Positions 1 to 64,000 of a stretch of DNA of 64,000 nucleotides are shown piece by piece. Origin of the DNA: Thermoplasmata archaeon. GTDB lineage: Archaea; Thermoplasmatota; Thermoplasmata; Methanomassiliicoccales; Methanomethylophilaceae. The position numbers and the translations under genes are program-made. Below the pieces are notes generated by a model. It saw only the letters and a list, made by a program, of their open reading frames with translations. It ran no database searches and was not told where the DNA came from. The stretch lies in assembly GCA_015063125.1 (NCBI GenBank), contig SUTB01000004.1, forward strand, positions 1 to 64,000. Reading direction: 5' to 3'. The first letter of the stretch is position 1; every line of letters begins with the position of its first letter.

Positions 1-38
1 ATGCGGGGATCCGTCAGCGTAAGCTATAAACAGCAAGC

Positions 39-77
39 AAAAACATGCAGTAACAACGCTCGTTTTTGTCAAGTAAA
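39..77. repeat. 39-bp dispersed repeat, copy 1
   Basis: This 39-bp element recurs at 34804-34842 with only four differences, all transitions. It contains a 7-bp inverted repeat (CAAAAAC ... GTTTTTG) around a 17-nt centre. Both copies lie just beyond a hairpin terminator that follows a minus-strand gene. Function unknown; it could be an element end, a processing signal or a small-RNA segment. Confidence 0.6.
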
Positions 78-96
78 CAGAATGGTGGAAAGGGCC

Positions 97-116
97 GTCC
101 GCGATTGGTCGCGGAC
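97..116 (-). terminator. hairpin terminator after the YegP-like gene
   Basis: A perfect 8-bp stem (GTCCGCGA/TCGCGGAC) with a 4-nt loop sits 14 bp past the stop of the minus-strand gene at 130-504. The minus strand is pyrimidine-rich after the stem. It probably ends that transcript. Confidence 0.55.
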
Positions 117-129
117 AGCCTTGATGGGA

Positions 130-504
130 TCACTCCTCGACCACTTCGGTCTCAGAGTCCTTGTTGTTCCTGACGGACTCGATTCCCTTCTTGGCGTTGG
201 CCTTTGCAGTGTATCCCTCGGATGCTGCAAGGATGATCTCGCCGTTGGAGGCTTTGAGCCTGAACCTGAACTCACCGGCTTTGTCGGTGTAGATCTCCCA
301 CTTGGGGCATTTGAGCTCCTCGAAGTCCTGGACGGTCTGGTCCTCGATCTCGACATCTGCGTTCTTCTTAACAGACTCGATTCCGTTCTTCAGAGCGGAC
401 ATGGACGAGTAGGTCTGAGAGACTCCGATGACCTCGTGGTTGTTAGCTGCAAGGCTGAAGGCAAATCCGTCATTTGACGTCTTCTTGACGATAAATTTTC
501 CCAT
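130..504 (-). CDS. YegP-like protein, two DUF1508 repeats
   Basis: The 124-residue protein is made of two tandem DUF1508 repeats (about residues 10-58 and 62-112), each with an F-x-F/R-x-L strand, an N-x-E-(V/I) turn and a closing GIESV(K/R) segment. This two-repeat form is the usual size of bacterial YegP. The molecular role of the family is not established. The gene is monocistronic, divergent from 715-1158, with an AT-rich promoter region (TTAATAC) upstream of 504 and a hairpin after its stop. Family assignment is firm; function is not. Confidence 0.85.
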   Translation of the reverse strand: MGKFIVKKTSNDGFAFSLAANNHEVIGVSQTYSSMSALKNGIESVKKNADVEIEDQTVQDFEELKCPKWEIYTDKAGEFRFRLKASNGEIILAASEGYTAKANAKKGIESVRNNKDSETEVVEE

Positions 505-714
505 GAAATCTAAATTGCTGTAGTTAGTATTAATTGATGTCGGATGTATTCACCGAACACCTTACCGTAATGGTTAAAATACATGAACTATTGGTTTTTG
601 GAGACTTAGATCACATTTTATCGATCAAAATAGTAAGTAAATCTTCCAACGACCATCACCTATAGGACAGGGCTTTTATTTGGAAGACAAGATAACTCCG
701 ACGGATGGGATAGT

Positions 715-1158
715 ATGAGTGAAAACTCAAGTAGCTGCAGCGCTAGCCTTCAAAGCATGTTCAGCCGCATGAAGTCGGTTAATGCCAACAAAGTGCCTGC
801 GCCTAAGATGGAGGAGCCCCGTGTGACCACGGAATACTCCAGGGGAGTGCGTCAGCTCAGCAAGTATGGGTATGAGACGTACAACATCGACGATGGCCCT
901 GAGATTTACATCATGAAGGTCAGCGAGAGGACCACCTTCAACAACGGCGAGGCCGTCGCTGTCAAGGCTGGATCCGCCAACCGTGTCGGCGTATGCAGGC
1001 CCAGACCCTCGATGGAGATCGAGAGCGTCGAGACATACAAACCCGTGGACGTGAAAGCCCTCTTCGGCAACGTCCAGCGCGGAACGGATTCCAACGTCAA
1101 TGCGTTCACAGGCACATGCGTGAACGGCATGGTGAAGAAGTCCATCACGCTCGAATGA
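715..1158 (+). CDS. hypothetical protein, 147 aa
   Basis: I do not recognise the family. The start is rich in Ser and Cys (SSSCS at residues 5-9) and there is no signal peptide or membrane segment, so it is probably cytosolic. A TATA-like CTTTTATTT lies about 40 nt before the ATG. An antisense frame of the same length covers most of this interval, but this strand has its own promoter-like sequence and ordinary codon use for the region, so I prefer it. Confidence 0.6.
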   Translation: MSENSSSCSASLQSMFSRMKSVNANKVPAPKMEEPRVTTEYSRGVRQLSKYGYETYNIDDGPEIYIMKVSERTTFNNGEAVAVKAGSANRVGVCRPRPSMEIESVETYKPVDVKALFGNVQRGTDSNVNAFTGTCVNGMVKKSITLE

Positions 1159-1204
1159 AAACCCTAACAACCTTTGCCGGCGAAAGCCGGCCGATTCTTT
1201 CTTC

Positions 1205-1756
1205 TCAGTGAACCATCCTGATCGGTGCCTGCTCGCCGTCCAGGAATCTCCTGACGATCTCCATGCCTGCAGTGCTGCATATCAGCTCTGCGGCCTCGTT
1301 GCCCTTGGAGTTGTAAGGGATCAGCGCGTCCTTCCCCAGATAAGGTACTATTCCCCTTTCCGAAGCAGCGAAGTACGTGCTGATGACACAGTATTCCGTC
1401 AGCATGCCTGTGAACAAAGCGCAGTCCGATCCTGAATCCCTGAGGACCTTCTCGAGATCCGTCTCCTTGAAGCAGTTCATGTGACACTTATGCACCACGA
1501 TATCCGAATCGAAGGACTCCAATCCAGGCAGCCACGAATCCGCATCGTCCCCCGAGTAACCGGTATGGGACGGACCGTCGAAATGGATGAAGATCACTGG
1601 TCTGCCGCGGATGCGGAACTCCTTCGCGAAGGAATTGATGGCCTCCACGGCCGGCCGCGCCCTGTCTTCCCAATCGGGGATGTCCAAGGAGAACTTGCGC
1701 TGGGGATCTATGATGACGAGGGCCATCTTCTTCCCCCAGATGGATTCAACGATCAT
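1205..1756 (-). CDS. cysteine hydrolase, isochorismatase family
   Basis: Isochorismatase-fold hydrolase, 183 aa. The family triad is visible as D17 (in IIDPQ), K90 (in HKCHM) and the nucleophile C123 (in TEYCV). Members hydrolyse nicotinamide, isochorismate or other amides; the substrate here cannot be told from sequence. A longer frame would begin with TTG at 1780, but a TATA element (ATTATA, about 1780-1787) lies some 26 nt upstream of the ATG at 1756, which favours a leaderless start there. Monocistronic. Confidence 0.85.
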   Translation of the reverse strand: MIVESIWGKKMALVIIDPQRKFSLDIPDWEDRARPAVEAINSFAKEFRIRGRPVIFIHFDGPSHTGYSGDDADSWLPGLESFDSDIVVHKCHMNCFKETDLEKVLRDSGSDCALFTGMLTEYCVISTYFAASERGIVPYLGKDALIPYNSKGNEAAELICSTAGMEIVRRFLDGEQAPIRMVH

Positions 1757-1880
1757 GTCCGAGGTAGCAATGTTGGACAATATAATCCCTCAGTCGGAGC
1801 GCACGGCCTTACACTTTTTCCGCTCAGGTTTCAGTAGGCTTTTTTTACTTAATGAGGGTTAAAACGGCAAGGAGCAGGAA

Positions 1881-3686
1881 ATGAACAGAGTAGCGACAGT
1901 CTCGATTGTCATAGTAATCGCCCTAGCCTGTGTGCTTGGAGCATCGCTTGTGGTGAACGAACCGCCGAACAAGCATTATTCCATCACGTACGAACTGGAT
2001 GGAGGCACCATTTCGGAGGATGCGCCTAAACAGTACACCCCTGGCGATGAACTGGAGATCCCCAACCCTTCCAAGACGGATCTGATATTCGACGGTTGGT
2101 TCCTGGACAAGGATTATGAGACGCTTTTCACCGGTGACACCACGGATCTCACCGGCAACATCACTCTGTACGCGCTCTGGGGGGACGACCTGTCTGGCCA
2201 CTCCATCACGTTCAACAAGAGCGGATACTTGGAAAGGGGTTTCGACTCCTACACAATGTCAGGCACCCTCACCTGTACGTATCTGTACTACAACGAGGAC
2301 AAGAGCTCCTACTACATCCAGAACGATGATGTCACCACATATGACTACAAGTACATAGGAGTCAAGACGACACTCACCGATTCCGCCACATACTGGTCCT
2401 CTGAAATCCCCCGCACTGCTGAATACCTCGGCACCGAGACCATCACCACCGCCAACGGCGAAGTCCTATGCGATGTCGTGAAATACACCAGCACTAGCGG
2501 CACGATCGAGAAGCAGTGGACAGATGCCAACGGATGGATCACCTACAAGATCGAGAGCTACTACGAGACCTTCGGAAGCTACGTCTACTTCTTCACTTAC
2601 GAGTATGCCTACGATGAAATCATCGAGATCGAGAGCTCGTGCGAGCTTACCGTCCTCAGCGGGTACGGCATAGAGGTTACGGGCAATGAAAGCCCCTACA
2701 AACTTGGGGCGACCGCGAAGCTGAAGGCCGTTGTGAAATCCGAAACAGATTTCGCAGGATGGTATGATTCTAGCTTCAACCTCATCTCCAAGGACAAGGA
2801 GGTGAGCATCATCATCGGAGGCTCCGTGACCGTATATGCCCTCAACGGCAATGACACGGACATGACCCTTGCATCCGACACTGAGCTCGATCTAGACGAG
2901 TTATTCGGATTGACAGATGCCACCTATGTTATCAAGAATCTGGATACCGATTACACGGTCACCACATCGGGAGAGTACACCTTCCCTGATGGAGGGAAGT
3001 ATTCCATCGTCGCCGATACTGAGGACGGCAACGGAGCTTACTTTATGGTGATGGTCACCGGAGATGCCGACCGTACATTCACCTGGAAATACAACAACGA
3101 ATCCTACACCGTCACGATCGGAATCGATTACGAGGACCTCCTGTACGCCAGGGAATACTACACTACCAGTCAGAGACAGCAGAGTTCTGACCATGAGCGC
3201 GACAAGACGTTCGTGACCCTCAGCTACACCGACTCCAGGATGGCTCCCTACATGGAGGAGCTTGTGGATAAGATGCTGTCCGCTCTCAGGGAGAAGCACC
3301 CCAACATAACCGAGAGCATGATGTTGGAATACATCCTGAAGTTCACGCAGTACATCGAATACCAGTCCGATTCGGAATATATGGGCTACACGGAGTACTG
3401 GAAGTTCCCCATCGAGACCCTGTACGACCAAGGAGGGGACTGCGAGGATACTTCGATCCTGTTCTGTGCCATCGCACATCAGTGCAGGGAAAAGGTGAAC
3501 CTGAACTACAAGACCGCGCTCCTGCTTCTGCCCAGTCACATGGCTGGAGCGGTCAAGCAGACCGGCAGTACTGAATGGAGCTACTGCGAGACCACCTCAA
3601 CGGATTACAAGCTGGGAGAGATCCCGTCTGAAATGAAGAGCTACACCAGCGACAAGAGGTACTATACGTTGGTAGAGATCCCATAA
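1881..3686 (+). CDS. secreted surface protein: InlB B-repeat and transglutaminase-like domain
   Basis: The 601-aa protein starts with an N-terminal signal/anchor (about residues 5-24). Next comes a Listeria/Bacteroides InlB-type beta-repeat (residues about 33-100, with YELDGGT, FDGWF and LYALW landmarks) and a second, weaker FAGWYD unit near 290. The C-terminal third contains GGDCEDTS near residue 518, which matches the Cys-containing core of transglutaminase/protease-like folds. It is probably displayed outside the cell and may bind or process peptides or cell-wall material. It is followed by two tandem hairpins. Confidence 0.75.
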   Translation: MNRVATVSIVIVIALACVLGASLVVNEPPNKHYSITYELDGGTISEDAPKQYTPGDELEIPNPSKTDLIFDGWFLDKDYETLFTGDTTDLTGNITLYALWGDDLSGHSITFNKSGYLERGFDSYTMSGTLTCTYLYYNEDKSSYYIQNDDVTTYDYKYIGVKTTLTDSATYWSSEIPRTAEYLGTETITTANGEVLCDVVKYTSTSGTIEKQWTDANGWITYKIESYYETFGSYVYFFTYEYAYDEIIEIESSCELTVLSGYGIEVTGNESPYKLGATAKLKAVVKSETDFAGWYDSSFNLISKDKEVSIIIGGSVTVYALNGNDTDMTLASDTELDLDELFGLTDATYVIKNLDTDYTVTTSGEYTFPDGGKYSIVADTEDGNGAYFMVMVTGDADRTFTWKYNNESYTVTIGIDYEDLLYAREYYTTSQRQQSSDHERDKTFVTLSYTDSRMAPYMEELVDKMLSALREKHPNITESMMLEYILKFTQYIEYQSDSEYMGYTEYWKFPIETLYDQGGDCEDTSILFCAIAHQCREKVNLNYKTALLLLPSHMAGAVKQTGSTEWSYCETTSTDYKLGEIPSEMKSYTSDKRYYTLVEIP

Positions 3687-3693
3687 ACATTTC

Positions 3694-3729
3694 AGGGCCT
3701 GACGGCCCTCACCCTCCCCTCAGGGAGGG
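3694..3729 (+). terminator. tandem hairpins after the surface-protein gene
   Basis: Two perfect stems follow the stop codon directly: AGGGCC/GGCCCT (3694-3709, 4-nt loop) and CCCTCCC/GGGAGGG (3712-3729, 4-nt loop). They separate the surface gene from ilvC. Confidence 0.55.
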
Positions 3730-3790
3730 CCGACTGTTTCTGATAAATTATTAATCGTACGTCACTGGTAGCGAGGATAGAGGCAGCTTC

Positions 3791-4780
3791 ATGCAGATCT
3801 ATCGCGACAAGGACGTTGACCTGAGCATATTCGACGGCAAGAAGATCGCTGTCCTGGGCTATGGCTCCCAAGGCAGAGCGCAGGCACTGTGCTTCAAGGA
3901 TTCCGGACTCGACGTAACGGTCGGTGTCAGGATTAACGGCCCTTCTTGGAAACAGGCCAAGGAGGATGGGATGAAGGTCACTGATTTCGTGGACGCGGTG
4001 AAGGATGCCGATGTCGTCATGATGCTCCTGCCGGACGAGGTCCAGCCGGAGATCTACAAGGAGTTCGTGGAACCCAATCTGAAGAAGGGCTGTGCATTGG
4101 AATTCGCCCACGGATTCGCCATCACTTTCAAGACAATCTTACCGCCGGATGACGTGGACGTCATAATGATGGCCCCCAAGGGCCCCGGCAACATGATCAG
4201 GAACATCTATCAAGAGGGATTCGGGGTCCCCGCAATGGTCTGCATCCATCAGGATGTCACCGGAAAGGCGAAGGACATCGCACTCGCCCTCGCGAAGGGA
4301 ATGGGCTGCACCCGTGCCGGTGTGTTCGAATCCACTTTCCAGAGGGAGGCCTGCACCGACCTGTTCGGAGAGCAGGCGGTTCTCTGCGGAGGGATCACAG
4401 CTCTGATCAAGGCCGGCTTCGACACATTGGTGGAAGCGGGATATCCTCCCGAGATGGCCTATTTCGAGGTACTCCACGAGACCAAGCTGGTCGTCGACCT
4501 GATCAACAGGGGAGGCCTGGACTACATGTGGCAGGAAGTCTCCAACACCGCCGAGTACGGCGGTCTGACCAGAAGGGACAGGATCGTCAACGATGATTCA
4601 AGAGCCGAGATGAAGAAGATACTCAAGGAGATCGAGGACGGCACATTCGCCGGCCAGTGGGTCGCTGAATGGAACGCAGGCCTACCGAATCTCAAGAAGA
4701 TGGAAGAGGAGGAGAGGAACCTCCAGATCGAGAAGGTCGGCAAAGAGATCCGCGAGCTCTTCCTGAAGAGGAACAACTGA
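3791..4780 (+). CDS. ilvC: ketol-acid reductoisomerase
   Basis: NADPH-dependent rearrangement and reduction of acetolactate or acetohydroxybutyrate, the second common step of valine, leucine and isoleucine synthesis. The Rossmann motif GYGSQG is at residues 23-28. The all-helical domain has the usual acidic metal-binding stretches, including DLFGEQ and a later FEVLHE. At 329 aa it is the short class I form. The rest of the ilv pathway is not nearby. A TATA-like AAATTATTAAT lies 35-50 nt before the start, and the cyclophilin-like gene follows after 11 nt. Confidence 0.96.
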   Translation: MQIYRDKDVDLSIFDGKKIAVLGYGSQGRAQALCFKDSGLDVTVGVRINGPSWKQAKEDGMKVTDFVDAVKDADVVMMLLPDEVQPEIYKEFVEPNLKKGCALEFAHGFAITFKTILPPDDVDVIMMAPKGPGNMIRNIYQEGFGVPAMVCIHQDVTGKAKDIALALAKGMGCTRAGVFESTFQREACTDLFGEQAVLCGGITALIKAGFDTLVEAGYPPEMAYFEVLHETKLVVDLINRGGLDYMWQEVSNTAEYGGLTRRDRIVNDDSRAEMKKILKEIEDGTFAGQWVAEWNAGLPNLKKMEEEERNLQIEKVGKEIRELFLKRNN

Positions 4781-4791
4781 GGAGGGATCGA

Positions 4792-5172
4792 ATGAACAAG
4801 ATTATCATCAGGGCAAGGAACGCTGTATTCGAGGGAGAACTGGACGATTCGGACATCTCGAATTCCATCTGGCTGTCCTGCCCTCACAAACTGGACATCA
4901 ACATGCTCGGAGGCATGATCTACTGCGACATGCCCCTCGATGTCGTCCTCCCCAAGGAGAACCGCACCACAGAGATGGAGGTCGGTGACATCGCATACTG
5001 GCCGAAGGTCGGGGCATTCTGCCTGTTCTTCGGACCGACCCCGCTGAGCGGCGAGGACCGCAAACCGGTCGCACCTTACGAGATGATAAAGATCGGAAGG
5101 ATCAACGGCGACTGCTCCGAACTCGAAGATGCCGGCGACAGGCAGCGCCTCGTGATCGAGTCAACGTTCTGA
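4792..5172 (+). CDS. cyclophilin-like fold protein (DUF369 family)
   Basis: A 126-aa protein of the archaeal/thermotoga cyclophilin-like family, with the characteristic GDIAYWP and FCLFFGPTP segments in the middle. The family has the cyclophilin barrel, but its biochemical role is unclear and peptidyl-prolyl isomerase activity should not be assumed. The ATG at 4792 is chosen because GGAGGG lies 5 nt upstream and 11 nt after the ilvC stop; an in-frame extension would run into ilvC. Its 3' end overlaps the convergent radical SAM gene by 12 nt. Confidence 0.82.
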   Translation: MNKIIIRARNAVFEGELDDSDISNSIWLSCPHKLDINMLGGMIYCDMPLDVVLPKENRTTEMEVGDIAYWPKVGAFCLFFGPTPLSGEDRKPVAPYEMIKIGRINGDCSELEDAGDRQRLVIESTF

Positions 5173-5946
5173 GATTAGCTCCAGGCCTTCCCTCAGGCAT
5201 GCTTCGCGGACCTTGCGTTCCGCTTCCACGGAACCGTCTATCCCCATCCTTACGAGCCTCTCGTAGTCTGTGTCGCGACGCATGTAGTTGTCGATGAAGA
5301 CCTTCTTCACACCGGTCTCCGAAAGACGGCGTGCCAACTCTTCTTCACGGCCCTCCAATGATGAGAGTACAGGTGCGATGAAGACGCATGTCTTCACTCC
5401 GCTATCCACAAGTCTCCTTATGGTATCCAAGCGCTCCTCGAACGATGGCGCACCAGGCTCAGTCATCTTACAGAATCTCTCGTTGGGATTCGAGACGGAT
5501 ACGGCCACTGTTGAATCCATATCCTTCAGAAGATCGAGATCCCTCAGCACCAGCGGAGATTTCGTCGTTATGAACACGCTCCTGCCCTTGCTGTGGATCA
5601 ACTCCAGGCACATCCTGCTGAGCCTGAACCTTCCCTCGGCTGCCTGATACGCGTCGGTGACCGTTCCCAATCCTATGGTCCCTTCCGTGTTGCCTATCTC
5701 CTTGGCCAGACGGTCCACGATATTAGCCTTCACACGGACCACACGCCATTTGGCGGGGTCGGAATGAGTGTATCTGGGTGCGAAACAGTAGATGCATCCG
5801 TGCTCGCATCCCCCATACGGATTGAGACTGTACCTGACGGGATACATCACGGACGGATTCAATGCCTTCTTGCACTGTACGATCTCGAACTCCCCATCCC
5901 AAGGGACGGATTCTACCTCGAAGTCCAGAAGGGTCGGCAGAGTCAT
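5161..5946 (-). CDS. radical SAM protein, spore-photolyase-like family
   Basis: A 261-aa radical SAM enzyme. The cluster motif C47-x3-C51-x2-C54 (CEHGCIYC) is intact, preceded by NPYGG and followed by FAPRYTH, typical of the SplB-like subgroup often annotated as DNA repair photolyase. The true reaction of these short archaeal/bacterial forms is not established. The start codon overlaps the stop of the upstream peptidase gene (ATGA), so the two are probably co-translated. Confidence 0.85.
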   Translation of the reverse strand: MTLPTLLDFEVESVPWDGEFEIVQCKKALNPSVMYPVRYSLNPYGGCEHGCIYCFAPRYTHSDPAKWRVVRVKANIVDRLAKEIGNTEGTIGLGTVTDAYQAAEGRFRLSRMCLELIHSKGRSVFITTKSPLVLRDLDLLKDMDSTVAVSVSNPNERFCKMTEPGAPSFEERLDTIRRLVDSGVKTCVFIAPVLSSLEGREEELARRLSETGVKKVFIDNYMRRDTDYERLVRMGIDGSVEAERKVREACLREGLELISER

Positions 5947-7034
5947 TGGACTACGGTGAATGAGTGGTCGAAATCCGTGAGGATCTCGTAGCCATTCTCC
6001 GTGACCAGCACGGTGTCCTCTATCCTTATCCCGCCTACGCCGGGGATGTATATCCCGGGCTCTGCGGACACTATGTTCCCTGCGCGCAGGATCTGCTCAG
6101 ATTTCGGCGATACCGATATCGCCTGGTGGACATCCTGGCCGATACCGTGGCCGAAAGAATGTATGAATGTTCCCTTGAACTCAGTCTCGTCGATGAGCTT
6201 CCTTGCTGCGAGATCGGCGGCGTTGGCGTTGGCCCCATCGCGATACTCCGCGATGCCTGCGAGCTGCGCCTCCCTGACGACCTCGTACGCTCTCTCCAAT
6301 ACCTCAGGAGGGTTGCCGAGGAACAATGTCCTCGTCATATCAGAGCAGTATCTGGCATATTTAGTTCCGAAGTCGAAAAGTGCGGTGTCTCCCTTCTTGA
6401 GCCTGTAGTCGCAAGGCATGTGATGGGGCTGTGATGAGTATGCTCCGAAAGCCGCGATAGTGTCGAATGCGTTACCAGTTCCTCCCAGCTCGCGCATCCT
6501 GTTGTCCATCCTGGAGGCGACCTCCTTCTCCGAGACTCCCTCGGAAAGATAATCCGGAAGCTCCTTCGCTACCGTGGATGAGATCTTGCATGCCTGCTTA
6601 GTGGCCTCGATCTCCTTCGCATCCTTGACAGATACCGTGCTGTCGATCGCCTTTCCTGCATCGACCGCTTCGATCTCACCGGCGACCTTCTTCACGTACT
6701 GCACCATGGCGTACGTGCTGGAGTGAGTGTTGAAACCGACCTTCTTGCATCCCTTCAGGGATTCCTTGATGAAGTTCTCGCGCTCCTTTCCGTCATGGTA
6801 GACGCAAATATTGCCCACTCCGTCCTCAGCCGATTCGGCTTCCAGAGGACTGACGATGACATCCAGCGTCCCGTCCTTGCGAACAATGGCGAATGAACCT
6901 TCAAAGCAACCTCCGGGCTGCTCGCACAGATACCAGAACGTGGAATCCAGGAACGGTTCCCCATCATTCATTATCACTATAGCATCCATGCCTTCGGCAT
7001 TGGAGATGAGCCTCTCGGCCCTTGTGGCGGACAT
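5943..7034 (-). CDS. M24-family aminopeptidase, Xaa-Pro dipeptidase-like
   Basis: Pita-bread metallopeptidase with all metal ligands visible: DFGTKYARYCSD (two Asp), HSFGHGIG (His), SAEPG (Glu) and GIRIED (Glu). The N-terminal creatinase-like domain covers about residues 1-120. It probably cleaves an N-terminal residue before proline or a dipeptide in the cytosol. A GTG at 7055 would extend it by seven residues into the upstream gene; the ATG at 7034, six bases after the upstream TGA, is more likely. Operon: aspartate dehydrogenase, this gene, radical SAM. Confidence 0.88.
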   Translation of the reverse strand: MSATRAERLISNAEGMDAIVIMNDGEPFLDSTFWYLCEQPGGCFEGSFAIVRKDGTLDVIVSPLEAESAEDGVGNICVYHDGKERENFIKESLKGCKKVGFNTHSSTYAMVQYVKKVAGEIEAVDAGKAIDSTVSVKDAKEIEATKQACKISSTVAKELPDYLSEGVSEKEVASRMDNRMRELGGTGNAFDTIAAFGAYSSQPHHMPCDYRLKKGDTALFDFGTKYARYCSDMTRTLFLGNPPEVLERAYEVVREAQLAGIAEYRDGANANAADLAARKLIDETEFKGTFIHSFGHGIGQDVHQAISVSPKSEQILRAGNIVSAEPGIYIPGVGGIRIEDTVLVTENGYEILTDFDHSFTVVQ

Positions 7035-7039
7035 CGGAA

Positions 7040-7846
7040 TCAGATCCCTATCCACTCGTTCCTGACGATCCTCTGCAGCGCAGAGATCGCGGAGAATACT
7101 GAGAGGTTGGATGTCCTGGGGTTGATCGGCGAGGGGACGTTGAACGTGTGCGTGGTCATCTCTCCGAACTCTCCCTTGATCCTCAGCTCGTGGGAGTTGG
7201 TCTTGATCGCAGGATCAGCCTGGATTGTCACCATGGTCTTGTCGAATCCGATTCCCATGATGCTGACGATAGCCGCGACGTTGACGTTCCTAGGGAAGTA
7301 CTGCACAGCCTCCCTGGCGGTTCCCTTGAACAGGACGGTGGTGTCCTTGATCGTCTTGACGTCCACTCCCTTGTCCTCGACGTACTTGATGCACTCGAAG
7401 CTGAGCGGGGGCATGGTGGTGATCAGCTCGACATCCTGCACCGCTCCCACTGTGGATGACCTGAGACCGTCGGTACCGCATATCGCACCGGACGGGATGT
7501 AGATCTTGGCATCGCACTGCGAGGCCTTGTCCGTGACCATCGCCCTGAACTCGTCGTCCACCAGGGCTCCCACCGACATGATCATGATGTCGACTCCCCT
7601 GGAGACGACCTTTGGAATGACCATCTTGGCGGCATCCTGTGTTGCGCACTCGATGACCAGATCGCAATGGTAGAGCTCCTCCTCCACGTCCTCGACCAGT
7701 TCGGCCTTGTTGAGGTTGGCTGCTACCGCTTCGGCACGTTTCCTGTCCGTGTCAACGAGGTAGATCCTCTTGACTTCCATCATCTTATCGGCCGCTTCCG
7801 CGAGCTTTGAACCTCTGGAACCGCAGCCTACAATCGTTATGCGCAT
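7040..7846 (-). CDS. nadX: L-aspartate dehydrogenase
   Basis: NAD(P)-dependent oxidation of L-aspartate to iminoaspartate, the first step of archaeal NAD synthesis by the NadX-NadA-NadC route. The Rossmann motif GCGSRG is near residue 7. The C-terminal domain carries the family signature PSPINPRTSNL with HTFNVP before it. An upstream ATG in frame (7882) is rejected because AGGGAAG stands 4-5 nt before the ATG at 7846. nadA and nadC are not in the window. Confidence 0.92.
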   Translation of the reverse strand: MRITIVGCGSRGSKLAEAADKMMEVKRIYLVDTDRKRAEAVAANLNKAELVEDVEEELYHCDLVIECATQDAAKMVIPKVVSRGVDIMIMSVGALVDDEFRAMVTDKASQCDAKIYIPSGAICGTDGLRSSTVGAVQDVELITTMPPLSFECIKYVEDKGVDVKTIKDTTVLFKGTAREAVQYFPRNVNVAAIVSIMGIGFDKTMVTIQADPAIKTNSHELRIKGEFGEMTTHTFNVPSPINPRTSNLSVFSAISALQRIVRNEWIGI

Positions 7847-7921
7847 AGCTTCCCTTACCCATTCACTGGTTAAAAAAATCACTGGCGATAGGTCGGTCGC
7901 TCTGGAACCGTTAATCGGACT

Positions 7922-8560
7922 TCAACGGGTGCCTTCCCACTCGGACATGAATTCTTCCAGGTACCCGACCATGTAATCATGGCGGGCCTGGGCCATCCTT
8001 CTGGCGGTCTCCGTGTTCATCATGTCCTTGAGGAGCAGGAGCTTCTCGTAGAAGTGGTTCACGGAGGTGCCCTGATTGCTGAAGTACTCCTTCTCGGACA
8101 TGCCCTCCTTAGGGGACTCTCCGGGGATGTAGATCGCCCTGCCCTTGCTACCGCCGTATGCGAATGCCCTTGCGATTCCGATGGCCCCTATCGCATCCAT
8201 GCGGTCGGCATCCTGGACTATCTTGCCTTCCAGCGTAGAGGGCGTGACGGAATCCTTACCCTTGAACGATACCTGCGAGATTATGTCGCAGACAAAAAGC
8301 TGGTCATCTAACGGTATGTTTTCAGAATCCATGAAGCGTCTCGCGTTGGCGAAGCCGTTCTCACCGAACAGCTTGCGGTCGTCGACGTCATGCAGTAGAG
8401 CAGCGAGACGGACTATGTCCATCTCCCCGCCCTCTTTCATGCAGATCGTACGGGCCAGATCATGGACCCGGATGGTGTGGTATACGTCATGGCCGCTGCT
8501 GTCGCCTTCGAATATCCCTCTGGCGAAATCCTTGGCCCTTTCGAATACCGCTTCTTCCAT
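7922..8560 (-). CDS. HD-domain phosphohydrolase
   Basis: A 212-aa HD-superfamily protein. Metal-binding residues appear as H28/H33 in the N-terminal helix, HD at 57-58 (LLHDVDD) and a later Asp in VQDADRMDA. The family includes nucleotide phosphohydrolases; the substrate is unknown. The gene starts 1 nt after the stop of the small membrane protein gene upstream and is probably expressed with it. The downstream aspartate dehydrogenase has its own SD and promoter space. Confidence 0.85.
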   Translation of the reverse strand: MEEAVFERAKDFARGIFEGDSSGHDVYHTIRVHDLARTICMKEGGEMDIVRLAALLHDVDDRKLFGENGFANARRFMDSENIPLDDQLFVCDIISQVSFKGKDSVTPSTLEGKIVQDADRMDAIGAIGIARAFAYGGSKGRAIYIPGESPKEGMSEKEYFSNQGTSVNHFYEKLLLLKDMMNTETARRMAQARHDYMVGYLEEFMSEWEGTR

Positions 8561-8561
8561 C

Positions 8562-8810
8562 TTACTTCCTGCGTTTAGGGAGTTTCGGTACGCCGCGGAC
8601 CTTCACATGGAGGGCTCCTGCGAACACCAGCACTATGATTATGATCAAGAATGCTTCAAAAAGGTAATTCCTGTCATCGTCATCGGAAAGAGGTCCGGTC
8701 GAGACCAGAAGCCTCTCATCCTCTTCCGCATCATAATCTGCTGCGGGGATGATGGCCATGACCATCAGCATGACTGCCGCGACTGCGAACAGCGCATTCT
8801 TCGTCTTCAT
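8562..8810 (-). CDS. small two-helix membrane protein
   Basis: An 82-aa protein with a signal-like N-terminal helix (residues about 4-23), an acidic linker (AEEDER, DDDD), a second hydrophobic helix (about 51-68) and a strongly basic tail (KLPKRRK). The ATG at 8810 is chosen because it opens directly into the signal helix; the longer frame adds a non-hydrophobic stretch. Function unknown. The architecture is shared with the frame-disrupted gene at 57429-57646. Confidence 0.65.
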   Translation of the reverse strand: MKTKNALFAVAAVMLMVMAIIPAADYDAEEDERLLVSTGPLSDDDDRNYLFEAFLIIIIVLVFAGALHVKVRGVPKLPKRRK

Positions 8811-8881
8811 GTGCTGGCCATTGTTTCCATGATATAAAAACGAACGATGGGTACAATAATCCGGAATGCCTTCACCCACTT

Positions 8882-9289
8882 ATGGAGAGGTACATCCTCA
8901 TAGATCACACGGCCGACATGATGGTCAAGGCCTTCGGGAAGACCCTGGAGGAATGCTATGCCAATGCGGCATACGCCCTGTTCGACCAGACGGTGGATCT
9001 GTCAGATATCGGCACTTCCGAGGAGACGGAGATCCGTGTCACCGGAATCGATGACGAGGATAGACTGTACTCGTTCCTCTCCGAGCTGCTTTTCATAGAG
9101 GATGCTGACAATCTCATCCTGAAGGAATTCGAGGTATCCTTCGAAGGCGACGATGTGGTATGCCGTGCCAAGGGGGAGACCCTGGACAGGGCCAGGCACC
9201 GCATAAAGTCCGAGGTGAAGGCCGTCACGTATCACATGATGGAAGTGGACAGATCCACTCCTTCGGTGACCGTTCTGTTCGATGTCTGA
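8882..9289 (+). CDS. archease
   Basis: Archease is the activator of the RtcB RNA ligase and promotes GTP-dependent guanylylation during tRNA splicing and RNA repair. The 135-aa length is typical. The metal-binding signature DHTAD is at residues 8-12, and the acidic C-terminal portion ends in the usual VLFDV. rtcB is not in the window. Monocistronic, and its stop abuts the convergent membrane-protein gene. Confidence 0.93.
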   Translation: MERYILIDHTADMMVKAFGKTLEECYANAAYALFDQTVDLSDIGTSEETEIRVTGIDDEDRLYSFLSELLFIEDADNLILKEFEVSFEGDDVVCRAKGETLDRARHRIKSEVKAVTYHMMEVDRSTPSVTVLFDV

Positions 9290-9796
9290 TCAGCGGCCGC
9301 GGACTATTCTCCTGATGACGGCCAGCACCACCGCGAAGACCATGAAGGCCACAGCGATCCCGATCATTATCATCTCCTCCGTGGAGTAGACGTGATCGGA
9401 GACCTCCAACGTGAAAAAGATCGTATCGTGCGGCGGAACGGCCAGAGAATGGACATCCACATGCTTGCTGCCGTTCGGCAGGTTCAGCAGACAACCTTGG
9501 GAATCCGTTATGGTGAAGCTCATGCGGTCCGCCGAAGGGGTCACTATGCCTGAGGTGGTGTAGTACATGGTGCCTTCATCGGAATCCGAGACATAGACTG
9601 AAGCCACCCAGCTTCCGTCCGCCAGCGGGACCTTCATCGTGACGGTGATCACTCCCTCGGCACCATCGTACGTTGCGCTCTCCACATCCGTTTCTGCAGG
9701 CTCCAGGAAGAACGCGGCCCAGATGAATACCGCGAAGAACGCGATCAGGAACACAGCTACGATGATCTTCGAGATCACCGGATTCAATCTAACCAT
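9290..9796 (-). CDS. two-pass membrane protein with extracellular beta domain
   Basis: A 168-aa protein with one membrane helix at each end (about residues 9-31 and 137-161), between them a roughly 100-residue domain rich in beta-forming residues, and a basic C-terminal tail (RRIVRGR). The middle is probably outside the membrane. The ATG at 9796 is preferred to 9811 because a TATA-like CTTTAAAA at about 9819-9827 lies some 26 nt upstream. Not recognised as a named family. Confidence 0.65.
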   Translation of the reverse strand: MVRLNPVISKIIVAVFLIAFFAVFIWAAFFLEPAETDVESATYDGAEGVITVTMKVPLADGSWVASVYVSDSDEGTMYYTTSGIVTPSADRMSFTITDSQGCLLNLPNGSKHVDVHSLAVPPHDTIFFTLEVSDHVYSTEEMIMIGIAVAFMVFAVVLAVIRRIVRGR

Positions 9797-9895
9797 GTTA
9801 GACCATAACATTCAACACTGTTTTAAAGGGTATGGTTCTGGATATGGCTTGGAGTGTAGCATCCCTTTTATCGCACCTCTCCCATAGCCGTCACG

Positions 9896-10717
9896 ATGCT
9901 CAGACTCGGTTGGTTCTCTACAGGCAGGGGTCCCGGATCCCGCAACCTTTTGAAAACGGTCATGGACCAGAAGGAGAAGGGCGGTCTCGATGTGGAGATC
10001 GCATTCATCTTCTGCAATTGGGACAATGATGAAGAGGACAACCCCAAGAGGGAGCAGAGGCAGATGTTCTTCGACATGGTCAAGGGCTACGGCATACCCT
10101 TGGTCACCGCTTCCTGGAAGAAATTCAAGCCCGAGCTGTGGAAGCAGGATGAGAAGGCCTGGCGCGACGAGTACGGCAAGCTCCTGAGGGAGCTCACCGG
10201 GAAGTACGAGTTCGACCTTGGGATCCTCGCAGGATACATGCTGTGGATGGACGATGAGACCTGCAGGCAATACGACATGCTGAACCTGCATCCCGCTCTG
10301 CCCACCGGCCCCAAGGGCACATGGCAGGAGGTCATCTGGCAGCTCATCTCGGAGAAAGCTGACAAGCAGGGAATAATGATGCACATCTGCACCGAGGAAT
10401 GGGACAGGGGCGCAGCACTCACATACTGCGGCTTCCCCATCCGCGGAGGAGACTACGACAAGCTCTGGGAAGGGATGGAATCCAAGCTGAAAACGAAGAC
10501 CCTGGAGCAGATCAAAGAGGAAGAGGGACAGGATGAGCCCCTCTTCAAGAGGATCAGGGAGGACGGCGCGAAGCGCGAGCTCCCGCTGATCGTCGCCACC
10601 ATACGCGAGTTCGCGAATGGCAGAGTCGAGATCAAGGACAAGAGCCTCTACGAGAACGGGAAGAAGCTGGATTCGCCATACGACCTGTCGAGACAGGTCG
10701 ATGAGTCGCTGGAGTGA
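9896..10717 (+). CDS. formyltransferase-fold protein (PurN-like)
   Basis: Similar to phosphoribosylglycinamide formyltransferase and related N-terminal formyltransferase domains. The catalytic segment NLHPALP is at about residues 129-135, and an EEWDRG follows where the family has its catalytic Asp. The N-terminus (FSTGRGPGSRNLL) matches the phosphate-binding loop. At 273 aa it is longer than bacterial PurN, with an extra charged C-terminal region, so the substrate may differ from GAR. It overlaps the next gene by 17 nt, suggesting coupling. Confidence 0.75.
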   Translation: MLRLGWFSTGRGPGSRNLLKTVMDQKEKGGLDVEIAFIFCNWDNDEEDNPKREQRQMFFDMVKGYGIPLVTASWKKFKPELWKQDEKAWRDEYGKLLRELTGKYEFDLGILAGYMLWMDDETCRQYDMLNLHPALPTGPKGTWQEVIWQLISEKADKQGIMMHICTEEWDRGAALTYCGFPIRGGDYDKLWEGMESKLKTKTLEQIKEEEGQDEPLFKRIREDGAKRELPLIVATIREFANGRVEIKDKSLYENGKKLDSPYDLSRQVDESLE

Positions 10718-11831
10718 TCCCGTGCCGGACGAATTCGACCCGACTGTCGACCTCGGACTCCCGCCGGACAGATATGTCCTCTGCTCATGCTGGGGATTCC
10801 TGACCAGGAACAACGACATCAGGCAGCTCTGCGGACGCTTCATAGATGACGGGGAGCATTTCTTCGATGTCCTCGAGAGATACGACAGGCTCACATCCTA
10901 TGTCCTCAACAGAGAGGACGCCACGGCCGGCAGCTACTACAAATGGTGCGTCCCATTCCTGAAGGCCTTCGGGGCCACCGACCATCTGATCCACAAGTAC
11001 AGCGCACAGGACCTGGAGATGATGCCCAACGCAGCCAGGACCATGAAGCACATCTCAGGTCAGATGGAAACGTACATCACCACATCCATGTTCGAGCACG
11101 GCACCATGGAGCTCGTGGAAAGACTGGGGACCAACATGCTCCATGTCACCGACTCCAAGCTCTGCATAGACCAGATGATGATGGGGCGCGCAGATGCCCG
11201 CAAGCTCAAAGACATCGCCAAAGAGATTAACCATCTGAACGTGCCGGAGACCTTCTATGAGCTGAATGTTCCCACGGAACTGCTGGAAGAGGATATAGAG
11301 ATCATCAAGCTGATGGATTCGGTCATCAGCACCAGGATCGCAGAGGCGGGCGCCATGGGTCTGATGGAGGCTACGGATGCGATGACCTCTCACAAGAAGG
11401 CCTATCGCATGTTGGACATCAGGAGGCTCACCGCCATAGATCTGGACTGCACGATGTACATCGGCAGCAGTGCCACGGACTTCCAGCCGTTGGACCTGAT
11501 CCGCGACGCCAACGGACTCGCCGTTTCGTTCAACGGAGAGGAGTTCGCGGTCAGGGGCAGCAACGTCGCCGTCCTGTCGGAGGACACCACCGTCGCATCG
11601 ATATTCGCTGCCATGTTCATGGACAAAGGCCCTCTTCATGCGCTTGAGATCGCCGAGAACTGGAACAGGGAGTACCTCGAGAACCTGGAGTTCCCCGACC
11701 AGCCCCTCATGGACACCTTCCTGAGAGAGCATCCGGACGAGCTTCCGGAGGTATACCGGGTGACGGATTCCAATGTGGACGAGATCTCGAAGAAGAGTGA
11801 TGAGTACCGCAAGAGAATCCTGAAGAACTGA
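10701..11831 (+). CDS. HAD-related archaeal protein (COG4030/EhaR-like) with altered catalytic motifs
   Basis: Resembles the archaeal HAD-like family that includes EhaR. Landmarks are the N-terminal RYDRLTSY region and the C-terminal DCTMYIGSSATDFQPL followed by NGLAVSFNGEEFAVRG. Where relatives have a catalytic DCEGP near the start, this protein has SCWGF, and the GDS of motif IV is GSS, so it may be inactive as a phosphatase. The ATG at 10701 overlaps the upstream gene; a GTG at 10722 is an alternative start. Name and inactivity are inferences from motif memory. Confidence 0.6.
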   Translation: MSRWSDPVPDEFDPTVDLGLPPDRYVLCSCWGFLTRNNDIRQLCGRFIDDGEHFFDVLERYDRLTSYVLNREDATAGSYYKWCVPFLKAFGATDHLIHKYSAQDLEMMPNAARTMKHISGQMETYITTSMFEHGTMELVERLGTNMLHVTDSKLCIDQMMMGRADARKLKDIAKEINHLNVPETFYELNVPTELLEEDIEIIKLMDSVISTRIAEAGAMGLMEATDAMTSHKKAYRMLDIRRLTAIDLDCTMYIGSSATDFQPLDLIRDANGLAVSFNGEEFAVRGSNVAVLSEDTTVASIFAAMFMDKGPLHALEIAENWNREYLENLEFPDQPLMDTFLREHPDELPEVYRVTDSNVDEISKKSDEYRKRILKN

Positions 11832-11865
11832 TGATGCTCCGAATGATTCCGTGAAAGAAAGTGAG

Positions 11866-11938
11866 TGCTCCAGACGGGATTCGAACCCGTGTGTCAGCCT
11901 CGAAAGGGCTGAATGATTGGCCGCTACACTACTGGAGC
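11866..11938 (-). tRNA. tRNA-Glu (anticodon TTC)
   Basis: The minus strand folds as a tRNA: 7-bp acceptor GCTCCAG/CTGGAGC, anticodon loop CTTTCGA in a CAGCC/GGCTG stem, and a GGTTCGAATCC T arm. The discriminator is A and CCA is not encoded. A TTATAA box lies about 30 nt upstream of the 5' end. Confidence 0.96.
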
Positions 11939-12045
11939 TATGAAGGAGACCATCGCAAACTCCTTTATAACGGTTACTAGCCAAATAATCCGCATTAAGT
12001 TTTTATAAGGCCCTTTATAATGCGATTAATATTGGAAGGATAAAA

Positions 12046-12375
12046 ATGAGCGACAATGAACCGCTTGAAATGCCTGATGAGGACGTAACACGCGTACGTC
12101 TGCCTAACATCAAGGAAGCAGAGATGTTCGGGATAGCGGATCAGCTGCTCGGCGCATCCAAGATCAAAGTCATGTGCGAGGACGGAGTATCCCGCGTAGG
12201 ACGCATCCCTGGAAAGATAAAGAAGAGGATGTGGATCAGGGAAGGCGACCTGCTGATCATATCTGTATGGGATTTCCAGCCCGACAAGTGCGACGTCAGG
12301 TTCAGATACACCAAGACGCAGGCCATCAACCTCAGCAAGAGGAACAAGGTCCCCAAGAACCTGGACATTTTCTGA
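12046..12375 (+). CDS. eif1A: translation initiation factor aIF-1A
   Basis: OB-fold initiation factor that binds the small subunit A-site region, homologous to bacterial IF1 and eukaryotic eIF1A. At 109 aa it shows the archaeal core with the CEDGVSRVGRIPGK and RMWIREGDLLII stretches. TATA (TTTTTATAAG, about 12000-12009) and an SD (GGAAGG, 7 nt before the ATG) are clear. It begins a long plus-strand information-processing cluster; rio1 follows after 14 nt. Confidence 0.96.
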   Translation: MSDNEPLEMPDEDVTRVRLPNIKEAEMFGIADQLLGASKIKVMCEDGVSRVGRIPGKIKKRMWIREGDLLIISVWDFQPDKCDVRFRYTKTQAINLSKRNKVPKNLDIF

Positions 12376-12389
12376 TTAGGTGACTCCGC

Positions 12390-13184
12390 ATGTCCTCGTA
12401 CGAGGAGGCGTATGCATACCTGGAAAGGCGTGTGGATGCCCTCAAGACCAACAAGACCGGCGATGAGAGGGAGACCGAGGCAGAGGTCTTCGACAAGAAG
12501 ACCCTGATGACGATCTACGACTTCATGACCAGCGGGTATATCGACGCCGTCCACTACCCCATCTCCACCGGAAAGGAGGGCAACGTATTCTACGCCACTG
12601 ACGAGAACGATGAGGGTATGGCCCTGAAGATCTTCAGGACCTCCACATCCACGTTCAAAAGGGTGGCGAAGTACGTCGAGGGAGACCCCAGATTCAGAGG
12701 GGTCACGGGTAACCGCTGGAAGCTGATCTACGCATGGGTGAACAAGGAGTTCAAGAACCTGGACAGGTACAACCAGGCAGGGATACCCGTGCCGGAACCC
12801 ATAACATTCAATCAGAACTGCCTGCTCATGGAGTACATAGGCGACGAATCGGGACCTGCACCGCAGCTCAAGGACGTGATCCTGGACGATCCCGATGAGA
12901 CATACGAGGATGTGCTGTCCTTCATCATCGATGGATGGCAGGAGGCCCACCTGGTCCACGGAGACCTGAGCGAGTACAACATCCTCATGCTGGACAGCGA
13001 GCCGATCATGATCGATGTCGGCCAGGCCATGACCAGAGACCATTACAATGCAAAGGAGCTCCTGGAAAGGGACATCCACAACATAAACAGCTTCTTCAGG
13101 AAGAGGGACGCGGACGTCTGGACGGACGCCGAGGTCCTTGAAGAGACACTTAACGGCAAAGAAGACGGAGAGGAAGAGGAATGA
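12390..13184 (+). CDS. rio1: RIO1-type serine protein kinase
   Basis: Atypical kinase/ATPase of small-subunit ribosome maturation. The ATP loop STGKEGNVFYA, the catalytic HGDLSEYNIL and the metal-binding IDVGQA motif are intact. The 264-aa length is usual for archaeal Rio1. GGTGA lies 7 nt before the start. Its stop overlaps the start of the KH gene by 4 nt (ATGA), and together with aIF1A and the KH protein it forms a conserved archaeal ribosome-biogenesis group. Confidence 0.95.
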   Translation: MSSYEEAYAYLERRVDALKTNKTGDERETEAEVFDKKTLMTIYDFMTSGYIDAVHYPISTGKEGNVFYATDENDEGMALKIFRTSTSTFKRVAKYVEGDPRFRGVTGNRWKLIYAWVNKEFKNLDRYNQAGIPVPEPITFNQNCLLMEYIGDESGPAPQLKDVILDDPDETYEDVLSFIIDGWQEAHLVHGDLSEYNILMLDSEPIMIDVGQAMTRDHYNAKELLERDIHNINSFFRKRDADVWTDAEVLEETLNGKEDGEEEE

Positions 13185-13729
13185 GATCTATCAGGATACC
13201 CGCCGACAGGGTCGGTACACTCATCGGCAAGAACGGGGAGACCAAGAAGATCCTACAGAACATTTCTGGGATCAAGATGGACATCGACACGGAAGAGGGA
13301 GAGGTAATTCTGCACGACGACGTCGAGCTCGAGGACCCGCTGAAGGCGCTCCAGCTCATGGATGTCGTGAAGGCGGTCGGAAGGGGATTCAACCCCGACA
13401 AGGCCATGAGGCTGTTCGACGATGACGAGTACTTCGAGCTCATAGACGTGAAGGAGGCCATCGGAGACCGCTCCAGCCAGATGCCCCGCGTGAGGGGACG
13501 CCTCATAGGCAAGAACGGAAAGACCCGCAAGCTCATCGAGGAGCTCACGGGATGCGACATGGTCATCTACGGGAACACCGTGGGATTGATCGGGAACTCC
13601 GTCAGCCTTCCCGTGGCGAAGCACGCCGTCGAGCTTCTGATCAACGGAAGCGAGCACGCCACCGTATACCACTATCTCGAGAGCCAACGCCCGATGCTCA
13701 GGATCACCGAGATGGGATTCGACCTCTGA
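13181..13729 (+). CDS. KH-domain RNA-binding protein (Dim2/Pno1/Krr1-like)
   Basis: The 182-aa protein has two KH domains with GxxG loops, IGKNGETKK near residue 13 and IGKNGKTRK near 109. It is the archaeal counterpart of Dim2/Pno1, which binds the 3' end of small-subunit rRNA during maturation and partners with Rio1. It overlaps rio1 by 4 nt. Family assignment is firm; the exact step is inferred from eukaryotic homologues. Confidence 0.92.
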   Translation: MRSIRIPADRVGTLIGKNGETKKILQNISGIKMDIDTEEGEVILHDDVELEDPLKALQLMDVVKAVGRGFNPDKAMRLFDDDEYFELIDVKEAIGDRSSQMPRVRGRLIGKNGKTRKLIEELTGCDMVIYGNTVGLIGNSVSLPVAKHAVELLINGSEHATVYHYLESQRPMLRITEMGFDL

Positions 13730-13737
13730 GGGATAAC

Positions 13738-14964
13738 ATGGAATCCTGGATTGCGGACAATCTTGATACAGCGAGAGCCCTGGCGGAGACCGGGCTCTGC
13801 GACCACTGTCTCGGACGCATGTTCGGGAAGTTCGGCAGCGGGATGACCAACGAGTACCGCGGACAGATGATCCGCGATGCTCTGAAAGAGACCGGCGCCG
13901 AAGCGCCTGCCGAGGATTTCTGCCCTCTGTGCGAGGGCATCTTCGAGATGCTCCCGAGATTCGCCGAGGCTGCTGCGGAGAAGATCAACGAGGTCGACTC
14001 CGAGAACTTCCTCATCGGCAGCAGGATAGAGCCTGAGATAGTCGAGAGGGAGAAGGAGCTCGTAGCCCAGTACAACCTCGAGAACGCCGAGACCATCAAA
14101 GGCGAGCTCAACCGTGAGATCGGAAAACTGGCACTTCCAATGATTCACCGTCCTGTGGAGTTCAAGAACCCTCAGGTCGTAGCTCTTGTGGACACCCGTT
14201 TCGCCGACGTCACCCTGGACATATCGCCCGTGTTCATTGCCGGACGCTACACCAAGTACAGCAGGGAGATCCCCCAGACGATATGGCCCTGCAGGGTCTG
14301 CCACGGAAAGGGCTGCGACCACTGCAACGGGAAAGGGAAGATGTACGAGACCTCCGTCCAGGAGATCATCGGGGACATCGCACTTGAGATGGCCGGCGGA
14401 CAGGAGCACTTCTTCCACGGCATGGGCCGCGAGGATATCGACGCCTGCATGCTGGGCGACGGAAGGCCCTTCGTGCTGGAGATCAGTCAGCCCAAGCACA
14501 GAGACATCGACCTCGACGAGCTCGAGAGAAGGGCGAACATGAACGACATGGCAGGGTACAACAGCCTGCACTTCGTTCAGAGAGAGGCCGTAGAGCGCTA
14601 CAAGGCCGCAGCTTCTGATAAAATATATCACGTGCACGTTATAGCTGAGGGCAAAGTTAATAAAGAGGAGTTAGTTAAGGTTGCCCTATCGTTCAAGGAC
14701 GTCAATATAGACCAGAGGACTCCACGCAGGGTCGAGCACAGACGTGCTGACCTTGTGAGAAAGAGAAAAATCCACTGGTGCAAGGCGGAATGGATCTCCG
14801 ACGACTCGTTCGATCTCGAACTCGAGACCGACTCGGGTACGTACGTGAAGGAATTCGTGTCCGGCGACGAGGGCAGAAGCGTCCCAAGCTTCTCTGAGAG
14901 GCTCGGGATACAATGCAAAGTCGAGACCCTCGATGTATTGGCGATCAAATTCGAAGAACAATGA
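13738..14964 (+). CDS. pus10: tRNA pseudouridine(54/55) synthase Pus10
   Basis: Makes pseudouridine at positions 54 and 55 of archaeal tRNA. The N-terminal THUMP-containing half has zinc-type cysteine pairs (CDHCLGR, CPLC). The catalytic region reads GREDIDACMLGDGRPF with the active-site Asp, followed by EISQPKHR. A further CRVCHGKGCDHC cluster lies near residue 185. The 408-aa length is normal. The ATG at 13738 is chosen, with GAGGGA upstream; a longer frame would overlap the KH gene. Confidence 0.95.
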   Translation: MESWIADNLDTARALAETGLCDHCLGRMFGKFGSGMTNEYRGQMIRDALKETGAEAPAEDFCPLCEGIFEMLPRFAEAAAEKINEVDSENFLIGSRIEPEIVEREKELVAQYNLENAETIKGELNREIGKLALPMIHRPVEFKNPQVVALVDTRFADVTLDISPVFIAGRYTKYSREIPQTIWPCRVCHGKGCDHCNGKGKMYETSVQEIIGDIALEMAGGQEHFFHGMGREDIDACMLGDGRPFVLEISQPKHRDIDLDELERRANMNDMAGYNSLHFVQREAVERYKAAASDKIYHVHVIAEGKVNKEELVKVALSFKDVNIDQRTPRRVEHRRADLVRKRKIHWCKAEWISDDSFDLELETDSGTYVKEFVSGDEGRSVPSFSERLGIQCKVETLDVLAIKFEEQ

Positions 14965-14975
14965 AGGGATAAGCA

Positions 14976-15272
14976 ATGCAGGCATCCAGCGGAACAAGGA
15001 CAAAGACCCGCAACAAGCTGAAGAAGTCAGTTAGGGCACGCGGGCTCTCACCCATCACGAAAGGTTTCCAGACCTTCGAGGCAGGAGAGAAAGTCAACAT
15101 CATCATCGACCCCAGCATCCACAAGGGCATGCCCTTCTCCAGATTCCACGGACTCACCGGAGTCGTCGTCGGAGAGAGGGGAGCAGCGTACGAGGTCTCC
15201 GTCAAGGACGGAAACAAGACCAAGATGGTCGTCGCACGCCCCGAGCACCTTGTAAGGAACATCGACAACTGA
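14976..15272 (+). CDS. rpl21e: 50S ribosomal protein L21e
   Basis: A 98-aa archaeal/eukaryotic large-subunit protein; the core KVNIIIDPSIHKGMPFSRFH and GLTGVVVG segments are diagnostic. It lies 11 nt after pus10 and 10 nt before rpoF, in the usual archaeal order, with an AAGGGAT SD. Confidence 0.97.
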   Translation: MQASSGTRTKTRNKLKKSVRARGLSPITKGFQTFEAGEKVNIIIDPSIHKGMPFSRFHGLTGVVVGERGAAYEVSVKDGNKTKMVVARPEHLVRNIDN

Positions 15273-15282
15273 AGGTATAGAC

Positions 15283-15633
15283 ATGACCGAGCGCTACGTC
15301 ACACTGGCAGAAGTAAGGACCCTCCTGGAGGAGGTAGCCGAGAGCAGGAAAGGAACAGCTGGATTGCTCGAGGACGAGGACGTTCTCCTCGCATCACAGA
15401 AAGCAGCACTTGACCACGCGCAGAAGGTCTCAAACATTTCCCCCGAGGACGCTAACAAGATCGTCGAAGAGGTCAGCGCGCTCGAGGAAGTTACAGATGC
15501 CATTGCTGTGAAGATCGCGGACATCCTCCCGAAATATCCCGAAGATGTCCGTGCCATCTTCTCCAAGGAGAGGATCAACCTCAGCAATGACGAAATCAAC
15601 CAGATCATTGAGATCGTAGGTAAGTACATCTGA
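15283..15633 (+). CDS. rpoF: DNA-directed RNA polymerase subunit F (Rpb4 homologue)
   Basis: Stalk subunit that pairs with RpoE/Rpb7. The 116-aa length and the helical Rpb4/HRDC-like C-terminus (VRAIFSKERINLSNDEINQI) are typical. The SD GAAGGT is 6 nt before the start. Its stop overlaps a possible ATG of the DUF655 gene. Confidence 0.94.
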   Translation: MTERYVTLAEVRTLLEEVAESRKGTAGLLEDEDVLLASQKAALDHAQKVSNISPEDANKIVEEVSALEEVTDAIAVKIADILPKYPEDVRAIFSKERINLSNDEINQIIEIVGKYI

Positions 15634-15647
15634 TGGGGGTTTTTCCC

Positions 15648-16199
15648 ATGGAAGAGTTCGCTTATATTCTTGATTTCCTGCCCCAAGGAGCACCGTCTGC
15701 TGGCTTCTCCAAGAAGGAGCCTCTGTGCTACGCCGTGGGCGAGGAGGAGTTCAAGCTGTTCGAGCTTGTCACGAAGCCCAATGCAGTCGTAGCTATCGGT
15801 GCAAGGACTTTCATCGGCAAGGACTCGGAGACGCAGAAGCGCGACATGATTGACCATGTCAAGCGCCGTATCACGTTCAACGAGCTTACCAGCAATGCGG
15901 TATCGGAACTCGAGTTCGCGATCACCGACATCGTCATGTCCCATCAGGACAAGTACATCAAGTTCTTCAACGAGGCAGAGGCCATCAGCATGCGCAAGCA
16001 CCTGCTGGAGGAGCTCCCCGGCCTGGGAAAGAAGTCCATGACGGCCATCCTCGACGAGAGGAAGAAGGGCAACTTCAAGGACTTCGAGGACCTGGCCACG
16101 AGAGCCGGCATCAAAACGCCCGAGAAGCTCATAGTCGCACGCATCCTCCTTGAGATCGAGGATCCCGAGAGGAAGCGCTACCTGTTCGTGTCCAGATGA
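15648..16199 (+). CDS. DUF655 family putative RNA-binding protein
   Basis: Archaeal DUF655 protein, 183 aa, with an S1/OB-like N-terminus beginning EEFAYILDFLPQG and a C-terminal helix-hairpin-helix region (LEELPGLGKKSM). It is nearly always found between rpoF and ksgA in archaea, as here, which suggests a role with rRNA or nucleic acids; the function is not known. The ATG at 15633 (TGATG overlap with rpoF) is an alternative start five residues earlier. Confidence 0.88.
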   Translation: MEEFAYILDFLPQGAPSAGFSKKEPLCYAVGEEEFKLFELVTKPNAVVAIGARTFIGKDSETQKRDMIDHVKRRITFNELTSNAVSELEFAITDIVMSHQDKYIKFFNEAEAISMRKHLLEELPGLGKKSMTAILDERKKGNFKDFEDLATRAGIKTPEKLIVARILLEIEDPERKRYLFVSR

Positions 16200-16978
16200 A
16201 CGATACAGGCAGACTCATAGCCGATACCGGCATAGTCCCCAAGAAGAGCAAGGGACAGAATTTCCTGATAGACGACCGTGTGGCCGACAGGCACATCGGG
16301 TACGCCAACATCGCCAAGGAGGACAAGGTCCTGGAGGTCGGTCCCGGACTCGGAATACTGACCAAAAGGCTGATCGGGGTCTCGGACGACGTCACCTGCA
16401 TCGAGATCGACGACATCCTGGCGGATTACATCTCTCAGACCTATGGGGATTCCCTGAAGCTCATCCACGCCGATGCTGTGAAGGAGCCCTTCCCGGACTT
16501 CGACGTCTTCGTCAGCAACCTCCCCTACAGCGTTTCCACGCCCATAATCTTCAAGCTCCTGGAGTATGACTTCAGGATTGCGGTCGTGATGGTCCAGAAG
16601 GAGTTCGCTGACCGCATGGTAGCCATGGTCGGAAGCCCCGATTACTCTAGGCTCACAGTCAACCTCTACTACAGGTCCGAATGCGAGATAATGGAGACCG
16701 TTCCCGCATCCAGATTCAATCCCAGGCCCAAGGTGGACTCCGCACTGGTCAGGATCACTCCGAGGGAACCACCCTTCAAGGTGCTGGACGAGAAGACGTT
16801 CTTCAAGGTGGTGGAGGTCACATTCAACCACCGCAGGAAGAAGATCGGGACATCGCTGAAATCCGCTCACATGATGGAATCAGGGGATGACGTCCCCTAT
16901 ATCGACGACAGAGTCGAGAGACTAAAGCCTGAGCAGATCGGCGAGATCGCCGATGCTGTCTACAGGCTGAAGCATTGA
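16196..16978 (+). CDS. ksgA: 16S rRNA dimethyladenosine transferase KsgA/Dim1
   Basis: Methylates two adjacent adenines in the 3' helix of 16S rRNA late in small-subunit assembly. The SAM motif EVGPGLGILT and the catalytic NLPYSVSTPI are intact; the length of 260 aa is normal. It overlaps DUF655 by 4 nt (ATGA) and closes the cluster that began at aIF1A. Confidence 0.96.
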   Translation: MNDTGRLIADTGIVPKKSKGQNFLIDDRVADRHIGYANIAKEDKVLEVGPGLGILTKRLIGVSDDVTCIEIDDILADYISQTYGDSLKLIHADAVKEPFPDFDVFVSNLPYSVSTPIIFKLLEYDFRIAVVMVQKEFADRMVAMVGSPDYSRLTVNLYYRSECEIMETVPASRFNPRPKVDSALVRITPREPPFKVLDEKTFFKVVEVTFNHRRKKIGTSLKSAHMMESGDDVPYIDDRVERLKPEQIGEIADAVYRLKH

Positions 16979-16979
16979 T

Positions 16980-18053
16980 TCACTTCTTCTTGACACCGTC
17001 ACCGTAGATGGTGGTCCAGTCGTTCTTCATGGAGATAGGGGTCCAGTCGTTCTGGTCGCACAGGTCGTACATCTTCTGTGCGGCCTCCATGTTACCGTTC
17101 TCCCTCTCCAGGTCATCGCAACAGAGGAAGTAGGCCATGCTCCTGTGCTCGTTGCCGTAGGTGGTGTAGGTCGCCATGCTGGAATCTGATGAGGAGTTTC
17201 CGAATGCGAGGACAGGCTGCTTGCCGATCTCGTTGATTATCGAGAGGACCTTGTTCATGTTCAGATCCTTGACCAGATGCTCCCCGCCGTAGATGATCTC
17301 CTCTCCGTCCTTGTAGACGTATTTGGAACCGTCTGTGTTCCCCTGATTCTCTGAGACCAGAAGCTTGTCGGATCCGATTATCCTGTCGGCCGGAAGGTCC
17401 AAAGCGGAATCCTGCAGCAGACCGCGTACGGTCAGCCTGTCTGTACCGCTGATAACGTAGACGGTGAAACCGTTGGCCTCCAACGCATCCACCATCTGGA
17501 GCATGGGCTTGTAGAATCCCTCTCCGCGGAGCATACCGGTGTAGCTGGGCATCGATGTCTTCTTGAACGCCTGTATGTAGTCATTCATCTCTTCGATTGT
17601 CATTCCAGCGAAGGCAAGTGCCCTGGCCGCCTCCAGATTGTCATCCAGGATTCCCGGGGAAGGCGCAGCCTTCTGGATCAGTGCCTCATCAATCTCGAAC
17701 TGGGATGCCTTGTCCTTGTAATCGGGATCCTCCAGGACACGGTAGATGAACAAACATAGGTCGAAATACCATGGATCGCGCTCACAGAACAATGTTCCGT
17801 CCAGATCGAAGACCGCTATACGGTCCTCAGGAAGGATGTAATCGTTGTTCTTCTCATCGGTGATCGCCTTGAGGTATGTAACGAACTCCTCCTTAGAGTC
17901 TGAGCCGTCCACCCAGTAGGACATGTCGGTCTCGACATATCCTGAGTTCCCGCCTTTCGGCGAGAGTTCGGAGATATACAATCCGCTAACTATCAACAGC
18001 AGGCATACCGCTACAGCGGTAGCCGCTTTCCATCTGACATCAGAACCTGACAT
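16980..18053 (-). CDS. membrane-anchored or secreted HAD phosphatase
   Basis: A 357-aa protein with an N-terminal signal/anchor (about residues 10-29) and a HAD fold: motif I VFDLDGTLF with both Asp, motif II VISGTD, motif IV AFGNSSSDSSM. A cap of about 100 residues lies between. It resembles bacterial acid-phosphatase-like HAD proteins acting outside the membrane, for example in phosphate scavenging. The ATG at 18053 opens into the signal helix; the longer frame crosses the ychF promoter. Confidence 0.8.
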   Translation of the reverse strand: MSGSDVRWKAATAVAVCLLLIVSGLYISELSPKGGNSGYVETDMSYWVDGSDSKEEFVTYLKAITDEKNNDYILPEDRIAVFDLDGTLFCERDPWYFDLCLFIYRVLEDPDYKDKASQFEIDEALIQKAAPSPGILDDNLEAARALAFAGMTIEEMNDYIQAFKKTSMPSYTGMLRGEGFYKPMLQMVDALEANGFTVYVISGTDRLTVRGLLQDSALDLPADRIIGSDKLLVSENQGNTDGSKYVYKDGEEIIYGGEHLVKDLNMNKVLSIINEIGKQPVLAFGNSSSDSSMATYTTYGNEHRSMAYFLCCDDLERENGNMEAAQKMYDLCDQNDWTPISMKNDWTTIYGDGVKKK

Positions 18054-18142
18054 GGTATCTGAATCGATATTGCTGGCAGCAAAATAAGCCTTTTCGATAC
18101 CAAAGGACAATAAAGCGGTAAGGCATACTCTGGACGATAGCA

Positions 18143-19330
18143 ATGCAGATAGGCATAGTAGGGAAACCGAACGTTGGAAAATCAACGTTCTTCGGAGCGG
18201 CCACCATGGCACCCGTGGAGATCGCCAACTATCCCTTCACAACCATCGAACCCAACAAGGGAGTGGCATACGTACGCACCCCCTGTCCATGCAAAACCCT
18301 CGGGGTCACATGCACGCCTCACAACTCGCTCTGCGTGAAAGGAACCAGGATGGTCCCTGTCGAGCTTCTGGACGTCGCGGGACTGGTTCCAGACGCGTGG
18401 CAGGGCAAGGGACTTGGAAACCAGTTCCTGGACGACCTCAGGCAGGCGGATGCCCTGATCAACGTCATAGACGTCAGCGGATCCACCGATATCGAAGGAG
18501 TTCCCGGAGATGTCGGATCCCACGATCCCACGGAGGACATCACGTTCCTCAGGAAGGAGATCGAGTACTGGATGAGGGAGATCCTCAAGAACGGGTTCAA
18601 CAAGATGGCCAGGGCATCCAGGATGACCGGTCAGAAGCCCGAGCAGATCATACAGGACAGGCTCGCAGGACTCAACGTTACCGAGGCTCAGGTCAAGAAG
18701 GCACTGATGTCGGTGGAGATGCCCCCCGATATCGTGAACTGGACGGACGACGACCTGCTGAACCTATGCATTAACATCAGGGCACAGTCGAAACCCATGA
18801 TAGCCGCCATGAATAAGGCGGACATAGCTCCTGAGGGCAACATCGAGAAGGTCGAGGCCATCAACGACATCTGCGTCGTGACCATGGCCGAGACCGAGCT
18901 GGCCCTGAAGAAAGCGGCAGCTGCCGGGCTCATCGACTACACCCCCGGGGACTCTACATTCACCGTCAAGGAGGGAGTAACTCTCAGCGAGGGCCAGAAG
19001 AAGGCTCTGGACTACATGAAGGCCAACATGGAGAAGTATGGCGGAACCGGAGTCCAGAAATGCATAGAGGATGCGGCGTTCAAGATGCTGGATCTCATCA
19101 CCGTATACCCCGTCGAAGACGAGAACAAGTTCACCGACCATTTCGGACGCGTCCTTCCGGATGCGTTCCTGCTGCCCCGCGGATCAACTGCCAAGGACCT
19201 CGCATACAAGGTCCATTCAGATCTGGGCGACAAATTCATCCGTGCGGTCAACGCGAAGACCAAGCGCACCGTAGGTGCGGACTACATCCTCGAGGACGGA
19301 GACGTCATCAGGATAGTCGCAAACAAGTGA
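18143..19330 (+). CDS. ychF: YchF/Obg-family GTP-binding protein
   Basis: Translation-associated P-loop NTPase. Walker A GKPNVGKST is at residues 7-15, the NKAD recognition motif is present as MNKADIA, and a TGS domain occupies about residues 310-395. The insertion PCPCKTLGVTC...LCVKG is characteristic of the archaeal subgroup. The gene is followed 4 nt later by the DNA polymerase gene and probably co-transcribed. Confidence 0.94.
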   Translation: MQIGIVGKPNVGKSTFFGAATMAPVEIANYPFTTIEPNKGVAYVRTPCPCKTLGVTCTPHNSLCVKGTRMVPVELLDVAGLVPDAWQGKGLGNQFLDDLRQADALINVIDVSGSTDIEGVPGDVGSHDPTEDITFLRKEIEYWMREILKNGFNKMARASRMTGQKPEQIIQDRLAGLNVTEAQVKKALMSVEMPPDIVNWTDDDLLNLCINIRAQSKPMIAAMNKADIAPEGNIEKVEAINDICVVTMAETELALKKAAAAGLIDYTPGDSTFTVKEGVTLSEGQKKALDYMKANMEKYGGTGVQKCIEDAAFKMLDLITVYPVEDENKFTDHFGRVLPDAFLLPRGSTAKDLAYKVHSDLGDKFIRAVNAKTKRTVGADYILEDGDVIRIVANK

Positions 19331-19334
19331 TACG

Positions 19335-21746
19335 ATGGAGACTTGGGACGTCAGGCTGATCAGCGCCTCCTCTTCGCAGGACGGGGAGGAACCTGTGGTA
19401 GAGCTGTTCGGGAAGACCCGCGACAGGGAATCCATAACCATCCTGGCGTACGGCTACAAACCTTATCTGTTCGCAGTGGACCCTAGACCGGATCTGGAGC
19501 AGCAGATGAAGGACGACCCGGAGGTCATCACGGCTGAGCACGACGAACTGCTGTATAAGTCCGAGATGCACGACGTGCTGAAAGTCACTATCAAGAGTCC
19601 GTGGAAGGTCTCCGAGTTCAAGAACCGCTTCCAGAGGAAAGGCTACAAGGTTCTCTCCGCGGACATCTCTTTCCATCACAGGTTCTTCTACGACAAGGAC
19701 ATGGGATCCTGCATCAGGGTCACGGGAGAGAGGATTGACAAACCCTACCACACACAGATCGTGGCCAGGATGGAATCCTTCGAGAACATAGACTCCTTCG
19801 ACCCCGGTCTGAAGATACTCTCGTTCGATATCGAGAACTCGATAGAGCACGAGTTCATCTACACCATCTGCTCCGTCGTCAAGGACGGGGATGAGATGCG
19901 CAACTGCGAACCCCTGACCGGAAAAGAGAACACGATCATAGAAGGATTCGCGGAACTAATCGACAGGGAGGACCCTGACGTCATAACCGGTTACAATATC
20001 GACAACTATGACATCAGGAAAATCATGGAGAGGGCCAAGGCCCTGAAGATGAAGGATGCCCTCCCGTGGGGACGCGACGGAAGCCAGCCGCGCCTCATCA
20101 GCGACAGGTTCTGGAGAGTGAAGGGACGTCTCGTCTGTGATGCATGGTGGGCTGTGAAGAAGCAGCTGCGCCCTAAACAGGAGACGCTCAACGCCGTCTC
20201 AATGATGCTGCTCGGCGAGGGCAAGCTCGACGTTGATCCGAAGAACATGGATTCCGAATGGATCAACAACAGAGAGAAGGTCATAGAATACTGCTTTAAA
20301 GATGCGGAGCTGGCACTGCGCATTCTTCTTGAGGTGGGAACCGTCCGCAAGGATATGGATCTAGCCGCCGTGTCCAAGCTGACGATAGAGGATGTCATGA
20401 CATCCGGATCGTCGCAGCTGGCCGATTCGCTCCTCATCCGTGCGGCGGACAGGAGCAAGGTCGCAGTGCCCCTCATGGGCGCAAGAATCGCAGGGGCCGA
20501 CCAAATCGAGGGCGGGTATGTCCACAGCATGACCCCTGGGCTCTACCATTGGGTCTGCGTAGAGGACTTCAAGTCCATGTACCCGTCGCTGATCATAGCG
20601 AAGAACATCTGCTTCACGACGCTCTGCGAGGATGGTGAGATCGTCAGTCCCTCCGGTGCAAGGTTCACGTCCAAGGAGCGCAGGGAAGGTCTCCTGCCTA
20701 GGATCCTATCGGACCTCATGGACGAGAGGGACCGCATCAAGAAACTGATGAAGAAGACCGAGGACCCTCACGAACACAACTATCTGGACGGACTTCAGGC
20801 TGCGGTCAAGGTCCTCATGAACACGTTCTACGGCGTGTTCGCTTCCACGTTCTACAGGTTCACCGACAAGAGCATCGGAGCCGCCATCACGGCATTCGCC
20901 AGAGCGAATACCAAAGGGATCATCAACCAGGTGGAATCCGAGGGAACCCACGTGATCTACTCCGATACGGATTCCATATTCATGCAGTCCCCGGAGAACA
21001 ATCTGGAAGGATCAGTGGAGTTCGGGAAAAAGATGGCAGAGAGATTTTCTGTTGAAGGCGGGGTGTTAGAGTTCGAGAAGATCCTCGAGCCCATGTTCAC
21101 GCACGGAATGAAGAAGAGGTATGTCGGAAAGGTAGTCTGGCCCAAGGCCGAGGACGAGCTCCTCGTCAGGGGTTATGAGATCAGGAGATCGGATTCCTTC
21201 GACCTCCAGAGCAGGATGCTAACGGACCTCTTCGAGATGATACTTGAGGAAAAGAACGATGAGGCGCTGACGATGGTGAAGAACACCATCCAATCCGTCA
21301 AGAACGGGAAGGTGGATATCGACGACCTAGTGATCTCCAAGACCTGCAAGGACCTCAACGCATACGAGAACCCTGATAGGATGGCCAACGTCCAGGCGGC
21401 CAAGAAGATGATCGAAATGGGATACGACTTCATCCCCGGGATGAAGGTATCGTGGATCGTCACTGATTCAAAGTCCGCACCTCAAACGGTTGAACCGTAC
21501 GTCAGCGGGGTGGAGTTCACCGGAAAACCGGATTACAAGTACTATGCGGAGCGCCTCTCCCAGACGGCCTCTCGCATCACAGAGGTATTCGGCTGGGAGG
21601 AAAAGGATCTCCTCATGGGCAACCAGCAGGCGACACTGTTCAGCGGTAAGTTCGCTTCCAACACAGAGGCCTCCAAGAAGAAATCCGAACCTGCTCCGCC
21701 AGAGAAACCGAAGCCTAAGACGAAGAGCCTGGACGACTTCTTCTGA
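19335..21746 (+). CDS. polB: family-B DNA polymerase
   Basis: Replicative/repair polymerase with 3'-5' proofreading. Exo I is FDIENS near residue 165; polymerase motif A DFKSMYPS is near 411 and motif C YSDTDS near 541. The C-terminus ends TKSLDDFF, a PIP-box-like peptide for binding the PCNA clamp. There is no intein; the 803-aa length is typical of archaeal PolB. No clear SD; coupling to ychF is likely. Confidence 0.96.
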   Translation: METWDVRLISASSSQDGEEPVVELFGKTRDRESITILAYGYKPYLFAVDPRPDLEQQMKDDPEVITAEHDELLYKSEMHDVLKVTIKSPWKVSEFKNRFQRKGYKVLSADISFHHRFFYDKDMGSCIRVTGERIDKPYHTQIVARMESFENIDSFDPGLKILSFDIENSIEHEFIYTICSVVKDGDEMRNCEPLTGKENTIIEGFAELIDREDPDVITGYNIDNYDIRKIMERAKALKMKDALPWGRDGSQPRLISDRFWRVKGRLVCDAWWAVKKQLRPKQETLNAVSMMLLGEGKLDVDPKNMDSEWINNREKVIEYCFKDAELALRILLEVGTVRKDMDLAAVSKLTIEDVMTSGSSQLADSLLIRAADRSKVAVPLMGARIAGADQIEGGYVHSMTPGLYHWVCVEDFKSMYPSLIIAKNICFTTLCEDGEIVSPSGARFTSKERREGLLPRILSDLMDERDRIKKLMKKTEDPHEHNYLDGLQAAVKVLMNTFYGVFASTFYRFTDKSIGAAITAFARANTKGIINQVESEGTHVIYSDTDSIFMQSPENNLEGSVEFGKKMAERFSVEGGVLEFEKILEPMFTHGMKKRYVGKVVWPKAEDELLVRGYEIRRSDSFDLQSRMLTDLFEMILEEKNDEALTMVKNTIQSVKNGKVDIDDLVISKTCKDLNAYENPDRMANVQAAKKMIEMGYDFIPGMKVSWIVTDSKSAPQTVEPYVSGVEFTGKPDYKYYAERLSQTASRITEVFGWEEKDLLMGNQQATLFSGKFASNTEASKKKSEPAPPEKPKPKTKSLDDFF

Positions 21747-21818
21747 TTGACCGCATCGTTCATCGGTTCACGATGCCTCTGAACAGCAATACTGTTTATT
21801 AGAGGGAGACAGGATACC

Positions 21819-22262
21819 ATGTCCATAGGTGAGAGAATGCCAAAGCTTCAAGAGATCAAGATGCCCAACGGGGACGTCTATGACGGGGAGATCGAGTACG
21901 GTAACTTCAACGGACACGGGATCTACAAGTTCGCATCCGGCGCCAGGTACGAAGGCCAGTTCAGGGACGGGATGTTCCACGGCAAAGGCGTCTACATCTG
22001 CGCTGACGGGGACCGCTACACCGGCGAGTTCGTCAGCAACATGTTCGAGGGCTACGGCATCTACCTGAAGGCGACCGGCGAGAAGTACGAGGGCGAGTTC
22101 AGGGAGAACATGTACCACGGAAAGGGCATAATCACCTATCCCGACGGATCGAAGGACGAGGCGTACTTCAAGTACGGAAAGGCACAGGGCGTCGGATACC
22201 ACACCTGGCCGGACGGCGAGAGGTCCGAGGTCGAGTTCGTCGACGGGAAGTTCAAGTACTGA
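21819..22262 (+). CDS. MORN-repeat protein
   Basis: A 147-aa protein made almost only of MORN repeats. Four clear units (each Y-x-G-(E/Q)-(F/I) followed by G-x-G-x-Y) lie at about residues 21-105, and a fifth degenerate unit at about 110-132. MORN repeats often bind acidic membrane lipids or act as scaffolds. There is no signal peptide, so it is probably cytoplasmic. Start context GGAGACAGGATACC. Confidence 0.85.
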   Translation: MSIGERMPKLQEIKMPNGDVYDGEIEYGNFNGHGIYKFASGARYEGQFRDGMFHGKGVYICADGDRYTGEFVSNMFEGYGIYLKATGEKYEGEFRENMYHGKGIITYPDGSKDEAYFKYGKAQGVGYHTWPDGERSEVEFVDGKFKY

Positions 22263-22294
22263 TCTTATTCCGAATCCCAATAGATCAGCTTCAT

Positions 22295-23047
22295 CTAATT
22301 TACTGCACGATAGTGCAGGATGTCGCCATCTATCTCGGATCCCAGAACCTTTCTGATGATGCCTTCAGCATCGATGTCCTTGCCATAAACGGCAAAGGCT
22401 GCTCTCTCCTTCTCGGCCAAAGCTGAAATCGGAATGTCCTTGACGATTTCCGTTTTGAAGAACTCCACCTTGGGATCCCTTCCGTTCTCGGACAGCCAAT
22501 CCTGAACGGCCGTAGATGATCTGAAACCGTACCCGTAATCCTTCCCGAGTTCCTTCCAGATCATAGCGTCCAGGTCATCTCCGTGGTTCACCACCCATGA
22601 GACCAGCGCACAGGACCTCCTTGCGGTCGCCTCCATGCGTTCGATGGATTCCGGGCTCCCGGTACCTGGACATAGTGTTGCGATGCAGGCATCATAGCCC
22701 TTGCTGGGGATGTACTCCGTCCAATCCTTCACGAAACACTCGATATTGGTGATGCCTCTCCTTTTGGACTCTGATTTGAGGCGGTCCAGCATCGATGGGG
22801 ATGAGTCCATGCATACGAGGATGCGGGCTCTTGGTGCGATCTCCAGTGAGTAGGTTCCTGGTCCGGATCCGATCTCCATTATGCAGTCGTTACCCTGAAA
22901 TGCCCCGACCTCGAAAAGCCTGTCCACGATGCGTTTAGGTATGTCCCCCTGCTGCTCGCCGGAGTATTGCTGGGAGTAGTCCTCCCAGAACTTGATCATA
23001 TCGTCATGACTCTTTCCCTCGCCAACGGAAGGATGGATATCGGACAT
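22295..23047 (-). CDS. class I SAM-dependent methyltransferase at the end of the ABC operon
   Basis: A 250-aa Rossmann methyltransferase with motif I MEIGSGPGTYSLEIA and a following acidic VCMDSSPS. The substrate is unknown. The ATG at 23047 overlaps the ABC ATPase stop (TGATG), so it is the last gene of the transporter operon and may modify the transported compound or its partner. It ends in TAG, the only amber stop among the genes I checked; reading through would add nine residues before TAA. Confidence 0.8.
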   Translation of the reverse strand: MSDIHPSVGEGKSHDDMIKFWEDYSQQYSGEQQGDIPKRIVDRLFEVGAFQGNDCIMEIGSGPGTYSLEIAPRARILVCMDSSPSMLDRLKSESKRRGITNIECFVKDWTEYIPSKGYDACIATLCPGTGSPESIERMEATARRSCALVSWVVNHGDDLDAMIWKELGKDYGYGFRSSTAVQDWLSENGRDPKVEFFKTEIVKDIPISALAEKERAAFAVYGKDIDAEGIIRKVLGSEIDGDILHYRAVN

Positions 23048-23853
23048 CAAAGACCACCCATGGTGCTGAGAAGGGCCGAATCTACATCTGGCTGCTCCTT
23101 CGATGGTACGACCACCGTCATACCCTTATGCTGAATCACATCAGCATCTATCCCGTAGACATCTTTGATTATCTCGGGAGTTATCACTTCGTGCCCGCCA
23201 TAGGCAGCGATGCGCCCATCCTTGACGAATAGGAACTTATCGGAATAATATGCGGCGAGATTGATGTCGTGCATGGTCATCACCGTGCACAATCCCCTTC
23301 TCCTGGCAGCGCCCTCGATCATCTTCATGGAGATATGCTGATTGGCGATGTCCAGATTGTTAGAGGGCTCATCGAGGACCAATAGTTTCGGATCCTGCGC
23401 CAATGCCCTGGCAATCTGTACCTTCTGGAATTCACCGCCGCTGATCTCATCCACGAAATCCAGGGACCTGTCCCCCAACCCAAGGGATCTGATTACATCC
23501 CAAGCTATCTCGAGATCCTTGTCAGAATAAGTGAGGCCGATATGCGGGCGGCGACCGATAAGGACAGAATCGAATACGGTCGCATGGGTTACATCCGCTT
23601 TCTGGGGGACGTAGGCCACCAGTTTGGCCATATCGCGCGGATCGAGATCGTTCAGTCTCTCACCGCACACATTCACCGAACCGGACGAAGGCACAAGCAT
23701 GTTGCATATGCATCTCAGCAGAGTCGTCTTTCCGACTCCGTTGGGTCCGAGGATCGACACTATCTGATTCGAATCGGCAGACATCGTCATCCCCTTCAGC
23801 ACTTCCCTCTCCCCATAGGAGAAATGGAGGTCCTCTACCTCAAGTACGGGCAT
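23047..23853 (-). CDS. ABC transporter ATP-binding protein, FecE/BtuD type
   Basis: ATPase of a metal-chelate importer. Walker A GPNGVGKTT, signature ISGGE and Walker B LLVLDEPSNNLD are intact. A D-loop and H-loop follow (TMHDINLA). It overlaps the permease gene by 14 nt and the methyltransferase by 1-3 nt. The family handles iron-siderophores, haem or cobalamin; sequence alone does not choose. Confidence 0.92.
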   Translation of the reverse strand: MPVLEVEDLHFSYGEREVLKGMTMSADSNQIVSILGPNGVGKTTLLRCICNMLVPSSGSVNVCGERLNDLDPRDMAKLVAYVPQKADVTHATVFDSVLIGRRPHIGLTYSDKDLEIAWDVIRSLGLGDRSLDFVDEISGGEFQKVQIARALAQDPKLLVLDEPSNNLDIANQHISMKMIEGAARRRGLCTVMTMHDINLAAYYSDKFLFVKDGRIAAYGGHEVITPEIIKDVYGIDADVIQHKGMTVVVPSKEQPDVDSALLSTMGGL

Positions 23854-24958
23854 CGCGCTTCCTCCTCGAGATGAATTCGGCTATGCGCCCGTTGCGTTTG
23901 GAATATCCTCTGATAAGCAAGTACAGGAACAGCGGTCCTCCGAGGAACGATGTGATGATTCCCACAGGAAGTGTGAAATCCATCGCGGTCTGGCCCACAC
24001 AATCGGATATCAGCAGAATTATCGCTCCCAGAAACATGGAACCCGGAAGCACATAACGGTGATCGGTTCCGACGAACCTGCGCACGATGTGCGGTCCGAG
24101 AAGACCGATGAATGCTACGACACCCATGAATGATACGACAATGGAGGTCAGCAATGCTGCAATGAACAGCGTCACCAGCCTGAGCCTATCGACCTTGACA
24201 CCAAGGGACGATGCGACTTCATCGCCTGAATCCAGCGCATTGTAGTCCATGCGGCTGTACAGGAAGAATGCGATGGCCACAGCGGATACGGCTGCGATCA
24301 GGCCCAATTGATCCCATCCGGCCTTTCCCATCGATCCGAACTGCCAGAACACTATCGTCGATAGCGCGTATTCGTTGTACATGTACTGCAGCAGACTGAT
24401 TCCGGCAGAGAATATGGAGCTCAGAGCTACTCCTGCCAGGACCATGGTCTCCGGAGAGACCTTGGTTATCTTGACCAAGAGGATGATTATGCCTGTTGCG
24501 ATCATGGCCCAGACGAAAGCACTGCTGGCAACGATGTATGGGTTGCTCACAACGATGCTGGCCTGACTCTGACCGGATATGAATCCTCCGCCCAGGAGAA
24601 CGATACCTACGGCCGCTCCGAATGCCGATGCATTGGAAACTCCCAATGTGTAGGGTGAACCGAGAGGGTTCTTCAGAACGCATTGCATGACTGCACCGGC
24701 GATTCCCAGTGCGAAACCGGCCAGGATACATGACAATATACGTGGAAGCCCCAGATCCCAGATTATGATGTCGTCCTTGATGGGGATTGTAGGGTCCGAT
24801 CTGTTGAAAATGATATTGAAGATGTCCAGAAAGCTCAGGTATTTCACGTCGAGTTTCAGCGTCACCACTGCTGCTACCAAAGTGAACAGCATCATGGCCA
24901 CAACGATCATCAACTTGCGATGCGAGTGCCTCTTGAAATCCTCAATCCCTTTTTCCAT
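23840..24958 (-). CDS. ABC transporter permease, FecCD/BtuC family
   Basis: A 372-aa integral membrane protein with about nine or ten helices and the FecCD landmarks GFALGIAGAVMQ, NPLGSPYTLGVSNASAFGAA and LLGPHIVRRFVG. It forms the channel of the chelate importer with the ATPase downstream and the binding protein upstream. A strong hairpin lies between its start and the binding-protein gene. Confidence 0.92.
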   Translation of the reverse strand: MEKGIEDFKRHSHRKLMIVVAMMLFTLVAAVVTLKLDVKYLSFLDIFNIIFNRSDPTIPIKDDIIIWDLGLPRILSCILAGFALGIAGAVMQCVLKNPLGSPYTLGVSNASAFGAAVGIVLLGGGFISGQSQASIVVSNPYIVASSAFVWAMIATGIIILLVKITKVSPETMVLAGVALSSIFSAGISLLQYMYNEYALSTIVFWQFGSMGKAGWDQLGLIAAVSAVAIAFFLYSRMDYNALDSGDEVASSLGVKVDRLRLVTLFIAALLTSIVVSFMGVVAFIGLLGPHIVRRFVGTDHRYVLPGSMFLGAIILLISDCVGQTAMDFTLPVGIITSFLGGPLFLYLLIRGYSKRNGRIAEFISRRKRDART

Positions 24959-24970
24959 GTTATCTTAAGA

Positions 24971-24986
24971 GCCCCCCGAAGGGGGC
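24971..24986 (-). terminator. UUCG hairpin between binding-protein and permease genes
   Basis: On the minus strand this reads as stem GCCCCC, loop TTCG, stem GGGGGC, between the binding-protein stop (24994) and the permease start (24958). A C(UUCG)G tetraloop is very stable. No U-tract follows, so it may act as a partial terminator or mRNA stabiliser that raises binding-protein levels over permease. Confidence 0.5.
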
Positions 24987-24993
24987 ATAGGGC

Positions 24994-26274
24994 TCAAGCC
25001 CAGGAAAGGTTTCCTTCAGTGTCTATGAAGACCACACCGGAGACAGGGTTGCCCCTTACTACCTCGTGGAACTCGCTCATATCCTCGAAGATATTCTCGC
25101 CCGGTTCGGGGAGCTCTACCGAATATTTACTGAATACGGAGATGTTACGGTTGCTCAGGTGGGTTCCGTAGAACAGATCGTAGACCTTGTTGATCTTAGA
25201 TATGAACTGCTCCTCGGTCAGAACGTCGTCACCGTAGGCGTACATCAGCATCTGGTAAGCACTGACGAAGATGGTATCGTAGTTGATTCCAGTCCAGATG
25301 TAGTCCGCAACGATGTATGCCTCGTGTCCCTGGAACAGCTTAGCGACTCCCTTCGACTCGTTGGTGGTGTTCTGGAAGTAACCGGATGCATCGACGAACA
25401 GGATGGTGTCATCATCAATGTTTGCCGCAATGTCTGCTGCATTGTATGTCTTCACACCGGAACCCTCGTAGACGGCCTTGCCCTCGAGGATGTTGTCTAT
25501 TCCGGCGAGAGCCATGGGCATGTGGTAGGGTATGGATGAATCCAGACCGTGGGCTCCGTTGTATGCGAGAGCTCCCACATATGCGGTCTTCGTGTCGGTG
25601 ATCTTGGACCTCAGCTTGGACAGGTCGTTGGTAAGGTACGAGAAGGCGTTGAGAAGCTCGTTACCTCTCTTGCTCTGGTTGAGTGCCTTGGAGATGATTC
25701 CGATCTGCTTCTTGAGATCGTCTGTGATCTCGAAGGTATCCTCCTTCAGGAACGTGTAGATGTATCCGATTCCAAGGGTCTTGATGCCCGCTCTCTCGAT
25801 GGCAGCCATCTGGAGAGAATAATCGGTGTAGAATTCTGCAGGAACAACCACGATCGAAGGTTTGAGATCGATGATCGTTGCGACATCTTCATCGGTCACA
25901 CCGCAGTTGGTATGTGTGAAGTATGCCCTGGCGGGATCGTCTGCTTTCAAGGTAGCGCTGTCTCCTCCCTCGATATCCACGAGAGCACGTCCGACATACA
26001 TGAAAGATTTACCGAGATAGTTGGTCATATCGTTCATGTCTACCATAACGCATTTGTCGGCCAGTCCGAAGTATGTCATCCACCTGAAGGAATCCTGTCC
26101 TACGGCCACGATTCCATCGTCAAGGTTGTCGACAATCTCGATTTGTTTGTTTGCGAAATCAGTTTCATAATCCTTTCCGGGATCGGAAGAATTGGCGAGC
26201 AGCATATACGCAACGCAGCCGACGGCGATAACCGCGATCACGGCTACGATTGCAATTAGAGCTTTTTTCTCCAT
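24994..26274 (-). CDS. ABC transporter substrate-binding protein, FecB type
   Basis: Extracellular binding protein of the chelate/metal importer, 426 aa. An N-terminal hydrophobic helix (residues about 4-25, with AVGC as a possible lipobox) anchors it. The class III binding fold is seen in LKPSIVVVPAEFY and the conserved C-terminal helices. The ATG at 26274 is chosen: a TATA-like ATTTAAG element about 25 nt upstream suggests a leaderless start. An inverted repeat overlaps this promoter. Confidence 0.88.
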   Translation of the reverse strand: MEKKALIAIVAVIAVIAVGCVAYMLLANSSDPGKDYETDFANKQIEIVDNLDDGIVAVGQDSFRWMTYFGLADKCVMVDMNDMTNYLGKSFMYVGRALVDIEGGDSATLKADDPARAYFTHTNCGVTDEDVATIIDLKPSIVVVPAEFYTDYSLQMAAIERAGIKTLGIGYIYTFLKEDTFEITDDLKKQIGIISKALNQSKRGNELLNAFSYLTNDLSKLRSKITDTKTAYVGALAYNGAHGLDSSIPYHMPMALAGIDNILEGKAVYEGSGVKTYNAADIAANIDDDTILFVDASGYFQNTTNESKGVAKLFQGHEAYIVADYIWTGINYDTIFVSAYQMLMYAYGDDVLTEEQFISKINKVYDLFYGTHLSNRNISVFSKYSVELPEPGENIFEDMSEFHEVVRGNPVSGVVFIDTEGNLSWA

Positions 26275-26302
26275 GCTTGCAGAAATATCTAATTCATATT
26301 TA

Positions 26303-26331
26303 AGTAACACTCAATCTAAAATCGTGTTACT
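26303..26331 (-). promoter_or_regulatory. candidate operator at the ABC transporter promoter
   Basis: A perfect 8-bp inverted repeat AGTAACAC ... GTGTTACT with a 13-nt spacer, so the half-site centres are 21 bp or about two helical turns apart. It sits just upstream of and touching the TATA-like sequence of the binding-protein gene, a position where a dimeric repressor such as a DtxR- or NikR-type metalloregulator would block TBP/TFB. Confidence 0.5.
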
Positions 26332-26514
26332 ATGCCTTTTAAGTGATTTGTGACTATAATTGAAAACTGGCCCTTGCATCCAACTTAACGGTCCTTCCGT
26401 TAACGTTTATATAAAAACGAAGAAAGAAAATAGCCTTAAAAACGGCAAAAAGAACCAATTATAGAAGAAAAGGACTGCTGTTTGTCCCTTTTGGTCATAA
26501 TAATTGGTGATTCA

Positions 26515-27711
26515 TCAGATTATGTCGTCATCCGAGATCTCTGAGGATATCTTCTTACGTAACTCGTCTACAGTCATTCCGTTCTTCTCTGCCAGCGCCT
26601 TCAGATCGTCGTGCTCGAACTTCCACTTGCGAACGCTGTATCCTTCCGATACCTTGACGCCCACCTTCCCATAACTTGTCTGGATGGCCGTCTTTCTGGA
26701 TACCATTTCGTAACGATCCGCTTCCCAGAACCTTATCCCTATGGTGCTTGTACGGGACAATATCGATTTCGCCAGCCTGTCCCTGTCCTCGCGGCGGCAT
26801 AGGCACTTCAGCAGATGGCCCAATCTACCCTTCTTCATCAGGACCGATGAGACGGTGACATCCAAAGCACCGTCTGCCAGAAGGAGATCGATTACCCCTC
26901 CGAGATCCTCTGGGGTCATATCATCGATGTTGCATTCAAGAACTGTCACCGTCGGCATCGATTGCTCTGCCTGACCGATGAAGGCCCTGAGGACGTTCGG
27001 GATCCGGAATTCCTTCGTTCCCAATCCCTTCCCGATGTTGTCTATCGACATCGTCGGCCTCTGTCCGAATCCATCGCTGAAATGCTTCAAGATGGCAACG
27101 CCAGTAGGGGTGGCAAACTCGCCTTCCTCATCCCCCGCATAACAAGGGATACCTTTGAGAAGACTAGCAGTAGCAGGAGCGGGAATCGGTACAGAACCGT
27201 GGGCACACTGTGCGTAACCGAAGCCTGTACGGATGGGTGATGCTATCACTGTGTCCGGTGCCAATTCTTTGATGAGCATACAGTCTATGACGATATCAGC
27301 GATCGCGTCCAGCATACCCACCTCATGCAGATGTACCTCAGAGACAGGAACGCCGTGGGCCTCCGATTCTGCATCGGCTATGCTTCTGTAGATAGCGATG
27401 GCATCTTCCTTCACATCCTCTGGAATGGCCAATCCCCTGATCATATCGAGGATCTCTTCCAATTTCCTATGGTGGTGAATCTGGGGTTCGCTTTCTACTT
27501 CCTCTTTCCCATCGATGAGAACCTTTGCATGGACCCCTCTCAGGTGTGCCCGTTCGGTATTTTCTCTGATGACTTTGACCCTCGGGATGCCGATGGAGGA
27601 AACCATTGATGAGAGATCGAAATCCTCAGGCATGAGGTCCGTCAACGCACCCATGAGCATGTCGCCCGATACCCCGGCATTGCATTCTAGATAGAGCACC
27701 TTCATCTTCAT
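26515..27711 (-). CDS. larC: nickel-pincer cofactor biosynthesis protein LarC
   Basis: CTP-dependent cyclometallase that inserts nickel into the pyridinium-3,5-bisthiocarboxylic acid mononucleotide to give the NPN cofactor. The N-terminus ECNAGVSGDM and the central EVHLHEVG are diagnostic. Here it is one intact 398-aa frame, unlike the larC1/larC2 split of some lactobacilli. Its start overlaps the larB stop by 4 nt (ATGA). Confidence 0.93.
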   Translation of the reverse strand: MKMKVLYLECNAGVSGDMLMGALTDLMPEDFDLSSMVSSIGIPRVKVIRENTERAHLRGVHAKVLIDGKEEVESEPQIHHHRKLEEILDMIRGLAIPEDVKEDAIAIYRSIADAESEAHGVPVSEVHLHEVGMLDAIADIVIDCMLIKELAPDTVIASPIRTGFGYAQCAHGSVPIPAPATASLLKGIPCYAGDEEGEFATPTGVAILKHFSDGFGQRPTMSIDNIGKGLGTKEFRIPNVLRAFIGQAEQSMPTVTVLECNIDDMTPEDLGGVIDLLLADGALDVTVSSVLMKKGRLGHLLKCLCRREDRDRLAKSILSRTSTIGIRFWEADRYEMVSRKTAIQTSYGKVGVKVSEGYSVRKWKFEHDDLKALAEKNGMTVDELRKKISSEISDDDII

Positions 27712-28451
27712 CCCTTCCTGTCGATCAATGATGCGATATAGCCCGCACCGAAGCCGTTGTCTATGTTCACGACGCTGACCGTTGATGCACAGGAATTCAT
27801 CATAGCCAGCAATGCTGTCAATCCTTCGAAGGATGCCCCGTATCCCACCGATGTCGGAACTGCGATGACCGGTACGCTAACCAATCCTCCGACGACACTC
27901 GGGAGAGCTCCCTCCATTCCTGCGGCCACAACTACAGCGGTGGCCCCCATTATCGTATCCGCATCGGAGAGCAGACGGTGTATGCCCGCCACACCGGCAT
28001 CGTACAGGCGCTTCACCTTGCATCCGAGGATCTCAGCGGTAACCGCCGCCTCCTCGGCGACAGGTATGTCGCTGGTGCCTGCGCAGACTACGCAGACGTA
28101 TGATTCCCTCTCTGCATCGGGAACCCTTCCCAAGATGCAGATCCTTGCATCCTGATGATAGTATGATTCCAATCCGGATGATTCCGCAAGATCATGGACC
28201 TCCTTCCCGCAGCGGGTGACCATTACGCATTCCGACCCGTTCTCAAGCAGAGTGGAGGCGATCTTGACGCACTGCTCCGGAGTCTTGCTAGCGCCGTAGA
28301 TGACCTCCGAAACACCCTGTCTGGACCTCCTCTGTGTGTCCACCTTTGCGAACCCAAGATCGACGAACGGTCTGGAGCGCAGCATGCGCTCCGCATCATC
28401 GACTGACATGCTGCCGTCCCTAACGGCCTCCAGGATCTCCTTCGGATTCAT
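27708..28451 (-). CDS. larB: nickel-pincer cofactor biosynthesis protein LarB
   Basis: Carboxylates and hydrolyses nicotinic acid adenine dinucleotide, the first step to the nickel-pincer nucleotide. The C-terminal half is a PurE-like fold with CAGTSDIPVAEEA. The length is 247 aa. The ATG at 28451 is used; it overlaps the larE stop (28448) by 4 nt. A longer open frame upstream lies inside larE and is an artefact. Confidence 0.93.
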   Translation of the reverse strand: MNPKEILEAVRDGSMSVDDAERMLRSRPFVDLGFAKVDTQRRSRQGVSEVIYGASKTPEQCVKIASTLLENGSECVMVTRCGKEVHDLAESSGLESYYHQDARICILGRVPDAERESYVCVVCAGTSDIPVAEEAAVTAEILGCKVKRLYDAGVAGIHRLLSDADTIMGATAVVVAAGMEGALPSVVGGLVSVPVIAVPTSVGYGASFEGLTALLAMMNSCASTVSVVNIDNGFGAGYIASLIDRKG

Positions 28452-29215
28452 AGCTGCGACCTCCTTATTCCGTATGAGACGGAATCGTAGTACTTCAGAA
28501 GCGTCTTCTCCACCTTGTGGCGCTTCTTGTCCAGCAGGTCGTTCTGTTCCATCTCCGTCTCCAACAGGGCCCCATCCCCTATGGTACGGACCCTGAAGTC
28601 CCTGAAGCCCAGCTCCCTGATGTCCGCCTCGGCATCCTCGGTACGGATCAGAAGCTCGCGGGTGATGGCGGTACCGTGCGGTATGCGCGTGGCCAGACAT
28701 GAATCGGACGGCATGTCCCATGTAGGAAGGCCTGCCTTCTTGGAAAGTTCCCTGATGTCCTGCTTGGAGAGCCCGGCCTCCTTCAGCGGGGACCTTATGC
28801 CCAGCTCCCCCAGGACCCTCATTCCCGGCCTCTCGCCGATATCATCAGATGCGTTGGTCCCGTCGAGTATGACCTTCCTACCATCCTCCTTGGCCTCCTC
28901 GGATATCAGGTTCATGATCATCTTCTTGCAGAGGTAGCAGCGCTCCTCCGTGTTCTCGAGGATCTCGTCCCTGGACATCACGTCGAAATGGATGACGCTC
29001 AGATCGAATCCCAACGAGGATGCCAGTTCCGTCGCCCTCCTCATCTCCCTCTCGGTCTGGAATGCCCCCTTGACGAAGTAGGGTATGACGTCCAATCCCA
29101 ACTCCCCGCATGCGTAGAGGACGTATGTGGAATCGGCGCCTCCTGAGAAAGCCATGGCCGGACGCTTGACGTCGGAAAGGACCTTCTGGAGACTCTCGGG
29201 CACGTTGGAGGACAT
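28448..29215 (-). CDS. larE: ATP-dependent sacrificial sulfur transferase LarE
   Basis: Adenylates the carboxylates of the LarB product and donates sulfur. The PP-loop AFSGGADST is at about residues 22-30, a CYLCK pair follows near 93, and a Cys in SCLATR corresponds to the region of the sacrificial cysteine in known LarE proteins. The 255-aa length is normal. First gene of larE-larB-larC, divergent from L15e. No larA (lactate racemase) or other NPN enzyme is in the window. Confidence 0.92.
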   Translation of the reverse strand: MSSNVPESLQKVLSDVKRPAMAFSGGADSTYVLYACGELGLDVIPYFVKGAFQTEREMRRATELASSLGFDLSVIHFDVMSRDEILENTEERCYLCKKMIMNLISEEAKEDGRKVILDGTNASDDIGERPGMRVLGELGIRSPLKEAGLSKQDIRELSKKAGLPTWDMPSDSCLATRIPHGTAITRELLIRTEDAEADIRELGFRDFRVRTIGDGALLETEMEQNDLLDKKRHKVEKTLLKYYDSVSYGIRRSQL

Positions 29216-29286
29216 CTTGATCGGACAGCGTATAACCGTCCTGAGATTTTATCCCTTTATTCGCGAACCTAAATGCGCGCACTATC

Positions 29287-29339
29287 CCCTTTATATACGA
29301 CCTAGTCATCCCCTAATCCTGTGAGACGTTTAGCCTCAC
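29287..29339 (+). promoter_or_regulatory. promoter and leader hairpin of the L15e gene
   Basis: A TATA element (CTTTATATAC, about 29289-29298) should start transcription near 29318, giving a leader of about 65 nt. At 29321-29339 a GTGAG/CTCAC stem with a 9-nt loop lies at the expected 5' end. The SD AAGGTGAT at 29373-29380 precedes the ATG at 29385. Confidence 0.45.
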
Positions 29340-29384
29340 GAACGGAAATGTGCCGTGAAAGGTGAATCCGTAAAGGTGATTAAA

Positions 29385-30008
29385 ATGAGCGAAGAGACTC
29401 AGGAAACACGCCCGGTCAACGGGAAGAGCATGTACAGCTACATCGCTGATGCATGGGACGTACCCGAGAAATCATACGTCAAGGCATTGAACTACGAGCG
29501 CCGCATCAAGTGGAGGAAGGAGGAGAACTTCGTCCGCGTCGACAAGCCCACCCGTCTGGACAGGGCCAGAGCACTCGGATACAAGGCCAAGCAGGGATAC
29601 GTCATCGTAAGGGCGAGGGTCAGGAAGGGATCCTTCCGCAAGAGGGCCATCGTCACAGGTAGGAGAGCAAAGAGGAAGGGAATCAACCAGATCATCACCG
29701 GCAAGAGCATCCAGAGGATGGCCGAGGAGAGGACTGCGAAGAGATACCCCAACCTCGAGGTTCTGAACTCCTACTGGGTAGGTGCAGACGGACAGCAGGA
29801 GTGGTATGAGGTCATCCTCGTCGATCCCGCACACCCCGTCATCAAGGCCGACCCCAAGATCAACTGGATCTGCGAGAAGACACACACCAACCGTGTCTAC
29901 CGCGGAAAGACCTCCGCCGGACAGAAGGGACGTGGAATGAGGCACACCGGAAAGGGTGCTGAGAAGGCCAGACCCTCGGTCAAGGCGAACCAGAGAAGAA
30001 TCAAGTGA
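29385..30008 (+). CDS. rpl15e: 50S ribosomal protein L15e
   Basis: Archaeal/eukaryotic large-subunit protein, 207 aa, with the conserved SMYSYIADAW start, the basic VRARVRKGSFRKRA segment and the RGMRHTGKGAEKARPS tail. The ATG at 29385 with a GGTGA SD is preferred to an in-frame GTG at 29355. Monocistronic, followed by a GNRA-loop terminator. Confidence 0.96.
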   Translation: MSEETQETRPVNGKSMYSYIADAWDVPEKSYVKALNYERRIKWRKEENFVRVDKPTRLDRARALGYKAKQGYVIVRARVRKGSFRKRAIVTGRRAKRKGINQIITGKSIQRMAEERTAKRYPNLEVLNSYWVGADGQQEWYEVILVDPAHPVIKADPKINWICEKTHTNRVYRGKTSAGQKGRGMRHTGKGAEKARPSVKANQRRIK

Positions 30009-30038
30009 TCTCACTTACGTTCAGGTAAAACCATTTAA

Positions 30039-30054
30039 CCGCCCGCAAGGGCGG
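30039..30054 (+). terminator. terminator of the L15e gene
   Basis: Perfect stem CCGCCC/GGGCGG closed by a GCAA (GNRA) tetraloop and followed by a T-rich stretch (ATATTTCTTGTTTTT). It lies 30 bp after the stop. Confidence 0.7.
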
Positions 30055-30081
30055 ATATTTCTTGTTTTTGCTCTAAAGGAT

Positions 30082-30927
30082 TCAGAGGCCTTTGGTTATG
30101 GTCTCGAAAAAAACATGGACTTCTTCGTCGGTCATTCCGATGGTCGGGAAGAATACAGGGAGCTCATACTGACTGACATCCACGCCCTCCAGGTCCTTGA
30201 GGTCAGTCCCCATGACGATTCCAAGGATCTTCTTCTCGTCGTCCTTCTCTGGATTGAACTTCCTCAGGTAGGTATCGTACTGCTTCAGGGGAGAGAAGTC
30301 CCCGTCGCCTCTGATCATGACCCTGCATCCACGCTTCATCATCAGCCATGCGGACACGATGCTCCTCTCAGAACCGTCGATGTCTGCGATGACCTTGCCC
30401 TGCGTCCCCACCGGGAGTCCCGCGTGGCATCTGATGTAATCCTGGAAGATGAACGCGCGGTTGTCGCGGGCCTCCACGAAGAACACCACGTCGGGATCCG
30501 TGAGATCGACCTTGACGCCCTTGTCCTCATTGGCGAGGAATATGGCGGAGCCTATCTCCTTGCCCATGTCGAGGCTTGTGTATCCCTGTGTTCCCTCCCT
30601 GCGTGCCTTGACAGCGAAGGACTGCCCCTCGGACAGCCTTGACAGGGAATATTCCGCACCGGTGCGGCACATGTCCTCCATCTTGGAGGAGCACTCTTCT
30701 GCAATGGATATGGAGGCGATTCCGAAGACCTTCCTGGCGGATCTCACCGCGGCATCGATATCTGTGGCCTCTATGTAGAATCTCGCACCCTTGTTGGTGA
30801 CCAGTGCCTCGACCCCGTCCTCCATGAGCATGTTGAGCATGTTATCCTTCAGCGTGCTCTCGAACCTCTTGCGGACAGGTGTGCTCTTCAACCCGATCTC
30901 AGCGTATCTAACGAGTAATATGGCCAC
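30082..30927 (-). CDS. ThiI-like THUMP protein with degenerate PP-loop
   Basis: A 281-aa protein with the ferredoxin-like plus THUMP N-terminus of the tRNA 4-thiouridine synthase ThiI (LVRYAEIGLKS; VFGIASIS; DLTDPDVVFFVE). The following domain keeps AWLMMKRGCRV, but where ThiI has an SGGxDS ATP-pyrophosphatase loop it has DIDGSERS. It is also short for ThiI. It should bind tRNA but is unlikely to adenylate uridine. The start is GTG at 30927, about 26 nt from a TATA-like TTTTAT, probably leaderless. Confidence 0.72.
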   Translation of the reverse strand: MAILLVRYAEIGLKSTPVRKRFESTLKDNMLNMLMEDGVEALVTNKGARFYIEATDIDAAVRSARKVFGIASISIAEECSSKMEDMCRTGAEYSLSRLSEGQSFAVKARREGTQGYTSLDMGKEIGSAIFLANEDKGVKVDLTDPDVVFFVEARDNRAFIFQDYIRCHAGLPVGTQGKVIADIDGSERSIVSAWLMMKRGCRVMIRGDGDFSPLKQYDTYLRKFNPEKDDEKKILGIVMGTDLKDLEGVDVSQYELPVFFPTIGMTDEEVHVFFETITKGL

Positions 30928-30983
30928 GGCTTTGAATCGGGGTTGCGGATAAAACTATATCGCCCGATTAGATGCTGTTTTCC

Positions 30984-31805
30984 ATGGAGATCCTCATCCT
31001 TTTGGGACTGATAGCCCTCGGAGCGGGAGCCGGCGTCATGGGTGCGCTCTTCGGATTGGGGGGCGGAGTGATATTCGTCCCCGTTCTGATGCTCGCATTC
31101 GGTATGGCGCCCGCCGAAGCGGCTGCCGTCAGCCTGGTGGGGATCGTGGCAGGGTCCGTTGGGGCGTCCAGCGTATTCGTAGAGAAAGGGCTGGCCAACA
31201 TCCGTCTCGGATTGATGCTCGAGGTGACCACCACCATAGGTGCCGTGGCCGGAGCTTTGATCGCGGGATATCTGCAGGAATGGCTACTGAGCCTGATCTT
31301 CTGCGCCGTGATGATCTACAGTGGTATCAGGATGATACTCAGTCCAGAGAGGGTCGTGGAACCAAACGGTAACGGAGGCAAGATGTGCTTCGAATACAAG
31401 GACGAGGCCAGCGGCGAGTGCATCTCGTATCATGTGCAAAACGCCGGCACAGGCAGTTTGGCATGTGTGTTCGCGGGAATGATGTCCTCCATGACTGGAG
31501 TCGGAGGGGGAGCCATCAAGGTCCCCGTGATGAATCTGATAATGCACGTCCCCATGAAGGCAGCCAGTTCAACGAGCAGCTACATGATCGGGATCACCGC
31601 GTTCTCCGGCGCCATAACCTACTTCTTCAGCGGTCAACTCGACCTGACCTTCGCGGGAGGCGTGGCCATAGGTGCATTCATAGGTGCATTGTTGGGAACG
31701 TACCTGGCGAGGAAGCTGGACACCAAATACATCAGGAGATACTTCTCGGTGGTCCTATTCTTTATGGCCACTCTCGTACTTCTGCGTGTGGGAGGGATAC
31801 TGTGA
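30984..31805 (+). CDS. TauE/SafE-family membrane transporter
   Basis: A 273-aa protein with about eight membrane helices in two related halves, each beginning with a Gly-rich motif (ALFGLGGGVIFVPV and MTGVGGGAIKVPV). The family exports sulfite, sulfonates or other organic anions; the substrate here is unknown. The ATG at 30984 is 26-27 nt past a TATA element (CTATAT), so a leaderless start is likely; 30972 is an alternative. The DUF1634 gene follows and overlaps or abuts its stop. Confidence 0.88.
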   Translation: MEILILLGLIALGAGAGVMGALFGLGGGVIFVPVLMLAFGMAPAEAAAVSLVGIVAGSVGASSVFVEKGLANIRLGLMLEVTTTIGAVAGALIAGYLQEWLLSLIFCAVMIYSGIRMILSPERVVEPNGNGGKMCFEYKDEASGECISYHVQNAGTGSLACVFAGMMSSMTGVGGGAIKVPVMNLIMHVPMKAASSTSSYMIGITAFSGAITYFFSGQLDLTFAGGVAIGAFIGALLGTYLARKLDTKYIRRYFSVVLFFMATLVLLRVGGIL

Positions 31806-31807
31806 AC

Positions 31808-32059
31808 ATGAACAAGGCGATAGCATGGACCCTCCGCATCGGAATCGTATTGGGACTGATCCTGATCGTTATAGGGGAGTTCATGACGGAAGGCAACCCT
31901 TTCCTTTACTACGGAGTACTAATCCTGATAACGTCCCCGATGTTCGCAGTTGTGACTGCATTCATAGGCCTTATCCTCGAGAAGGATTGGAAATGGGCTG
32001 CCGTGGCAGGCGTCGTTGTGGCGATTGTTGTCTCTGGTGCATTCCTGGCCATGATGTGA
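31808..32059 (+). CDS. DUF1634 small membrane protein
   Basis: An 83-aa protein with three hydrophobic helices (about residues 6-24, 33-52 and 57-82) and the family core FIGLILEKDW. DUF1634 proteins are regularly encoded beside TauE/SafE transporters and may be an accessory subunit. A GTG at 31802 that overlaps the upstream stop is an alternative start. A decayed C-terminal copy lies at 34596-34718. Confidence 0.82.
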   Translation: MNKAIAWTLRIGIVLGLILIVIGEFMTEGNPFLYYGVLILITSPMFAVVTAFIGLILEKDWKWAAVAGVVVAIVVSGAFLAMM

Positions 32060-32515
32060 CCACGCTGGATCGACGGTTCGTATATTGTATTTAGCGAGCC
32101 AAATTATAATGATGATTTTGCCACTTTTTCCGCATATATTATGAATTTACATGATTTATTATGTTCATTTATAGGAAGTACTTACTTTAAATGAGTTTTA
32201 TTTCTAAACTTTAGATTGTACAAAATCAGCTCAAACATCGATGAAAAACAACGTTACAACGAACCCCCACAACGGTCCAGGTAAGAGAAATGGGGTCCGA
32301 TGAAGCGAGAAGTACTTTCGCCGTCACAGCGGTGCCGCTTATGTTAGTGGTATACTCAGTACTGATGATGGAAGAGTTGGATGCAGGGGATTTACATCTC
32401 CGGTCCGACTCTAATCGTATCAAAACCTTGTTATCGAACGCAACTATGTACCTGCACGGGTTAACGGCCAATGTTTCCGACCCCCTTTATACGCTCCTAT
32501 GACGTCCCTTTACCC
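32060..32515. other. AT-rich intergenic region without a recognised gene
   Basis: About 455 bp. The left half (32080-32220) is very AT-rich with several TATA-like stretches. The right half holds short open frames on both strands (for example + 32290-32502, 70 codons) that match no family I know and have no clear SD. A TATA (CTTTATAC, 32485-32492) about 27 nt before 32516 is the probable promoter of the next gene. Confidence 0.4.
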
Positions 32516-32803
32516 ATGACCGAAGTAGCATGCAACACGTCCAAATCCATCTGTTCGGCCAGCCAGTACAGGATAAGGCTGGAAGAGAAGCTGAAAGCCC
32601 TTCTGGGCGAAGAAAGGATAGCCGGCACCCTCGACCCTTACATCAACAGGGCGGCCGATTCCGGGAAGATCAGCGCAGAGGATGCGGAGACCCTTCTGAA
32701 GATATCGAAGTACATCGACCATTCCTACACAACCTGCGACGGCTGCAGGCTGATGACCTTCGACAGGCTGAAATCCTGGTCGGAGGTCGTGGAGAGGATC
32801 TGA
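32516..32803 (+). CDS. hypothetical small helical protein
   Basis: A 95-aa, largely helical, charged protein with two Cys near the start (residues 6 and 13) and a later CDGC pair near 76-79, which could bind a metal. No membrane helix. The ATG at 32516 is about 27 nt after a TATA box, implying a leaderless mRNA. It is convergent with the NCS2 permease gene. Family not recognised. Confidence 0.6.
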   Translation: MTEVACNTSKSICSASQYRIRLEEKLKALLGEERIAGTLDPYINRAADSGKISAEDAETLLKISKYIDHSYTTCDGCRLMTFDRLKSWSEVVERI

Positions 32804-32882
32804 TCCGATCATCAATCACACTTACGGATGCACAGCATCCTTTTTCAGCAGATCCCCTGACGCTGAATGCCCTGCCGATGGA

Positions 32883-34274
32883 TCAGGGTGTGAACTCGTA
32901 AAGGAGAATGAAGTGCACCAGGAATATTATCTCGAATGCCCACAGGACCAGTGAGATGTCTCTCCATTTGCCCTCTGCCACCATGCAGATGATGTAAGCG
33001 AACGTTCCCAGAGCGATTCCATTGGTTATCGATCCCGACAAGCCCATCATGAACAGCGTGACGAACACCGTTGCGATGGTGGTGTAATCGTTCCATTCTA
33101 TCTCCCTCAGGGCGGTGATCATGGCCAAACCCACGAGGAACAACGCACCCACCGTACATGCCGGCGTGATTATGGCGAATGCCGGTACGAAGAACAGCAT
33201 GGCCATGAACAACAGTCCTACAACGACCGCCATCAGTCCCGTCCTGGCCCCAGCGGCTATACCGGTGCTTGACTCGATGAAAGAAGTGGTGGTGGAAGTA
33301 CCTGCGACGGCACCGAAGACGGTCGCTACCGCGTCGACCTCCAGGGCCTTCTCGTTGCCCTTGATCTCCCCGTCCTCGTCCATGATGCCGGCGGAACGCG
33401 AGACCCCGACTATGGTCCCCGTAGTATCGAACATATCGATGATCAGCAGAGATATGATGGATACTATGAACGCCGACCACATCGTGCCCTCGATCGACCC
33501 TATATCGAACACGACACCGAACAACCCGAAATCAGGCATACTGATGAGATCCGTTATAGCGGCCGTTCCCACTCCTGGGATGAGCTGCGCCCCGTTGACG
33601 ACCGTATCCCAACCGAACAGGGCCCCTCCGACAAATCCGATGATGATGGTCGCTATGATACCGATCAGGACGGCTCCCCAGCTATTCCTGGCCCAGAAGA
33701 ACATCGTTATGACGATGCAGGCCAAGGCGAGAAGCGTACCGGGTGCAGATAGGTCGCCGAGCTCCAGAGCGGAACCGGTCGCATGAATGATAATTCCTGC
33801 GTTAAACAGTCCGACGACCACGATGAAGAATCCTATACCTGCGGTGATCGCCAGTTTCATCACCATCGGTATGGCCTGAAGGATCTTCATTCTAAGACCG
33901 CTGACCGTCAGGATGAAGAAGGCGATACCGGAGATGAGGACAATGAGCAATGCCTGGGGATAGCTGAATCCCATGCTCAGGACGACTGTGTACGAGACGA
34001 ATGCGTTGATACCCATTCCGGGGGCCAAAGCTATCGGGAATCTCGCATACAGCCCCATGAGTATACATGAGACGCATGAGGCCAGTGCCGTGGCGGTTAC
34101 AAGCTGGCCGAACAGTTCTTCTCCCGCAGCCGGAGCCAGAATACTCGGGTTGACCGCGAGGATGTAGAACATCGCAAGGAAGGTTATGACTCCTCCCTTG
34201 ATCTCGGTCTTCAAGTCCGAGCCCCTCTCGGTTATGTGGAAGAAATTGTCTATCTTGACCGACAGCTCGGACAT
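32883..34274 (-). CDS. NCS2-family purine permease (AzgA-like)
   Basis: A 463-aa transporter with about 12-14 membrane helices. The N-terminus KTEIKGGVITFLAMFYILAV and the central FDTTGTIVGVSRSAG match the AzgA/guanine-hypoxanthine-adenine permease subgroup. It probably salvages purine bases by proton symport. Monocistronic; TATAAATT lies about 25-30 nt upstream of the ATG. Confidence 0.9.
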   Translation of the reverse strand: MSELSVKIDNFFHITERGSDLKTEIKGGVITFLAMFYILAVNPSILAPAAGEELFGQLVTATALASCVSCILMGLYARFPIALAPGMGINAFVSYTVVLSMGFSYPQALLIVLISGIAFFILTVSGLRMKILQAIPMVMKLAITAGIGFFIVVVGLFNAGIIIHATGSALELGDLSAPGTLLALACIVITMFFWARNSWGAVLIGIIATIIIGFVGGALFGWDTVVNGAQLIPGVGTAAITDLISMPDFGLFGVVFDIGSIEGTMWSAFIVSIISLLIIDMFDTTGTIVGVSRSAGIMDEDGEIKGNEKALEVDAVATVFGAVAGTSTTTSFIESSTGIAAGARTGLMAVVVGLLFMAMLFFVPAFAIITPACTVGALFLVGLAMITALREIEWNDYTTIATVFVTLFMMGLSGSITNGIALGTFAYIICMVAEGKWRDISLVLWAFEIIFLVHFILLYEFTP

Positions 34275-34595
34275 GAATAATAAACCCGCCTATACGCTAT
34301 AAATTGGTTATGTCTCGCTCGTGACAAAAATGAACAATATGGTGTTATGGAGAACGGATTGCCAGTACGATCGGACATTAAATGGAATAAATGATGCAAG
34401 GGAAGGTTTGCACAACCCCCTAGCATTTCCGAAAAAGCACCAAAAACACCGATTTTTGACCCCAATCACATCGAACGTCTTGCACCAAAACCAGTACCAT
34501 TTATTAGTGCAAAGCACACCCACTCCAGTCACAATCCGACCATCGAGTAGCGAGCCTCCTGCGAGTATTTCTCAGGACAAACGAGTGAAGAAAAG

Positions 34596-34718
34596 GTCAT
34601 ATTCGCAGTCATAGCAGCGCTGATAGGTCTAATCAGAGAGAAGGACTGGTTCCGGGCACTCATCGAGATCATAGTCTTGTCCATAGTAGTATCTGGAACG
34701 GTACTAGCGGCGCTGTGA
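34596..34718 (+). pseudogene. remnant of a DUF1634 gene
   Basis: Forty codons plus TGA encode a stretch closely matching the last 39 residues of the intact DUF1634 protein at 31808-32059: both share a GLI-x-EKDW core, an IVVSG motif and the same end point. The open frame extends upstream only to a TAG at 34548 and has no start or homologous N-terminus. It is best read as a truncated duplicate. The rest of 34275-34595 holds nothing I recognise. Confidence 0.7.
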
Positions 34719-34803
34719 TCTGACCTATAATTCTATTCGATTCGGGTATAACGCAGCTCATGTAGACTTGATGCCCCATTAGCAGGAAGGAATGGCCAGT
34801 AAC

Positions 34804-34842
34804 AAAAATATGCGGTAATAACGCTCGCTTTTGTCAAGTAAA
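34804..34842. repeat. 39-bp dispersed repeat, copy 2
   Basis: Matches 35 of 39 positions of the copy at 39-77, all differences being transitions. An inverted repeat ACAAAA/TTTTGT brackets the centre. It lies 7 bp beyond the terminator of the minus-strand gene at 34882-36099, the same placement as copy 1. Confidence 0.6.
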
Positions 34843-34848
34843 AATGAA

Positions 34849-34872
34849 GGGCAGGACCGTCTGGTCCCGCCC
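34849..34872 (-). terminator. hairpin terminator after the 405-aa secreted protein gene
   Basis: Stem GGGC-A-GGACC / GGTCC-C-GCCC with a 4-nt loop and one A/C mismatch, 10 bp after the stop. On the minus strand a T-rich run (TTCATTTTTAC) follows. Confidence 0.65.
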
Positions 34873-34881
34873 TGAAAGGTT

Positions 34882-36099
34882 TCACTCTGCCAGTTTGAAG
34901 ACATTGTTGAAGATCATGTAGGTGCCGGCGGCGTTATCCGCTGTTCCGACAATCGTGATCTTCTTAAGGTCCTTAGATATCGTTCCGAAGTAATATCCCC
35001 AGAACGTTTCTCCGTTGTTATCGTAGACCGATTCCATATAGAAACTGTAGCCAGATTCGTTGGGGAAAAGCATCGCACCAAAATAAGAATCCCCCTCGGG
35101 CGCAAACAAGGTGACCTCTATAACGTTAGTGTTGGGATCGACAAAGTCGAACGTTATGGCCACTTCGTCCTCCATAGACCTCAGAACTACTCCATTCTCC
35201 TCGACATATGCGTTGAAGGTTCCCTCGTAACGCTTGCCCCAAAGGGTGCTGGGGGCCTTCACGACTTTGCTCTCGTCACCGTAACATACCTGCCAAAGTT
35301 CGATATCGCCGTTGGTATTGTCGTAGGATGCTGTATATATGACCCCGTCCTCGATATGCACCATATCGATAAGGCAGGTGTCGCTATCATAATCTGAGAT
35401 TGCCATCCAGTCATTAGGCGATACCTTCACCGCGACGAAATCGAGGTCGGTTTGGTCACCGTGAGAGTTGTAGAACATAATACCGGGCTTGACCCCGTTG
35501 ATCGTCAGGTAGCGGTTCTCGGAAAGGTGGTCGATGATACCATCTTCGGTGTACTGGTTCGCAATGAAAGCCTCGTACACATCACCTTCTTGGAATTCGT
35601 AGGAATCTCCCCATGAAGCCTCCCTCGATCCCGCCACGAGCCTGTCACCGGGATCCTGACGCTCGAAGATCATTCTGGCCACACCGATATAGCCGTCAAG
35701 GAACGATGAGACTATGATTGTATCCTCAATCTTGGTCAATATGGACGTGTTCGTGAAATCCCAAATGCCACCAGTCATCATCGTGTTGCCGTTGGCCACA
35801 CAGATATATTCACTGCCATCCAGATGCATGGAGTATATCCCGTCTCCGATCTCCTCGAAGGTCGCGACCTCGTCCCACAGATACTTCGGATCGTACGTCT
35901 CATATACGGTGCTGCCGTCATCGTCATAGTACCCTTCGGCATACGATGCTAGATGCCAATCGCCATCCAGATCCATCTCCTTCTGTCCGCCGTCGTAGAC
36001 GATAAATGAAGCAAATAACACCAGCACAACTGCCGCCACAGTCACCGCAAAAGGCGAAATCTTGCGCAGTTTTCCAGCATTATCAATCTGTTCTGTCAT
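34882..36099 (-). CDS. membrane-anchored extracellular protein of unknown function
   Basis: A 405-aa protein with one N-terminal membrane helix (about residues 16-35) preceded by a short charged segment, then a large beta-rich exterior domain full of Asp, Tyr and Trp. Recurrent G-D-x-Y/W and D-G-x-I-Y motifs suggest repeated beta-hairpins or a propeller-like/lipocalin-like fold; I do not recognise the family. Monocistronic, with a terminator and the 39-bp repeat downstream. Confidence 0.65.
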   Translation of the reverse strand: MTEQIDNAGKLRKISPFAVTVAAVVLVLFASFIVYDGGQKEMDLDGDWHLASYAEGYYDDDGSTVYETYDPKYLWDEVATFEEIGDGIYSMHLDGSEYICVANGNTMMTGGIWDFTNTSILTKIEDTIIVSSFLDGYIGVARMIFERQDPGDRLVAGSREASWGDSYEFQEGDVYEAFIANQYTEDGIIDHLSENRYLTINGVKPGIMFYNSHGDQTDLDFVAVKVSPNDWMAISDYDSDTCLIDMVHIEDGVIYTASYDNTNGDIELWQVCYGDESKVVKAPSTLWGKRYEGTFNAYVEENGVVLRSMEDEVAITFDFVDPNTNVIEVTLFAPEGDSYFGAMLFPNESGYSFYMESVYDNNGETFWGYYFGTISKDLKKITIVGTADNAAGTYMIFNNVFKLAE

Positions 36100-36158
36100 G
36101 AACCTGTGTTAGAACTACATCGGTTAAATATTATGCTCGATTAGGTCATAATCAAAAG

Positions 36159-36246
36159 TGGTGCAAGGGAAGGGATTTGAACCCTCGAACTCCTACGAGA
36201 ATAGGCCCTGAACCTATCTCCTTTGGCCAGGCTCGGATACCCTTGC
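36159..36246 (-). tRNA. tRNA-Leu (anticodon CAG)
   Basis: Minus-strand class II tRNA: acceptor GCAAGGG/CCCTTGC, anticodon loop TTCAGGG in an ATAGG/CCTAT stem, a long variable arm and T arm GGGTTCAAATCCC. The discriminator is A and CCA is encoded. Confidence 0.96.
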
Positions 36247-36353
36247 ACGTCAGGCCAATGACTGTGAATACATCCTTGTATAAAAGTAAGATGGAAAGGC
36301 CCGCCCCGTTCCCGGGACAGGGTTTCGAGGTTCTGAAGAAGTTCAGAAAACCA

Positions 36354-36566
36354 TCAGGCTTTCATGATCTTCATCCAGCCGCCGGACTCGTAGATTGCGA
36401 GCTTCCTCTTTGCAAGGATCTGCTCGAACTCCGACCACTCGATGACGTCAAGCCTGTTGTTCTTTCCCTTGGTAAACTGAATACCAGAGGTTCCCTTCAC
36501 TTTGCCGGGCTTCAATCCCTTGTTCTTCGCAATTGTCTTTGCTTTTTCCAGGTCAATGCGTTCCAT
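36354..36566 (-). CDS. small basic protein, 70 aa
   Basis: A short Lys-rich protein (MERIDLEKAKTIAKN ... YESGGWMKIMKA) with a helix-turn-strand pattern and a well-conserved-looking GxxGIQFTKG centre. No membrane segment. The ATG at 36566 is used; the frame extends to a TTG at 36572. It might be a nucleic-acid-binding protein, but I do not know the family. It lies between tRNA-Leu and the ABC exporter, all on the same strand. Confidence 0.6.
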   Translation of the reverse strand: MERIDLEKAKTIAKNKGLKPGKVKGTSGIQFTKGKNNRLDVIEWSEFEQILAKRKLAIYESGGWMKIMKA

Positions 36567-36762
36567 AACCAATAGAATGCCCCCAGAACAAGTATCCGAT
36601 TAGTCGGTATTTAAAGATTCTTTAATTTTTTGATATCTGGCTCGACTATTATGGCCAAATAATCATCCAAATGGGGAATACTGAACAAAGGTAAGTGTAT
36701 CGGTGAAAGGTTGTCGACTGTTCCAGTATTGCATAGGTATTAACTGGAGTTAACATCCAATT

Positions 36763-38448
36763 TTACGCTAACACTCTACCGTTAGAAAGATAGATTACTT
36801 CGTCCGCCTGATTGATCACGGCTTGGTTGTGACTGATCATTATGATGGTGCGATCCTTCTTCAATTCCTGGAGCTGATCGATGATCGCCTGACCGGTGAT
36901 CGGGTCCAAACCCGCTACGGTCTCGTCGAGGACGAGCACCTTGGGATCGCTGATAAGCGCACGCGACATAGACAGCATCCTGCGCTGTGCCAGAGGAATA
37001 CGATGCATATCCTCTCCGACCATCGTATCGTATCCGTTGGGAAGCGTACCGACATAGATGTTGAGCCCCGTCCTCTCGGCTACCCTGACCATCTCCTCCT
37101 CGGTCAGGTCCGGGCGGTTGTAGATTATGTTCTCCCTGATCGAACCTTCTATCACCCAAGGATACTGCATGACGTAGCAGATGTCCCTGCCTGTGGTCTC
37201 TCCGCGTATCCTCTCGATATCTACGCCGTCTATCCTGACATGGCCTGAATCGGGTTTGTAAAGGCCCATGAGAAGGTTCGCAGTGGTAGATTTGCCCGAA
37301 GCGGTAGGTCCCGCTATGACGGTGAACTTGCCGGGCTGCACCTTGAAAGAAAGATTCCTCAAAATGGGCTTGCCCTCCACGTATGAGAAGCAGACATCGT
37401 CGAATTCCACCTCCCCTTTCCTGATCCCGTATCCACTCCCGGGATCGGGTTTGGGCTCCTCCGGTGCGTCCAATATCTCGATGATCCTCCGGACCGAGAT
37501 CATCTCGTCCTTCACACTGTCGTAGATGGTCACGGTCATCAACAAGGGGGTGTTCACTACCCTGACGTAAATCATAAACGTCAGGAACATACCTATGTCG
37601 AGCTCACCGTAGTACAGGAGCACCGCACCGATGATCACGGTCGTGAGGTAACCTGAATTGACCATCACGCTGACGATAGGGGAGATGTAACTCGAGCGTA
37701 TGTTCGACGACACAAATGCCTTGGAGAACCCTTTGTTGGACTCCTCGAACTCCTTGAGGACCTGCTCCTGCATGTTCTCCACCTTGATGGTGCGGTGTGC
37801 GGCGATGATGTCGCTCATCTTGGAGTTGATCTCCGCGACCCTCCTCCTCTGTTCCTCGTAATCCTCCATCGAATGCTTGGTCAGACGTTTGGATGCGAAG
37901 AACACCACCGGCGTCAGCAGCAGATAGAAGGCCGCCAGGACCGGGGACGTGATCAGCATCATGACCGCTATGGCCAGGATCATGGTGATATGGACTATGA
38001 ACCCCGTATAGTCCGCGGATATGAGCTTGGACACCTTGGGCATGTCCGAGGTGAAACGCGACGACAGGTCCCCGGGTGGGAGCTTGTCGATGTAGGATAT
38101 GGGCATCCTCATGAGCTTGTCATTGATCCTGTCCCTCAGGTTCCTTGAGAACATGAGAGACAACTTAGACATCTTGCTGGTCGCATGGGCGGTGGACACA
38201 TACCAAAGGGTGATCATCAGGATTATGATTGTGCACATGTCCAGAACGTCGGCTAAGTTGATGAAGCTCCCCTCCTTCAGCTTGGCCATGAACCCATCCA
38301 TCATCCAACCGCAGATGTACGGGATTGTGTACAGGATGACGGTTGCCACCAGGGACAAAATGGCGCAGAAGCGCATGGTTCTCCTCTCGGAGCCGATGAA
38401 CTCCTCCAGGCGCAGAAGGGTGTCGATGCCATTCCTTATCAGGCCCAT
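36763..38448 (-). CDS. ABC exporter half-transporter A (intact Walker motifs, degenerate signature)
   Basis: A 561-aa type IV ABC protein: six membrane helices (about 1-310) and an ATPase domain (about 335-561). Walker A GPTASGKST and Walker B VLVLDE are intact, but the LSGGQ signature is replaced by IPLAQ. The partner gene upstream has the opposite pattern, and the two overlap by 10 nt. It exports an unknown substrate (drug, lipid or peptide). Confidence 0.88.
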   Translation of the reverse strand: MGLIRNGIDTLLRLEEFIGSERRTMRFCAILSLVATVILYTIPYICGWMMDGFMAKLKEGSFINLADVLDMCTIIILMITLWYVSTAHATSKMSKLSLMFSRNLRDRINDKLMRMPISYIDKLPPGDLSSRFTSDMPKVSKLISADYTGFIVHITMILAIAVMMLITSPVLAAFYLLLTPVVFFASKRLTKHSMEDYEEQRRRVAEINSKMSDIIAAHRTIKVENMQEQVLKEFEESNKGFSKAFVSSNIRSSYISPIVSVMVNSGYLTTVIIGAVLLYYGELDIGMFLTFMIYVRVVNTPLLMTVTIYDSVKDEMISVRRIIEILDAPEEPKPDPGSGYGIRKGEVEFDDVCFSYVEGKPILRNLSFKVQPGKFTVIAGPTASGKSTTANLLMGLYKPDSGHVRIDGVDIERIRGETTGRDICYVMQYPWVIEGSIRENIIYNRPDLTEEEMVRVAERTGLNIYVGTLPNGYDTMVGEDMHRIPLAQRRMLSMSRALISDPKVLVLDETVAGLDPITGQAIIDQLQELKKDRTIIMISHNQAVINQADEVIYLSNGRVLA

Positions 38449-40151
38449 GTTCCCTGCCCTCCCTTGGCGTGGACGTACATACTCCTGTAAAGCTCGGATG
38501 TGTCCATCAAAGCCTGATGGCTGCCTTCGGCCTCCACGCGGCCGTTGTTCATAAGTATGATGTCATCGGAAATCTCGCAAGTGGAGGTGTCGTGCATGAC
38601 GAATATCACGGTCCTACCCCTGCAGATCTCCCGAACGGCATTCAAAGCGAGATTTTTGGTCTCGGGATCCAGCGAGAAGAAGCAGTCGTCGAAGACGTTT
38701 ATGTCCGCGTCCTTCAGGAGACCGCGGGCCATGATGACCAAAAGCCTCTGTCCCCCGGACATGGTTTCATCATCGATCACGGTGTCCAGATCACCGGACA
38801 TCATCCTGGTCAGTCCGACACGGTCGCACACGTCCATTATCTCCTCGTCGGTCTTCCTGCCGCGGGGATCCAGGTTGTACCTCAGCGTCCCCCTGAAGAT
38901 GTTCATGTTGTTGCCTGAAAACGCCATCCTTTCACGGAGGACAGCAGGATCCACCTTTGTCTTGTCCATCCCGTCGATGGTTACGCTCCCGGAATCCGGC
39001 TTCCCGAAGCCCCAGATTATCCTCGACAGGAAATAGACCCCGCTGGTGGTGGTTCCCAGTATGGTGACCGTCGATCCCCTTCTGATCTCCATGTTGACAT
39101 TGTCCAGACTCTTCCTTCCCAGGTTGTCGATGAGATTCAGGTCTCTGACCACCAGCTGCTTCTCCGTGATAACCGGGGACGCAGGCTCCTTCGCCTCCTC
39201 GACGGCAGAACGGATGATGTTGTTGATACGGTCGAAGCACGTACGGCTCCTGGGGGATTCTATGCAGAGGTAAGGGATTATGACCAGGGTCGATACGATG
39301 TAGGTCGCGTACTGCATGAACACAATGATGTCCTCGGGGACGATCGTCTCAGAACTGTCCAATGCTGCCGCCAGGAACATGAATGTTATGAACGCCCACA
39401 TGAAGGCGGTCGATATGTTCGGTATGAAGTAGCTGTTCAGGGTGACCTTCCAGTTCATCGCCCCGAATTCCGTACTGGCCTCGCTGAACTTCTTGTTCTC
39501 GTAATCGTAAGCGTTGTATGTACGGATCGTACGGGCTCCGGTCATTTTCTCCCTGAGGAGGAGGTTCACCCTGTCCATCTTCTCCATCTGTGTGCTGTAC
39601 AGCTTGTTTATACGCGCCGTGGCCAGATATGTGAGCAGTATGACCACGACCAGCGTGGAGATCAGGATGAGTGCTATCTGAGGATTGATGTTGTATGTAT
39701 ACCAAAAAAGGACGGCCATCAGGAACGGCATCGGCAAGTACGTCCTCAGTGTCTCGAAGACGTATCTATGTACGTAATTTACATCGTTGATGAGACAGGT
39801 CATGGTGTTGGTGGTGCTTCCCAGCGCCTCCAGGTTCTCCGTCCTCACCGCGGCCTCCATTATGTTCTTCCTAAGGAACTCGGAGACCGCCATGGACACC
39901 TTGGATGCCATGTATGATGTCGTTATCAGGACTATGGCCGATATTATCGTCAGCACTATCAGGATTATTCCGTAGTGGAGTATGCTCCCCATATCCTGGT
40001 CGTAGACCCCTTGATTGAGCATCGGCTTCAACAGGGTGATGGCCATAACCTGTGAGAAGACCCCTATGACCTGAATGACCGCTATTATGATTACAGCGGG
40101 AACGAACGGCTTCAAGAGCCTCACGAGCGTCCAGTCCTCAGGTCTCCTCAT
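38439..40151 (-). CDS. ABC exporter half-transporter B (degenerate Walker A, intact signature)
   Basis: A 570-aa partner of the downstream half-transporter, with the same 6-helix plus ATPase layout. Its Walker A has become GTTTSGVYFLS, lacking the catalytic Lys, and Walker B ends FDD rather than DE, but the signature MSGGQ is intact. Together the two would form one consensus and one degenerate ATP site, as in heterodimeric exporters. First gene of the pair. Confidence 0.88.
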   Translation of the reverse strand: MRRPEDWTLVRLLKPFVPAVIIIAVIQVIGVFSQVMAITLLKPMLNQGVYDQDMGSILHYGIILIVLTIISAIVLITTSYMASKVSMAVSEFLRKNIMEAAVRTENLEALGSTTNTMTCLINDVNYVHRYVFETLRTYLPMPFLMAVLFWYTYNINPQIALILISTLVVVILLTYLATARINKLYSTQMEKMDRVNLLLREKMTGARTIRTYNAYDYENKKFSEASTEFGAMNWKVTLNSYFIPNISTAFMWAFITFMFLAAALDSSETIVPEDIIVFMQYATYIVSTLVIIPYLCIESPRSRTCFDRINNIIRSAVEEAKEPASPVITEKQLVVRDLNLIDNLGRKSLDNVNMEIRRGSTVTILGTTTSGVYFLSRIIWGFGKPDSGSVTIDGMDKTKVDPAVLRERMAFSGNNMNIFRGTLRYNLDPRGRKTDEEIMDVCDRVGLTRMMSGDLDTVIDDETMSGGQRLLVIMARGLLKDADINVFDDCFFSLDPETKNLALNAVREICRGRTVIFVMHDTSTCEISDDIILMNNGRVEAEGSHQALMDTSELYRSMYVHAKGGQGTWA

Positions 40152-40223
40152 CGGGCCTCAATCCTTTATCGCCATAATAACGATATCGTCACCGCCAAAT
40201 ATCGGAACGATTATGGGGAATCC

Positions 40224-40640
40224 ATGAAAGAGGAGCGCCCTTACATCGCCAACTATGCTATAGGCATGATACTGGTAATGGGCGTTAACATGGCTTTTAC
40301 CGCCATTTCTTGCTACCTCTATCCCGAACTGTTCAAACCTACCAGGGTCACCTACGAGATGTTGCTCGCTTTCTACATCGGAATGACGATTTGGGAGGTA
40401 CTGTTGGCAGTCACCCTGTTCATCGGATCGGGCATATCATACAAGCTCTGCGTCCTATCACTCTTCCTCATCCTGGCTCTGACGTTGACCGATATGCTCA
40501 TGCAGGGCAGCTTCGCATTCGACATATGGCTACAGATTGTCCTATCTGGACTCGCGATCGTCCTCCTTCTGCAAAAGCCCGCTAGAGCGTACTATAACAA
40601 CTGGTCCCTGGGAAAATTGAATGAATGGGAGATAGAATGA
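40224..40640 (+). CDS. four-helix membrane protein
   Basis: A 138-aa protein with four hydrophobic segments (about 9-31, 46-66, 71-90 and 98-116) and a hydrophilic C-terminus. GGGGAA lies upstream of the ATG at 40224. It is divergent from the ABC exporter. Function not recognised. Confidence 0.62.
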   Translation: MKEERPYIANYAIGMILVMGVNMAFTAISCYLYPELFKPTRVTYEMLLAFYIGMTIWEVLLAVTLFIGSGISYKLCVLSLFLILALTLTDMLMQGSFAFDIWLQIVLSGLAIVLLLQKPARAYYNNWSLGKLNEWEIE

Positions 40641-40683
40641 GACCGAAAACCTTTTTTCTACCTGTCGTCACTAACGAGGGAAT

Positions 40684-42045
40684 ATGGAGCATTCGGAAAA
40701 GCTTCTTCTGAGGTCATCACCCTCGGAGGATGTCACTCCCGAGATGGGCATAATTCTCGGTCAGGCCCTGGCCATCTACTATGACAAGGTCGTCGTGGGA
40801 AGGGACCTGATGCAGAGCAGCCCCATGATGAAGAACGCATTGGTCTCAGGACTCGTCTCGAGCGGCACCGATGTCATCGACATAGGTGAAGTGTCAGAGC
40901 CCGTGGCAGGACTGGCAGCATCCATGGGAGACTGCTGCGTCTACGTCACCGAGTTCCGCCAGCAGGACCTGATGAGCGGATACCTTCTCATCGAGAAGGA
41001 CGGCAGCTTCTTCAGCATGGACCAGGTTAGACGCCTGGACCGTATTTTCGAGGTCGGCAGGAAACGCCCTCCGTTCAAGGAACTGGGAACGGTCAAGAGA
41101 TACTACAACGCCATCAACGATTACAACATGAGACTGATGGCGCTCTCCAGATCTGCCACCGGAGGGTCGCTCGTCCTGGACTGCAACTGCGGACTGGGGA
41201 CCGATTCGGCTCCGCAGATCCTAAACAAGATCGGCACCGACATCATATCGATCAACGCCCAGAAGGACAGTGAGTTCATCTCCAACCCCCTTTCCACCAA
41301 AGAGGCCGACACCCGTCACATGAAGGCGCTGGTCCTCGCCAGCCCCGGATCCACCGGCATATCAATGAACCGTGTGGGAACGATGATGAGGGTGTTCGAT
41401 GAGACCGGCGAACCGATCACCGACGAGCAGCTCCTATGCCTTTTCATCCTCTACCTGAAGCCGAAGAAGGTCGTCGTCCCTATGGACGTCACTTGGCTGA
41501 TCGAGGATGTATTCAGAGGGAAGGTGACCGTGGAGGTCGATTCTCCCTTCCCTGACCCCGATCCAGAACAGATGGAGTTCGTCGTCGCCAACCCTTCGGT
41601 CGGACCCATCCACAGAATGCTGGTCGAGAAGGATGCGGACCTGACGTACTACCAGGGCGGATTCGTCTTCAAGGGCATTTCGTGGTCCCCTGATGCGATC
41701 ATGGGATCCGTTCTCCTGTCGCAGTTCTCAAGCTCCAACAACATGAGCGAGGTGCTTTCCAAGCTCCCGACGTACTTCTCCGAGAAGAAGACCTTCAGAT
41801 TCTCCTGCAGCCAGGCGGACTTCGCCCGTATGATGGACGCCAACCTGCCCGACATCAACCCGATGGCTGTCTACGAGGACAAGTGCTGGAGGGTCGACAT
41901 GGCCAGCGGAGGATTCTTCGTGGCGTTCGACAAGGACCAGGAGGATGTCGTCAACATCTTCGCTGAGTCCAACGACAAGCTTTACCTGATCAGCCTCCTG
42001 GAGGTCATAGACGGCCTCATGGAGAAGTGCGAAGCGGGTCAGTAA
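40684..42045 (+). CDS. phosphohexomutase-fold protein lacking catalytic residues
   Basis: The 453-aa protein has the alpha-D-phosphohexomutase layout: VVVGRDLMQSSPMMKNALVSG near residue 38, then IDIGEVSEPVAG. The phosphoserine loop (TASHNP in active enzymes) is TEFRQQ near residue 98, and the metal loop DGDxDR is replaced by SPGSTG near residue 220. It should therefore not transfer phosphate and may be a sugar-phosphate sensor or a scaffold. An SD GAGGG precedes the start. It overlaps the convergent JAMM gene by 7 nt. Confidence 0.7.
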   Translation: MEHSEKLLLRSSPSEDVTPEMGIILGQALAIYYDKVVVGRDLMQSSPMMKNALVSGLVSSGTDVIDIGEVSEPVAGLAASMGDCCVYVTEFRQQDLMSGYLLIEKDGSFFSMDQVRRLDRIFEVGRKRPPFKELGTVKRYYNAINDYNMRLMALSRSATGGSLVLDCNCGLGTDSAPQILNKIGTDIISINAQKDSEFISNPLSTKEADTRHMKALVLASPGSTGISMNRVGTMMRVFDETGEPITDEQLLCLFILYLKPKKVVVPMDVTWLIEDVFRGKVTVEVDSPFPDPDPEQMEFVVANPSVGPIHRMLVEKDADLTYYQGGFVFKGISWSPDAIMGSVLLSQFSSSNNMSEVLSKLPTYFSEKKTFRFSCSQADFARMMDANLPDINPMAVYEDKCWRVDMASGGFFVAFDKDQEDVVNIFAESNDKLYLISLLEVIDGLMEKCEAGQ

Positions 42046-42413
42046 ATAATCTCCAGATCCACGGGCTCTCCGCGGGAATCGTATGCCACCCAGCTGTTGC
42101 GGTCGTAAGGCTGGCAGGTTATGAAATGGACACCGCCAGTGTTGCTGAAGAAGTCCTTGTCGGCATCAGAGGGCTCGTTGGAATATCCCGGGTGCGAATG
42201 CGCTGATCCGGCTATGGAGTAATCTATTGGCTCCATCCACTGGTTGAGGAAGCTGTGCTCATCTCCGAACACCGTCCCGGGAAGCATGACCATCTCTGAG
42301 ATGACCCCGTCAATCTCCCTGTGCATGCACAGGAACTCATCGGGATAGGCCGATTTGGCGGCCTCATTGAAACCATCGATGAAATGGATGCTGACTCCCT
42401 TGATCTTGTTCAT
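42039..42413 (-). CDS. JAMM/MPN-domain protein
   Basis: A 124-aa single-domain protein with a JAMM zinc signature: HSHPGYSNEPSDAD supplies two His and the Asp, with an upstream Glu (ISEMV). Archaeal JAMM proteins remove ubiquitin-like SAMP modifiers or hydrolyse related isopeptides; the substrate here is inferred. Its start overlaps the NAD kinase stop by 4 nt. Confidence 0.82.
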   Translation of the reverse strand: MNKIKGVSIHFIDGFNEAAKSAYPDEFLCMHREIDGVISEMVMLPGTVFGDEHSFLNQWMEPIDYSIAGSAHSHPGYSNEPSDADKDFFSNTGGVHFITCQPYDRNSWVAYDSRGEPVDLEIIY

Positions 42414-44017
42414 AGCGCATTCACCAGTTTCTCGCGGACGCGGGAGAAGAAGTCCATATCGAACCTGATGAACCTCGCCTTCTTGTCCGAGAGCATGAAG
42501 TCCACCTTTGTGCGGCCTTCCATCGGGATCTCCTCCTGACCGTCCAGTACGATGACGCAATCCTTGTCCAGGACAGACTCCACCGTTATCTTGCTGGATG
42601 CAGGCACCACGAACGCTCTGGAGGTTGACTTGTATGCCGCCATGGGCACGACCATCAGCGCATCGACATGGGGGTCCATGTAAGGCGCACCGAGACTCAT
42701 CGCGTAGCAGGTCGATCCGGTAGGGGTTGAGATTATCACTCCGTCGGACCTCATCTCGCAAGCGAGGACATCGTCGACGTAGATCTTGTAATGACGGATC
42801 TTGGCCACGGACGAGGTGTGTATCAATGCCTCGTTGACAGAGTCCTTCAGGTACTCTCCGTTGTACCAAGAGCTGAGCTTGAAACGGGACTCTATCGTGT
42901 AGTCCCCTTTGATGAGACGGTCTATGCCGTCCTTGATGTGATCGCGGTCGATCTCCGCAAGGAATCCGACGCTGCCGCCGTTGATCCCGATTACCATCGC
43001 ATCGGTGTGCTGGAGTACCCTCAGCAATGTGCCGTCTCCTCCAACTACTATGACGATGTCGACATCCATGTCCTTCAACGGCGTACCTTCGATGCCCATT
43101 ATCTTGGCGATCTGATCGTCAACAACGTATTCCTGGCCCTTCAGCGCGTCGATCACCTGCTGCGTGTATTCAACAGCCTTGGAGAGTGAGGTGTTTGCAT
43201 AGATTCCATACCTGTGGCCCCTGACAGGGTCCTTTCCCCTTACCAGGTAATCGAACACGGTCTTGTCGCCTACAGCAACGGTGTTGCTCCTGTGCTCGAG
43301 ATCGTACTTCATCTCGAGGACGTTGCCTTCCATGTCATAGATCTCGCCGCCGGCCTCCCTAAGGATCAGCACAGCGGCCGCGATGTCCACAATCCTCTCG
43401 CAGTGGACGTAATTAGCCGAATACATGCAGAACGCATCCGCCTGTCCCTCCGCGACCTCCACGATCTCTAGAGACGAGCATCCCATCCAACGGCTGGACG
43501 ATGCCTTCTTGGACATCAGGAACGCATCTGGATGTGCGTGCTTCCCGATGTAGTTCATGATGAACAGGTTCTTGAAATCGGGCTTGCGGACATGTATCCT
43601 CTCGCCGTTCTTGAAAGCGCCCTTGCCTTTCTCGGCCCAATAGGAATCCCCGGTGACCAGGTTGCGGATGTATCCGAGCCTCATCCCCGACAGGTTGTCC
43701 TTGCCGACTCCCAATGACACGGTGTAGTAAGGTATGCCTGCGATCGCATTGTTGGATCCGTCTATCGGATCCAGCACGAGGGTCTCCTCCCCTCCCCTGT
43801 CGACGAAGCCTATCTCCTCGCTCAGGACGTTCAGCGGCACACCGTTCCTCTCAAGGTACATCAGGACGGCGTTCTCTGCCACCTTGTCTATCCTGGAGGT
43901 GGGGGTGCCGTCCGCTCCTATGCATATCTCGTCGCCCTTGCAGTTAGAGTCCGGGATCTTGCGGATCTCCTCGAGGACTGCGTCCGAGATAGCCGAGAGG
44001 GTATCAATCGTGATCAT
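42410..44017 (-). CDS. bifunctional NADP phosphatase / NAD kinase
   Basis: Fusion of an inositol-monophosphatase-type domain (residues about 1-250, with DPIDGSNNAIAG) and an NAD kinase domain (about 265-535, with GGDGTLLRV and SVGFLAE). Such archaeal fusions both make and degrade NADP. The ATG at 44017 is preferred to a GTG at 44023: a palindromic TATA at 44038-44045 lies about 24 nt upstream, implying a leaderless start. Operon with the JAMM gene. Confidence 0.92.
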   Translation of the reverse strand: MITIDTLSAISDAVLEEIRKIPDSNCKGDEICIGADGTPTSRIDKVAENAVLMYLERNGVPLNVLSEEIGFVDRGGEETLVLDPIDGSNNAIAGIPYYTVSLGVGKDNLSGMRLGYIRNLVTGDSYWAEKGKGAFKNGERIHVRKPDFKNLFIMNYIGKHAHPDAFLMSKKASSSRWMGCSSLEIVEVAEGQADAFCMYSANYVHCERIVDIAAAVLILREAGGEIYDMEGNVLEMKYDLEHRSNTVAVGDKTVFDYLVRGKDPVRGHRYGIYANTSLSKAVEYTQQVIDALKGQEYVVDDQIAKIMGIEGTPLKDMDVDIVIVVGGDGTLLRVLQHTDAMVIGINGGSVGFLAEIDRDHIKDGIDRLIKGDYTIESRFKLSSWYNGEYLKDSVNEALIHTSSVAKIRHYKIYVDDVLACEMRSDGVIISTPTGSTCYAMSLGAPYMDPHVDALMVVPMAAYKSTSRAFVVPASSKITVESVLDKDCVIVLDGQEEIPMEGRTKVDFMLSDKKARFIRFDMDFFSRVREKLVNAL

Positions 44018-44036
44018 GGTCACTCGATTGACAGGA

Positions 44037-44045
44037 TTTTATAAA
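44037..44045. promoter_or_regulatory. shared bidirectional TATA element
   Basis: TTTATAAA is a perfect palindrome placed about 24 nt from the NAD kinase ATG on the minus strand and about 26 nt from the fibrillarin ATG (44067) on the plus strand. One TBP site may drive both genes; the flanking BRE would set direction. Confidence 0.5.
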
Positions 44046-44066
44046 GAATATACCATGGACAGGACG

Positions 44067-44726
44067 ATGGAGCCACTGAACTTCACTTCGGACAGGGTTT
44101 TCCTCGACAGGGGAAGGCTTTACACGGAATCCCTCTGCCCTGGCAGGAGGATCTACGGAGAGAGGCTGTTCACCATCTCCGGTACCGAGTACCGCGAATG
44201 GGATCCTAGGAGGAGCAAGCTCGCTGCCTATCTCACTGTGGGAGGGAAGCAGTTCCCGTTCAGGAAGGACTCCAAGGTCCTTTATCTGGGAGCTTCCAGC
44301 GGCACCACTCCGTCGCATGTCGCAGATATCTGCGCTGACGGGAAGGTCTACTGCGTGGAGTTCGCCCAGAGGATGTTCAGGGACCTGGTCGGAACTTGCG
44401 AGACCCGCCCCAACATGATGCCCATACTCGGGGATGCCACAGTGCCCAGTGAATACTCCATGTTCGCCGACAGCGTGGACGTGGTCTACCAGGACGTGGC
44501 CCAGAAGATGCAGGCGAAGATTCTATGCGACAACATGGACGCCTTCAACGCAGAGTACGGGATGGTGGCAGTGAAGGCGCGCTCCGAGGATGTGACCGCG
44601 TCGCCGGAATCGATATTCAGGGATGCGGAGAAAGTTATCCGCGACAGAGGTTACAAGGTCATCGACGATGAGCCTTTGGACCCGTACGAGAAGGCGCATG
44701 CCATTATAGTCATCGGAAGGGAATGA
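44067..44726 (+). CDS. flpA: fibrillarin, C/D-box-guided 2'-O-methyltransferase
   Basis: Catalytic subunit of the archaeal C/D sRNP that methylates rRNA and tRNA ribose. The SAM site [15 protein letters not shown], the DVAQK motif and KARSED carry the family residues. The length of 219 aa is typical. The ATG at 44067 fits the TATA spacing for a leaderless mRNA; 44055 is the alternative. No nop5 neighbour is seen in the window. The Nudix gene follows after 1 nt. Confidence 0.95.
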
Positions 44727-44727
44727 T

Positions 44728-45078
44728 ATGCGCACCGCCTACGCCATAGCATTCTCCGGAGATAGGTTCCTGATGGTCTGGCACAAGAAGCGCAACGGGT
44801 GGGAGATGCCGGGCGGTCACGTCGAGGAAGGAGAGACCTCCGAGCAGGCTGCAGCAAGGGAATTCCTTGAAGAAGCGGGGTACGAGATCGAGATAGTCTC
44901 CACACGCGACATAGGCTACTGCGATGTCTGCGCCGCAATCCTGAAAGATAAAGTCAAGGGTGACTGCGAGATGGAATCCGAGCTATTCAGCGATCTCCCT
45001 GATCAATTGTCCTTCGACAGGGAGGAGTATGAGGACACTGTCCCCTGGGCAAGGGAACAGATACGTCTTCATTCCTGA
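44728..45078 (+). CDS. Nudix hydrolase
   Basis: A 116-aa protein with a complete Nudix box ([17 protein letters not shown] followed by LEEAG). It hydrolyses a nucleoside-diphosphate-linked substrate; MutT-like housecleaning is possible. It starts 1 nt after the fibrillarin stop and its end overlaps the convergent surface-protein gene by 10 nt. Confidence 0.9.
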
Positions 45079-47582
45079 TCTTCCGTCATCTTCAGCATAT
45101 CCGGTTTCTTCACCCTCAAATAGATGAGGATGACCGTCAGCACCAACGATGCGGCTGCGAATGCTATCAGCAGATACAAGGCATTCTTCTCGATGAATGA
45201 TGGCTCAGGCTCTGCGCCCGAAAGGTCCTTTGCGACATCCAGATGCTTCAGCTGCCTGTCCAGTTCCGAATCGTCCTCGTACACGAGGCTGAGGTGGGCC
45301 TTATCGAGGGATGCCTTCAGACTGTCTTCTCTCTTCAGAACTGCGGATACTTTCCTGATGTCCAGCTCCACATCCGAGAACGCATTCAGAACGACCTCGT
45401 GCGAATCCTTGTAGATCTCCACTTCGGTGGCTGTCAGGGAAAGCCTCGTATCCAGACTGAAATCGTTGTGGGCCATCTTGTCGACCATGGCCAGTATGCC
45501 CTCGGTCATGTAATCGTAACCGTCGATGGCCAGATTGCCATGGGTGAGCGTCAGCGAGGCATCGTCCCCGACGATCCTGAAGACTATGTCGTAATAGGTC
45601 ACGTCCAGCATCCAAGGCATGTAGAGGTTGGCGGAGAATGCTATGCCGTCCTTGAAGATCATCGAGAACGCACCGGCCAGATCGTTCGTGCGGAAATCGA
45701 TGTTGGCGGTACCCTCGGGATCGGAGTAGGTCGCTTCCCTCTGCAGTATCAGAGTATAGCCCACCGCGGAAACGTTGCCCCTTATGGCCGTCTCTCCCAG
45801 ATACTTGGAATAGTCGATGGACATGGTCAACGATGCGAACTTGGGGGAAGAGTCCGAGGACTTGGTGCTCTGGATAGTGTACGATCCCTTCTCATCGGGA
45901 TACTTGATGACGAATCCGGCGTTGTAGAGCTGGAATTCCGAATGGGCGTCTTCGGTGAAATGGAAGCCTTCCGTGAACGCATCCAGACAATCCGAGAGAG
46001 AACCTTCCGATTCCATGTATATCTCGGTCTTGTCGATGTGCATATCAGCTGTGCTAGCGCCGTATTCCACCTTCGTGGTCAGCTCGTCGAAGTACACCGT
46101 GGCCGTGTTCTTGCCCCTGGTGTCCACCTCGAGGACCATCCCGAAACTCAGAGCAGTGGTATCGGTCCTTCCATCTCCGTCCGAATCCTCCTTGAACGAG
46201 GTCATCGAGAGGCTAAGCTTCTCGCTGTTGTCGAGGAGCTGCTGGATGGTCAGCTTTCCTTCCTTGGAGTATATCGTGTACAGTGAAAGGACATCCAAAT
46301 TGTCTGTGAAGATCTTTAGCTCCTTCACTTCCACATGCATGATGTTCGCTCCGGACTCGGTCTTGTCGAGGGTAACGTACGGGATGGTGGCGTCGAGATC
46401 CACGACCAGACTCCTGGTCAACGCCATCGACGTTATATCCGCCTTTCCGGCCACCATCGTGTTCACCACACCGTCTTCCGTGAATTCGAGACTTAGGAAG
46501 TTTGTAGCAGTGTCCCTTCCATCTATGATGAGTACGATGTCCGTTACCGTTTTGCTGCTGCCGGAAGCCTTCTCTGTCGTTCCTATCTGTGCGGTGGTTT
46601 TCATGTACCTGAGGATATCGACCCCTTCTCCTTCTTCGGGGAACAGGAGCTTCTTAACCTCTGTCAAGTCCAGTTCCGCATTGATTGTGGTGGTAGTCAG
46701 TGTCGTCCTCGAGTCCATCGTGCCTGCCGTGGTACGCTCGATCAGGACATTGGTCGCAGACGAATCCAAGGTCACTATGAAGTCCGAGTTGCCCGTGATC
46801 GTGGTGATGCCCATGCCGGCGATATGGAGCACGCTGGTCACATCGGAATCCTCGTAATGGGTGGTGGATTTGATCTCGGAGAATCTCATCGTTCCGTTGA
46901 CTGCGCCGTTTGTCGTGATCGTTGTGTCCATCGTGTTTTCCGCGTCGTATGCGACCACATTGATGGTGTTGATGGACTTCAGCTTCCCGTCATCGTAGGT
47001 CCTCTCTATGATATCCACGGTGGAGAAGCTCAGTATCTCCTGTGTGGATCCCGAACCCGAGCTGGCAGTGTATTTGTAAGTGAACTTCGGATCGTTGATG
47101 AACATGTCCGTGGTCTTCCAGGATACCTGGATGGAATGATCATCGGTGTCTGGAGTGAAGGATACTGTCGCGCCGCGCCCGGTTATGCCGGTGTTGTCTA
47201 CGGTAACCGTTCCGTCGAATGTATATGTTATCTCGTCAGGCATCCCGGGAAGGACCGCACCGACGAGGATGAAGCTGGTCCCTTTGCCCAGAACGAGCTC
47301 GCCGTACTGCGAGATTATGGTGGCGTTGCCCAGGAATATTACGTTGGAGTCAGCACCGAAATCCATGGTGTATGTGGAGATGTCCAACCTGGTGCCCAAA
47401 GCTATGGTTATCGTCGATCCGTCATCGAAGGTCTTATCCTCCGTAAGGGTCACGTCGCCGCTTATGGTCACAGCCCCATTGGACATCTCCCTGATATCCG
47501 CATCCGACTGATCTTCAATCGGGGCCAGGCATAGGACCATTGCAAAGACTGCTATCAGAATGAGCGCTGCCCTCAGCATCAT
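45069..47582 (-). CDS. large surface protein with C-terminal membrane anchor
   Basis: An 837-aa protein with a signal peptide (about 1-22), a long Thr/Ser/Asp-rich beta-strand region, and a C-terminal membrane helix (about 800-822) with a basic tail. Residues about 30-110 look like a short beta-helix (repeated T-I-x-L/G-x-x-T patterns). It is probably displayed on the cell surface. The ATG at 47582 overlaps the MFS gene stop (ATGA), so translation is coupled. Family not recognised; a longer open frame inside the MFS gene is an artefact. Confidence 0.72.
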
Positions 47583-49093
47583 ATGTCCTTCTCCCTCCTT
47601 AACAGAAGAAGTGCGACGGGCAGTCCGATCACCACGAACGCTATCGCGCCCAGAGTGAATGCGTAGCCGACTCCCTCTGCAAATACTTCTGCTATCTCGT
47701 CGGTGAGTCCCGGAAGCAATCTTATCGCATCCCCCAGCGGGGTTATCAGCAGGTTCGCCAGAGATGTGTTCGACGGCAGTTCGAACGGCAGTATGGAATT
47801 CCAATGATCCACGATCGAACTGATCTTGGATGCCATGAAGGCATCAGTGACATGTTGGTAAAGGTTGTATCCCAGCCACAGGGCCACGGTACGCATCATG
47901 ATCGCGAACGACATCATCGCACCGTTGTTGTCCTCGTTGGTCCTGTTCTGGATGGTGGCGTTGAGCATCGAGACCAAGCATCCTATGGCCAGACCGAGCA
48001 GGAAGAGATGTCCTGCGAATATGTAGAACGGATCGTCGGCACTCAGGTACTGCATGGATACCAATGCTATCGGGGAAAGTATCACGCTCAACAGGAGCCA
48101 CGGGAGATGCCCGGTCCTGTCGATCGTCTTGGAGATGCATATTGCGGTGACCGCCGCTCCCAAGACCATGACTATGAAGAATGGCGCAGCCTGGCTGACC
48201 GACATCTGGAAAGTGAAGAACGCAGTCTTCACCATGAATCCCACTGCACCCATGTCCAGCACTCCGAGGAGCACGATGAACACCATGGAGACACTGACCA
48301 GCCTCTTGTTCCTGACCTTCCTATGGAACATGGAATCGGGGTTGCGGACCTCGGCCACCATGAAAATCAGGAACAGCATGACGATGAATGCGATCGCCGC
48401 CTGTGCGATCGTGTCCCTGATCGACCAGTTCAGATAGAACTCCTGGAGGAATATGACGAAGACTGCAGCCCAAATCGTCAGTATGATCGCTCCGGGCAGA
48501 TCCGCCTTCATCTCGCTGTTCTTCCCGTTCTTCAGCACCTGCAGGGCAGGGAATGTTACTATTGCCTGAAGCACGGCCATGGCCCAGAAAGCGACCGGCC
48601 ATCCGATGGTCTCCAGTACCGCCTTACCAGCGAACAATCCGACGAGCATTCCCCCTCCAAATCCGAGGGACATTATCCCGTTGGCCATGTAGCGGTCCTT
48701 GCGGTCATCTATATCGAAATAGATCTGAGCTATGCATGTGACGATGATCAGCCCGGTTCCGAATCCCTGGACCAGACGCGATATGTTGAACACCATCATG
48801 TCGGTCGCCATCGCGCATACGATTGATGATGCCACGAACATCAGCGATCCTGCCAGATACGGCATGCGCCGGCCGAACCTGTCCATGGTTCCGGCACAGA
48901 GGCCCATAGCCGCGCATTCTCCGGCGACGAACATGGGGAAGGTCCATGCATAGCTGTTATCGGGGAAGGCGTTGAGGTCTAGCATCAGGTTGAAAGATAT
49001 TATCTGCGTGAAGGCTGCTGGCACACATACTATGAACGTGCTGAAAGACAGCAGGCACAGACCAGGTAACATCTTCTTTGATTGCTTCTCCAT
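47579..49093 (-). CDS. MFS transporter, probable 14-helix type
   Basis: A 504-aa major facilitator protein with about 14 hydrophobic helices and the motif-A-like MDRFGRRMPYLAGS after the second helix. It resembles multidrug or organic-ion DHA2 antiporters; the substrate is unknown. Translational coupling to the large surface protein downstream suggests they act together. Confidence 0.86.
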   Translation of the reverse strand: MEKQSKKMLPGLCLLSFSTFIVCVPAAFTQIISFNLMLDLNAFPDNSYAWTFPMFVAGECAAMGLCAGTMDRFGRRMPYLAGSLMFVASSIVCAMATDMMVFNISRLVQGFGTGLIIVTCIAQIYFDIDDRKDRYMANGIMSLGFGGGMLVGLFAGKAVLETIGWPVAFWAMAVLQAIVTFPALQVLKNGKNSEMKADLPGAIILTIWAAVFVIFLQEFYLNWSIRDTIAQAAIAFIVMLFLIFMVAEVRNPDSMFHRKVRNKRLVSVSMVFIVLLGVLDMGAVGFMVKTAFFTFQMSVSQAAPFFIVMVLGAAVTAICISKTIDRTGHLPWLLLSVILSPIALVSMQYLSADDPFYIFAGHLFLLGLAIGCLVSMLNATIQNRTNEDNNGAMMSFAIMMRTVALWLGYNLYQHVTDAFMASKISSIVDHWNSILPFELPSNTSLANLLITPLGDAIRLLPGLTDEIAEVFAEGVGYAFTLGAIAFVVIGLPVALLLLRREKDI

Positions 49094-49254
49094 TTACCTT
49101 CCTCGGGACGACTTACCAATCGTAAACACTTATAAATTTGATGCGTTTGGCAGGAAAAAGGGACGGATGCCTTCGGTCCCTCGAATGTTTATATACTTCT
49201 TCTATAATCGCATGCGTAGCCTCGCCGCCTAGATATGATTCGGAGGATCACACT

Positions 49255-49710
49255 ATGGCAAGAATGCACACAAGAAGAAAGGGAAAATCCTGTTCAAAGC
49301 ACCCAATGGTTTCCGAGAATCCCGCATGGGTACCCCTCAACGCCACCGAAATCGAGGACCTCATCGTGAAACTCGCGAAAGACGGAATCATCTCCGCCCA
49401 GATCGGACTTATCCTCAGGGACCAGTACGGAGTACCTGACGTTAAGCTCGCTACCGGCAAGACGATCACCGAGATCATGGCTGAGAAGGGAGTCGCACCC
49501 GCTCTTCCCGAGGACCTTTCAAACCTCATGAGGCGCGCAATCTCACTGAACGTTCACTTGAAGAACAACAGGGGAGACGTCTCCAACAGGAGAGGCCTTC
49601 TCATGATCGAGGCAAAGATCAGGAGACTGGAGCGCTACTACAAGAGGAACGGAGTCCTCCCCGCAGACTGGAAGTATTCTCTCAGCAACGCGGAACTCAT
49701 GCTTAAGTGA
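49255..49710 (+). CDS. rps15: 30S ribosomal protein S15 (S13e type)
   Basis: A 151-aa archaeal S15 with the eukaryote-like N-terminal extension (MARMHTRRKGKS) and core LMRRAISLNVHLKNN. SD GGAGG lies 8 nt before the ATG and a TATA (TTTATATAC) about 60 nt upstream. The DHH nuclease gene follows directly, an arrangement common in archaea. Confidence 0.96.
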   Translation: MARMHTRRKGKSCSKHPMVSENPAWVPLNATEIEDLIVKLAKDGIISAQIGLILRDQYGVPDVKLATGKTITEIMAEKGVAPALPEDLSNLMRRAISLNVHLKNNRGDVSNRRGLLMIEAKIRRLERYYKRNGVLPADWKYSLSNAELMLK

Positions 49711-49715
49711 GTTAT

Positions 49716-51062
49716 ATGGAGACCGAGGTCCCCTCAAAACTTCTTACAACCTTATCTCATGCCGCGGACATCGTCCGCGGGCATGAGTTTATCCAAGTCT
49801 ATTCTCACTACGATGCTGACGGCGTATCTGCCGCATCGATCATCGCACAAACCCTGCTCCGCGAAGGGAAGGAGTTCCGTGTGACCCTTTTCACAACGCT
49901 CAACGACTACAACATGGACATCATCCGCAGCACCAAGACCGACTGCATAATCATCACGGATCTCGGTGCGTCTTACATCGACCAGCTGGATGCCATGAAG
50001 AACGACATCGTGGTCCTTGACCACCACACCATCATCTCAGAAGCGCAGCGCGTATGCTACGCCAACCCTCACCTCTACGGAATCGACGGAATGACCTCCG
50101 GATGCGGAGCCACCATGGCGCTGCTCTTCGCGGTGACCATGAACGAGGCCAACTGGGATCTCGTCCAGGTTGCTTTCGCAGGCATCGCCGGCGACAGGCA
50201 GCACATCAACGGCCTGTCCGGTCTGAACGTGTACCTCCTCGAGGAAGGGAAGAAGAGAGGCTTCGTGGAGGAGATGCCAGGATCGCTAATCCCCGCAGGA
50301 GACCTGATGACGCAGCTCTATCTCACCACCGATCCCTACATCCGCGGGATCAGCGGCAACGAGGACGGTGTGGCCAAGATACTGGACGATGCCGGGATCG
50401 ACCACGGCAAATCCTACATGGATCTCAACGAGGACGAGAAGAGGAAGCTCTCGTCGCTCATAGCGGTCAGACTCACAGAGCAGGGCATGCTCGAATCATC
50501 GCTGAACGAGATCGCCCGCACAAGGTACTTCCTCACAGGATTCAAGATGGATGCAGAGTACCTCTCATCGGTGCTCAACAGTTGCGGCCGCGCAGGATTC
50601 GGAGGCATGGGCATCTCCGCTGGAATGGGAGATGTCAAATCCATCGAGCTCGGCGCCAAGCTGATGAACGACTCCAACAGGGACGTCGTCCTCAACATGG
50701 TGGAACTGGACAAGAAGGGCTTGAACCAGAGGAATCACTTCCAGTGGTTCGACAGCACCGATTCCGGTTTCACTGGAATGCTCTGCGGAATCGCGATGCA
50801 GTGCATCGGGGATCCCGACAAGCCCACCATCGGAATGAATCAGTCCAAGGATCCCGTCAATCTCTCGTCGAGAGGGATGTGGAAGCAGCTGGACAGAGGA
50901 ATCGACCTCGCTGTCGCCATGAGGGAGGCTTGTGCATCCGTCGGCGGAGAAGGCGGCGGTCACAGGATCGCTGCAGGCGGTTCCATCCCTGCCGAGATGG
51001 TAGAGGGCTTCTTAGAGAACCTTGATTCTATTCTGGAGAAGCAGCTCAGCTCCTCCAAGTGA
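49716..51062 (+). CDS. archaeal RecJ/GAN-type DHH nuclease
   Basis: Single-strand exonuclease of the DHH superfamily, which in archaea associates with GINS in the replisome. Motif I is YSHYDADGVSA, motif III VLDHHT, and a DHHA1 region ends with GGHRIAAGGSI. The length is 448 aa. A GTG at 49707 overlapping the S15 stop is an alternative start; the ATG at 49716 is used. It overlaps the convergent kae1 by 17 nt. Confidence 0.9.
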   Translation: METEVPSKLLTTLSHAADIVRGHEFIQVYSHYDADGVSAASIIAQTLLREGKEFRVTLFTTLNDYNMDIIRSTKTDCIIITDLGASYIDQLDAMKNDIVVLDHHTIISEAQRVCYANPHLYGIDGMTSGCGATMALLFAVTMNEANWDLVQVAFAGIAGDRQHINGLSGLNVYLLEEGKKRGFVEEMPGSLIPAGDLMTQLYLTTDPYIRGISGNEDGVAKILDDAGIDHGKSYMDLNEDEKRKLSSLIAVRLTEQGMLESSLNEIARTRYFLTGFKMDAEYLSSVLNSCGRAGFGGMGISAGMGDVKSIELGAKLMNDSNRDVVLNMVELDKKGLNQRNHFQWFDSTDSGFTGMLCGIAMQCIGDPDKPTIGMNQSKDPVNLSSRGMWKQLDRGIDLAVAMREACASVGGEGGGHRIAAGGSIPAEMVEGFLENLDSILEKQLSSSK

Positions 51063-52029
51063 CGTCGACCTCGTCAGTCCTGAACCTTTGGTTGACGATC
51101 GTGTCGTTGATGTCCATCCTCACGCCGGACTCGTACATCTCGCTGCCGAGCCAAGCGATCATTGCGCCGTTGTCCATACAGAACCTGCGGTCGGGACAGT
51201 ACATCTCAGCTCCGCGGGCCTCCGCCATCTCCCTGACCATCTCCTTCAGACGGTTGTTCTGGGCGACGCCTCCACCTAAGAGGACCTCGTCCTTTCCGAT
51301 GTGGGCCATTGCCCTCTCGGTGACCTCTGTGAGCATGGCGTAAGCAGTCTCCTGGACGGACAGCGCGATGTCCTCCAACGGAACTCCCTTCCTCTGAAGG
51401 TTCAGTGCAGCCGTCATAAGGCCTGAGAATGCCACATCCATGCCTTTCACTGAATAGGGGAGCTCGTGATACTCCTTGCCTTCCTTGGCCAGCTTCTCGA
51501 AGATCGGTCCGGCGTAGAATCCCATGCCGAGGTCCCTTCCGAGCTTGTCCAGCATGTTGCCGATACCGATGTCCTGCGTCTCTCCGAAGATCCTGTACTT
51601 GCCTTCGGCGAAGGCGATGATCTGAGTGTTCCCGCCTGAAGCGTACAGCAGGGCGGGGTCATCGCATCCGCATAGGGCCCTTCCGATCTCCACGTGGGCG
51701 ACGCAATGGTTCACTCCCACTATCGGGATCCCCATCGTGAGGGCGAACGCCCTTGCAGCCGTTGCGGCGACACGCAGACAGGGCCCGAGTCCGGGGCCCA
51801 TCGAGAACGATACGACATCGATGTCACCGGGTTTCAGTCCCGAGGCGTCGAAGGCCTGCTGCATCACCGTGGAGACGACGTCCACATGATGGTTTGCAGC
51901 TTCCCTGGGGTGGAGACCGCCGTTCTTCGGCCTGAACATGTCGAGTTCGTTGGCTAGGACGTTGTGATCCGAATCCACGATCCCGACACCCAGCGTGTGG
52001 GCGGTACCCTCGATGCCTAATGTGATCAT
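51046..52029 (-). CDS. kae1: tRNA N6-threonylcarbamoyladenosine protein Kae1
   Basis: Catalytic subunit of the KEOPS complex, which makes t6A37 in ANN-decoding tRNAs. The metal-binding HPREAANHH and ASGGNTQ motifs are intact. At 327 aa it ends after the Kae1 domain, so it is not fused to the Bud32 kinase as in several other euryarchaea; bud32 must be elsewhere. Monocistronic. Confidence 0.94.
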   Translation of the reverse strand: MITLGIEGTAHTLGVGIVDSDHNVLANELDMFRPKNGGLHPREAANHHVDVVSTVMQQAFDASGLKPGDIDVVSFSMGPGLGPCLRVAATAARAFALTMGIPIVGVNHCVAHVEIGRALCGCDDPALLYASGGNTQIIAFAEGKYRIFGETQDIGIGNMLDKLGRDLGMGFYAGPIFEKLAKEGKEYHELPYSVKGMDVAFSGLMTAALNLQRKGVPLEDIALSVQETAYAMLTEVTERAMAHIGKDEVLLGGGVAQNNRLKEMVREMAEARGAEMYCPDRRFCMDNGAMIAWLGSEMYESGVRMDINDTIVNQRFRTDEVDVTWRS

Positions 52030-52092
52030 CGACCTTCAATCAAACGCGTGACTAAAAAGCTTTATGTACTGCCAGTCTATCGTCCGTACATC

Positions 52093-52168
52093 GGACCCGT
52101 GGTCTAGGGGTTATGACGTCGCATTGACATTGCGGAGGTCGCCGGTTCAAATCCGGCCGGGTCCACCA
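52093..52168 (+). tRNA. tRNA-Val (anticodon GAC)
   Basis: Acceptor GGACCCG/CGGGTCC, anticodon loop TTGACAT in a CGCA/TGCG stem, T arm CCGGTTCAAATCCGG. The discriminator is A and CCA is encoded. A TATA-like CTTTATGTA lies about 32 nt upstream. Confidence 0.96.
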
Positions 52169-52499
52169 TGTTTATCCAACACCTATCCTGAATCATCGTT
52201 CACATCTCTATGATCGATGCTGACAATTAAGCTCTAAATGAATCACAGTTAGCATAGGTCAACGATTATTGACCAAATTATTCGATATCAATAGAATTTC
52301 TACGAATCACAATAATTTTTTTCGATTTTGCTTATTTTTCGCAGTAGTTTTTTCGATAAATACAGCAAAAGTACCTATAATTACGAAAATCGAATAAGTC
52401 TGACAATCTTTATATTAATTAAATGAGGATGGGGTGGTCATAGATTGATGGTATCTCTTAGATACCATTCGCAATCGTAACTCAATTGAGGTTTAACTC
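52169..52499 (+). promoter_or_regulatory. AT-rich promoter and structured leader of the amino-acid symporter gene
   Basis: No gene is seen in this gap. TATA (CTTTATATTA, 52408-52417) predicts a start near 52437 and a leader of about 63 nt. In the leader, ATGGTATC (52448-52455) pairs with GATACCAT (52461-52468) across 5 nt, and a 10-bp palindrome CTCAATTGAG (52481-52490) overlaps the SD (GAGGT). These could be an operator or an RNA switch. The upstream part has two TTTTTTCGAT motifs. Confidence 0.5.
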
Positions 52500-53966
52500 A
52501 TGGGAATAGCAGAAACCCTGTCAGATATATTCGATCCCCTCAACACATACATTTGGTACATCGCCTTCGTATGTCTGATCGGTCTCGGATTGTACTTCGC
52601 TTACAGGCTCAAGGTGATGCAGATCACCCACATGGGTGAGAACGCAAAGCTCGCCCTGTCCGGAGTCAGCGAAGGTAAAGGAGATAAAAGACTGTCATCG
52701 TTCGAGGCGTTCTGTCTCGGAATGGGTGCCCGTATCGGTGTAGGAAACATCGCCGGAGTGGCAACCGCCATCGTCACCGGAGGACCCGGAGCGGTCTTCT
52801 GGATGTGGATCTTCGCACTCATCGGTGCGGGAACTAGCTTCTTTGAGTCCACAGCGGCTCAGATCTACAAAGAGAGGAAGTCGGACGGAAGTTACTACGG
52901 TGGACCTGCGTACTACGCTACGAAGGGACTCAAGAGCAGGAAGCTGGGAATCGCCCTGGCCTTCATGATCTTCGCGACCTTCGGAATCGGATTCGTAGGA
53001 GTCCAGGCCAACAACTCCGCTGATGCGATCGCAACGGCATTCGATGTCGACCCCACAATCGTCGGTGCTCTTATCGCGTTCCTTGCGGCCATCATCATCT
53101 TCAGCGGAACGAAGATCGTCGGAGTGTTCTCCTCCAGGGTCGTTCCCGCAATGGCCGTCCTGTGGATCATCCTCGCACTCGCAGTCATCTGTGTCAACTT
53201 CCAGAACGTCGGAAACGCAATCTACATGATCTTCCAGTACGCCTTCTCCGGTCCCGCGATCTTGGGTGGAGGAATCGGAACCGTCATCATGATCGGTCTG
53301 AAGAGAGGAGTGTTCTCCAACGAGGCTGGACTGGGTTCCATCGCCAACATCGCAGGAACCGCACACACCACGCACCCTGTCAAGCAGGGACTCATGCAGT
53401 CCTTCGGTGTCATCGTCGATACCCTCATCGTCTGTACCTTCACCGCTCTGGCCGTTCTCTCATTCGGAGACTGGTCCCAGATCGAGGCGCTGTGTTACAA
53501 CGCAGACCATGAGATCATCCTGCAGAAGGCCCCCCTCGTCATGTACGTCGCATCACAGGCAGTCGGACCCTGGGCATCCACAGTTATCGCCCTGTTCCTG
53601 TTCGTCTTCGCATTCACCAGCATGCTCGGATACTACACCATGTCCGAGGCCAACATGAGGTTCATCAAGGACAACAACCTGCTGATATTCGTCATGCGTT
53701 TGATCATCGTCGTTGTGGCGTTCGCATCCTGTCTCATCAACGTGTCTCTAATGGATACAATATCGGATACGTTCATGGCAGCAATGGGAGCCATCAACGT
53801 AGTGGTCGTAGCACTTCTGGCCAAGCCGGTCATGGAGGCCTACCACGACTACAGGGAACAGAAGAAGAACGGCGTCAAGGAGCCTATCTTCACCAAGGAC
53901 GTTCTCTCCGACCCCTCGGGTGTAACCGAGTGGGACTCGCCTCAGGAAGAGGGAGTAGAGGAGTAA
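52500..53966 (+). CDS. alanine/glycine:cation symporter (AGCS family)
   Basis: A 488-aa sodium- or proton-coupled transporter with about 11 helices. The family signature is seen as GPGAVFWMWIFALIGAGTSF near residue 100 and KRGVFSNEAGLGS near 272. It takes up alanine or glycine. Monocistronic with its own terminator. The promoter and leader contain inverted repeats that may link expression to amino-acid supply. Confidence 0.93.
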   Translation: MGIAETLSDIFDPLNTYIWYIAFVCLIGLGLYFAYRLKVMQITHMGENAKLALSGVSEGKGDKRLSSFEAFCLGMGARIGVGNIAGVATAIVTGGPGAVFWMWIFALIGAGTSFFESTAAQIYKERKSDGSYYGGPAYYATKGLKSRKLGIALAFMIFATFGIGFVGVQANNSADAIATAFDVDPTIVGALIAFLAAIIIFSGTKIVGVFSSRVVPAMAVLWIILALAVICVNFQNVGNAIYMIFQYAFSGPAILGGGIGTVIMIGLKRGVFSNEAGLGSIANIAGTAHTTHPVKQGLMQSFGVIVDTLIVCTFTALAVLSFGDWSQIEALCYNADHEIILQKAPLVMYVASQAVGPWASTVIALFLFVFAFTSMLGYYTMSEANMRFIKDNNLLIFVMRLIIVVVAFASCLINVSLMDTISDTFMAAMGAINVVVVALLAKPVMEAYHDYREQKKNGVKEPIFTKDVLSDPSGVTEWDSPQEEGVEE

Positions 53967-53979
53967 GCACAAACTTTTA

Positions 53980-53997
53980 CGGGGGAGCGATCCCCCG
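53980..53997 (+). terminator. terminator of the symporter gene
   Basis: Stem CGGGGGA/TCCCCCG with a GCGA (GNRA) loop, 14 bp after the stop and followed by a T-rich run (ATCTTTCTTGTTT). Confidence 0.75.
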
Positions 53998-54049
53998 ATC
54001 TTTCTTGTTTATTTCAACGGCGCAGTTATGCAGCTTTGATGAACTTTGA

Positions 54050-55162
54050 TCAGAGGACAACCAGATTCTCTGAGATTATTGCTTCCTTGTGATCCTTGCG
54101 TCCGAGAATTCCCTCGAGCTCCGCAGTATGCTTGCCGGCTATCGCCGACATCTCCTTGGAGCCGTATCCGGCTATGCCTTTGGCGATCCTGTGGCCCTCA
54201 CAGATGATGTCCACGACCTCACCCTTGTCGAAGGTGCCTTCTACGGAACGAATCCCCACAGGGAGCAATGACTTGTGGTCCAGGACAGCCTTCTCCGCAC
54301 CAGGGTCGATGACGAGCCTTCCGGATGCATGAGCGGACTTGATCCATCTGCGCTTCTTGGAGATCTCGCTGTCGGAGACGAATATCGTTCCGATGTCGTC
54401 GCCGGTAGCCGCCCTGTAGATTGCATCGGGCTCCTTGCTGGATGCGATGATCATGCTGCAGCCTGCATCCTTGCATATGACCGCTGCGTCCAACTTCGTC
54501 CTCATGCCGCCGGTTCCGAGACCGGTGCTGCTCTCCCCTGCCATGGAACGGACGGATGCGTCCACATTGTGGACCACCGGAACGAGCTTGGCGTCAGGAT
54601 TCTTTGTGGGATCGGAATCGTACAGTCCCTTGACATCCGAGAGGATGATAAGGAGGTCCGCATCCGTCCTGCTGGCCACTATCGCTGACAACGTGTCGTT
54701 GTCACCGAACTTGATCTCCGTGATGCAGACAGCGTCGTTCTCGTTGAAGATCGGGATCACGCCGTTGTCCAACAGTGAATCGATTGTGTTGTTGAGGTTT
54801 ATCGCACTGTCCCTGTCGGAGTATGTGTCGAGGGACATCAGGATCTGCCCGACGATCATCCCCTGCCTCTGGAAGCTGTCGGCCCACCTCTGCATCAGTA
54901 TGCTCTGGCCGACGGATGCCGCTGCCTGCCTTATCGGGATATCGTTGGGATTGGCCTGGACCTTCATGGCCTTGAGGCCGACTCCGATGGCCCCTGATGT
55001 GACTATCAGGACCTCCTTGCCCTCATCCTTCAGCGCCTTAACCTGCTCCGCGACGGAGTCCATGAAATCGATCGATATGGACTTCCTGCCCTGCATGAGG
55101 GATGTGGTCCCGATCTTGATGACCACGCGTCCGACCTCTCCGAGAATATCCTTCCTAGACAT
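54050..55162 (-). CDS. proB: glutamate 5-kinase
   Basis: ATP-dependent phosphorylation of glutamate, the first step of proline synthesis. The amino-acid kinase domain (about 1-260) shows VIKIGTTSLM and the GTGGMRTKLDAA motif; a PUA domain occupies about 275-370. It lies 4 nt downstream of proA, an operon order opposite to the usual proBA. The final enzyme proC is not in the window. Confidence 0.95.
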   Translation of the reverse strand: MSRKDILGEVGRVVIKIGTTSLMQGRKSISIDFMDSVAEQVKALKDEGKEVLIVTSGAIGVGLKAMKVQANPNDIPIRQAAASVGQSILMQRWADSFQRQGMIVGQILMSLDTYSDRDSAINLNNTIDSLLDNGVIPIFNENDAVCITEIKFGDNDTLSAIVASRTDADLLIILSDVKGLYDSDPTKNPDAKLVPVVHNVDASVRSMAGESSTGLGTGGMRTKLDAAVICKDAGCSMIIASSKEPDAIYRAATGDDIGTIFVSDSEISKKRRWIKSAHASGRLVIDPGAEKAVLDHKSLLPVGIRSVEGTFDKGEVVDIICEGHRIAKGIAGYGSKEMSAIAGKHTAELEGILGRKDHKEAIISENLVVL

Positions 55163-55166
55163 CGTA

Positions 55167-56471
55167 TCACCTCAAAGGACACTCCGAGTCCAGTCTCTTG
55201 TGCGTGAACGCCTTGGCATCCCTGCCGACGTAGTCCTTGACGACCTGGCCGTTGCCTATGAGCACGTACTTGTAGATCATCAGGCCCTCCATTCCCATGG
55301 GGCCGCGAGCATGTATCTTGTTGGTGCTTATCCCGACCTCGGCTCCCTTGCCGAACCTGTAGCCGTCCGCGAAGCGCGTGGACGCGTTGACGAACACGTC
55401 AGCGGAATCGACCATCTTGACGAACACCGATGCCTTCTGCATATTGCTTGTGATGATCGCATCGGTATGATGCGAGCTGTGAGAGTTGATGAAGTCTATG
55501 GCCTCCTGGAGCGAATCTACGACTTTGACCGCGACTATTAGGTCGCCGTACTCCTCGTACCAATCATCTTCCGTGGCCTGGACGGCCTCCTTGACGATCG
55601 ACCTCACACGGTCGTCGCCCCTGATCTCCACTCCCTTCTCCGTGAGAGAGGAGGCGAGCTTGGGAAGGAACTCCTCCGCGATCTTCGAATCCACGAGGAT
55701 GTTCTCCACCGCATTACAGACAGCGGGGTACTGCACCTTGGAATCCGTCGCTACCTCCACCGCCATCGACTGATCGCATTCCGAATCCACATAGATGTGG
55801 CAGATGCCTGCTGCGTGACCGAGCACCGGGATCCTGGTGTTCTCCTGGACGTATTTCACGAAGCTGTTGGAACCGCGGGGGATCAGGAGGTCTATGTAGC
55901 CGTCCATGTCGAGAATCTCCCTGAAGTCCTCCCTGGACTCCAAGAGCACGAATGCTGAATCGCTGACGCCAGCTGTCGCCGCAGCCTTCCTGAGGACATC
56001 GAATATCGCCTTGATGGTGCGATGGGCCTCGCTTCCTCCCTTGAACGCCACGCAGTTGCCTGACTTCAGGCAGAGGGACATGATCTGGGGGACGACGTCG
56101 GGGCGGGATTCGAACACCACGCCCAGCATCCCCACGGGACAGCTGACCTGATAGAGCGTGAGACCGTCGTCCAGTTCAATGGTGGACATCGTGCCCCCTA
56201 CGGGGTCCTTCAGGGATTCCACGCTCCTTATTCCTTTGACCATATCGTCGATCTTTGCGTCATCCACGACCATGCGCTTGTACATCGGCTTAGGTATCTT
56301 GTCCCTCGCTTCGTCCAGGTCCTTCCTGTTCTCCTCGAGGATGGTTGAACGGCTCCCATCGAGAGCTACCGCCATTGCCTCCAGCGCCCTGTCCTTGACT
56401 TCTGTGGACAGGACGGACATTCCGACTGTGGCCGCTTTCGCCGCTTTGATCTGATCGGTGATATCAGTCAT
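55167..56471 (-). CDS. proA: gamma-glutamyl phosphate reductase
   Basis: NADPH-dependent reduction of glutamyl-5-phosphate to the semialdehyde. The catalytic Cys is in the VQYPAVCNAVENIL motif, and the C-terminal RFADGYRFGKGAEVGIST region is conserved. The length is 434 aa. The ATG at 56471 is used; a longer open frame would cross tRNA-Ser. First gene of proA-proB. Confidence 0.95.
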   Translation of the reverse strand: MTDITDQIKAAKAATVGMSVLSTEVKDRALEAMAVALDGSRSTILEENRKDLDEARDKIPKPMYKRMVVDDAKIDDMVKGIRSVESLKDPVGGTMSTIELDDGLTLYQVSCPVGMLGVVFESRPDVVPQIMSLCLKSGNCVAFKGGSEAHRTIKAIFDVLRKAAATAGVSDSAFVLLESREDFREILDMDGYIDLLIPRGSNSFVKYVQENTRIPVLGHAAGICHIYVDSECDQSMAVEVATDSKVQYPAVCNAVENILVDSKIAEEFLPKLASSLTEKGVEIRGDDRVRSIVKEAVQATEDDWYEEYGDLIVAVKVVDSLQEAIDFINSHSSHHTDAIITSNMQKASVFVKMVDSADVFVNASTRFADGYRFGKGAEVGISTNKIHARGPMGMEGLMIYKYVLIGNGQVVKDYVGRDAKAFTHKRLDSECPLR

Positions 56472-56524
56472 TAGACAGCGATAGACGAAGATATTTAATA
56501 GACTAATTATGTCGGGGCATCTAA

Positions 56525-56610
56525 GCCGAGATAGCCAAGCCCGGTATGGCGGCGGTCTCGAAAACCGCTGGGCCTCGCCCTCGGGAGTTCGAATCTCTCT
56601 CTCGGCGCCA
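56525..56610 (+). tRNA. tRNA-Ser (anticodon CGA)
   Basis: Class II tRNA: acceptor GCCGAGA/TCTCGGC, anticodon loop CTCGAAA in a GCGGT/ACCGC stem, variable arm, and T arm with GAGTTCGAATCTC. The discriminator is G and CCA is encoded. It faces the accessory region to its right. Confidence 0.95.
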
Positions 56611-56747
56611 TTATTCCATAAAAAATGACCCGCAAAGGTTACATTGTCATCGATTTCTGGTAAACATTGGCATAGCTTCTGCCAGGATACGGTGCAAAAT
56701 GACGTGGTTTGAACTGTTCGGTCCCTTCTCACGACCCAGACATCATT

Positions 56748-57071
56748 TTATTCTGCGTCCATACGCACGTCCACATCGTCGATCCTGTATCTCACAGCAT
56801 CCCAGATGCCCGGGACGTCCTGCCATTCATCGATAAGCTGGGGGAGGTCGTCCTTGAAGATAAGGGTAGGATCCGTCATGGCCAGCCTGCGGTTCTGATA
56901 GTTCCCTTTCGGATCGGCTATGAGGATAGCGCTATTGCAGCAGTTGTATGACGTCCAGGTCTTCCCGCACCATTTGGGCCCTGTGATATTGACTGCACCG
57001 AAGAGAGACAGACACCTCTCCACTTCGCTGTCTATGAGTCTTGGGACGTATCCTTCCTTCTTCAGGGTCAT
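56748..57071 (-). pseudogene. truncated AAA ATPase of the DUF4143 family
   Basis: The 107-codon frame encodes only the N-terminal part of an archaeal/bacterial AAA-type ATP-binding protein: GPKWCGKTWT (Walker A, near residue 32) and LIDEWQDVPGIWDAVRYRID (sensor/Walker B region). Full-length relatives are about 400 aa with a DUF4143 C-terminus, absent here. The frame stops at TAA soon after the Walker B region. It is probably a decayed gene, though a short product cannot be excluded. 23-bp repeats lie upstream. Confidence 0.75.
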
Positions 57072-57098
57072 GAACGTAGCATCGGTTGGACAATATAC

Positions 57099-57139
57099 AT
57101 TATTGATGATTTTTCGGATTGATTATTGATGATTTTTCG
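57099..57139. repeat. 23-bp-period tandem repeats
   Basis: The 18-bp unit ATTATTGATGATTTTTCG occurs exactly at 57099-57116 and 57122-57139, and a third degenerate copy (CGTTGATGAATTTTT) follows near 57147. They lie 28-80 bp upstream of the truncated AAA ATPase start, in the promoter region, and could be a promoter duplication or an element remnant. The rest of 57140-57428 shows no gene. Confidence 0.6.
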
Positions 57140-57428
57140 ATATAATCGTTGATGAATTTTTGTATCTATCGACGCTATTTATTCCGTCTCTACATACATT
57201 CGTCATCGTCCTTCGGAATGTTGCGTACTGTCGGGCGGCTTTTTGAAAACTGAGGATGCCGACAGGCATACCCATCGAGACCCGCGTGCGGATTCTCGTC
57301 AGCGCCCGGAATTGATTGTGAAAAAAGAAAATATTCCAACACAGACAATGTTTAAACTGTTAAGACATCAGAAATGACCATTAAACAAATGGAAGCTGGA
57401 ACAAGAGCATACCAAAGGATTGAGTAAC

Positions 57429-57646
57429 ATGTCCAAACATCTCAGCAATACGAAGTTAATAATCGCCATCACAATCGTGATGCTCATATTCTCCGCATTC
57501 ATGATAATGCCCGATGCGGAGGAAGCTGCCGCCGATCCCGGTGAGGATGGTCAGAATGCGGTGATAACCTTTGGTATAAACTGGACGGCACCATCCTGAT
57601 CGTGGTCGCGGTAGCGTTCTACGTCATCAGGTCCAAGAGGGCCTGA
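57429..57646 (+). pseudogene. small two-helix membrane protein disrupted by a frameshift
   Basis: From the ATG at 57429 the frame gives a signal helix (residues about 9-27) and an acidic linker (DAEEAAADPGEDG), but stops at TGA 57597. In the -1 frame, open from 57545, the sequence continues as GDNLWYKLDGTILIVV, then a second helix and the basic end RSKRA with TGA at 57644. Joined, the product would match the layout of the intact protein at 8562-8810. No clear slippery heptamer is seen, so an indel is the simplest reading. A terminator follows. Confidence 0.65.
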
Positions 57647-57661
57647 AACCGATTAAGAAAC

Positions 57662-57676
57662 GGGGGCTCAGCCCCC
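57662..57676 (+). terminator. terminator between the small membrane protein gene and the NRPS gene
   Basis: GGGGGC-TCA-GCCCCC stem-loop starting 16 bp after 57646, followed by AATCTTCCTTCT. The convergent NRPS gene ends at 57764. Confidence 0.6.
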
Positions 57677-57763
57677 AATCTTCCTTCTGATCCAACGGAC
57701 GCGTCCTACTTGGTGCCTCTAAAATGTAAATTCGGACCAATAGGACAAGGTCTCTGCAGCCTG

Positions 57764-60700
57764 TCAGCGTATGTGCTCTGCGAGCTCACTGAGGAACCCG
57801 TCGAACTCCATTACTATCTGATTGACCACTTTTCCGGACTGGTATTCCGCATAGGTGGTCCCGATTGCAAATCCGTCGCCGTGAGGTACGACGACTGAGT
57901 GCATCCTGAACGGGGAACGTGACAGTGCGGGCAACTGTCTGGCGGCCAGTCCGCCTCCCATCGAGCCCTCCGATTCTCCTTCGCCGATCTTGTAATTCTC
58001 GAACTGGATCACCACATCCGGATATATCGTGGGACGTGCTTCGAATATGGGCAGCAGCGGGATGTCCAGATACTGGAGGGTCCTGTCGACCTGTTTGACC
58101 GCACTCTCTACATATCCCATCAGATCGTCGGAGTCTTTGGTTATCCATATCGGATGGAGCCTCATGAACACTCCGACCGAATCTTCCACATCGACCTCTC
58201 CCCTTCCGTCCTCGATGATGTAGAACATCTTGTCCTTGCCGTACACGCGGTTGAGCGCATATGCCTCCGCCATATAGAACACGTCCGCCGGGCCGCAGTT
58301 GAGCTTTTGCGTGATATCCTTCATATCCGCAGCGCTTATGGAAAGGGGCATCTGGACTACACCACTGTCATCCTCACTCACCACTCCGTCATCATAGGTA
58401 TCGTCGCTTCCTTCCAACGTCTGGAGGAACTCTTCCGACCTCCTTTTGAACGTCTCGGTCAGCATGTATGCATTGTCATATCCTGCCTGACGGATCACTC
58501 CGTCATCGATCGGAGGTATGGTGCCGGTCATTATGGACTGTATGCGCATCGCCAGAGGAGCGATGGAACGCCCGTCGAAGGCCAAATGGCAGATGTCGAT
58601 GAACAGGGTACATTGCCCCTCCCATTCCACTACCGCGAATCTCGACAGACACGGGCCGAACGGTGTGAAGGGTCTGACGAAGGTCTTTGCGAACTCCTCC
58701 GGGTCGCATTGAGCGGTCTCGATATCGATGTGCGCATCGTATCTTACGGTCACGTCCCTCTCGCTCTTGGCGATCATATGCATGCGGAGGTCGGGAGTCG
58801 TCTGTATCAAGGCTTCAACAGCCTTGTACACCATGTCGAAACTGATGAACGGTGGCAGAGTCACCATGGTGGCGATGTTAAGGCTGAGATTCGATACCAG
58901 CATGTACTTTATGACGTCCATCTGCGAGAACGAAGGAGGATGTCCCTTGTCCATGTCGTAGACGAAGCTCTGTATCTTGTCCTTGGCTTCCTGCTCTGAA
59001 AGAATCGCCCTCACGGTGCGCTTCCTCATGATATCGCGGGCGAAGACATGCTTGCCGGATTTCTCGTTGAAGATCGATGCGATCCAAGTAGCTTTGAGCG
59101 AATCGCCGCCCAGACGCTGGAAGTCGTCATCGATTCCCGCTCTTTCGAGACCTAAGGCCTCAGCGAATGCTCTGCAGAGGATGCGCTCATCCTCATCCCT
59201 CGGCTCCGAATAATCGGAGCTGAGCACGGATAGATCCGGCTCAGGCAGTGCACGTTTGTCCACCTTACCGTTGACCGTCAGAGGGATCCGGTCTAGCTTG
59301 ATGACGAACGACGGTACCATGTAGTCCGGTTTCCTGTCTGAGACGAACTTCTGGATGTCGGATACAGATGTCGCAGATGATGCGACCACATATGCGCAGA
59401 GCTCCTTGGTTCCGCTTGCGGAGGCTATCGGCTGCACAGTGACACCTGTTATCTCAGGCATTGCCTTGATGCATGCCTCCACCTCCGTCAGTTCGACACG
59501 GTTTCCGCGTATCTTCACCTGTCCGTCCCTTCTGCCTATGACGCCGAGCGTACCGTCCGGGAGCAGCCTGAAGAAGTCTCCGGTAGCGTACATCCTCTCG
59601 TATCCCTCCTCATCGGAGAATGGGTTGCCGAAGAACGCCTCGGCGTTCCTTTCGGGATTGTTGAGATAACCTGATGACAACTGATATCCTGACAGGAACA
59701 GTTCTCCTACCGCTCCCACAGGTACCCTGCGATGGTCCGCATCGAGTATGTATCCCTTAACGTTCTGGATAAGATGGCCGACAGACGAGCTATATGCACG
59801 TTCGTTTACCGGGATCGCCGCACTGACCGCAAGATTCTCCGACGGCCCGTACGTCTCCAAAGCACCGATGAAATCCGGTGCAGTGAATTCGCCGAGTTTC
59901 TCTCCTCCATAGGCCAGGCAACGCAATGTGGACGCTTTGACACTAGATGCGAACATCTTCCCCAAGTTGGTTGTGATGAATGTATGCGTCACTCCGCGGG
60001 ACACGAAATGCTCATTCAGACGATGGATGTCCAGACGGATGTCCTCCGGAACTATGTCCACCGAACCTCCGGTGAATATCGGCGGGTACAACGACATGGT
60101 ATGCATATCGAACGCTACCGATGCGAACAGCGCGAACACATCCCCGCTCTTGAAATCAGTGTAGGAGGAGGTCCATTCACTGAAGTTCTCCAGTGACTGG
60201 TGCGGTATCTTGGAACCCTTCGGCTTACCTGTGGTACCGGACGTGTAAAGGATGACTGCCGTATCGGTCGGCAAGACTGATACCGGCGTGAAATGGGAGG
60301 GTTCTAACCCTTCACAGCCTACGGTCGGGAGTCCGGTCAGAGAACCGCAGCGTTCTTTGGTCTCTCCTGTTACTACAACGGCTTTCGAGGATGAGTCGTT
60401 CAACATATGCGATATACGCTCGTCAGGATACGATATGTCGATAGGGACGTATGCCGCTCCTGTCTTCATCACGCCGATTGCGCAGATAAGATACCATTCC
60501 GATCTCGGAACCATGATCGCTACATTATCTCCTCTGATCACGCCTGATGACTTTAGGGTGGTCGCTATGGAATCCGAGATAACATCTACTTCTGTGTAGG
60601 TGTAGCTACGATCCATGTAGGTAAGGAGGGTCCTGTCCGGGTACTCCGAAACCGAATGTCTGAACGCTTCCAGGATATTGTTGAATCTCAGCGGAGCAGC

Positions 60701-63700
60701 TGTGTCGTTGATGGAATCGAGGATGTCTATGTCCTCCGAAGATGTGTATTGGATGTCCGACAGCCTCTCGCAGGCTATCAGACCCTTTGCAATCTCATTA
60801 AACGCATGCAGGAAACGCTCGCACGTACTTAGCGAGTACCTTCCGGAATGCTCCAATGATGCCATGAAACCGTCATTGGATTCGGTAACATAGATGGCCA
60901 GGTCCGATACCCAATCAGCCGAATAGATCCCATGGCCGGAAGAATCTCCGCTTGCAGCCGATGTTATCGAGCGTATGCTGGAGTTGATGTCTGCGAGGAA
61001 CTCGAAGGAAACTTTCATGGTCAATCCGTAGCGTCCTGCAACATCCATGAACGGGACCTTGGAATGGGACATCGAGGAAAGGATCGAATCCATCGATGAG
61101 TTCAGGAACTCCGATACCGGACGGTCGCTACAATCGATCGATACAGGGAATGTATTGACGAACATGCCCACAGCATCCTCGGTGCCCTCGGCGTTTCTTC
61201 CCTTCTCGGTCATCGGAAACACCGCCTGCGTGGAACCAGTGAATCTAGACAGGGTGTAACCGAACACAGCTGTGAAGAATCCTCCAGCGGTCATGCCCGA
61301 AGGGATGTCTCTTGAAGTGATTGGGATCGGCATCTCGAATGAACCTTTCACACCGTTGCCGTCCTCCACAGGCAGTTCGATGTCCTCTATGACGCCATCA
61401 TAATAAGAAAGGGCATCCTCCTGGTAATCCGCATCAGGCTGGTCTGCGGCGGATGTCAGGAATCCGTATTCCGCCGGTATCTGGACTCCTTCAAAGGCCA
61501 TTCCGAGATCGCGGATGAGTATTCTTCTTGACTCTGCATCCATTATCACATGGTGGACGTTCCACTGAATGTATCCGGGCACTATGCGGAACCTGCACAG
61601 GGATTCAGAGAAGTTGAACGGACGGAGGAACTCGTCATCCGATGATTTTTCAATAATCGGTCTGTTACCGGGCACCAACCACGGTTCGCCTCCGACCTCG
61701 GATATGTGCATCGATAGGACGGGGTGTGCATCCAGAACAGCGTCTATCGCATGGAGAATGTCGTCATCGGATGCTCCTTCCGGAATCGGGAACATTCCGG
61801 GAGCAGAGTATGCTGTCCCCTTGTCATTGGCCATCTCGTCGAGATACACATTGAGCTGTGGTCCAGAGAGCGGGGCCGATAAAGATTCCGCCAAGGCCTG
61901 CAAGATCGATCCCAGCCTGTTCTTTATTGTCTCGAAGATCGGCAGCTGCATCGGACATCTGCCCGATATTATGAGGCCGTCATCGGTCTCTGCGATATTG
62001 AATGATAGCAATTCGCCCATGTCCGGGGGTTCCTGATAGCTGATAGGTAACCTAACAGCCTCTAGGAGGCTGTCAGAATAGCTGAAGGCCGAACTGAGAT
62101 AATTGAACGTTATGGGCGGAAGATCGTTTCTTAGATATCCGTATCCCCTGCCTCCCTTCGGTACGGAGCGTCTGGCCTTCCTCACAGAGAAGACATCGCG
62201 TACAGGATCGCCGGTCGTGGACAGCACCAGCGGATACATGCAAGTGAACCATCCCACGGTGCGCTCGACATCGTGGTCCCTTCCGTGACCCTCCATCCTC
62301 AGCACCAGATCTGTTCCCGTGATATCCTTGAAGGATTCAGCGAATGCGGTCAGCAATATGTCCTGTTTCCCGATGCCGTAGCGGTTCTCGGCAGAAAGGG
62401 GCAAGCTGATGGAGAACGGCTCGGACTCCAGCTCGGGAACATTGGCATCTATCTTTACCTTATCCCAGTAGCGCCTCTCGGATTCTGTCGGTTGGTATCC
62501 CCTGGCGATCCAATCCCTTATGGGCATGGTCCTGGGCGGCAGGGACGGTTCCCTTCCGTCAATGGCTGCAGAGATGCATTCGGACAGGTCCGACAGTATG
62601 ATGTTCCATGACACCCCGTCCACGGCTATATGGTTGATCATGAGGCGGATGTATCTCCTGCCCTCGTACGATATGAGAAGACATGCCATCAGCCTGCCCT
62701 CTGAAAGTGACAACGTGCTTAACGCGAATGCTGAGGATGACAGGATGTCGTCCTCCGAGAATGCTTCCACCAGCGTTACATCGCAGACCCTGATACCCTG
62801 GTCCCTTATCCTCGGCCTTCCGTCGTAGATGGCACGGAGCATATCATGTCTGTCCGTGACGGCATCTATGGCATGCTGGAGGATGCCCTCGTCCAAAGAC
62901 TGCGGACAGAGCAGATCCATGTGCTGTACGAATGTGTCCCTCTGATCAGCTGTGCCCGATTTCAGGAATATGCTGTGAATGGGTATCTCCCCGATATTTC
63001 CTACAGAGGAGCCCATATCGGCGGCCGACGATACTGTGGAGGAGATAGCGCGCACGGTGCGCAGGGACACCACGTCCTTCGCCTTGATCTCTATGCCCTG
63101 CGACCTGCATGATGATACCGCTCTGATCGCTTTCAGGGAGTCCCCGCCCAAACGCATGAAGTCATCGTCGATACCTATGCCTTCAATACCAAGAGCTGAA
63201 GAGAATGCATCGCACAGGACTTTCTCGATATCGTTCCTAGGCGCTGTGTACTCCTTCCTGAGGCTCGATATATCCGGCTTCGGTAGGGCGCGCATATCGA
63301 CCTTACCGTTAACGTTAAGCGGGATCTTCTCAAGGATTATCACGAAGGAAGGGACCATATAGTCGGGCTTGCGCTCGGCCACGTACGACCTCACGGATTC
63401 CCCAGAGATATGCTGGCCTGATGCTGAATGCAGTACGACGTATGCACAGAGCTCCTTGGAACCGTCGTTCTGGACGATAGACTGGACGGTGACATCGCCG
63501 ATGCCTTCCATGGATCTTATGCATGCTTCGACTTCGGTAGGCTCCACACGGTTTCCGCGTATCTTCACCTGTCCATCCCTTCTTCCTATGATGCCGAGGG
63601 TGCCGTCCGGGAGCAGTCTGAAGAAGTCGCCTGTGGCATACATCCTCTCATAACCCTCCTCATCGCAGAACGGGTTGTCAAGGAACACCTCTGAGTTCTT

Positions 63701-64000
63701 CTCCGGATTATTGAGGTATCCTGAGGAAAGCTGGTATCCTGAGACGTACAGTTCGCCCACGGCACCGACAGGTACCCTGCGGCGTTCGCTGTCCAGGATG
63801 TACACTTTGGAATTCATATTCGGTATTCCTACGGAACTGCTGTAATTACGTTCCGAGACCGATATCGATGACGTGCAGGCGGTGTTCTCTGTCGGGCCGT
63901 ATCCGTCGATGACGTTGACATCGGTGAACACATCGAACTTCCCCAACGCCTCCCCGCCTAATATCACATTCCTGAGCTTTACCTCTGGATGCTTCTCGAT
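57764..64000 (-). CDS. non-ribosomal peptide synthetase, 3' part (5' end beyond the window)
   Basis: The frame stays open to the right edge, so the start is missing. Numbering from 63967, the domains are: A1 C-terminal part (1-240), carrier T1 with GGDSL Ser277, epimerization E (about 325-695; NHIAVDG at 445-451 and EGHGRD at 559), condensation C (about 700-1090; HHVIMDA at 805), complete A2 (about 1095-1590; TSGTTGKPKG), T2 with Ser1623, and a terminal C-like domain (about 1670-2060; CHLAFDG at 1793). There is no thioesterase or reductase. E followed by C implies a D-residue is passed on. No PPTase or MbtH lies in the window. Confidence 0.93.
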   Translation of the reverse strand: MEKHPEVKLRNVILGGEALGKFDVFTDVNVIDGYGPTENTACTSSISVSERNYSSSVGIPNMNSKVYILDSERRRVPVGAVGELYVSGYQLSSGYLNNPEKNSEVFLDNPFCDEEGYERMYATGDFFRLLPDGTLGIIGRRDGQVKIRGNRVEPTEVEACIRSMEGIGDVTVQSIVQNDGSKELCAYVVLHSASGQHISGESVRSYVAERKPDYMVPSFVIILEKIPLNVNGKVDMRALPKPDISSLRKEYTAPRNDIEKVLCDAFSSALGIEGIGIDDDFMRLGGDSLKAIRAVSSCRSQGIEIKAKDVVSLRTVRAISSTVSSAADMGSSVGNIGEIPIHSIFLKSGTADQRDTFVQHMDLLCPQSLDEGILQHAIDAVTDRHDMLRAIYDGRPRIRDQGIRVCDVTLVEAFSEDDILSSSAFALSTLSLSEGRLMACLLISYEGRRYIRLMINHIAVDGVSWNIILSDLSECISAAIDGREPSLPPRTMPIRDWIARGYQPTESERRYWDKVKIDANVPELESEPFSISLPLSAENRYGIGKQDILLTAFAESFKDITGTDLVLRMEGHGRDHDVERTVGWFTCMYPLVLSTTGDPVRDVFSVRKARRSVPKGGRGYGYLRNDLPPITFNYLSSAFSYSDSLLEAVRLPISYQEPPDMGELLSFNIAETDDGLIISGRCPMQLPIFETIKNRLGSILQALAESLSAPLSGPQLNVYLDEMANDKGTAYSAPGMFPIPEGASDDDILHAIDAVLDAHPVLSMHISEVGGEPWLVPGNRPIIEKSSDDEFLRPFNFSESLCRFRIVPGYIQWNVHHVIMDAESRRILIRDLGMAFEGVQIPAEYGFLTSAADQPDADYQEDALSYYDGVIEDIELPVEDGNGVKGSFEMPIPITSRDIPSGMTAGGFFTAVFGYTLSRFTGSTQAVFPMTEKGRNAEGTEDAVGMFVNTFPVSIDCSDRPVSEFLNSSMDSILSSMSHSKVPFMDVAGRYGLTMKVSFEFLADINSSIRSITSAASGDSSGHGIYSADWVSDLAIYVTESNDGFMASLEHSGRYSLSTCERFLHAFNEIAKGLIACERLSDIQYTSSEDIDILDSINDTAAPLRFNNILEAFRHSVSEYPDRTLLTYMDRSYTYTEVDVISDSIATTLKSSGVIRGDNVAIMVPRSEWYLICAIGVMKTGAAYVPIDISYPDERISHMLNDSSSKAVVVTGETKERCGSLTGLPTVGCEGLEPSHFTPVSVLPTDTAVILYTSGTTGKPKGSKIPHQSLENFSEWTSSYTDFKSGDVFALFASVAFDMHTMSLYPPIFTGGSVDIVPEDIRLDIHRLNEHFVSRGVTHTFITTNLGKMFASSVKASTLRCLAYGGEKLGEFTAPDFIGALETYGPSENLAVSAAIPVNERAYSSSVGHLIQNVKGYILDADHRRVPVGAVGELFLSGYQLSSGYLNNPERNAEAFFGNPFSDEEGYERMYATGDFFRLLPDGTLGVIGRRDGQVKIRGNRVELTEVEACIKAMPEITGVTVQPIASASGTKELCAYVVASSATSVSDIQKFVSDRKPDYMVPSFVIKLDRIPLTVNGKVDKRALPEPDLSVLSSDYSEPRDEDERILCRAFAEALGLERAGIDDDFQRLGGDSLKATWIASIFNEKSGKHVFARDIMRKRTVRAILSEQEAKDKIQSFVYDMDKGHPPSFSQMDVIKYMLVSNLSLNIATMVTLPPFISFDMVYKAVEALIQTTPDLRMHMIAKSERDVTVRYDAHIDIETAQCDPEEFAKTFVRPFTPFGPCLSRFAVVEWEGQCTLFIDICHLAFDGRSIAPLAMRIQSIMTGTIPPIDDGVIRQAGYDNAYMLTETFKRRSEEFLQTLEGSDDTYDDGVVSEDDSGVVQMPLSISAADMKDITQKLNCGPADVFYMAEAYALNRVYGKDKMFYIIEDGRGEVDVEDSVGVFMRLHPIWITKDSDDLMGYVESAVKQVDRTLQYLDIPLLPIFEARPTIYPDVVIQFENYKIGEGESEGSMGGGLAARQLPALSRSPFRMHSVVVPHGDGFAIGTTYAEYQSGKVVNQIVMEFDGFLSELAEHIR

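What the first reader, a model, noticed from the sequence alone, without database searches (positions are those of the whole stretch)
39..77. 39-bp dispersed repeat found twice, each beside a terminator
Copies at 39-77 and 34804-34842 differ at four sites, all transitions, and carry inverted-repeat arms (the left one CAAAAAC/GTTTTTG). Both follow a hairpin terminator of a minus-strand gene at similar distance, though the genes are unrelated (YegP-like; a secreted protein). It may be a mobile miniature element, a 3' processing signal or a regulatory RNA.
Basis: seen in the sequence. Interest (0 to 1): 0.55.

Follow-up and report, generated by a model that had tools for sequence, protein, structure and literature searches.

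The report
Jumping-gene end plus miniature relative
The short repeat is the right-hand end of an RNA-guided jumping gene of gut methanogens, and its second copy is a 50-letter leftover or mini version of the same element; the element lands beside gene terminators, and the guide RNA of several copies matches the DNA each copy sits in.

Summary
The repeat is real (four transitions, as described). It is not a 3' processing signal. Copy 1 (38-77) is the right end of an IS1111-type insertion sequence (about 1.41 kb, DEDD transposase) cut off by the contig start: two contigs share their first 77 bp, then diverge. Copy 2 (34793-34842) holds only the two ends of that element, joined. In a complete same-species genome lacking this IS, one IS site is empty (an A-run) and another 50-bp ends-only copy is absent (an exact 50-bp difference). 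The element's downstream non-coding region folds like a seekRNA/bridge RNA: one loop strand is complementary to the right flank, the other matches the left flank, copy by copy (p about 2e-4, n = 9; p = 0.0036, n = 7); a blind scan of the region picks out the same two segments. Insertion sites tend to lie just 3' of minus-strand genes, beside terminator hairpins. So 'mobile miniature element' fits copy 2; copy 1 is a full IS end. Open: whether copy 2 moved as a miniature element or is an internal-deletion remnant. A new member of a known kind, with clear natural guide reprogramming, even between near-identical copies in one genome.

The parts
1..74 (+). Right end of an IS1111-type insertion sequence, truncated by the start of the contig
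   Evidence: First 77 bp identical to the start of contig C1, diverging after it; 87% identical to the right end of the full IS at G000:C1:57717-57793; same end in copies of six other genomes
38..77 (+). Repeat copy 1 (the finding): last 37 bp of the IS plus AAA core
57..69 (+). Right subterminal inverted repeat CGCTCGTTTTTGT (partner ACAAAAACGAGCG in the left end, outside the window)
   Evidence: sequence; left ends
75..77 (+). AAA core, shared by element and target
   Evidence: empty sites in the same-species genome G005
97..116 (.). Terminator-like hairpin of the minus-strand gene next to copy 1
   Evidence: 8-bp stem
130..504 (-). Small DUF1508 (YegP-like) gene whose 3' end faces copy 1
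   Evidence: Pfam PF07411; ORF
34793..34842 (+). Copy 2: 50-bp ends-only derivative (left end TGGCCAGTAACAAAAA joined to the right end ..ACGCTCGCTTTTGTCAAGT, then AAA)
   Evidence: present at the orthologous place in G005
34849..34872 (.). Terminator-like hairpin GGGCAGGACC/GGTCCCGCCC of the minus-strand gene next to copy 2
   Evidence: read from sequence; 5-bp perfect core found
34882..36099 (-). Gene of unknown function (405 aa, N-terminal hydrophobic stretch by eye) whose 3' end faces copy 2
   Evidence: ORF; no Pfam or NCBIfam hit

Best explanation
The repeat is the right end of an IS1111-type, RNA-guided insertion sequence of Methanomethylophilaceae archaea. Copy 1 is a full-length IS whose remainder was lost at the contig break. 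Copy 2 is an ends-only (47 bp plus AAA) derivative. Mechanism: the transposase (341 aa, DEDD plus Transposase_20) uses an RNA from the roughly 280-nt region downstream of its gene. [quoted passage not shown] A second segment pair resembles the joined element ends (..AAGT-AAA-TGAC..). Insertion goes into A-runs (T-runs on the gene's strand) next to terminators. Shown by sequence: element boundaries, the empty or shorter sites, per-copy match of guide and flank, transposase family. Inferred: the RNA's expression, circle formation, activity, and that ends-only copies can still be moved in trans.
For: Two contigs start with the same 77 bp and two others with the same left end, as expected when an assembly breaks in a repeated IS. 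One full copy (C1:57.7k) has the transposase directly upstream. Six complete copies from six genomes are 1411-1414 bp with a 13-bp subterminal inverted repeat, and the five without a stop have a 341-aa frame from the shared ATG (in one, 362 aa are open from an upstream ATG). The intact protein matches NCBIfam NF033542 'IS110 family RNA-guided transposase' (219 bits, cut-off 140), Pfam PF01548 and PF02371, and IS621 and ISCro4 in the PDB. In the complete same-species genome G005, the flanks of contigs C7 and C1 lie next to each other around GAGAAAAAAAGG, an empty site, and the C4 50-bp copy is absent. The consensus fold puts both guide segments in one internal loop (columns 96-106 and 121-131). 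Guide 1 against own right flank: 52 versus a permuted mean of 39.3, p = 2e-4, 9 copies; guide 2 against own left flank: 16 of 21 versus 8.4, p = 0.0036, 7 copies. In a blind scan the eight best of 155 windows all overlap guide 1, and the best of 73 is guide 2 (p 0.0025; next 0.10).
Against: No complete, intact copy is in the window or in its assembly: the two full copies at contig ends are collapsed, and the third has an in-frame TAA. Covariation for the RNA fold is weak (2 of 79 pairs with two-sided changes; covariation term -0.11). The guide match is uneven: the own flank scores best in its row for 4 of 9 copies (one of them tied), and scores only 4-5 for L005, L027, L029 and L032. The extensions outside the inverted repeats (9 and 5 bp plus AAA) are longer than the 7 and 3 bp reported for IS1111 members. 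The link of copy 1 to contig C6 rests on 83% similarity and elimination.
Confidence: 0.88

Rival explanations
1. Copy 2 is a scar made in place: a full IS inserted there and then lost its inside by recombination between the 7-bp CAAAAAC repeats near its two ends. (This is about the origin of copy 2 only and is compatible with the main explanation.)
For: Both 50-bp copies join left and right end at CAAAAA, which occurs near both ends of the IS. Each resembles a different variant of the right end (GGTTTTAACG versus GGTAATAACG), so they may have arisen apart. Only three or four such sites were found in 102 genomes, few for a spreading miniature element.
Against: The same junction at two loci from two independent deletions between 7-bp repeats 1.3 kb apart would be a coincidence. 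No intermediate was seen. G005 keeps the copy-2 orthologue although it lacks the IS.
Confidence: 0.5
2. Copy 2 is a true miniature element (about 47 bp) moved in trans by the IS transposase and its guide RNA.
For: The C4 copy is an exact 50-bp difference at an A-run, the same geometry as the full IS. It keeps both sequences that the putative donor loop would read (AAATGAC and AAGTAAA). Mini-IS with short ends move in trans in ISEc11 and ISEc21 (PMC11187229, passages).
Against: Very few copies; a shorter element than any mini-IS in the passages read (LE 50 and RE 46 bp for ISEc11; 29 and 16 bp plus cargo for the IS110-type ISEc21). The two copies share no derived change that would show common descent.
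Confidence: 0.4
3. The 50-bp repeat is an older palindromic repeat that serves as the target into which the IS inserts, as QMITE2 is for IS1111 in Coxiella.
For: IS110 and IS1111 elements often target palindromic repeats (PMC11208160, PMC5896051, passages). The 40-bp right part occurs with and without the IS.
Against: The IS site at C7/C1 is a plain A-run in G005 with no repeat, and both repeat parts are constant in all IS copies, whereas the DNA outside them differs.
Confidence: 0.05
4. A host 3' processing signal, terminator part or small RNA.
For: Position next to hairpins of minus-strand genes; hairpin fold of the repeat.
Against: The position is explained by insertion; the C4 site does without it in the sister genome; no Rfam match in the window other than three tRNAs.
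Confidence: 0.03

Closest known systems
IS1111 group of the IS110 family (ISEc11, ISKpn4, ISPa11; seekRNA / bridge RNA)
   Same: DEDD transposase, 13-bp subterminal inverted repeats, long non-coding region downstream of the gene, guide order 'top-strand complement first, then bottom-strand match', oriented insertion without true duplication if one AAA is counted as element
   Different: Terminal extensions outside the inverted repeats are longer (9 and 5 bp plus AAA instead of 7 and 3 bp); the target is an AAA core in or near terminator T-runs, not REP, attC or a fixed gene sequence; guides differ from copy to copy
Natural reprogramming ISEc11/ISXne4 and ISEc21/ISMch6 (PMC11187229, passages)
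   Same: Related elements with changed guide segments that match changed flanks
   Different: Here nine related copies are compared, three of them in one genome; two of those differ at 6 of 14 guide positions but 4 of 196 others
QMITE2 / IS1111 in Coxiella burnetii (PMC5896051, passages)
   Same: A dispersed palindromic repeat occurs alone and next to IS1111 copies
   Different: There the repeat is read as the IS target; here it is the element's own end

Membership tests
IS1111 group (IS110 family) | DEDD transposase with C-terminal Transposase_20 domain | tested here: met
   PF01548 and PF02371 above cut-off; NF033542 above cut-off
IS1111 group (IS110 family) | Subterminal inverted repeats of about 11-13 bp | tested here: met
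   ACAAAAACGAGCG / CGCTCGTTTTTGT, 13 bp; one of six copies has one base less at the left, one differs in the last base at the right
IS1111 group (IS110 family) | Terminal extensions of 7 (or 6) bp left and 3 bp right of the inverted repeats (usual lengths, not given as the group's definition in the passages read) | tested here: not met
   Empty sites in G005 put the ends at 9 and 5 bp plus a 3-bp AAA that can be counted to either side
IS1111 group (IS110 family) | Longer non-coding region downstream of the transposase gene | tested here: met
   About 103 nt before and about 280 nt after the gene in the copies with an open frame
[quoted passage not shown]
   (statistical match in sequence; the RNA itself not observed)
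IS1111 group (IS110 family) | Guide RNA expressed and bound to transposase; circular intermediate | not testable with these tools
   needs RNA sequencing and PCR
MITE | Short, non-coding, keeps the recognised ends of an autonomous element | tested here: met
   50 bp with both IS ends
MITE | Itself mobile (site polymorphism, several copies from one ancestor) | tested here: inconclusive
   Exact presence/absence at the C4 site, but the two copies may be separate deletion products

The most novel reading that the evidence does not exclude
This archaeal IS lineage changes its guide almost every time it settles: near-identical copies in one genome carry different guides that fit their own sites, so guide and target are rewritten together, by selection on re-excision or by an active copying of flank into guide; and it sheds 47-bp ends-only elements that the same RNA-guided recombinase can still move.
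Probability: 0.2. Interest if true: 0.75.

Novelty: new member of a known kind. Interest (0 to 1): 0.42.

Why it matters
How IS110/IS1111 elements acquire new targets is an open question that also matters for bridge-RNA editing tools. This lineage offers a small natural series of closely related copies with different guide-flank pairs, an AAA core, and a target class (terminator T-runs) that spares host genes. It also warns that short dispersed repeats beside terminators, especially at contig starts, can be IS ends.

Tried and rejected
Considered first: ends of an IS200/IS605 element with a terminal hairpin; dropped when the full copy showed an IS110-type transposase. Considered: a REP-like palindrome as IS target; dropped after the empty A-run site. 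Considered: bare pieces TCGTTTTTGTCAAGT(AAA) in G005, G007, G009, G031 and a 13-mer on C8 as old copies or as targets; upstream parts are no more like the 50-bp copy than shuffles (at best 127 of 500 shuffles as good), and no transposase relative lies beside them in the loci searched; left unexplained. Two scans of viral contigs found nothing.

Rows dropped or not used: L110 (G034:C98) could not be placed by my pattern and was left out. L058 and L059 (68-69% relatives in G002, G001) were not in the guide test because their non-coding region does not fit the pattern. C1 start, C3 start, C6/C7 starts, L025, L033, L038, L043 and L064 lack the guide region or the right end in their contigs. L029 and L037 lack the left flank, so they are in the right-flank test only (9 copies) and not in the left-flank test (7). 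The guide segments were first noticed by eye in three or four copies; the window scan was run to control for that choice (its output lists only the eight best windows of each scan).

Full report
Observation. In the window's genome (1.65 Mb, 8 contigs; window = first 64 kb of contig C3) the 40-mer occurs five times: C1:38, C3:38 (copy 1), C3:34803 (copy 2), C4:781822 and C1:57754.

Why copy 1 sits at the very start. Contigs C1 and C3 begin with the same 77 bases and then diverge; C6 and C7 begin with a second shared sequence. This is what an assembler leaves at the two ends of a repeated element. The second shared sequence, read the other way, holds AAATGACCAGCAACAAAAACGAGCGG, the left end of the element; the first is its right end.

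The element. At C1:57.7k a copy is complete: a transposase with the IS110-family domains PF01548 and PF02371 lies upstream of the right end. Six complete copies from six genomes are 1411-1414 bp and 81-89% identical. The five without a stop contain a 341-aa frame from the shared ATG (in L056 a longer frame of 362 aa is open). The copy of the window's genome has an in-frame TAA. The protein matches NF033542 'IS110 family RNA-guided transposase' and, in the PDB, IS621 and ISCro4. A 13-bp inverted repeat (ACAAAAACGAGCG / CGCTCGTTTTTGT) lies inside each end, and about 280 nt of non-coding sequence follow the gene against about 103 before it. These are marks of the IS1111 group as given in PMC11187229 (passages). 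The repeat in the finding is the last 37 bp of this element plus AAA.

Distribution. The DNA query matches 12 of 31 genomes of the genus at E up to 1 and 12 of 102 of the family at E up to 0.01, in 3 of 14 genera. These counts include weak, partial matches. A transposase relative at E up to 1e-20 is found in 12 of 31 genus genomes; only nine of the 20 matches exceed 60% identity. Named records with the end sequence are Methanomethylophilaceae / Methanomassiliicoccaceae / Thermoplasmata MAGs in 11 of 15 matching stretches; the other four are unrelated bacteria and look like chance.

Mobility. G005, a complete genome of the same species, lacks a close transposase relative (best match 27% identity). 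The flanks of C7 and C1, separated by the IS in the window's genome, lie 147 bp apart there, around GAGAAAAAAAGGAAAGG. The 50-bp copy on C4 is missing there too, and the two sequences otherwise align nearly base for base: GAGAA-AAATGGG against GAGAAAAATGACC...GTCAAGTAAATGGG. So the element ends at TGACC on the left and CAAGT on the right, with an AAA that is present once in the empty site and twice in the filled one. Which way the change went (insertion or precise loss) is not shown. Copy 2 of the window is present at the orthologous place in G005. At the copy-1 locus G005 has no repeat either (GATGTAAAAAGTGG), but the left side is rearranged, so that site is less clean.

The 50-bp copies. C4:781812 and C3:34793 consist of the left end up to CAAAAA followed by the right end from there. 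They lack the transposase and the guide region. G001 has a similar short copy whose left arm is like an inverted right end. Whether such copies moved as miniature elements or are deletion products in place is open; I put the two at about 0.4 and 0.5.

Guide RNA. The non-coding region of nine copies aligns well; two short segments stand out as variable. A consensus fold of eight copies puts both in one internal loop, columns 96-106 and 121-131, on either side of a small hairpin; covariation itself is weak (2 of 79 pairs). The reverse complement of the first segment resembles the copy's own right flank (summed score 52, permuted mean 39.3, p = 2e-4, 9 copies). The second resembles the three bases left of the AAA core (16 of 21 positions, permuted mean 8.4, p = 0.0036, 7 copies with known left flank; 3 of 7 exact). 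Own flank is the best in its row for 4 of 9 copies, one of them tied, so the signal is strong in some copies and weak in others. Sliding the same test along the whole region, the eight best of 155 windows of 11 nt (reverse complement against right flank) all overlap the first segment (p 0.002 or less); the best sense window has p 0.026. Of 73 windows of 3 nt (sense against left flank) the best is the second segment (p 0.0025; next 0.10); the best reverse-complement window has p 0.11. The order matches the IS1111 type in PMC11187229. Two near-identical copies in one genome (L029, L037 in G006) differ at 6 of 14 guide positions but only 4 of 196 others (p = 5e-6); over all pairs 42% of guide positions differ against 9% elsewhere. 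A second pair of segments, GTCATCTT and AAGTAAAT, resembles the joined ends AAGT-AAA-TGAC; this was read by eye and not tested.

Where it inserts. Of 18 sites with a readable right flank, 9 have as their longest nearby frame a minus-strand ORF that ends 5-120 bp away (22 of 400 random places), and 12 have a hairpin stem of at least 6 bp within 70 nt (76 of 400). One site (L029, among the 18) lies about 10 nt from a minus-strand tRNA-Asp, and the divergent relative L058 (not among the 18) lies beside a minus-strand tRNA-Thr. Sites L005, L043 and L097 show no hairpin.

What is known and what is not. IS1111 elements with programmable guide RNAs, mini-IS moved in trans, and two cases of natural reprogramming are in PMC11187229 (passages); bridge RNAs in PMC11208160 (passages). 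Also opened in passages: PMC10969869, PMC5896051, PMC9208149. Searches of the paper library listed no title or abstract on this archaeal element, on IS110/IS1111 targeting of archaeal terminators, or on an ends-only derivative of this size; most listed papers were not opened. ISfinder could not be searched. I file it as a new member of the IS1111 group, with one usual feature (extension lengths) not met.

Noticed in passing
G000 contig ends (L010, L011, L012, L018, L019, L021, L022): Other contig ends also share 76-77 bp (C1 end/C8 start with C2 near a TnpB-like zinc-finger CDS; C3 end/C6 end; C2 end/C7 end), so further multi-copy elements break this assembly. The TnpB reading is by eye.
   Followed up: no
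L111, L113, L106, L035 and G000:C8:66803 (L048) = G005:234751 (L044): Bare pieces TCGTTTTTGTCAAGT(AAA) or TTTGTCAAGTAAA beside gene ends without the element; the 13-mer is expected 0.03 times per genome and occurs six times with no one-mismatch relatives. Old element ends or something else.
   Followed up: partly
L031 (G001:C1:480570): Short copy with both arms like the right end (TTTGCTTGACAAAAAC...GTTTTGTCAAGTAAA), about 1 kb from a 68% relative of the IS
   Followed up: no
L007, IS position 237-239: In-frame TAA in the transposase of the only complete copy in the window's assembly
   Followed up: yes
L072 against window start and L016: Between the window start and contig C6 the same-species genome has about 4.3 kb more and an 83% similar stretch, so the copy-1 locus is also rearranged
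   Followed up: no
59427-59726 and 63477-63776: 300-nt direct repeat, 78% identical, probably paralogous genes
   Followed up: no
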